Positions 1 to 21,870 of a stretch of DNA of 21,870 nucleotides are shown in pieces (the stretch's first letter is position 1; each line of letters begins with the position of its first letter). Origin of the DNA: a virus. The stretch spans positions 1-21,870 of IMG/VR virus record IMGVR_UViG_3300036770_001229; one strand, written 5' to 3'. The position numbers were made by a program, and so were the translations under genes. The notes under the pieces are model-generated. The model was given only the letters and a program-made list of their open reading frames with translations, had not been told where the DNA came from and made no database searches.

Positions 1-275
1 TGTAAGCCTGCTTTGATTTCGGTACGAAAAGCACCAGCCCAGTTCTCTTCGTGACGTGTAAGGTGACCGCCCAACCCCAACTTCTTACGGGCACGACGCG
101 CCTTCGCATCCCCTTTAGTCCGATTTCGGCGACCGCGAGCGGCAGGGTCGGAACACCCTCTAACTCTTCGTACGCCACGTCGGTCGGGTCTTCCCAGAGT
201 GCCAAACAGCGGGCAGTTGTCCAAGGAACATTTGTCCTTGTTGCCTTGACATTCCCCTTTGCGTTCATCGGTCAT
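1..275 (-). CDS. Holliday-junction-resolvase-like nuclease, N-terminal part (runs off window)
   Basis: The reading frame opens at an ATG at 275 and is still open at base 1, so only the first 91 residues are visible. Cysteines at residues 9, 16, 21 and 41 suggest a metal-binding N-terminus. A basic stretch follows (residues 29-65, many Arg/Lys, with CSDPAARGRRNR at 41-52). Then come RHEENW (74-79) and EIKAG (86-90). An E-x-K motif shortly after a conserved Glu is typical of PD-(D/E)XK resolvases, which cut branched DNA. The start overlaps the upstream gene by 11 bases. The position at the end of the YqaJ and annealing-protein module fits a role in recombination or replication. The family call rests on recalled motif patterns. 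The rest of the nuclease core is outside the window. Confidence 0.68.
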   Translation of the reverse strand, partial: MTDERKGECQGNKDKCSLDNCPLFGTLGRPDRRGVRRVRGCSDPAARGRRNRTKGDAKARRARKKLGLGGHLTRHEENWAGAFRTEIKAGL

Positions 276-468
276 TGCCTTTGTCTTTCTCTGCGAGTGC
301 TGTTTGCAGTCTGGCAATCTCGGCATACAGCAAACCCATTTCGTTGTATGCGTCGTTCAGTAACGTGTTGAGTTCTCCGCGTTCAGTTCGACTGGCGAAC
401 AGCCCGAGTCGTGCGCGAACGCCGCCGAGTGTCGGAAGACTTACAAGAAAATCTGCGGTTGTGGTCAC
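265..468 (-). CDS. Small helical hypothetical protein (67 aa)
   Basis: A 67-residue protein whose ATG overlaps the stop of the annealing-protein gene by four bases (ATGA), a sign of translational coupling. Residues 27-62 have the heptad-like pattern of an amphipathic helix or short coiled coil (TERGELNTLLNDAYNEMG, then LLYAEIARLQTALAEK), and the tail is charged. No enzyme motif, cysteine cluster or membrane segment is visible. Its place between the annealing protein and a resolvase-like gene suggests an accessory role in the recombination module, perhaps oligomerisation with a partner. That role is inferred from position only. Confidence 0.72.
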   Translation of the reverse strand: MTTTADFLVSLPTLGGVRARLGLFASRTERGELNTLLNDAYNEMGLLYAEIARLQTALAEKDKGNDR

Positions 469-1265
469 TTCATTCCCTCGATAATCAGGATGGCTTTGTT
501 CGCCTCACCCTTGGTCAACTGTTCCAACCTGTTGAGGTGCGGCTTGTTCAACAAGTCCTTCACCTTTTCAATCTTGTCGGTGTACGAGCCGACGCCTTTG
601 GCTGAGAGCATGGCGCGAATCTTTCCGATTTGTGCCTTCGTCGCCTCGGCGTCTGGGTCTTTGATTTGTGGGGTGTCGGCAATCTGTTCCGCGGATGGGA
701 ACGCTTCACGGATTTGTTCAATCAACGTCTCGGCGTCGGCGACATCCTTCGCGGTGGGTGCCTGCTTCAGTTGGTTGAACTTGTCACGCAACTTCGGCAT
801 GTCCGCATCGCTGAGCGTGGCAAGGTTGACGCCCGCCTCGGTTGCGACCTGCTCGGGGTCGAGCGCGTTCTTCGCGCACGCCTCACGGAACTTCGTCAAC
901 ATGTCCACAGCGGGCGCAGGCTTCGGTGTGTCCTGTCTTGCGACCTTCTGCATCTCCTCACGTGACGGGCGTGGCGCCGTCTTGGATTGGAACACGTAGT
1001 TCGCCAAAGCCCTGCCGATTGCGGAGGTCTCGGCGTTTTCTACGTGGGATGTTTTGTTGACGGGTGACAGGTCGCGTACCTCTTCGGCGTACCCCGTTGC
1101 GACGGGGCGCGGGTCGGAGATGTCCTTGTAGATTTCTGCACGGAACACGACTTTGTTGTCGTCGTAGTGGTGGATGGCGGTGAAGACTTGCCCGTTCGGG
1201 AACTGTGCCCAGAACTTTGCGAGCCGTGTCTCCACTGTCTCGTAGTTGTCAAGGTTGAATCGCAT
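465..1265 (-). CDS. Candidate single-strand annealing / ssDNA-binding recombination protein
   Basis: 266 residues. The first 95 form a compact domain with YETVETRLAKFWAQFPNG near the start and the signature ENAETSAIGRALAN at 76-89. That pattern is common in phage proteins grouped with Erf/Rad52-like annealing proteins, which coat single strands and pair complementary DNA. An Ala/Pro-rich linker follows. Residues about 208-266 form a separate charged helical module (ATKAQIGKIRAMLSAKG, ending EANKAILIIEGMK) often attached to such proteins. The gene lies three bases after the YqaJ-type exonuclease, the usual exonuclease plus annealing-protein pairing of phage recombination systems. An AAAGGA-like ribosome site lies about 11 bases before the ATG. 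The exact superfamily (Erf, Sak or other) cannot be settled by eye. Confidence 0.68.
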   Translation of the reverse strand: MRFNLDNYETVETRLAKFWAQFPNGQVFTAIHHYDDNKVVFRAEIYKDISDPRPVATGYAEEVRDLSPVNKTSHVENAETSAIGRALANYVFQSKTAPRPSREEMQKVARQDTPKPAPAVDMLTKFREACAKNALDPEQVATEAGVNLATLSDADMPKLRDKFNQLKQAPTAKDVADAETLIEQIREAFPSAEQIADTPQIKDPDAEATKAQIGKIRAMLSAKGVGSYTDKIEKVKDLLNKPHLNRLEQLTKGEANKAILIIEGMK

Positions 1266-1268
1266 GGC

Positions 1269-2216
1269 TTATTTTTCCTTTCCGACCACACGGAACGTGC
1301 GGTACGTTGATTGTTTCTTGTACTTCGCAGCAAGAGCAGGATGCTCCGCTTCGAACTTCTTGGCGTCGAACGATGTGCGTGTCGCCGTCTTCCATGTGAC
1401 GAGCAACTGGTCTTGCATCAGACCGTACTCGGAGTCGCCGAGCATCTCGCACAGTTGTGCCTTCGCCAAATCCTCGGACTGTTCAGCCTGAGCCTTCTGT
1501 TCTTTGGCGAGTAGGTAGCGTTCGATGAGCGCGAGCGCGTCCTGCGGGAGGTCGACTGCTGCGTCTGCGCCGCCTTTGCCTTCGGGGAATCTTTCCTGAA
1601 TGTGACGGTATTCGACGACGGCGTTGTCTGGCATTATGCCCATGTCGATAGCCGCGAGGAACGTGCGGCACCTGTCGATGTGGGTTTGTTTCTCGTCGCT
1701 TGACACGCCCTGCACATGGAAGTGAAGGTCGAGGGTCGAGTCGAAGACGACCCACGTAATCTCCGAGACGCCCGTGCAGATGGCTTGCTGTACGCCCTGC
1801 CAATACCAGTAGTCGGGGAGTTTGCCGCGCCAAATCTTGTTCGTCGTTTTCTGTTCGAACACCCTGCCGTCTTCGGACATGGAGTCGATGGTGGCGATGA
1901 GCCGTACTCCTGGTTCGTCGTATGCGAACAGGACATCTGGCTCGGTCAGGGGGTGACCGAGCAGGGTGCCTGCCCATTCGCGGATGGGTGCTTCGAGTGT
2001 GGTGCCGCGAAGCATCGCCGAGTTCGGCGCCTTCGGTTGCGGCGGGTTCTCCGCGAGGAGTTCGGTGGCGAGGTCGGCTGGTGTGACGAACGCGTGCTGT
2101 CCGTGCACCGCGGCGCACGCCGACGCTGCGATACGGGCTTCACCGTTCTCGTTCCTCCAGCGGATGTTCAACCATTCCTGCGAACCGTGCGCAGGTTTAG
2201 CGATTCGGGTAATCAT
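1269..2216 (-). CDS. YqaJ-type viral recombinase / exonuclease
   Basis: 315 residues, a normal length for YqaJ-like exonucleases, which resect double-stranded DNA ends to expose single strands. Visible signatures in order: GSQEWLNIR (11-19), the family's N-terminal motif; GTTLE (71-75); Asp111 followed by EQK (121-123), matching the D...ExK metal-binding active site of lambda-exonuclease-fold nucleases; and YWYWQGVQQA (136-145), matching the conserved Q-rich helix. The C-terminal third is helical and charged. It is the first gene after a 55-base gap that holds a candidate promoter and inverted repeat, and it leads directly into the annealing-protein gene, so the two are probably co-transcribed. 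A GAAAGG ribosome site is at 2224-2229. Confidence 0.88.
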   Translation of the reverse strand: MITRIAKPAHGSQEWLNIRWRNENGEARIAASACAAVHGQHAFVTPADLATELLAENPPQPKAPNSAMLRGTTLEAPIREWAGTLLGHPLTEPDVLFAYDEPGVRLIATIDSMSEDGRVFEQKTTNKIWRGKLPDYWYWQGVQQAICTGVSEITWVVFDSTLDLHFHVQGVSSDEKQTHIDRCRTFLAAIDMGIMPDNAVVEYRHIQERFPEGKGGADAAVDLPQDALALIERYLLAKEQKAQAEQSEDLAKAQLCEMLGDSEYGLMQDQLLVTWKTATRTSFDAKKFEAEHPALAAKYKKQSTYRTFRVVGKEK

Positions 2217-2245
2217 TACCGTGCCTTTCTCTTAGTTGTGATGTT

Positions 2246-2263
2246 CTGTACTTCACCGTACAG
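2246..2263. repeat. Perfect inverted repeat (6-base arms) over a candidate -10
   Basis: CTGTAC (2246-2251) and GTACAG (2258-2263) are exact inverted copies around a six-base spacer. The repeat overlaps the candidate -10 at 2255-2260, so it could be a repressor operator. As RNA it would form a short hairpin in the leader. No T-run follows on the minus strand, so it is not a terminator. Confidence 0.5.
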
Positions 2264-2283
2264 GAGGGGAGTCACATTGTCAA
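2255..2283 (-). promoter_or_regulatory. Candidate sigma-70-type promoter for the recombination module
   Basis: On the minus strand a perfect TTGACA (2278-2283) is followed by a 17-base spacer and TACGGT (2255-2260), which keeps the first, second and last bases of the -10 consensus. The -35 overlaps the last codons of the HNH gene. The predicted start lies in the 55-base gap before the YqaJ gene. The -10 match is only moderate, so this is a candidate. Confidence 0.45.
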
Positions 2284-2817
2284 GTTTCTCATTTCGACAA
2301 GGTACTTATAGCCTTTTTTGAGGTTGCAGGCGGCGCAGGCAGGGGCAAGATTGCCTATTGAATGTCGGCCACCCCTGGAAAGGGGAATGATGTGGTCTAT
2401 GTGCTCAAATCGGCCACCGCACATGTAGCAGGGGCTGTTGCGTATTCGCCTAAGTTCTTTTGCTGTTACTTTGAAAACGCCAGCCTGAAGTTTTTTGGCT
2501 CTTCGTCTCTGTACGTATTGTACTTGGTCTCTAATCCTTTGCTCGCGTTGACTTTTGTATCTGTCCCGTTGATAGGAAACATTGCGCTCACGATTGTTCC
2601 AATAGCGCGCTCGCGCTTCCGCTCGGAGACGTGGAAGATGGCTGTTTCGAAATCGCCGTTGAGCCGCAATTCTGGCCGCCCGATTTTTTTGATACTTTGC
2701 TTTATCGTGTTTTTTGTGACAAGGCCTACACATCCTGGCCAGCGCGTCATGGCGTGATTTGTCTGAACGGAACTCCGTCTTGGGTTTAGTGGTGTGGCAC
2801 TTGGGGCAGTACTTCAT
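2272..2817 (-). CDS. HNH endonuclease with N-terminal zinc ribbon
   Basis: 181 residues. CPKC (4-7) and CRPC (30-33) make a four-cysteine zinc ribbon. Residues 34-125 are very basic and helical and suit DNA binding. The C-terminus is an HNH nuclease: CYMC (130-133), HIDHIIPLSRGG (139-150) with the DH pair, Asn156, and CAAC-N (161-165), so two CxxC knuckles hold the fold. Such free-standing HNH genes in phages are often homing endonucleases. Base use supports a separate origin: in 2461-2580 only 50 of 120 bases are G or C, against 41 of 60 in 2041-2100 next door. It starts by a TAATG overlap with the preceding gene, so it is well fitted into the operon. The target site is unknown. Confidence 0.9.
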   Translation of the reverse strand: MKYCPKCHTTKPKTEFRSDKSRHDALARMCRPCHKKHDKAKYQKNRAARIAAQRRFRNSHLPRLRAEARARYWNNRERNVSYQRDRYKSQREQRIRDQVQYVQRRRAKKLQAGVFKVTAKELRRIRNSPCYMCGGRFEHIDHIIPLSRGGRHSIGNLAPACAACNLKKGYKYLVEMRNLTM

Positions 2818-3095
2818 TACAATTCGGGGGTGCCGAGCACTACGACCTTGTTGACCATGCCGAGGGGGATGTGGGTGACCATGCCGATAGTGTCCATTTC
2901 GGGGAGTTCGTCGGGCATGTAAGAGCCAGTGATGGAAACGTAGCCTTCAAGGATGTCGGGCCATAGCCAGCCGACCGATACCACTTCGCAGGGTTTCGGT
3001 TTGTAGTCCTTCATGTCTATCCAGCCGTTGCTGGAGTCGAACGCGTCAGTCCAGTGGATAGCCACCAGCGACCACGGGCAGGCTTTCGGGGTCAT
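2817..3095 (-). CDS. Conserved phage hypothetical protein (92 aa)
   Basis: 92 residues, joined to its upstream neighbour by a four-base overlap and to the HNH gene by a one-base TAATG overlap. The pattern is that of a small beta-rich phage protein: IHWTDAFDSSNGWIDM near residue 13, VVSVGWLWPDILEGYVSI in the middle, and a hydrophobic end MVTHIPLGMVNKVVVLGTPE. I recognise this W-x-D-A-F ... VGWL ... IP.GMV layout from many phage genomes, but no function is known to me. It has no signal peptide or membrane helix and is probably cytoplasmic. Confidence 0.75.
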   Translation of the reverse strand: MTPKACPWSLVAIHWTDAFDSSNGWIDMKDYKPKPCEVVSVGWLWPDILEGYVSITGSYMPDELPEMDTIGMVTHIPLGMVNKVVVLGTPEL

Positions 3096-3523
3096 GCGTC
3101 GTACCTCTGGTCATACAGTAAAGCGCAGACGTCGGCGGGTTTCAACAGGTAGCCCCACGCGGGGTTGTCCGAACGGCGGGCGAAGTCGCGGGTTTCCAAC
3201 GTGTCCTTGTTCGCGTCGATGAAACGTTTCAGGCGGTCGACGGCGACGATGATGAAGCCGCCATCCATCGAGAAGATGTACACCCACCACTGTGCCTTGG
3301 TGACTTGTAGCCCTGAGCGTACCCATTTGCCTGAGCGTCGCGGGTTTTGGCGCATCTCGATTGCCATGTTCCCGTTGCGGTAGCGGTCTGCTTTCACTTC
3401 GAACGAACCTTCGACGAGGTTTTCCAGCATGTTGCGGATTCGTTTCTCGCCCATCTGCCCGTACTTCAAATCCTCCGCGAAGTTGAAGGTGTTGGACTTG
3501 ATGTCCCAGGCGCTGTTCTTCAC
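3092..3523 (-). CDS. PD-(D/E)XK-like nuclease (putative)
   Basis: 143 residues. The core reads GQMGEKRIRNMLENL (22-36), FEVKADRYRNGNMAIEM (41-57) and SGLQVTKAQWWVYIF (70-84). This matches a phage nuclease-like family in which EVK supplies the E-x-K pair, the GN..IE strand follows, and SG..TKA..W forms the next helix. Glu26 could be the helix-A acidic residue of resolvases. The usual Asp before E-x-K is not obvious; Glu38, four residues before Glu42, is the nearest acidic residue, so catalysis is uncertain. Four-base overlaps on both sides place it in one operon with the DUF6378-like gene and the 92-residue gene. A role in DNA processing or host DNA degradation is inferred. Confidence 0.62.
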   Translation of the reverse strand: MKNSAWDIKSNTFNFAEDLKYGQMGEKRIRNMLENLVEGSFEVKADRYRNGNMAIEMRQNPRRSGKWVRSGLQVTKAQWWVYIFSMDGGFIIVAVDRLKRFIDANKDTLETRDFARRSDNPAWGYLLKPADVCALLYDQRYDA

Positions 3524-3870
3524 TCGGCGTACGTCTCGCCAGTCTTGAACATGCGGGCGAGTTCTGCTGTCGTACGACTTGATGCTTCGCGTACCATCTG
3601 GAGGCAGCCGACGTATCCTGCGAGGTCGATGATGTTGTCGGGGATGTCGAGATGGTTGTCAAGTTCGTTCATCAGCCGCGACAGTTTGACGCACACCATG
3701 AACAGGATGCCGTCTTCGGCGGTCATCACATCGTCGCCTTTGAGTGCGTTGTAGATGGAGACTGTGCGCGAATAGTCTTCGAGCGGATGCGAGTAGGCGT
3801 TCTGCCTGTCGCGTGTAATCAGTTCATGCGCTCGGAGAAGAATCTCCGCGCCTGCGGTCGGGTCGTGCAT
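3520..3870 (-). CDS. DUF6378-like (MazG-like helical) phage protein
   Basis: 116 residues, predicted all-helical. The stretches ITRDRQNAYSHPLEDYSRT (18-36) and LFMVCVKLSRLMNELDNHLD (56-75), then DNIIDLAGYVGCLQMV, match the common phage family I know as DUF6378. It has a MazG-like look, with acidic and Asn residues placed to bind a metal and a nucleotide. Nucleotide pyrophosphohydrolase activity is therefore possible but unproven. An AAGGGG ribosome site lies just before the ATG at 3870. The end overlaps the nuclease-like gene by four bases. The family match is from memory of sequence patterns. Confidence 0.75.
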   Translation of the reverse strand: MHDPTAGAEILLRAHELITRDRQNAYSHPLEDYSRTVSIYNALKGDDVMTAEDGILFMVCVKLSRLMNELDNHLDIPDNIIDLAGYVGCLQMVREASSRTTAELARMFKTGETYAE

Positions 3871-4003
3871 GTTTCCCCTTTGCGAGTTGTTCGACTTTGG
3901 CTATCAGATTCCACAAGTCGTCTTGCTCGGTCACCCCTGGGTAGACCTTACGAAGAAACCTGCTTAGTGCTTTCAACTCCATTTTGGTGAACTGTTCGCC
4001 CAT
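3824..4003 (-). CDS. Small helical protein overlapping both neighbours (59 aa)
   Basis: The frame runs to an upstream ATG at 4027. The start at 4003 is preferred because a strong GGAGGGG ribosome site (4014-4020) sits ten bases before it. The protein starts MGEQFTKMELKALSRFLRKV, has the helix DDLWNLIAKVEQLAKG, and ends basic. It overlaps the end of the membrane/coiled-coil gene by 56 bases and the start of the DUF6378-like gene by 47 bases, which is unusual even for this compact genome. The helical, non-random composition and the good ribosome site support it. Its function is unknown, and the last 15 residues may be constrained mainly by the other frame. Confidence 0.55.
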   Translation of the reverse strand: MGEQFTKMELKALSRFLRKVYPGVTEQDDLWNLIAKVEQLAKGKHARPDRRRGDSSPSA

Positions 4004-4235
4004 TGTCAAGCATCCCCTCCGAGGCATGAGAATCTAGATGACGGGTGAGCCGTTCGTCAACTCGGTCCACCTTCGTTTCGATACGGTTCTGGGACTTGTA
4101 CAGCATCGTGAGGACCCCGCGGACGTAGGCGTGGTCGTCGTGGTTTTCTCTCTTGAACTGCTGGAGGACTCCGACGATTACACCTCCGACTGCCGTGACT
4201 ACGGCAGCCAAGACGAGCGCCCAGCCCCCATCCAT
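3948..4235 (-). CDS. Membrane-anchored coiled-coil protein, possible lysis accessory
   Basis: 95 residues. Residues 4-25 form a single transmembrane helix (WALVLAAVVTAVGGVIVGVL). After it comes a charged helix of about 45 residues (RIETKVDRVDERLTRHLDSH near 51-70) with heptad spacing. The tail is short and polar. One membrane helix plus a coiled coil next to the endolysin is a common layout for phage holin-like or spanin-like accessory proteins. The start shares one base with the endolysin stop (TAATG). Orientation in the membrane and actual lysis function are not shown by sequence. The last 18 codons overlap the next small gene. Confidence 0.72.
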   Translation of the reverse strand: MDGGWALVLAAVVTAVGGVIVGVLQQFKRENHDDHAYVRGVLTMLYKSQNRIETKVDRVDERLTRHLDSHASEGMLDNGRTVHQNGVESTKQVSS

Positions 4236-4786
4236 TATGCCTCAGTCGGCTTGTTCGCGAGCCACTCTTTGACGCGGGTGGGCACGTTGTCGCCCGTGAC
4301 GTAACGCAGATGCCACGGCTCGGACTGGACTTCCCATGAGAAGCCGAATGACTGTGCGTGTTTGAGCAGCCACTCCAAGCGTTTGCCTGAGGCGTGGGCG
4401 ATGTCGATGGCGATGCCGAGGTTGTGGTTGCTGGTGCCTGGAACCGCCATTGGCGCTAACCCTTTTTTGAGGTACCAGACTTTCCCTTTGTAGATGCGCG
4501 GCGTTTGCTTGAGGAGTTTCTTGCCTGGTTTGTCCGTGTGCCTTTGGTAGAAGCCGTACTCTTGGGTTTCGAGCGAACGGTACGTGTCGGCTTGGCTGGT
4601 TGGGGAGAGGTCGATTCCTTCGGCGTTGGCTGCTGCGTCCATTGCTTCGTATGCGTCAGCCGCACAATGATGGAGTTTGCCTTTGCCTTCAATGCCGCGA
4701 AGAAGTTCGGGAGCGAGTTCACCAGGTTTTACCCCTTTCAGGTGGGTGCATAGGGTGACTTTGACGACGGGGTATTTGTCGGGCAT
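4235..4786 (-). CDS. Endolysin: M15-family D-Ala peptidase (VanY-like)
   Basis: 183 residues. The M15/VanY zinc site is visible: SNHNLGIAIDI (119-129) gives His121 and Asp128, and EPWHLRY (156-162) gives catalytic Glu156 and the third ligand His159. DTYRSLETQ (67-75) corresponds to the YRS region near the substrate. These enzymes cut peptide bonds in peptidoglycan side chains. A single catalytic domain without an obvious wall-binding domain or signal peptide means it should need a holin to reach the wall. It lies directly after the holin-like gene with a one-base overlap and before a membrane coiled-coil gene, so this is the lysis cassette. The N-terminal 60 residues (with THLKGVKPGELAP) are less familiar. 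Confidence 0.9.
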   Translation of the reverse strand: MPDKYPVVKVTLCTHLKGVKPGELAPELLRGIEGKGKLHHCAADAYEAMDAAANAEGIDLSPTSQADTYRSLETQEYGFYQRHTDKPGKKLLKQTPRIYKGKVWYLKKGLAPMAVPGTSNHNLGIAIDIAHASGKRLEWLLKHAQSFGFSWEVQSEPWHLRYVTGDNVPTRVKEWLANKPTEA

Positions 4787-5040
4787 TACTTCTTCCCGAA
4801 CGCTTCTTGGATTTCTTCCTTTGTCAACTCGCCGTCAGTGGATGCGGCGGCAAGTTTCTGGATGACCTGTACCACCGCCATGAATCCTGCGAGGAGAGCG
4901 GACTTGGCGACCGACACGCCGATGACCGCGCCACCTGTGACGGCGGGTAGGGCGTTGGCGAGGAACAGGGAGAACAGGCGTTGTCCGAGGTCGAGGAACT
5001 TGGCTACGGTTGCGTTTGCTTTCAACATGACTTCATTCAT
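4786..5040 (-). CDS. Holin-like membrane protein
   Basis: 84 residues. The middle (about 22-64) is hydrophobic and small-residue rich (ALPAVTGGAVIGVSVAKSAL, LLAGFMAVVQVIQKLA), enough for one or two membrane helices. The C-terminus ends in the charged helix DGELTKEEIQEAF, an ending I know from many small phage holin-like proteins. Its position immediately before the M15 endolysin supports a holin role: membrane hole formation that lets the endolysin out. Its start lies inside the preceding 55-residue membrane gene (eight-base overlap), so the two may be translated together. Membrane topology is uncertain. Confidence 0.72.
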   Translation of the reverse strand: MNEVMLKANATVAKFLDLGQRLFSLFLANALPAVTGGAVIGVSVAKSALLAGFMAVVQVIQKLAAASTDGELTKEEIQEAFGKK

Positions 5041-5200
5041 CCTTGCCCCCTGTGAACGTTAGGACCGAGTGTAGCACCAGTGCTACGCCGCTTATCCATA
5101 GGGCTTGTTTGAGGGTGGGGCCTGAGAGGGTGATGAGGACCAAGCCGATGCCTGCGACGGTCCACGAGTTTTCTTTCACGTAGTCGAGGAGGCGTTTCAT
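5033..5200 (-). CDS. Small two-helix membrane protein of the lysis region (55 aa)
   Basis: The frame starts with an ATG at 5200 that overlaps the upstream stop by four bases and ends with TGA at 5033-5035. The protein begins MKRLLDYVKENSWTVAGIGL, has two hydrophobic stretches (about 13-26 and 32-50) and ends GGKDE. The basic N-terminus and acidic C-terminus with two membrane helices between them are typical of small holins or antiholins. It sits directly ahead of the holin-like gene. Two consecutive small membrane genes before an endolysin often form a holin/antiholin pair, but which is which cannot be told. It is short enough to be missed by gene callers. Confidence 0.75.
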   Translation of the reverse strand: MKRLLDYVKENSWTVAGIGLVLITLSGPTLKQALWISGVALVLHSVLTFTGGKDE

Positions 5201-5436
5201 TTGCGTCTGATACTAGTCGTTGCGGCGGCTACGACTGTTACGACGATGATGGTGTTGACGACTTGGCGTTGTTCGTCGGTGATTTTTGAGCCTTGTCGTA
5301 TGCCTCCGCCGTTGCAGAGTTCTACTGCCCCTATTTCTAGTAGTTCCTCCGTGCTGCGGGGGTCTTCCCAGCGTTCGCCTGTGGTGTGGCAGTGGACTGG
5401 GGTGAGGGGTAGGATGATTGCGAGGAGGGTGAGCAC
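5197..5436 (-). CDS. Small exported or membrane protein at head of lysis region (79 aa)
   Basis: 79 residues from a GTG at 5436; no ATG is available, because an in-frame stop lies a few codons upstream. Residues 2-15 are hydrophobic like a signal sequence (LTLLAIILPLTPVHC, Cys16), a polar middle holds Cys41, and residues 59-75 (VVNTIIVVTVVAAATTS) form a membrane helix followed by RRK. The stop overlaps the next start by four bases, which supports the frame. No good ribosome site precedes the GTG, the weak point. A signal-like N-terminus and a C-terminal anchor beside lysis genes suggest a holin regulator or spanin-like protein, but this is a guess. No lipobox fits cleanly. Confidence 0.58.
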   Translation of the reverse strand: MLTLLAIILPLTPVHCHTTGERWEDPRSTEELLEIGAVELCNGGGIRQGSKITDEQRQVVNTIIVVTVVAAATTSIRRK

Positions 5437-5442
5437 ACTACG

Positions 5443-5568
5443 ATGTTAGGTGTGCGTGATTTGTTTCTAGTTTTTTTGGTTGGGGTGGGGTTGGTGTTGT
5501 TTGTGCCGATTGCGTTGTTGTTGTGGGTGTTGTCGTTGTGGGGTGACGACGAGACGCCGTTGGATTAG
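5443..5568 (+). CDS. Candidate plus-strand membrane microprotein (41 aa)
   Basis: An ATG at 5443 opens a 41-residue frame that ends with TAG at 5566-5568, immediately next to the stop of the minus-strand fibre gene at 5569. It begins MLGVRDLFLVFLVGVGLVLF, continues as one long Leu/Val-rich membrane helix to about residue 33, and ends with an acidic tail (GDDETPLD). GGAGGG at 5424-5429 could be a ribosome site, although its spacing of 13 bases is long. The minus strand of this gap has no credible gene. It is the only plausible plus-strand gene in the window and beside lysis genes could be antiholin-like. It may also be a chance frame in T/G-rich DNA. Confidence 0.35.
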   Translation: MLGVRDLFLVFLVGVGLVLFVPIALLLWVLSLWGDDETPLD

Positions 5569-5826
5569 TTATTCCGTCGGTTCGACGGCTGGTGTGACGA
5601 ACTCGTCTAGTTCTGCGTCGTAGCGGTCACCGATACCAGCGTACTTGGCACGGAAACTTCCCGAATAACTTGTTTGTTTCCATTCGCCTGCGAGTTTGAG
5701 TGTGTTGGCGATAAACGCTTGACCTGCGGCTTCTGACGCAGGGAAGTCGCCGCCGCCACAGTCGTCGTTGGCGATGACAATTACCTGTTGAACGGTGTTG
5801 CCTTCTATGCGTGCGAAGTGAGCCAT
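5569..5826 (-). CDS. Small fibre-associated protein, MAHFA type, copy 2
   Basis: 85 residues. It begins MAHFARIEGNTVQQVIVIAN, has GEWKQTSYSGSFRAKYAGIG near the middle, then DRYDAELDEFVTP. This pattern (MAHFA, W-QTSYN-like, R..YAGIGD.YD...D.F) is a widespread small protein encoded next to phage tail-fibre genes. It is a clear paralogue of the 78-residue gene at 6662-6898. The function is unknown; a fibre-tip, chaperone or capping role is inferred from its constant position after a glycine-rich fibre-type gene. Cys23 and GGGD in the middle are an insertion relative to the other copy. Confidence 0.78.
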   Translation of the reverse strand: MAHFARIEGNTVQQVIVIANDDCGGGDFPASEAAGQAFIANTLKLAGEWKQTSYSGSFRAKYAGIGDRYDAELDEFVTPAVEPTE

Positions 5827-5828
5827 TG

Positions 5829-6665
5829 TCAGACCTTGAACCTTACATAGACGATGCCTGAGCCGCCGTTCGGTGTGCCGCCCATACCGAACGCACCGCC
5901 ACCACCGCCACCGCCTGAGTTTGCCGTGCCAGCAACAGCATTAGAAACGCTCTTGCGTGCGCCATTACCGCCGCCACCTGTGCCGCCTGCCGCCGCCGTA
6001 TTACCGCCACCACCACCACCACCGCCTTTGTAGGTCGTGCCAGCAGTTTCACCTAGAAACGCCGAAATGTCTTGCCCTGCGCCACCTGCGCCACCCGTAG
6101 TACTGCTGGCATTGCCGCCTGTTGCGCCAGCACCGCCGCCACCACCGCCGCCGTTGTCAATACCTGTAACACCTTGACCGCCAGCGTTGCCGATGTTTGT
6201 AGTACCAGCAGATGATACGGCAGTCGTTGAACCGCCGCCACTACCGCCTTGACCACCAGCACCGTCATAGCCGCCGTAACCGCCACCGACACCGCACATT
6301 TCTTGCACAACAGATGTGTTGCCATTATTGCGATACAGCGCACCACCAGCACCAACGATTACTTGTGCGTTGGCCGTCAAATAAAGAGTGCCTTCGCAAA
6401 CACCGCCACCACCGCCGCCGCCTTGACCTTTATCAAAAGAACCGCCGTTATCTGAACCTGACCCACCGCCGCCAACGACCAGCACATCAAACAGTCCAGC
6501 CTTCGTCACCGTCAAAGTAGAACTAGATGTGAAGGTGAGAAGCGTGTAGTTCACACCACCCACCGTAATAGACGACGACGAGCCACCCGTCGCCACACCG
6601 TACTCCATGATGTTCACCGTGTCAGTCGTCTGCGACGACACATAACCCAAATACGAACGACTCAT
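5829..6665 (-). CDS. Glycine-rich adhesin / tail-fibre-type protein, copy 2
   Basis: 278 residues. The short N-terminus has LGYVSSQ (6-12). About 60 residues of beta-type sequence follow, with VNYTLLTFTSSSTLTVTKAG (about 38-57), then FDVLVVGGGGSGSDNGGSFD. From about residue 65 to 270 the chain is glycine runs broken by short polar or Ala/Thr segments, ending SGIVYVRFKV. Similar glycine-rich domains occur in phage adhesins, where polyglycine-II helices pack into a rigid tip whose loops bind the host surface. Receptor binding is therefore the likely role. It is a paralogue of the gene at 6900-7718 and overlaps the preceding small gene by four bases. The runs make it prone to slippage and recombination. 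Confidence 0.75.
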   Translation of the reverse strand: MSRSYLGYVSSQTTDTVNIMEYGVATGGSSSSITVGGVNYTLLTFTSSSTLTVTKAGLFDVLVVGGGGSGSDNGGSFDKGQGGGGGGGVCEGTLYLTANAQVIVGAGGALYRNNGNTSVVQEMCGVGGGYGGYDGAGGQGGSGGGSTTAVSSAGTTNIGNAGGQGVTGIDNGGGGGGGAGATGGNASSTTGGAGGAGQDISAFLGETAGTTYKGGGGGGGGNTAAAGGTGGGGNGARKSVSNAVAGTANSGGGGGGGAFGMGGTPNGGSGIVYVRFKV

Positions 6666-6898
6666 CCCGCTACCTCAACAGTCGGTGAAACGAACACATC
6701 ATTCTCGACATCGTAGGTGTCGCCAATACCAGCGAACTTCCCACGAAAGTTGCTGTTGTACGACGTTTGCACCCACTCACCAGCAATACCACAAGCAGCG
6801 ATAAACGCTTTGCCTGCGGCCTCGGTTGGTGCGTCGGCGTTGCCGACGACGATGACTTCACGCACGATACCGTTCTCGACCTTTGCGAAGTGTGCCAT
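6662..6898 (-). CDS. Small fibre-associated protein, MAHFA type, copy 1
   Basis: 78 residues, starting MAHFAKVENGIVREVIVVGN, with GEWVQTSYNSNFRGKFAGIG and DTYDVENDVFVSPTVEVAG. It aligns along its whole length with the 85-residue gene at 5569-5826. It lies one base after the first glycine-rich gene, and its stop overlaps the second glycine-rich gene by four bases, giving the order Gly-rich, MAHFA, Gly-rich, MAHFA. Small proteins of this type usually accompany phage fibre or adhesin genes. The biochemical function is unknown. No membrane segment is visible. Confidence 0.8.
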   Translation of the reverse strand: MAHFAKVENGIVREVIVVGNADAPTEAAGKAFIAACGIAGEWVQTSYNSNFRGKFAGIGDTYDVENDVFVSPTVEVAG

Positions 6899-6899
6899 G

Positions 6900-7718
6900 T
6901 TACGCCAATGTCAAACTTCCCGTGGAATCCCACGCATAGTAGGTGTACGAACCGTCTGTGCCTGTGGTCGGTGAACCTGTTGATGTGATGGTGAAGTTGG
7001 CGCCATCGGCGGTGAGCCAACGCACTACGACACGACCTGAACCACCGTTGCCACCGTTCTGTGACGTGGCACCACCGCCACCTCCGCCACCACGGTTTGC
7101 AGTACCAGCACCACCTGGTGAACCACCCGCGCCAGCATTGGTACCCGCCGTACCACTAGCGCCCGCACCGCCACCACCCGAATAACTAATGCTCGTGCCC
7201 GTGTATGAGTTCGTTGATGCTGCGCCGCCTGTAGTGCCCGAACCTGCGCCACCAGCACCGCCGCCGCCGCCAGCCGTGCCTTCACCCGCGCCTGCTGCAC
7301 CATTGTTGCCTTCGCCACTGATGCCCGTGCCGCCAGCCTGGTCACGGCAACCACCGCCGCCAGAACCACCGATTTGCCCAGAGTTGCCCACATTCTCCGT
7401 GGTTGAACCTGCGCCACCACCACCGTTCGCGGAGTTGATAAACGCGGACGCCGTACCATTTCGCCCAGAAACAAGAGTGCTAGTACTTCCCGCGCCTGCC
7501 GCGCCAACCTTCACCGTGTAAGTCGTCTTACCGATAATCCCTGAACCCGTGACGAAACCGCCGCCACCGCCGCCTGCACCTGGGAGGCTCGTGTTGCCGC
7601 GACTGCCACCACCGCCGCCGCCGACAAGCAAAAAATCGACAGCAAGAGTCTGCGAAGCAAACACAGCCTGAGACGACTGCGACGACACATACCCAAGTTG
7701 ACGGCGAGCCGTAGCCAT
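6900..7718 (-). CDS. Glycine-rich adhesin / tail-fibre-type protein, copy 1
   Basis: 272 residues. MATARRQLGYVSSQSSQAVF begins the protein; LGYVSSQ is shared with the second copy. FLLVGGGGGG (30-39) then opens a glycine-rich body that runs to about residue 225, with runs of four to eight glycines separated by short variable segments. It closes with RVVVRWLTAD and a beta-type C-terminus (FTITSTGSPTTGTDGSYTYY, then AWDSTGSLTLA) that the second copy lacks. A phage adhesin with polyglycine-type packing is the best reading: the glycine core is structural and the variable loops touch the receptor. It follows a 120-residue virion-type gene with a three-base gap. Confidence 0.75.
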   Translation of the reverse strand: MATARRQLGYVSSQSSQAVFASQTLAVDFLLVGGGGGGSRGNTSLPGAGGGGGGFVTGSGIIGKTTYTVKVGAAGAGSTSTLVSGRNGTASAFINSANGGGGAGSTTENVGNSGQIGGSGGGGCRDQAGGTGISGEGNNGAAGAGEGTAGGGGGAGGAGSGTTGGAASTNSYTGTSISYSGGGGAGASGTAGTNAGAGGSPGGAGTANRGGGGGGGATSQNGGNGGSGRVVVRWLTADGANFTITSTGSPTTGTDGSYTYYAWDSTGSLTLA

Positions 7719-7721
7719 CAG

Positions 7722-8084
7722 TTACGCCGCAATCGCGTTGACAAACCCAGTCAACAAAATAACGTCAGCCGTAGCAGCAAACGCCTTCACAACCATCCCA
7801 TTCTGCAAAACCAAACCAGGAATCACCGTCACCAAACCAGCCTCAGGCAACACCGTCAACTCAATGTTCCCATCAGCCGCAGTAGCAGTACCCCACTCAA
7901 TCGTCAACTTCACACTCGACGCCGACGTATTGTTCGCATACAACCAAATCTCATCAAACGTACCCACCGTCGTACCAGCAACAGCAGTATGCACCGTCAC
8001 CGTCGCAGACGTAGACGTACCCGTCACCTTGATTGCTTTACCATCCGTTGAACCAGACAGTTTCTTTTTCGTGAATGTAGCCAT
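7722..8084 (-). CDS. Small virion-type beta protein (120 aa)
   Basis: 120 residues with alternating hydrophobic and Ser/Thr residues typical of a beta sandwich. It begins MATFTKKKLSGSTDGKAIKV, has VGTFDEIWLYANNTSASSVK near the middle and ends DVILLTGFVNAIAA. Proteins with this FDEIWLYA.N....V.LTI.WG layout occur between tail and fibre genes of many phages and are counted as minor structural proteins. It is probably a trimeric or decoration element of the tail tip. No enzymatic motif is visible. An eleven-base gap separates it from the 161-residue gene before it. Confidence 0.7.
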   Translation of the reverse strand: MATFTKKKLSGSTDGKAIKVTGTSTSATVTVHTAVAGTTVGTFDEIWLYANNTSASSVKLTIEWGTATAADGNIELTVLPEAGLVTVIPGLVLQNGMVVKAFAATADVILLTGFVNAIAA

Positions 8085-8095
8085 GTTCTCCTATC

Positions 8096-8581
8096 CTAAC
8101 TGAAGACTTGTATTTGGAGAATGTCAACCGAAGCAGGAATCGCAGCCCACTTCAACCCCGTCGTCTCAGCCGAATCAGCCGTCAACACATAATCGTTCGT
8201 ACCGACCCCAAGACGGGCAACATCCGTACCATTGAACGAAACAAGGTCACCCTTCGTAGTCCAACGAGAAGCCAAAAAGTTCGCCTCATCAGCATCATCC
8301 GCACTGAACACGGGGTAGATGGTCGCACCCGAAGCATGGCTCTGGGCGGTCGTGTCATCCTGCGCACGGGTAAGGGTCAGGGTGGAACCCGAGATGGTTG
8401 CCGTGCACTTCTCCTCAGCAGCAGTCCCAGGACTGATGACCACATAGAACGGCACACCAGCAGACGAAGGCCAACCCGTCGTCGCCGCAATCGTAATCGA
8501 CGTGTCACCAGACGCAAGCGCGTTGGTAATGGTCGTCTGCGCGGCTGCGCCCTTGTACTGTCTGCGAGTTACTGCTGCCAT
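8096..8581 (-). CDS. Tail-fibre-type structural protein (161 aa)
   Basis: 161 residues. Residues 13-80 are beta-rich (SGDTSITIAATTGWPSSAG, then FYVVISPG..EEKCTATISG, LTLTRAQDDT), a module seen in many phage baseplate and fibre proteins. Residues about 108-150 carry TKGDLVSFNGTDVARLGVG and DYVLTADSAETTGLKWA, the hallmark TKGDL...ARL.VG...VL.ADS...GLKW motif at the ends of phage fibre or collar proteins. It follows the 618-residue tail protein and leads the fibre genes. It is probably a short tail fibre or adaptor linking fibres to the tail. Confidence 0.75.
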   Translation of the reverse strand: MAAVTRRQYKGAAAQTTITNALASGDTSITIAATTGWPSSAGVPFYVVISPGTAAEEKCTATISGSTLTLTRAQDDTTAQSHASGATIYPVFSADDADEANFLASRWTTKGDLVSFNGTDVARLGVGTNDYVLTADSAETTGLKWAAIPASVDILQIQVFS

Positions 8582-8599
8582 TGGTTCCTCATCATAGCA

Positions 8600-10456
8600 C
8601 TAGCGGATGGACCGCATGACCACAATAGCCGTACCCTCCCAATCCCAGTTCGCCTGAGCCGAGGACCGATTCAAAGCCTGCCATTGAACGTTCTCAATGA
8701 CCACGGGGAACGTCTCCTCGTTCTCCTGATAGACGATGACCTTCGGGGTGTCCACCAGGTCGCGCAGTAGCCGCATCTCGTTGTTCACGTCCTGCCAATA
8801 CTCCCTGCCGCCAATCTGAAGTTTGTGGTGCATGAGTAGGGGTACGGTGAAAATCTGGCTGCGTAGCGAAGCGACGAACGCCCTCGCCATCCAGCGGGTC
8901 AGAATCGGACCCAAAGCCGAGTTCGTCGAGTTCCTCTCCAACGTCACCTTTATCTCGGCCTCAAACGCTTTGTCCTCCAGCCCTTCGACCGTTGCTTCTT
9001 TCTGGTCGGAGGCGGTCCAGGCGGTGAACTCGTGGAAATCTGCGCCATCGTTCGAGATGGCTAGGGTCACCGAACCGTCGAGAGGTAGGGCACGCAGGTC
9101 GAGTTTGGCGACAATCTTCGGGTCTGGTACACCCCAACGGTAGATACCTGACCGCAGGTAGCCAGAGGCGACGAGGTTGGTGGCGTGTGGCGTATAGACG
9201 CCATGCCCAGACACGGTGAACATCGGCGCGTCGTTGAACTCGTGGACATCCAACACCGTACCCTGGGCGGTAGCCATCAGGTCGGAGGCGTACGCAGGCT
9301 GGTTCGGGGAGATGAACACGCTGATGTCCATGCGTCCGATGCCAGTCGAGGTGGAATCGAAGTTGGTCCACGAGAAGTAGATGTATTTGCCGATGCCAGC
9401 GAACGCGCCAACCGCACCACCAATGGTGACGAGCGGACCGATGACGAGGTTCCCTGCGTCATCAGCCGAGCAGAACCTGAATCCTGTGTTCGTGCCGATG
9501 ATGATGTAGCCGAGATACCCGTAGATTGCTTGGACTATTTCTCCTTGCGGGAGTTCACCAGCCACCGTCGGAATGTCAAGGGCTGTGCCATCTGCCTTGA
9601 TTTGTGTCTTGTAGATAAGCGAGAAGTTCCCCGAATGACCCGCACAGTAGATGTGGGATTGTCCGCCAGCGAACCCGACCCACGTGAAGTTCGTGTTCGG
9701 ATGCGTGTAGAGAGGCGACGGGTTGTTTGCGCTAGAAGTTGGTGTGGTGGTGATGTTCCAAATCTTGTGCTTGTCCGAACCCTGACCAGCAACCATCAGA
9801 CGGCCCCTGACGTACGCAAGTTTCCCCGCCTCAATACCAGTGATGTACGCCGACGAAGTGGAGATGCCTGCGGTCGTCTGGTCGATGTCACCATTCGCAT
9901 ACGAATAAAACACGTTGTAACCATCCGACGTAATCGAATACAGATTCGACGCCGCCGTACCAGTCACCGTAGTAACCGTCACAAAATCCGTCGTGTACTT
10001 CACCGCCTGCCCATCGGTCCCATACAGGCGGCTGCCAGCAGTCGTCGCATACAGATTCGTACCCGAAGTCGAATACACGTTCGTCGTATCCTTCAACAAC
10101 GACAAGCGGCCCTTAGTCCACGGGTCAACACCCTTGCTCGAATAGAACCTGTACGCCTCAGCGTCAGCCGTATCCGAATACTGCTGCCCAGCCCCATAGT
10201 GCCACGACGACTGCGAACGACGCCACAACCCCTGCGGGTTCAACGCCGACTCGCCAGGCTCAGTTGACTGGTCCACCGAATCGCGGACACGGGCGTCGTA
10301 CTGTCGCGTGAAAGAGTTCGCCGCAGTGTCAATCATGTACGGTCGCCCGTTGATGGCGACAGGGAAAACATCGGGTACGAGTTGCGTCGCACCAGTGCCC
10401 GTGTAGAACGCGGTCGCTGGTTTGAACGCGTCCTTGAAACGCGTAAGCGTAGCCAT
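8600..10456 (-). CDS. Large tail structural protein, probable beta-propeller tail hub or nozzle
   Basis: 618 residues, the largest gene in the window. The middle (about 120-440) has repeated blade-like segments with Tyr/Trp/Gly at strand ends (for example NLYSITSDGYNVFYSYANGD, IYCAGHSGNFSLIYKTQIKA, YLGYIIIGTNTGFRFCSADD), as expected of a beta-propeller. The last 150 residues resemble a separate beta domain with LTRWMARAF and a C-terminal WDWEGTAIVVMRS. Propeller domains occur in the tail nozzles of short-tailed phages and in some minor tail proteins of long-tailed ones. It directly follows the adaptor-type gene, consistent with a tail hub. The assignment is structural inference, not a recognised family name. 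Confidence 0.65.
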   Translation of the reverse strand: MATLTRFKDAFKPATAFYTGTGATQLVPDVFPVAINGRPYMIDTAANSFTRQYDARVRDSVDQSTEPGESALNPQGLWRRSQSSWHYGAGQQYSDTADAEAYRFYSSKGVDPWTKGRLSLLKDTTNVYSTSGTNLYATTAGSRLYGTDGQAVKYTTDFVTVTTVTGTAASNLYSITSDGYNVFYSYANGDIDQTTAGISTSSAYITGIEAGKLAYVRGRLMVAGQGSDKHKIWNITTTPTSSANNPSPLYTHPNTNFTWVGFAGGQSHIYCAGHSGNFSLIYKTQIKADGTALDIPTVAGELPQGEIVQAIYGYLGYIIIGTNTGFRFCSADDAGNLVIGPLVTIGGAVGAFAGIGKYIYFSWTNFDSTSTGIGRMDISVFISPNQPAYASDLMATAQGTVLDVHEFNDAPMFTVSGHGVYTPHATNLVASGYLRSGIYRWGVPDPKIVAKLDLRALPLDGSVTLAISNDGADFHEFTAWTASDQKEATVEGLEDKAFEAEIKVTLERNSTNSALGPILTRWMARAFVASLRSQIFTVPLLMHHKLQIGGREYWQDVNNEMRLLRDLVDTPKVIVYQENEETFPVVIENVQWQALNRSSAQANWDWEGTAIVVMRSIR

Positions 10457-10463
10457 CGGCTAC
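10449..10463 (-). promoter_or_regulatory. Hairpin enclosing the start codon of the 618-residue tail gene
   Basis: GTAGCC (10449-10454) and GGCTAC (10458-10463) are exact inverted copies around a three-base loop. The ATG at 10456-10454 lies in the loop and arm, and one arm includes the stop codon of the upstream gene. A structure here could tie initiation to ribosomes finishing the upstream gene. The stem is short, so the effect may be weak. Confidence 0.35.
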
Positions 10464-11344
10464 TTCCTAAACTTGATTGGGTACTGCGCCTTCAATCGTG
10501 CGGCTTCGGCAATGATGCGCTCGCGACGCAAACGGGCAAGATTCTGCATCGAATCACGCACCGCCCCAGGTGGGACCTCGTTCGCCCGACGGGTATCCGA
10601 CTGTGATTCCGTGAAGTTCCGTTTGATTTCACGCCCGTTCATCATCCGCAGAATCACGCCAGTTTCCACGATGTCATCGCAAGTGGTTGGCAGGAAACAG
10701 TTCGTGGTCAGGTCCGAGGATTCTGAGGTGGCGCGAGTGAACGGGGCCTTGTAGCGGACGCGGACCGTACCAGCCATCACAGGCTCATCGAACACGAGCG
10801 TGTTACCCGACGCGAAATCGGTGGTCGGCAAACCAGTTTGCAGGCGCACATAGCCGAGCACAGGATGGTCGTCTGCCAGATAGCGCAGACGCGCATCAAG
10901 GAGTTCGATAATCGTTCCAGATGAGGTGATGTCGATTTGTCGGTCCGAACCGTTGTACGTCAAATCGGTGGTGACGACACGGAACAACCCGTTCATCGTT
11001 GAGGAGAGGTCGTCTAGTTCGGCGTTGACCGCATCGAACATTTGCGCCCGCGGGAACCGCGGAGAGAGCGTAGCAAGTACGTTGGCTGAGTGAGCCGCAG
11101 CTGTCGTTCCGTTGAACCCTCGTTCCACCGTGAGCGTCTTAGTCGCGGTGTTCGCTTCCCAAACATAAAAGAGTTCTGACTCAATCTCGAATACAGAACT
11201 AGCACGAAAGCCGCCGAGGTCATAAGACAGAACAACACTCGTCGTGCTGCTATCGAGGCTTGACGCCAACTTGTTGCGTTCTTCAACGACCCCTGCCAAC
11301 ATCTGACGCGAAGCCCTGTTCAGGACCGTCGCAACCGTCGTCAT
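10460..11344 (-). CDS. Probable head-tail adaptor / connector-type virion protein
   Basis: 294 residues. It begins with a helix (VATVLNRASRQMLAGVVEER). A beta domain follows with FEIESELFYVWEANTATKTL and TVERGFNGTTAAAHSANV. In the middle PRFPRAQMFDAVNAELDDL is followed by more beta sequence, and the C-terminus is a basic helix (LARLRRERIIAEAARLKAQY) ending PIKFRK. The layout and its place between the capsid region and the large tail protein fit an adaptor that joins the portal to the tail. It starts directly after the stop of the 56-residue basic gene (TAG then ATG) and ends three bases before the tail gene. No catalytic motif is seen. Confidence 0.6.
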   Translation of the reverse strand: MTTVATVLNRASRQMLAGVVEERNKLASSLDSSTTSVVLSYDLGGFRASSVFEIESELFYVWEANTATKTLTVERGFNGTTAAAHSANVLATLSPRFPRAQMFDAVNAELDDLSSTMNGLFRVVTTDLTYNGSDRQIDITSSGTIIELLDARLRYLADDHPVLGYVRLQTGLPTTDFASGNTLVFDEPVMAGTVRVRYKAPFTRATSESSDLTTNCFLPTTCDDIVETGVILRMMNGREIKRNFTESQSDTRRANEVPPGAVRDSMQNLARLRRERIIAEAARLKAQYPIKFRK

Positions 11345-11515
11345 CTAGTAGGTGTAACTCCCGTATCCTGGGAACGAACCTGCCTGTGCTTTCGCCGAGG
11401 TCTTGCGGGTACGCTTACCCTTCTTGGCTTTCGGTGTCGCTGCACGCATCTTCGGTGACTTCTTGCCGCGCATCGGCGCGTTGACGTCACCCTTCTTCAT
11501 CTTCGGGAGAGGCAT
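11345..11515 (-). CDS. Very basic small protein (56 aa)
   Basis: The ATG at 11515 shares one base with the preceding TAA (TAATG), and TAG at 11345-11347 directly adjoins the adaptor ATG. The sequence begins MPLPKMKKGDVNAPMRGKK, is rich in Lys and Arg throughout, and ends in an aromatic/glycine tail, GSFPGYGSYTY. High positive charge suggests nucleic-acid or capsid-interior binding. It is the last of five tiny basic genes. I do not recognise a family with certainty. Tight coupling on both sides and clean length support it as a real gene. Confidence 0.72.
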   Translation of the reverse strand: MPLPKMKKGDVNAPMRGKKSPKMRAATPKAKKGKRTRKTSAKAQAGSFPGYGSYTY

Positions 11516-11625
11516 TACTTCTTCTTCCCTTTGCGCTTGACGCGACCGTACTCCATCATCTGTTCCTTCTTGGACTCAGACTTCTCGTGACGCATCTTGG
11601 CTTTCTTGGTCTTGTACTTGCTCAT
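11515..11625 (-). CDS. Very basic microprotein (36 aa)
   Basis: ATG at 11625, TAA at 11515-11517. A purine-rich ribosome site (AGAGGTG) lies 8 bases before the start. The 36 residues begin MSKYKTKKAKMRHEKSESKK and end GRVKRKGKKK, so about half are basic. The end is coupled to the next gene by TAATG. No fold can be inferred. Its size keeps it below most gene-calling limits. A DNA-binding or packaging-related role is possible because of the charge, but this is inference. Confidence 0.65.
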   Translation of the reverse strand: MSKYKTKKAKMRHEKSESKKEQMMEYGRVKRKGKKK

Positions 11626-11647
11626 AGTGGGCACCTCTGCTGAAAGA

Positions 11648-11902
11648 CTACCACTTCACGCGGTCAGCCCAATACGCTGCCGACATCTTGCCCTTGGCAA
11701 TGTTCTTCGCGTGACGAGCCTTGAAAGCCCTGTTGCGGGCAGTGCCCTCGGGGGAACCCTTGACGCCCTTCTGCCCGAAGCGAATCAACTTCACCTGGTC
11801 GCCCGATTTGGCGAGCACGGCATGGGATTTCTTCGGGTGGCTCGGGGTGGCTTTTGGCTTGTTGTAGCCAGCGAATCGTTCACCGCGATAGTTGATGCTC
11901 AT
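11648..11902 (-). CDS. DUF6321-like small conserved phage protein (84 aa)
   Basis: The ATG at 11902 is preferred over the ATG at 11917 because it makes a four-base ATGA overlap with the preceding stop; the longer form would add five residues. The protein contains PKKSHAVLAKSGDQVKLIRF (about residues 23-42), GQKGVKGSPEGT, and FKARHAKNIAKGKMSAAYWA (59-78), ending DRVKW. This is a widely spread phage signature that I associate with DUF6321. It is strongly basic with no known biochemical activity. In other phages it lies near capsid and packaging genes, consistent with its place here. Confidence 0.82.
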   Translation of the reverse strand: MSINYRGERFAGYNKPKATPSHPKKSHAVLAKSGDQVKLIRFGQKGVKGSPEGTARNRAFKARHAKNIAKGKMSAAYWADRVKW

Positions 11903-12060
11903 TGGCGTTTCGCCCAAGCGTTGTCCACGAGGTTCGGGTACGGGCGCCCAGCGTCAGCGGCACGCCGCTTGGCGGCAGCCTTCTGCTTGGGGCCGAGAGG
12001 CTTCGACTTTTTGTTCGGGTTCTTTTTGTCCCAGAACGCCTTCTTACTTCTTTTTTGCAC
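11899..12060 (-). CDS. Small basic conserved phage protein (53 aa, GTG start)
   Basis: A GTG at 12060 preceded by a perfect GGAGG (12067-12071) with six bases between; no ATG is available in this frame. The 53 residues run QKRSKKAFWDKKNPNKKSK at the start and contain LGPKQKAAAKRRAADAGRPY followed by PNLVDNAWAKRQ. The PKQK..AK.RA..AGRPYPN.VDN pattern is a familiar tiny phage protein. It overlaps the end of the 46-residue gene by 17 bases and couples to the next by ATGA. It is rich in Lys/Arg and probably binds nucleic acid or another virion part. The function is unknown. Confidence 0.75.
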   Translation of the reverse strand: MQKRSKKAFWDKKNPNKKSKPLGPKQKAAAKRRAADAGRPYPNLVDNAWAKRQ

Positions 12061-12184
12061 GGCGGGCCTCCGACATTCCGATGGCGATTGCCTGCTTGCG
12101 CGACTTGACCTTCTTGCCTGAAGAAGACTTCAGGGTGCCGCGCTTGTACTCTCCCATAACTTTCTTCATTTTGTCTTTCTTCAT
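12044..12184 (-). CDS. DUF6496-like small basic protein (46 aa)
   Basis: ATG at 12184 overlapping the glycosyltransferase stop by four bases; TAA at 12044-12046. It begins MKKDKMKKVMGEYKRGTLKS, continues GKKVKSRKQAIAIGMSEA and ends RRAKKK. The pattern VM.E.K.GTLKS..G..VK.RKQAIAI..SEA is the well-known tiny phage and bacterial family I associate with DUF6496. Its function is not established. It is the first of the five tiny basic genes and is probably co-translated with the glycosyltransferase. Confidence 0.82.
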   Translation of the reverse strand: MKKDKMKKVMGEYKRGTLKSSSGKKVKSRKQAIAIGMSEARRAKKK

Positions 12185-13284
12185 GTGACCTCCATAGTGT
12201 ACGAATCAACGTATCCTGCTGCACGCACCACGTCAAGCACCCCTTCCGACACACGCATCGGAACACCCTTCGTGAACCTGTAGGTTTTGTCTGCGATGTC
12301 GCATTGAAGGTTGCGGTCAAGGGTGACCCGATACCAGACGGTCGCATGTTTGAACACGGGGTCGGCAATCAACGACCCTACGGGAAGGGTGTCTGTGAGT
12401 TTTCGGGCTGCCGAAGCCCACGACCAGTCAGCCAGTTTCGGTACCGTAGCCTTAGCCCAACCAAGGTGTTTGTCGTGGTTTGTGTACATTTCGCGCATCG
12501 CCTCGGCTAGTTCCCGCGGGTCGGATTCATCCCACATCCCGCCGTAATGCGATTCGGCTGGCTTGTGGGAGATGACGATGGGGGCGAGATGCGCAAAGTC
12601 GCCTTGCCCTGATGCCGCGTTCATAATCGTCGGCACCCCGCACGCCATCGCCTGCAACGGCATCAAGCCGAAACCTTCGCCCCTGGTTGCCGCTATCCAG
12701 CAGTCTGCGCTACGGAAAAAGTCGAGGGTTTGGTCGTCGGTGAACCAGCCGCGGTGCAAAAACACGTTATCTGGCAGGTCCAGTTCGGGTACCCCGAACG
12801 CTTCAGGGTTCGGTTTCAGGTGCAACTCGGCGTCGAGGTCAGCCATGATGAACGCCTTCAACACGATGTCCAAACCTTTGCGCAGCCACTGTGACCCGCC
12901 AGCATGAAACCTGAATCTGTGGTTCGCGGCCCTTTTCTTCGGTTTCCACCGTTCCACATCCACCCCCAACGGAACAAGTTTCACGTCTCGATGATGCTTC
13001 GAGAACAGTTCAAGGTTGTGGGTGCAGGGAACGATTACCTGGTCGTATGCGGGTAGCCAGTCAATGAAACGCTCGGGCAGGGTGTCTGACTCCCACATCG
13101 TAAAACACGTCTTGTGTTGACCTGCGTAAAAGTGTTTGATTTGGAACGGCTGCATCATAAACACCATCACGTCGGCGTGGTCGTGCAGGGTTACGTCGGT
13201 GGGTGCGTTGTCAACGAACCCTTTGAGCATTGACCCGTACCCGTATTTGGGGTCGGGGAAACCACGCCAAGACTGGTAGTTCAA
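12181..13284 (-). CDS. GT-B glycosyltransferase (GT4-like) with C-terminal extension
   Basis: 367 residues. The N-terminal lobe includes FTMWESDTLP (61-70) and VPLGVD (104-109). The sugar-nucleotide lobe has the basic loop GGSQWLRKGLDIVLKAF (129-145) and RGEGFGLMPLQAMACGVPTI (201-220), the GT4 nucleotide-sugar site. The usual E-x7-E is E203-x7-Q211 here, a conservative change at the second acid. Residues about 309-367 (from VFKHATVWYRVTL) are an extra small domain not part of GT4. Such enzymes move a sugar from a nucleotide donor. Sitting in the virion block, it may modify capsid or fibre proteins, or alternatively the host surface or DNA. The acceptor cannot be told. Four-base overlaps on both sides show it is embedded in the operon. 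Confidence 0.85.
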   Translation of the reverse strand: MNYQSWRGFPDPKYGYGSMLKGFVDNAPTDVTLHDHADVMVFMMQPFQIKHFYAGQHKTCFTMWESDTLPERFIDWLPAYDQVIVPCTHNLELFSKHHRDVKLVPLGVDVERWKPKKRAANHRFRFHAGGSQWLRKGLDIVLKAFIMADLDAELHLKPNPEAFGVPELDLPDNVFLHRGWFTDDQTLDFFRSADCWIAATRGEGFGLMPLQAMACGVPTIMNAASGQGDFAHLAPIVISHKPAESHYGGMWDESDPRELAEAMREMYTNHDKHLGWAKATVPKLADWSWASAARKLTDTLPVGSLIADPVFKHATVWYRVTLDRNLQCDIADKTYRFTKGVPMRVSEGVLDVVRAAGYVDSYTMEVT

Positions 13285-13514
13285 TCCGCGGTCTTCTCCA
13301 GTTTCGCTGACCCGTCAATCTTCATTGGCTGCCCACCCGTGCGACGTATCCGCTTGTAGGCATCCAAGTCTTTGTCCAACTGTTTCTCTTTGGCGTTCAA
13401 CTGCTGCACGTTTTTGCGGGTCGGCATCGCAGAACCAGACATCCGCACATGGCTGATACGGCAAGCAAAACAGCCAGGTGTATCTAAATCAGGATGCGTC
13501 TCTGCGTGTTTCAT
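13281..13514 (-). CDS. Small conserved phage protein with GCFAC motif (77 aa)
   Basis: 77 residues starting MKHAETHPDLDTPGCFACRI. The HPD...PGCFAC motif, with two cysteines three apart and nearby histidines, recurs at the start of small proteins of phages infecting Actinobacteria and could bind a metal. The rest is a charged helix (NVQQLNAKEKQLDKDLDAYK) and a basic stretch. It couples to the glycosyltransferase by a four-base overlap and follows the 94-residue gene by six bases. No function is known to me. Confidence 0.75.
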   Translation of the reverse strand: MKHAETHPDLDTPGCFACRISHVRMSGSAMPTRKNVQQLNAKEKQLDKDLDAYKRIRRTGGQPMKIDGSAKLEKTAD

Positions 13515-13520
13515 TTTCCC

Positions 13521-13805
13521 CTACGAGATGTATGCGCCGTAACCTGCCGCAGTAAGACTAGCAACCTCATCAGCCGTCACCTGATTGTCGGTGCCACCCC
13601 AATACACCTTGGAGATGGTGGTGATGTCGTTTGGTTCGTTCTCCGTGTAGGTGCCGTTCGTCAACAGGAAGACGTTCCTGCCGCGAGGTTCGGCATCGAA
13701 ATGTTTGAACAGCGAATACGCCAACCGAACCTCCTGAGAATCGAACTCCTTCGGTGGGATACCCAACACCATGAAGTCGTCGGTTGGCGGTCTAAAGGTG
13801 CTCAT
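13521..13805 (-). CDS. Stand-alone paralogue of the repeat protein's C-terminal domain (94 aa)
   Basis: 94 residues. From about residue 27 it matches the last 65 residues of the preceding gene: RLAYSLF versus RLFRYAQ, NVFLLTNGTYT versus NVYKLTDGTYT, SKVYWGG versus AKIYYGG, VTADEVASLTAAGYGAYIS versus VTQEEKDDLIAAGYGSYVS. Both begin the shared part near FRPP and end at the stop. It starts by a four-base overlap with that gene. The shared domain looks like a small alpha/beta virion module ending in a helix and a Gly/Tyr tail. Likely roles are capsid or neck decoration. The duplication is plain in the sequence; the function is not. Confidence 0.78.
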   Translation of the reverse strand: MSTFRPPTDDFMVLGIPPKEFDSQEVRLAYSLFKHFDAEPRGRNVFLLTNGTYTENEPNDITTISKVYWGGTDNQVTADEVASLTAAGYGAYIS

Positions 13806-14884
13806 GAGACGTAACTACCGTAGCCTGCCGCAATCAAGTCATCCTTTTCTTCCTGTGTCACAAAGTTCTGGGAGCCGCCGTAGTAAATCTTGGCAATGAG
13901 CGTGTAGTCCCGCTGCTCTACCGTAGTGTAGGTTCCGTCGGTCAACTTGTAGACGTTGCTGCCAGCGTAGGTGGGTTGCGCGTAGCGGAACAGGCGACCC
14001 GCAATCGACATGTCGTCACGGTCGGCGGCGGCAATCTCGGTGGTTGCTGGTGGGCGGAACAGCAGCAGTTTGATGATGCTGTTGCTGCTCGTGCCCGTGC
14101 CAGATGCGGAGGCGCTGCGTTGGGCGACGCGAGCCGAAACAATCTCCCTGCCACCCGTACCCGATGCGGTAGCGGTACGGAAACGGGTAATGACTTTGAC
14201 GACAACCGACGACCCTGCGCCCGTGCCCGTGGCGGTGCGCGGTGCGATGTGCAGTTGGCTGACGCTCGACGCACCTGCCCCCGATGCTGTGGCGGTGCGT
14301 GCACGGGTGACTTCGCCGTCGGCTGTCTGTGTGCCTGTGCCTGATGCTGTGGCGGTGCGGGGCACGATACGCAGCCCTGTCGCCGTCTGGGTGCCTGTGC
14401 CAGACCCTGAGCCTGTGTACGCACGAACCACGTTGCGCTGTGCGCTGGAAGCGCCCGTGCCCGAACCTGTTGCGGTACGGGGTGCGATGTGCAAACCAGT
14501 CGCACCACCCCCAGTGGTGCCTTGACCACTCGCAGTGGCGGACCGTGGAACGACACGCTCACCCTCAGCGGTCTGCGTACCCGTACCAGCGGCGAGTGCC
14601 GTGCGCTTCGCCACCAGCACAGTAGTGGTCGATGATGACCCTGACCCTGAACCTGTCGCAGTACGCAGCGATAGAACTAGACGTTGCGCAGTTGACGACC
14701 CTGTACCTGCTGCTGAAGCAGTGCGCTCAACGACGACTAGACCGCGATAGAAACCCTGCGTCGTCTTGTACGGTGACGCAAAATAGACGACCTTGCGGTA
14801 CGCGTAGTTCGGTACTTCCTCGAACTCCCGAAAGCCAGGAGTGTCGGTGAATCCGAACGTGAAGTCGGTGACGCCAGTAGCCAT
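13802..14884 (-). CDS. Virion repeat protein: N-terminal domain, 11 RTA repeats, C-terminal domain
   Basis: 360 residues in three parts. Residues 1-53 form an aromatic-rich N-domain (FREFEEVPNYAYRKVVYFAS). Residues 54-275 are eleven units of about 18-22 residues, each opening R-[TAS]-x-[TSL] and continuing A/G-S-G-T-G, then a short hydrophobic strand (units resemble RTATASGTGTQTADGEVTRA). The Gly/Ser/Thr turn plus strand spacing suggests a beta-solenoid or extended stalk. Residues 277-360 are a domain shared with the next gene. Together this looks like an extended surface fibre or decoration protein with a C-terminal knob. A GAGGT ribosome site lies upstream, and the start codon lies in a short inverted repeat. 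No polymerase-slippage tract is visible. Confidence 0.75.
   Translation of the reverse strand: MATGVTDFTFGFTDTPGFREFEEVPNYAYRKVVYFASPYKTTQGFYRGLVVVERTASAAGTGSSTAQRLVLSLRTATGSGSGSSSTTTVLVAKRTALAAGTGTQTAEGERVVPRSATASGQGTTGGGATGLHIAPRTATGSGTGASSAQRNVVRAYTGSGSGTGTQTATGLRIVPRTATASGTGTQTADGEVTRARTATASGAGASSVSQLHIAPRTATGTGAGSSVVVKVITRFRTATASGTGGREIVSARVAQRSASASGTGTSSNSIIKLLLFRPPATTEIAAADRDDMSIAGRLFRYAQPTYAGSNVYKLTDGTYTTVEQRDYTLIAKIYYGGSQNFVTQEEKDDLIAAGYGSYVS
14060..14725 (-). repeat. Eleven in-frame repeats of about 60 bases (RTA repeats)
   Basis: The stretch encodes eleven tandem protein units of about 20 residues. On the plus strand, phrases such as GCGGTGCG and GTGCCTGTGCC recur with the same period. 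Units differ enough at the DNA level that most have diverged; units 6 and 7 share GTGTQTA and RIVPRTA-type phrasing and are the closest. Unit number is likely to vary between related phages. Confidence 0.8.
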
Positions 14885-14892
14885 GCGGCTAC
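14877..14892 (-). promoter_or_regulatory. Hairpin with the repeat-protein start codon in its loop
   Basis: GTAGCC (14877-14882) and GGCTAC (14887-14892) are exact inverted copies with a four-base loop that contains most of the ATG (14884-14882). The same two six-base arms flank the start of the 618-residue tail gene. It could hold the start codon closed until an upstream ribosome arrives. Part of the match follows from the common ATGGCTAC start. Confidence 0.35.
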
Positions 14893-14898
14893 CTCACC

Positions 14899-15261
14899 TC
14901 AATCGAGGGTCAGCGTCAGCGAAGTGATTTGGAAAGTGTCGCCAGCGGTGACCGAAGCAGACGAAGACAACGCACCAGTCCACAGACAGTTGCCCGCAGT
15001 CGAGTTGTCCCACAGCGAGAAATGCGAATAGGTTTCCGTGGTAGAAACGTTCGTCCATTCAACTGTCGCAGATGACGCCATCGAACCGCTGGATGCGGCA
15101 GAGAACGTGACTTCTTCACGGGTTGTCTCTGTGGCTGCGTTGCTCGTGCCAGCCTCACCAGGGTCACCAGTGTGCAACTTCACGTAGACGTTGCTCACCG
15201 AAAACGATTGAGCGCGAAGGGTATCGAGCAGTTTGTTTTCTGCGTAGTTAGAAATCGACAT
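14899..15261 (-). CDS. Small virion / tail-type protein (120 aa)
   Basis: 120 residues. It begins MSISNYAENKLLDTLRAQSF, has VYVKLHTGDPGEAGTSNAAT (about 26-45), then an EEVTFSAASS strand and YSHFSLWDNSTAGNCLWTGA, ending FQITSLTLTLD. The pattern N..LD...N...Y..LHTGDPGE.GT.N......R..V.F......W......T.S.FSLWD..... is a very common small phage structural protein, often called a minor tail or fibre protein. It is the first gene after the capsid terminator, with a GAGGT ribosome site at about 15265-15270. In these phages it may decorate the capsid or form part of the neck. Confidence 0.8.
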   Translation of the reverse strand: MSISNYAENKLLDTLRAQSFSVSNVYVKLHTGDPGEAGTSNAATETTREEVTFSAASSGSMASSATVEWTNVSTTETYSHFSLWDNSTAGNCLWTGALSSSASVTAGDTFQITSLTLTLD

Positions 15262-15285
15262 CAGTTACCTCGCCTGAGATGATAG

Positions 15286-15345
15286 CAGAAAACAGAAGTG
15301 GGGGAGCGGGGCAGGGGAGGAAACCCCGCCCCCCACCGATTCTGT
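15286..15345 (-). terminator. Strong intrinsic terminator after the capsid gene
   Basis: On the minus strand the stem is formed by plus-strand bases 15298-15311 and 15324-15336: GTGGGGG pairs with CCCCCAC and GCGGGG with CCCCGC, with one bulged base (15305). ACAGAA (15292-15297) and TTCTGT (15340-15345) extend the stem past a three-base internal loop. The loop is 12 bases. TTTT follows in the transcript. It lies 18 bases after the capsid stop, as expected for closing a highly expressed capsid transcript. Confidence 0.85.
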
Positions 15346-15362
15346 TGAACTAGTTATCTAGT

Positions 15363-16325
15363 TCAGTTTGCGCCGAGCGACGAAGCCGACTCGATGCGAC
15401 GCAGCGAAGCCTCACGGAATCGTGCGTAGCCGCCGAGCCAGTACCAGCCGACAGGCTGGAAACGCTGGAGCACGTCAACCACTGGACCGCGGACAACGCG
15501 TGGGAACGCGCCGTTGCCATCCACGATTGAGTGTGCCTTGGCGAGGGCCTGACGACCCGCGATGTGCGTGCAGTACGCATCCACGGTGCCAGTCGAGCCT
15601 GAGCCGTTCGAGGCGTTCTCGAAAATCTTCGCACGCGGCGTCTCAATGAAACGCACGCCTTCGAAGGCTCCGACTTCGCCGTTGTAGATGTTCGCTGGGT
15701 CGCTGTACACGTGCGGGTCACGCCACGAAGCCACACCAGTCTCCTTGCGGAGGTCGTATGACACGTCGGGGTGAATGTAACCCATGTACATGCCGTTGAA
15801 CGAAACGGCGTTGGCCTTGCGGAGAGCGGCGACAACCTTGCGGACGTCGTTCGCTTCGATGATGTCGGTCGCCTCGATTTCGGTGCGGGCCGTCGGGGTG
15901 GTGCTTCCGCCGCCACCGTAGACGACGTTCGTGCCAGCGGCGAGGACGTCACGGATAACGCCGTCGATGCTGATACCAGCGTTGTAGCCGACCAGGTTGG
16001 CGGCTGCCGCATCCACGTCAAGGAACGAAGTTCCACGCAACTTGGCGGTGGTGTTGACAGCGTTGCCGTACTCGTTCAGCGTCACTTCAACCTGGCTGTC
16101 GCCCATCACCACTGGGGTGACGTCGGTGTCCTCGGTGAGGGTGCTGGTCTTTTCGCTCAGGTCGTTGAAGATGGTGAACTTCACCGATGAGCCTGGCATT
16201 GCTTGTGCGACGGGCATCACGTCTGCAACCGCGTCGAACAGAAGTTCGCTGCGGAGTGCGAAGTACGCAATCCTGTCAAATGCAACCTGGTCTGTGAGCA
16301 GGTCGCTCTGTTGTGTCTTGGTCAT
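15363..16325 (-). CDS. Major capsid protein, N4-gp56-like family
   Basis: 320 residues. The fold and layout match the N4-gp56-type major capsid family: an N-terminal helix (VAFDRIAYFALRSELLFDAV), then MPGSSVKFTIFNDLSEKTST, a TEDTDVTPV loop, VEVTLNEYGNAVNTTAKLRG (about 79-98), YMGYIHPDVSYDLRKETG in the middle, and GVRFIETPRAKIFEN before the C-terminal domain. HK97-fold capsid proteins build the shell. It follows a scaffold-type gene by 43 bases and is closed by a strong terminator, the usual pattern for the most abundant virion protein. The ribosome site before the ATG is weak (AGGT). N4-type capsids occur in both short- and long-tailed phages. Confidence 0.9.
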   Translation of the reverse strand: MTKTQQSDLLTDQVAFDRIAYFALRSELLFDAVADVMPVAQAMPGSSVKFTIFNDLSEKTSTLTEDTDVTPVVMGDSQVEVTLNEYGNAVNTTAKLRGTSFLDVDAAAANLVGYNAGISIDGVIRDVLAAGTNVVYGGGGSTTPTARTEIEATDIIEANDVRKVVAALRKANAVSFNGMYMGYIHPDVSYDLRKETGVASWRDPHVYSDPANIYNGEVGAFEGVRFIETPRAKIFENASNGSGSTGTVDAYCTHIAGRQALAKAHSIVDGNGAFPRVVRGPVVDVLQRFQPVGWYWLGGYARFREASLRRIESASSLGAN

Positions 16326-16368
16326 TACCTGTTATTGCTTTCCCCCGACAGGCACGGGGACCTGCGGG

Positions 16369-16821
16369 CTAGATGTTTTCTGCTTCTTGCCTTGCTTGAG
16401 CCAGTATCTGCATCACTTCATCCTGGTTACGAGCCTGGTTGATTTTGGTTGACCAATCGACCATCGGTTCGCTCGTCTCACCTGCACGCTGGGCCTTCGT
16501 AATACGGCTCCACGCATCAGCCTCGGATTTCGCTTGCGCGTTCTCCGCAGCCTTCGCAATGAGATTCGCTTCCTCCGCTGCTTGGCGGATGGCTTCTGGG
16601 GTGACTTCGCCGTCGTAGCCTTTCACGAAATACTTCGAGACTGGGTTGTCCATCGGGACTCCAGCCTTGATAAAAGCCATTTCGCGTTTGACTGATTCGG
16701 CTTCCGCTAACTGTTTCTTTAGTTCAGCGGCTTCCTTTTCCAGCAGACGCATCCGTGCACGCACGGGGTCTTTCGGTGCCTCGTCAACAGAATCGTCTTC
16801 GAAATCGTGGACGTTTGACAT
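16369..16821 (-). CDS. Putative capsid scaffolding protein
   Basis: 150 residues, nearly all helical and highly charged. Residues 22-48 (ARMRLLEKEAAELKKQLAEA) make a coiled coil, and the acidic N-terminus (DFEDDSVDEAPKD) and a central PMDNPVSKYFVKGYDGEVT are typical of phage scaffolds. Scaffolding proteins guide capsid assembly and leave before or during DNA packaging. The gene sits directly upstream of the capsid gene, the usual position. An AAAGGAG ribosome site (16829-16835) lies seven bases before the ATG, the best in this region. The family is inferred from layout and position. Confidence 0.75.
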   Translation of the reverse strand: MSNVHDFEDDSVDEAPKDPVRARMRLLEKEAAELKKQLAEAESVKREMAFIKAGVPMDNPVSKYFVKGYDGEVTPEAIRQAAEEANLIAKAAENAQAKSEADAWSRITKAQRAGETSEPMVDWSTKINQARNQDEVMQILAQARQEAENI

Positions 16822-16840
16822 TGGCTCACTCCTTTACCCA

Positions 16841-16863
16841 CACCAGGTTGGAGGTTCCTGGTG
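16841..16863 (-). promoter_or_regulatory. Leader hairpin upstream of the scaffold gene
   Basis: CACCAGG (16841-16847) and CCTGGTG (16857-16863) are perfect seven-base inverted copies around a nine-base loop. It lies between the candidate promoter and the scaffold ribosome site, with no T-run after it, so it looks like an mRNA leader structure rather than a terminator. Confidence 0.45.
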
Positions 16864-16888
16864 GCTGTTGTCTTATGTGACGACTACG

Positions 16889-16918
16889 AAAGTAGCAGTA
16901 TGACTACTTCGGTGTCAA
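16889..16918 (-). promoter_or_regulatory. Candidate promoter of the scaffold-capsid unit
   Basis: A perfect TTGACA on the minus strand (16913-16918) is followed by an 18-base spacer and TACTTT (16889-16894), which keeps the key T, A and final T of the -10. It lies in the 102-base gap between the repeat-tract gene and the scaffold gene, the largest gap in the right half. An imperfect inverted repeat (16887-16911) covers the -10 and spacer and could bind a regulator. Confidence 0.45.
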
Positions 16919-16923
16919 GTACC

Positions 16924-18270
16924 CTACTGGGCGGTTCCGACACCAGTTTCAACTGTGCCAGAGGTTGCGCCAGAGGTGCGGGCGAATCCGCCGCCACCTT
17001 GGAACTCTGCGAGACGTTGACGCTGGCGACGCAACAACGCCTGCTCTGCCTGAACATCGAATCCGAGGGCGGCGCCAACCTTCTGTTCTTCCGTCAGCCC
17101 TTCTTCCCCGCCCATCTCTTGATACAAGCCAGCCAACTGTCCTGCACGTTGGAACGCCGCTTGGGTTCCTTCTGCGGTGTAGCCGCGGCGGACCAGTTCT
17201 TCTGCGGTTCCCGCACCGAACTGGAAGCCTGCCTGTTCCCTGCCGCGGGCACCGATACGGGCAGCCTCAACCTGGCGTTGCAGGCTCGTCAATGCGCGGT
17301 CTGGGTCAATGAAATAGGCGGCAAGAGCGTTCTCGTCGTTGCCCACCTCGGGGTAGAACTGGCGGAGGGTGTTCAAGACTTGCGGGTCGGCATTGCGGAC
17401 CTTGGCGTACCCTTGGTTGATGCGGGCTTGAAACTCCGAGGGGGAGACGTCGCCTTCGATGAGGCGGGCAAAGTCGTCTGGGGAGTCGTAGAACTCGGCT
17501 GGTAGACGGTTGGCTACGAGCACTGAACGGTATTGCTGTTCCAATCCGATGTAGGTGGCGGGGTCAAGTTCGGGTAGCCCTTTGGATGCGCGGGCTGCGT
17601 TCGCTTTGAAACGGGTACGGAACTGTTCGGTGTCTCGCAACTGGAACAGGATGGCGTCGGAGTCCTCGATGCCTTGGGCAAGCAGGGCGCGGATTTGTGA
17701 TTCTAGGCCCCGTAGTCCTGCGCGACCGAGGAAGGAGTTGATTACCCCGAAAGCGTTTTCTCGGCGTGAGGCTGCTGCCGCGGCTTCGGCGGCTTGTTGT
17801 GCGGCGAACTGTGCTGCGCGTTGTTCGCGGTCAAGGCGGGCGATTCGTTCGGTTTCAGTTTCCCCACCAGTTTCCCCACCAGTTTCCCCACCCGTGCCAC
17901 CACCAGTGCCGCCACCAGTGCCGCCACCAGTGCCGCCACCAGTGCCGCCACCAGTTTCCCCACCCGTGCCACCACCCGTGCCGCCACCAGTGCCGCCACC
18001 AGTGCCGCCACCAGTTTCCCCACCCGTGCCACCACCCGTGCCGCCACCAGTTTCCCCACCCGTGCCGCCACCACCAGCACCGCCACCACCAGTTTCCCCA
18101 CCAGTACCGCCACCACCAGTGCCACCGCCAGTACCGCCATCCTCTTGCGGAGTGTATGGTGCCGTCAACCCAGGCTGATTCGGCGAAAGAGCACCACGAG
18201 CCACCAACTCCTGACGCAAATCAGGAGGAATCGTTGCAACATCTTCTTCTGGAAGAAATGCCATGCTCAT
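16924..18270 (-). CDS. Putative internal virion protein with GGGT repeat tract
   Basis: 448 residues. The first 44 residues are a short Pro-rich segment (FLPEEDVATIPPDLRQELVA). Residues 45-137 are almost wholly Gly/Thr with spaced Glu (GGGT and GGET units). Residues about 138-170 are a charged, Ala-rich helix. The C-terminal 280 residues are helical: YRSVLVANRLPAEFYDSPDD, SPSEFQARINQGYAKVRNAD and a late QGGGGFARTSGA. I know this helical pattern from large proteins beside the capsid genes of phages of Actinobacteria, where ejection or internal roles are assumed. It is followed by the candidate promoter of the capsid unit. The glycine tract is a flexible linker and differs sharply from the rest of the protein. 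Confidence 0.65.
   Translation of the reverse strand: MSMAFLPEEDVATIPPDLRQELVARGALSPNQPGLTAPYTPQEDGGTGGGTGGGGTGGETGGGGAGGGGTGGETGGGTGGGTGGETGGGTGGGTGGGTGGGTGGETGGGTGGGTGGGTGGGTGGGTGGETGGETGGETETERIARLDREQRAAQFAAQQAAEAAAAASRRENAFGVINSFLGRAGLRGLESQIRALLAQGIEDSDAILFQLRDTEQFRTRFKANAARASKGLPELDPATYIGLEQQYRSVLVANRLPAEFYDSPDDFARLIEGDVSPSEFQARINQGYAKVRNADPQVLNTLRQFYPEVGNDENALAAYFIDPDRALTSLQRQVEAARIGARGREQAGFQFGAGTAEELVRRGYTAEGTQAAFQRAGQLAGLYQEMGGEEGLTEEQKVGAALGFDVQAEQALLRRQRQRLAEFQGGGGFARTSGATSGTVETGVGTAQ
17860..18138 (-). repeat. 12-base minisatellite coding GGGT/GGET units
   Basis: A tandem array of mostly 12-base units (plus strand CCACCAGTGCCG and variants with CCCGTGCCA or CCAGTTTCC) spans about 280 bases. 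TTTCC variants, coding GGET, recur in a longer pattern: blocks of several GGGT units closed by a GGET unit. Near-identical blocks show recent expansion by unequal pairing or slippage. All variants keep the frame. Confidence 0.88.
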
Positions 18271-20057
18271 GCGCGGAACCCGAAATCCTTCTCCAACTTC
18301 ATCACCAGATTACTTGCCTGCTGTTTCGCTTCGTTCGTGAACTGCCAACCATACTTGTCATCCGACTTCAACGTAGTAATCCAATCCGTCAACGACATCG
18401 GTTCCTTACCCATGAGTGCGGTGGCGAACTTCGTCGGGACGCCGCGGTCATCAATCAACGCAACCTGGTCTGGCGCCTGCTCCAAAACGCTTGCCGCAAT
18501 CTGTTGATACGGCGAGAAAATCGTTTGCACCGACACGCCGCGGTCCAACAAATCCGCGAACGGCTTGTACGAAACCTTCGCCAAATCACGCAGATTGTTA
18601 CGCAGCATGTCCTCGGTCATCACGACACCGCTCGCAGGGTCAACGTCTTGTGCGAGGATACGGGCAATCTGTTCGTCGTCTGGGCGTTGCGCGTAGGCGC
18701 GGTAGATGGCGCGGATACGGTCCGCATCGGCACCACCCAACGCAGTCTTGGCTGCCGTCGGCGCGGTGAACGTGGGCGCCGCTGCACCACGTTTGAACGC
18801 CGCACGATAAACGAGACGCCCCAAATCTACGCCCGTTGAACCGTTACGGGCTGCCACGCCTGCGACTTCTTCAAGGGTGGATTGGTCAAACTGGATTTCG
18901 CCGTACTCGGCGCGAATCGCGTCAATCTGTTTCTGGACAGCCAACTGTTTTTCGGCTGGTGTTTTCAGGTCGAACGCCTGCTGCGCCTTGGTCGTGTTCA
19001 ACCCGTACGGTGTCTTCTTCAGTTCCTGTACGAACTGCGCCAAACCTTCCTGCGACTTGAACCATCCCTGTTGGACTGCTTTGCGCAGCAAGTCGGGGAC
19101 ACCCTCGTACTTCGGGTCGAGGAGGTATGCGTATTCGCCTGCTTGTTGGGCGACGAGTTCTTCCCACGATGCCGTTGGTGCGGTGGGTTTCCCTGTCTGT
19201 TTGGCTTCCAGGTCGGCGCGTACAGTCGCACGGTTCTCTGGGGTATCAGCCAAACCCGCTGCCGCAAGTCCAGCCGTAACGTCTTTGCGGGTAACTGGCT
19301 TCGGTGCTGCTGCGGCACCAGTGGTTGAGGTAGTGGTTGTTACTGGCGGTGTGGTAACGCCCGCAGTTGAAGGGCCTGCACCAAAACCAGTTCTACCCAT
19401 TGCATCCGTGCGGGCACTAATCGGCGGCTGGCGAACCGTGCCAGTTTCACCGAATCCGACACGAACGTTGGGTCCAGGAATGTTGACGGCGGACACGGCC
19501 TGCGCACCTACGGCGGCGCTCGCAATCTGCCACTGTTTGAAATCCTCCACGTTCTTCGTACGTTCGTACCTTTGCCACCACGAATCGGCGTACTGTTGCC
19601 TGTCGAACAACTCGCGGTTCGTAATGTTCACCTTCTTCACGATGTCGTCAAGCGATTCGGAGAGGAACTTGCGGTTGTCCCGAAGTTTCTCAAGGTCTGC
19701 GGTTGCCTTGTCTCGCTTCAGGGTCCGTTTGCCGATTTTGATGTTGTCGGTTTTGCTGGCAACCAGCGCCTCTTCGTAGGAGGTGATTGTTGCATCGGTG
19801 GTGTCGATACGTTTGCGAATCGTTTCGATGTCGGTTTGCGCCTTCTGCAAATCGCCAACTGGTGTCCCCTCTACACGACCAGCCTTGACCCAACGCATGA
19901 AGTTCGCAATGTCGGTGAAAACACCCCAGTTGTAGGACTCGGCTTCGTTCTCCGTGACGTTCCCAGCCTTGACTTGGGTCCACAGCGCCTGCTTTGCTTC
20001 CTTGCTGATGCGTAGCGCGTTTATCCACGGCGCGTCCTTATCCCACGGATTCATCAC
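18267..20057 (-). CDS. Large putative internal / ejection virion protein
   Basis: 596 residues in three parts. Residues 1-185 are helical with a long coiled coil (about 70-150, for example DLEKLRDNRKFLSESLDDIV). Residues about 225-255 are a Thr/Pro/Ala linker (TTPPVTTTTSTTGAAAAPKP). The rest is helical with phrases recalling large internal proteins of phages of Actinobacteria: YEGVPDLLRKAVQQGWFKSQ, QFVQELKKTPYGLNTTKAQQ, and a C-terminal block with PMSLTDWITTLKSDDKYGWQ and QQASNLVMKLEKDFG. No catalytic residues stand out. Four-base overlaps join it to both neighbours. It could form part of the internal core released with DNA, or a tail-interior protein. That function is inferred. Confidence 0.62.
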   Translation of the reverse strand: MMNPWDKDAPWINALRISKEAKQALWTQVKAGNVTENEAESYNWGVFTDIANFMRWVKAGRVEGTPVGDLQKAQTDIETIRKRIDTTDATITSYEEALVASKTDNIKIGKRTLKRDKATADLEKLRDNRKFLSESLDDIVKKVNITNRELFDRQQYADSWWQRYERTKNVEDFKQWQIASAAVGAQAVSAVNIPGPNVRVGFGETGTVRQPPISARTDAMGRTGFGAGPSTAGVTTPPVTTTTSTTGAAAAPKPVTRKDVTAGLAAAGLADTPENRATVRADLEAKQTGKPTAPTASWEELVAQQAGEYAYLLDPKYEGVPDLLRKAVQQGWFKSQEGLAQFVQELKKTPYGLNTTKAQQAFDLKTPAEKQLAVQKQIDAIRAEYGEIQFDQSTLEEVAGVAARNGSTGVDLGRLVYRAAFKRGAAAPTFTAPTAAKTALGGADADRIRAIYRAYAQRPDDEQIARILAQDVDPASGVVMTEDMLRNNLRDLAKVSYKPFADLLDRGVSVQTIFSPYQQIAASVLEQAPDQVALIDDRGVPTKFATALMGKEPMSLTDWITTLKSDDKYGWQFTNEAKQQASNLVMKLEKDFGFRA

Positions 20058-20854
20058 GCACCTCCGAACGTGCGTTCAATCAAATCAGCCAACGTACGGA
20101 AACCTTCCAACTGCACCTCTTGTTCCCTGCCGCGACCAACGGCCTGCGTAGCGAGCGTGCTCAACGCTGGCGCCTGCTCAGGGCCACCCATCTGCGCCTG
20201 ACGTTCACGCGACTGGATGAACTGCACCGCGTCACGAACCTCTTTCGGTGTCATCGTGCGACCCAACTGGCGGAAAGACTCCTCACGCAACACCGTCTGG
20301 ATGTCCTCTTTCGCGGTGACACGAATCGTGCGACCCGTCTTCACTTGTCCGCCAGGGTATTCGTTCTTCAAATACGCCAACCCGATGTCCTCGGTGACAC
20401 CCCAACGATTCAACTCCATCAAATACTTCGACGTCGCCTCCAAATCCTTCCCGTCGAACGTCGTCACCGAAGGCTTCCCACCCTCATACAGTCCGTAGTC
20501 TGCGAGCGTGTTCAGAAACGCGATACGTTCACCGCGACCCTTCCCAGCAAGGAAACGGTACGCCTCCGTGTCAAGGTTGTACGGGTCGTACGGGGCGCGT
20601 TTGATGACACCGTTACCGTCAACCAGTCCTGGGCCTTTGTAATAGGTTTTGTTTCCGCGTTGCGTGAAATACTGCTGCCCGTAATAGTCCTGTGTGCCGA
20701 CCAACGCCAAAGCACCTTGGGTGACTGGGCGTTCAGTGAACTGGAAATCTGCGCCGAGCGAATACCTCGGCACGCCTGTCGTCCGCGGGATGACCGTGGG
20801 CATCGGCTCGATGTCGACAATGGTGTCGTCAACAGGTTTCGTTCCATTGCTCAT
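20054..20854 (-). CDS. Putative internal virion protein (266 aa)
   Basis: 266 residues. The N-terminal 60 residues are Pro-rich and extended (VIPRTTGVPRYSLGADFQFT). The middle has YYGQQYFTQRGNKTYYKGPG and DTEAYRFLAGKGRGERIAFL (about 95-114). The C-terminal half is helical with EDIQTVLREESFRQLGRTMT and a Gln/Arg-rich stretch. It is linked by four-base overlaps to the two large helical genes on either side, which suggests the three act together in the particle. I do not recognise a named family. The frequent helix-turn segments fit a capsid-interior or neck component. Confidence 0.6.
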   Translation of the reverse strand: MSNGTKPVDDTIVDIEPMPTVIPRTTGVPRYSLGADFQFTERPVTQGALALVGTQDYYGQQYFTQRGNKTYYKGPGLVDGNGVIKRAPYDPYNLDTEAYRFLAGKGRGERIAFLNTLADYGLYEGGKPSVTTFDGKDLEATSKYLMELNRWGVTEDIGLAYLKNEYPGGQVKTGRTIRVTAKEDIQTVLREESFRQLGRTMTPKEVRDAVQFIQSRERQAQMGGPEQAPALSTLATQAVGRGREQEVQLEGFRTLADLIERTFGGA

Positions 20855-21870
20855 AGTTCGTCGACCTCTGATGCTAGTTCACGGTCCCACACACGCTGGA
20901 AATCTGGTACCGCATCCGCGAGCGCGGTGCCGATGTTGAACAGCCACTGCCGCAAATCGGCTGCCTGTTTCGCCGTAGCGAACCCGCCTTCCTTGCCGCC
21001 AGCCTGCACGTATTGTGCGATGGCCTGGTCACGATAGTTGAGGTATTCGCGGGCTGCGCCAGCAATCTCGTTGTCCGCAAGCCGCGGGTCGGCAACCGCA
21101 CGCTTCATTTCCCTGATGCTGCGGTCGAACTCGCCGACCGTGAACACGGGTTTGACTGGGAAGCCAGGAAGTTTCTTGTTGATTTTCTCGCGTTGACGCG
21201 TCAACCATTCCTTCACCTCTGCGGGCGGATACTTGCCTGCCTGACGTTTCAGGTCGCGGTAGATGGCGTTACCGACACGCAACTGTGCCAAGTCAATCAT
21301 CTCGGCTGCGGTGAGACGTTCACGTTTCCCTGTGCGAATCTGGCGGTCCCACACGGAGAATGAGAAGTCGTCTCCACCTGGCGCGAAGTAGGCGGCGACC
21401 AGCGGGAAGGCTTCCAACAGTTCACCGTTTTTGCGTTCCCATTGCCCGAACTGTTCCGTTGCGGCAAGCCCAGGTTGAACCGCCTGCGTTTTTGAGGAGA
21501 CGTACAGGAGGGCGTCGTCGCCGTAGATGTCGAGGAACCGTTTGACCGCCGTGTCATAGTTCTCGGTCTGCAAATCCTGGAACGCCTTCAACAGATACGA
21601 GGCGTAGATGTCACCCTTGTCGGTTTCAACGATTGCCTCTGGGGTACCCGAGGTTGGTCCGAGGAACTGAGACAGTGCACGGAACCCTGTGAGGACACGA
21701 GCACGCCACTTCGAATCCTGCAAGAGGCGCTCTTTTTCTGCTGGGTCATCAAGGTTGTAGTCCCCCGTCGCTGATAGGGCGCGAACGGTTTCGGTGTACG
21801 TGTTCGCGTAGATGGATTCCGTTTTGCCTGGGTTGTCACGCAACGCCGAATACGCCTTCGTCACATACCC
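20851..21870 (-). CDS. C-terminal part of a large putative internal virion protein (runs off window)
   Basis: The frame is open at the right edge; 339 residues plus stop are visible. A GTG at 21864 could start it, but codons before it (Gly, Tyr) are also open and no ribosome site can be seen, so it is treated as the end of a longer protein. It is helical and charged, with phrases FLDIYGDDALLYVSSKTQAV, YFAPGGDDFSFSVWDRQIRT and DLAQLRVGNAIYRDLKRQAG. Patterns of this kind occur at the ends of very large internal or ejection proteins of phages, whose N-termini sometimes carry a lytic domain. The stop overlaps the next gene by four bases. The enzyme part, if any, lies outside the window. Confidence 0.6.
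   Translation of the reverse strand, partial: GYVTKAYSALRDNPGKTESIYANTYTETVRALSATGDYNLDDPAEKERLLQDSKWRARVLTGFRALSQFLGPTSGTPEAIVETDKGDIYASYLLKAFQDLQTENYDTAVKRFLDIYGDDALLYVSSKTQAVQPGLAATEQFGQWERKNGELLEAFPLVAAYFAPGGDDFSFSVWDRQIRTGKRERLTAAEMIDLAQLRVGNAIYRDLKRQAGKYPPAEVKEWLTRQREKINKKLPGFPVKPVFTVGEFDRSIREMKRAVADPRLADNEIAGAAREYLNYRDQAIAQYVQAGGKEGGFATAKQAADLRQWLFNIGTALADAVPDFQRVWDRELASEVDEL

What the first reader, a model, noticed from the sequence alone, without database searches (positions are those of the whole stretch)
13521..14884. Repeat protein and a stand-alone copy of its C-terminal domain in tandem
The 84-residue C-terminal domain of the 11-repeat protein recurs as its own 94-residue gene immediately downstream, with shared NV..LT.GTYT, K.Y.GG and AAGYG.Y.S. 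A long repeat-bearing form and a short form of the same domain made from one transcript could form mixed oligomers, with some subunits carrying the stalk and others not.
Basis: partly seen in the sequence, partly recalled or inferred. Interest (0 to 1): 0.6.

Follow-up and report, generated by a model that had tools for sequence, protein, structure and literature searches.

The report
Phage fibre protein with stand-alone twin
Next to its capsid gene, a virus of probably freshwater actinobacteria makes a long repeat protein and, from an overlapping gene, a small separate copy of that protein's end domain; relatives show that the small domain is the ancient core part and the long stalk is a swappable add-on, so the pair looks like a fibre with its own base, though nobody has yet seen either protein in a virus particle.

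Summary
On the minus strand a 360-aa protein with 11 repeats of about 20 residues ends in an 85-residue domain, and a 94-aa protein that is the same domain overlaps it by ATGA (41% identity, E 6e-19). In 170 complete related loci one slot, between the capsid gene and a conserved small gene, holds four arrangements: (A) gp80 + long + short, as here; (B) gp80 + long; (C) short only, also in an isolated Planktophila phage; (D) domain + collagen-like fibre + short. gp80, related to solved fibre/whisker proteins, and the long protein are always together (140/140) or both absent (30/30). The domain tree places A-short with the single-copy B and C domains; the domain on the A long protein is a separate, faster-changing paralogue. 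A-short always carries a 6-10-residue loop insert, seen only where a second copy exists. Both models show one fold without a PDB match. I read this as a fibre cassette: the short protein is the virion-docking core, the long one a stalk whose C-terminal twin domain pairs with it. A defined two-part assembly is plausible; interchangeable mixing is unlikely. Virion location is untested. New variant of a known kind, moderate interest.

The parts
13802..14884 (-). Long protein (LONG), 360 aa: N-terminal segment, 11-repeat stalk, C-terminal domain; phrog_23524 (unknown function)
   Evidence: phrog_23524 E 1.3e-69
14726..14884 (-). N-terminal segment of LONG (residues 1-53), the least conserved part across tandem loci
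   Evidence: first 45 residues: median identity 0.50
14060..14725 (-). Stalk: 11 repeats of 18-22 residues (mode 20), consensus near RTATASGTGTQTAxGLxIAP, Gly/Ser/Thr-rich with beta-type alternation
   Evidence: repeat starts; identity peaks at even offsets, 20 and 40; AF2 strands but pLDDT near 32
13805..14059 (-). C-terminal domain of LONG (residues 276-360), diverged paralogue of the short protein
13802..13805 (-). ATGA overlap of LONG stop and short start: probable translational coupling
13521..13805 (-). Short protein, 94 aa: stand-alone copy of the domain (core lineage; related to phrog_8987)
13740..13757 (-). Loop insert of the short protein (about residues 17-22, PPKEFD), present only in shorts that have a second domain copy beside them
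14899..15261 (-). gp80 homologue (PF23140, GP4 fibre I; phrog_240), obligate companion of LONG in relatives
15363..16325 (-). Major capsid protein (PF13252), upstream border of the slot
13281..13514 (-). Small conserved Cys-containing protein (phrog_24600), downstream border of the slot

Best explanation
gp80, LONG and short form a fibre (whisker) cassette placed after the capsid gene. The short domain is the old core protein and probably docks on the virion. LONG is a probably trimeric beta-repeat stalk whose C-terminal domain is a duplicated, specialised copy of the core; it most likely pairs with the short protein, which carries an extra loop, so that the stalk is held at its C-terminal end and its exchangeable N-terminal end points outward. 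In relatives with a single copy the domain is either fused to the stalk or stands alone without any stalk. Shown: homology, same predicted fold, overlap, conserved synteny, gp80-LONG co-occurrence, separate paralogue clades, loop insert tied to a second copy, replacement by a collagen-like fibre. Inferred: virion location, polarity, oligomeric state, direct contact between LONG and short.
For: Slot and cassettes: 170 complete loci fall into four arrangements, gp80 and LONG always together (140) or both absent (30). A collagen-like protein with PHROG tail-fibre matches replaces gp80+LONG in L065/L027. gp80 is related to GP4 fibre I (8jou) and to Sf14 neck whisker gp31 (9c39) and lies among or after minor tail genes in mycobacteriophages. 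Core identity of short: the tree puts A-short, C-short and B-LONG domains together (98*), A-LONG domains outside; Planktophila phage F5 and Streptomyces Manuelviruses have a stand-alone relative near the same place. Division of labour: B-LONG keeps both the core residues (PPTD) and the stalk-linked ones (K81, V93, T94); in A these are split between short and LONG. Loop insert in 116 of 116 shorts with a second copy, 0 of 30 single-copy shorts. Polarity: LONG N-end and stalk vary most (median identity 0.50, 0.52), LONG-C 0.61, short 0.70; some LONGs carry an additional N-terminal domain of about 240 aa. Coupling: ATGA/GTGA in 97 of 114.
Against: No proteomic or structural evidence that either protein is in the particle. 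The domain has no solved relative. The short is less conserved than MCP, gp80 or p24600 (0.70 against 0.89, 0.81, 0.77), which is modest for a docking part. Pairwise distances of short and LONG-C correlate no better with each other (0.75) than either does with MCP (0.78, 0.81), so there is no specific co-evolution signal. Only 4 phylogenetically independent contrasts support the loop-insert link, sign test p 0.125. gp80 could be the attachment part of LONG instead.
Confidence: 0.42

Rival explanations
1. The C-terminal domain is the receptor-binding tip of LONG, as in most tail fibres with an N-terminal anchor, and short is a second, separately attached adhesin of the same fold.
For: Known tail fibres usually bind receptor with the C-terminal end (established knowledge). 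LONG-C changes faster than short (433 of 500 pairs). gp80 just upstream could provide the anchor.
Against: The domain is the most conserved part of LONG, the N-end and stalk vary more, and extra modules are added at the N-end. Phages without any stalk keep the stand-alone domain.
Confidence: 0.25
2. The domain is an oligomerisation or folding module (foldon- or chaperone-like). Short is an assembly helper for LONG, analogous to a tail-fibre assembly chaperone encoded just downstream of its fibre.
For: Position directly downstream with overlapping start; small size; class A short always accompanies a second copy.
Against: 28 loci and phage F5 have the stand-alone domain with no LONG or gp80 in the slot, and 31 loci have LONG without short. 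No fold similarity to known assembly proteins.
Confidence: 0.15
3. One reading: short and LONG are interchangeable subunits that form mixed oligomers, some with and some without stalk.
For: Same fold, 41% identity, coupled translation.
Against: Separate conserved clades and group-specific residues, no homogenisation; single-form phages are viable lineages.
Confidence: 0.1
4. Neither is a virion protein; the pair is an accessory factor whose place beside capsid genes is incidental.
For: No virion detection for any member; PHROG families have unknown function.
Against: Always inside the structural operon, tied to gp80, whose relatives are solved virion parts, and replaced by a collagen-like fibre in D.
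Confidence: 0.08

Closest known systems
phrog_23524 (342 aa, unknown function)
   Same: LONG matches over repeats and C-domain (E 1.3e-69); short matches its C-terminal end (4.4e-18)
   Different: The family record says nothing of a stand-alone twin, of the cassette or of function
phrog_8987 (86 aa; Streptomyces phage Manuel gp36, Kumquat gp38, unknown function)
   Same: Stand-alone domain close behind the capsid gene; short (9.9e-06), LONG (2.3e-05) and class C short (1.4e-07) match its C-terminal half
   Different: No repeat stalk or second copy seen beside it; only weak similarity in the N-terminal half
Planktophila phage LanE43AprF5 (OX376641; host 'Ca. Planktophila' LanE-43, PMC10202952)
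   Same: Capsid gene, 89-aa domain, then p24600 and p7595 relatives in the same order as class C
   Different: One domain copy, no gp80, no LONG in the slot
Podophage GP4 fibre I gp80 (PF23140, 8jou) and Sf14 neck whisker gp31 (9c39)
   Same: gp80 homologue next to LONG: PF23140 E 2.8e-30; 8jou 5.4e-09; 9c39 6.2e-09
   Different: LONG and short have no sequence match in the PDB
BFVD A0A1B0XU09 (400 aa), A0A6J5N885 (85 aa), A0A1B0XUF0 (83 aa)
   Same: Only confident fold matches of both models; long and short forms of the domain
   Different: Uncharacterised predicted proteins

Membership tests
phrog_23524 / phrog_8987 domain family | Profile match over the domain | tested here: met
   LONG 1.3e-69 and short 4.4e-18 to phrog_23524; both near 1e-5 to phrog_8987
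phrog_8987 domain family | Full-length match including the N-terminal half | tested here: not met
   Matches begin at profile position 27-47 of 86; hhalign with F5, Kumquat and Manuel covers 54 columns, probability 68
GP4 gp80 fibre I family (PF23140), for the neighbour gene | Score above the Pfam gathering cut-off | tested here: met
   105.7 bits against 27
Phage fibre with N-terminal anchor and C-terminal receptor tip | Conserved N-terminal anchor and variable C-terminal tip | tested here: not met
   N-end median identity 0.50, C-domain 0.61
Phage fibre | Presence in the virion as an elongated oligomer | not testable with these tools
   No multimer prediction or proteomics at hand; no proteomics found in the one Manuelvirus paper read
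Tail-fibre assembly chaperone | Strict dependence on a partner fibre gene | tested here: not met
   Stand-alone domain without LONG in 28 loci and in phage F5
Collagen-like fibre (PF01391) | Gly-X-Y repeats | tested here: not met
   LONG has no Pfam match; only the class D replacement gene does

The most novel reading that the evidence does not exclude
A phage fibre held by its C-terminal end through a fixed two-paralogue base: a capsid- or neck-docking core domain was duplicated, one copy became the foot of the stalk and the other acquired a loop to receive it, while gp80+stalk (or a collagen fibre) is swapped in and out around the core.
Probability: 0.3. Interest if true: 0.6.

Novelty: new variant of a known kind. 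Interest (0 to 1): 0.42.

Why it matters
Viruses of freshwater actinobacteria are abundant but their attachment machinery is nearly unknown. This locus gives a natural series (no stalk, stalk fused to a single core, stalk plus separate core, collagen replacement) on closely related capsids, so the function of the domain and the polarity of the stalk can be tested by comparison. The fold has no solved relative, and the same uncharacterised domain sits close behind the capsid gene in two cultivated groups (Planktophila phages, Streptomyces Manuelviruses), where tests are possible.

Tried and rejected
tblastn of both proteins against 50,697 phage genomes: no match; the route to isolates was MCP and the phrog_8987 relative. 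Both genome-contig scans found no prophage relative, so the host is not shown directly. PDB sequence and fold searches of the domain: nothing. The AF2 model of LONG leaves the stalk at pLDDT near 32, so no stalk fold is claimed; the search with this model is used only for its C-domain. The first loop-length count used a pattern that stopped early in some shorts; corrected. Mirror-tree correlation gave no specific signal. Gene conversion between the two copies rejected by the tree. The GP4 structure paper is not held. A first attempt to hand in this report was malformed and not accepted.

Full report
Check. The long protein has 11 repeats of mostly 20 residues. The start of the short gene overlaps the stop of the long one as ATGA; the same four-base overlap (ATGA or GTGA) occurs in 97 of 114 tandem relatives.

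Setting. The window is a 21,870-base fragment of a virus record, 57% G+C, without tRNA genes. Read from high to low coordinates the order is capsid protein (PF13252), gp80 homologue (PF23140), long, short, p24600, glycosyltransferase, tail genes. The capsid protein is 45-48% identical to those of Streptomyces podophages (Manuelvirus) and 45% to that of Planktophila phage F5. F5 infects 'Ca. Planktophila', a freshwater actinobacterium (PMC10202952), so an actinobacterial host is likely here but not shown; no bacterial genome searched carries a relative.

Four arrangements. From three scans of viral contigs I took loci with the whole interval from capsid gene to p24600: 170 loci. 109 have gp80+LONG+short (26 capsid lineages at 95% identity), 31 gp80+LONG only (9), 28 short only (17), 2 a stand-alone domain, a collagen-like protein and short (1). 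No complete locus lacks the domain, but most loci were found through it, so this is partly by construction; loci found by the capsid query alone also lacked none. gp80 and LONG are always both present or both absent. The collagen-like protein matches PHROG tail fibres and PF01391, which supports reading gp80+LONG as a fibre cassette. On the capsid tree the arrangement changes at least 13 times by parsimony, so cassettes are exchanged between related genomes.

Which copy is the old one. The domain tree has A-short in one starred clade (96*, with the class D short), and A-short, C-short and B-LONG domains together (98*). The A-LONG domains lie outside this group. The tree is short (93 columns), many forks are open and the Streptomyces outgroup is on a long branch, so the root is uncertain; that A-short and A-LONG are separate is clear. 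Group-specific residues agree: A-LONG has lost PPTD, which short and single-copy domains keep, while A-LONG and B-LONG share K81, V93 and T94 (short numbering). This pattern fits division of labour after duplication. The stand-alone domain in F5 (89 aa, between capsid gene and p24600) and in Manuelviruses suggests that the stand-alone state is old. The match to those is weak in the N-terminal half.

Loop insert. Shorts with a second domain copy beside them have 34-38 residues between the FxPP motif and the NV motif; single-copy shorts 24-29, LONG domains 27-29. Association is complete (36 and 19 capsid lineages), but only 4 independent contrasts are available (p 0.125), and linkage within a cassette explains part of it. 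The class D locus, where LONG is gone but another domain copy is present, keeps the insert.

Structure. The short model is confident (pLDDT 92.3): strands 2-4 and 8-12, helix 24-33, hairpin 39-48, strands 64-68 and 74-76, final helix 78-92. It has no PDB neighbour, and three uncharacterised phage proteins match in BFVD. The LONG model shows the same order of elements at its C-end and finds the same three entries. The stalk is not resolved, as expected for a beta-fibre that folds only as an oligomer (inference).

How it may work. gp80 relatives are solved as GP4 fibre I and as the Sf14 whisker subunit gp31, bound there to a gp30 dimer at the neck (PMC11821841). I infer a neck or capsid whisker built from gp80, LONG and short. 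Conservation falls from short (0.70) through LONG-C (0.61) to stalk (0.52) and N-end (0.50), and additional domains occur at the N-end (L054, L091), so I place the C-terminal domain at the virion side. That short docks and LONG-C pairs with it is inference.

Same fold and co-translation are supported; random mixed oligomers are not, since the copies are specialised and each form exists alone in relatives. A fixed two-part base remains possible and is testable.

Novelty. Long and short domain families are already in PHROGs as unknowns. The duplicated, specialised pair and the cassette exchange around a core domain were not met in the papers read; the literature search was limited to open papers.

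Noticed in passing
window 5569-5826 and 6662-6898 (-): A second tandem duplication in the tail-fibre region: two 78-85-aa proteins (MAHFA..., phrog_7759), 55% identical, each directly downstream of a glycine-rich protein (PF21722).
   Followed up: partly
window 17864-18132 (-): GGGT/GGET tandem repeats (period 12, 24, 36 or 60 bases) in the 448-aa protein 16924-18270 (phrog_8424) upstream of the scaffold and capsid genes.
   Followed up: no
L065 9383-10717 (same contig as L027): Collagen-like fibre of 445 aa stands in the place of gp80+LONG, with a domain protein bearing a C-terminal extension before it.
   Followed up: partly
L054 2490-3300, L091 2125-2850: Long proteins with an extra N-terminal domain of about 240 aa; no Pfam match, and no PHROG match to the extra domain itself.
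   Followed up: partly
L139 2025-2444, L145 6231-6629, L181 4182-4466: Extra gene (SLQGELNRLAGT...) between the domain gene and p24600 in some loci; a similar protein lies further downstream in phage F5 (L204 7539-7811).
   Followed up: no
window 12181-13284 (-): Glycosyltransferase gene after p24600, not detected in every relative.
   Followed up: no
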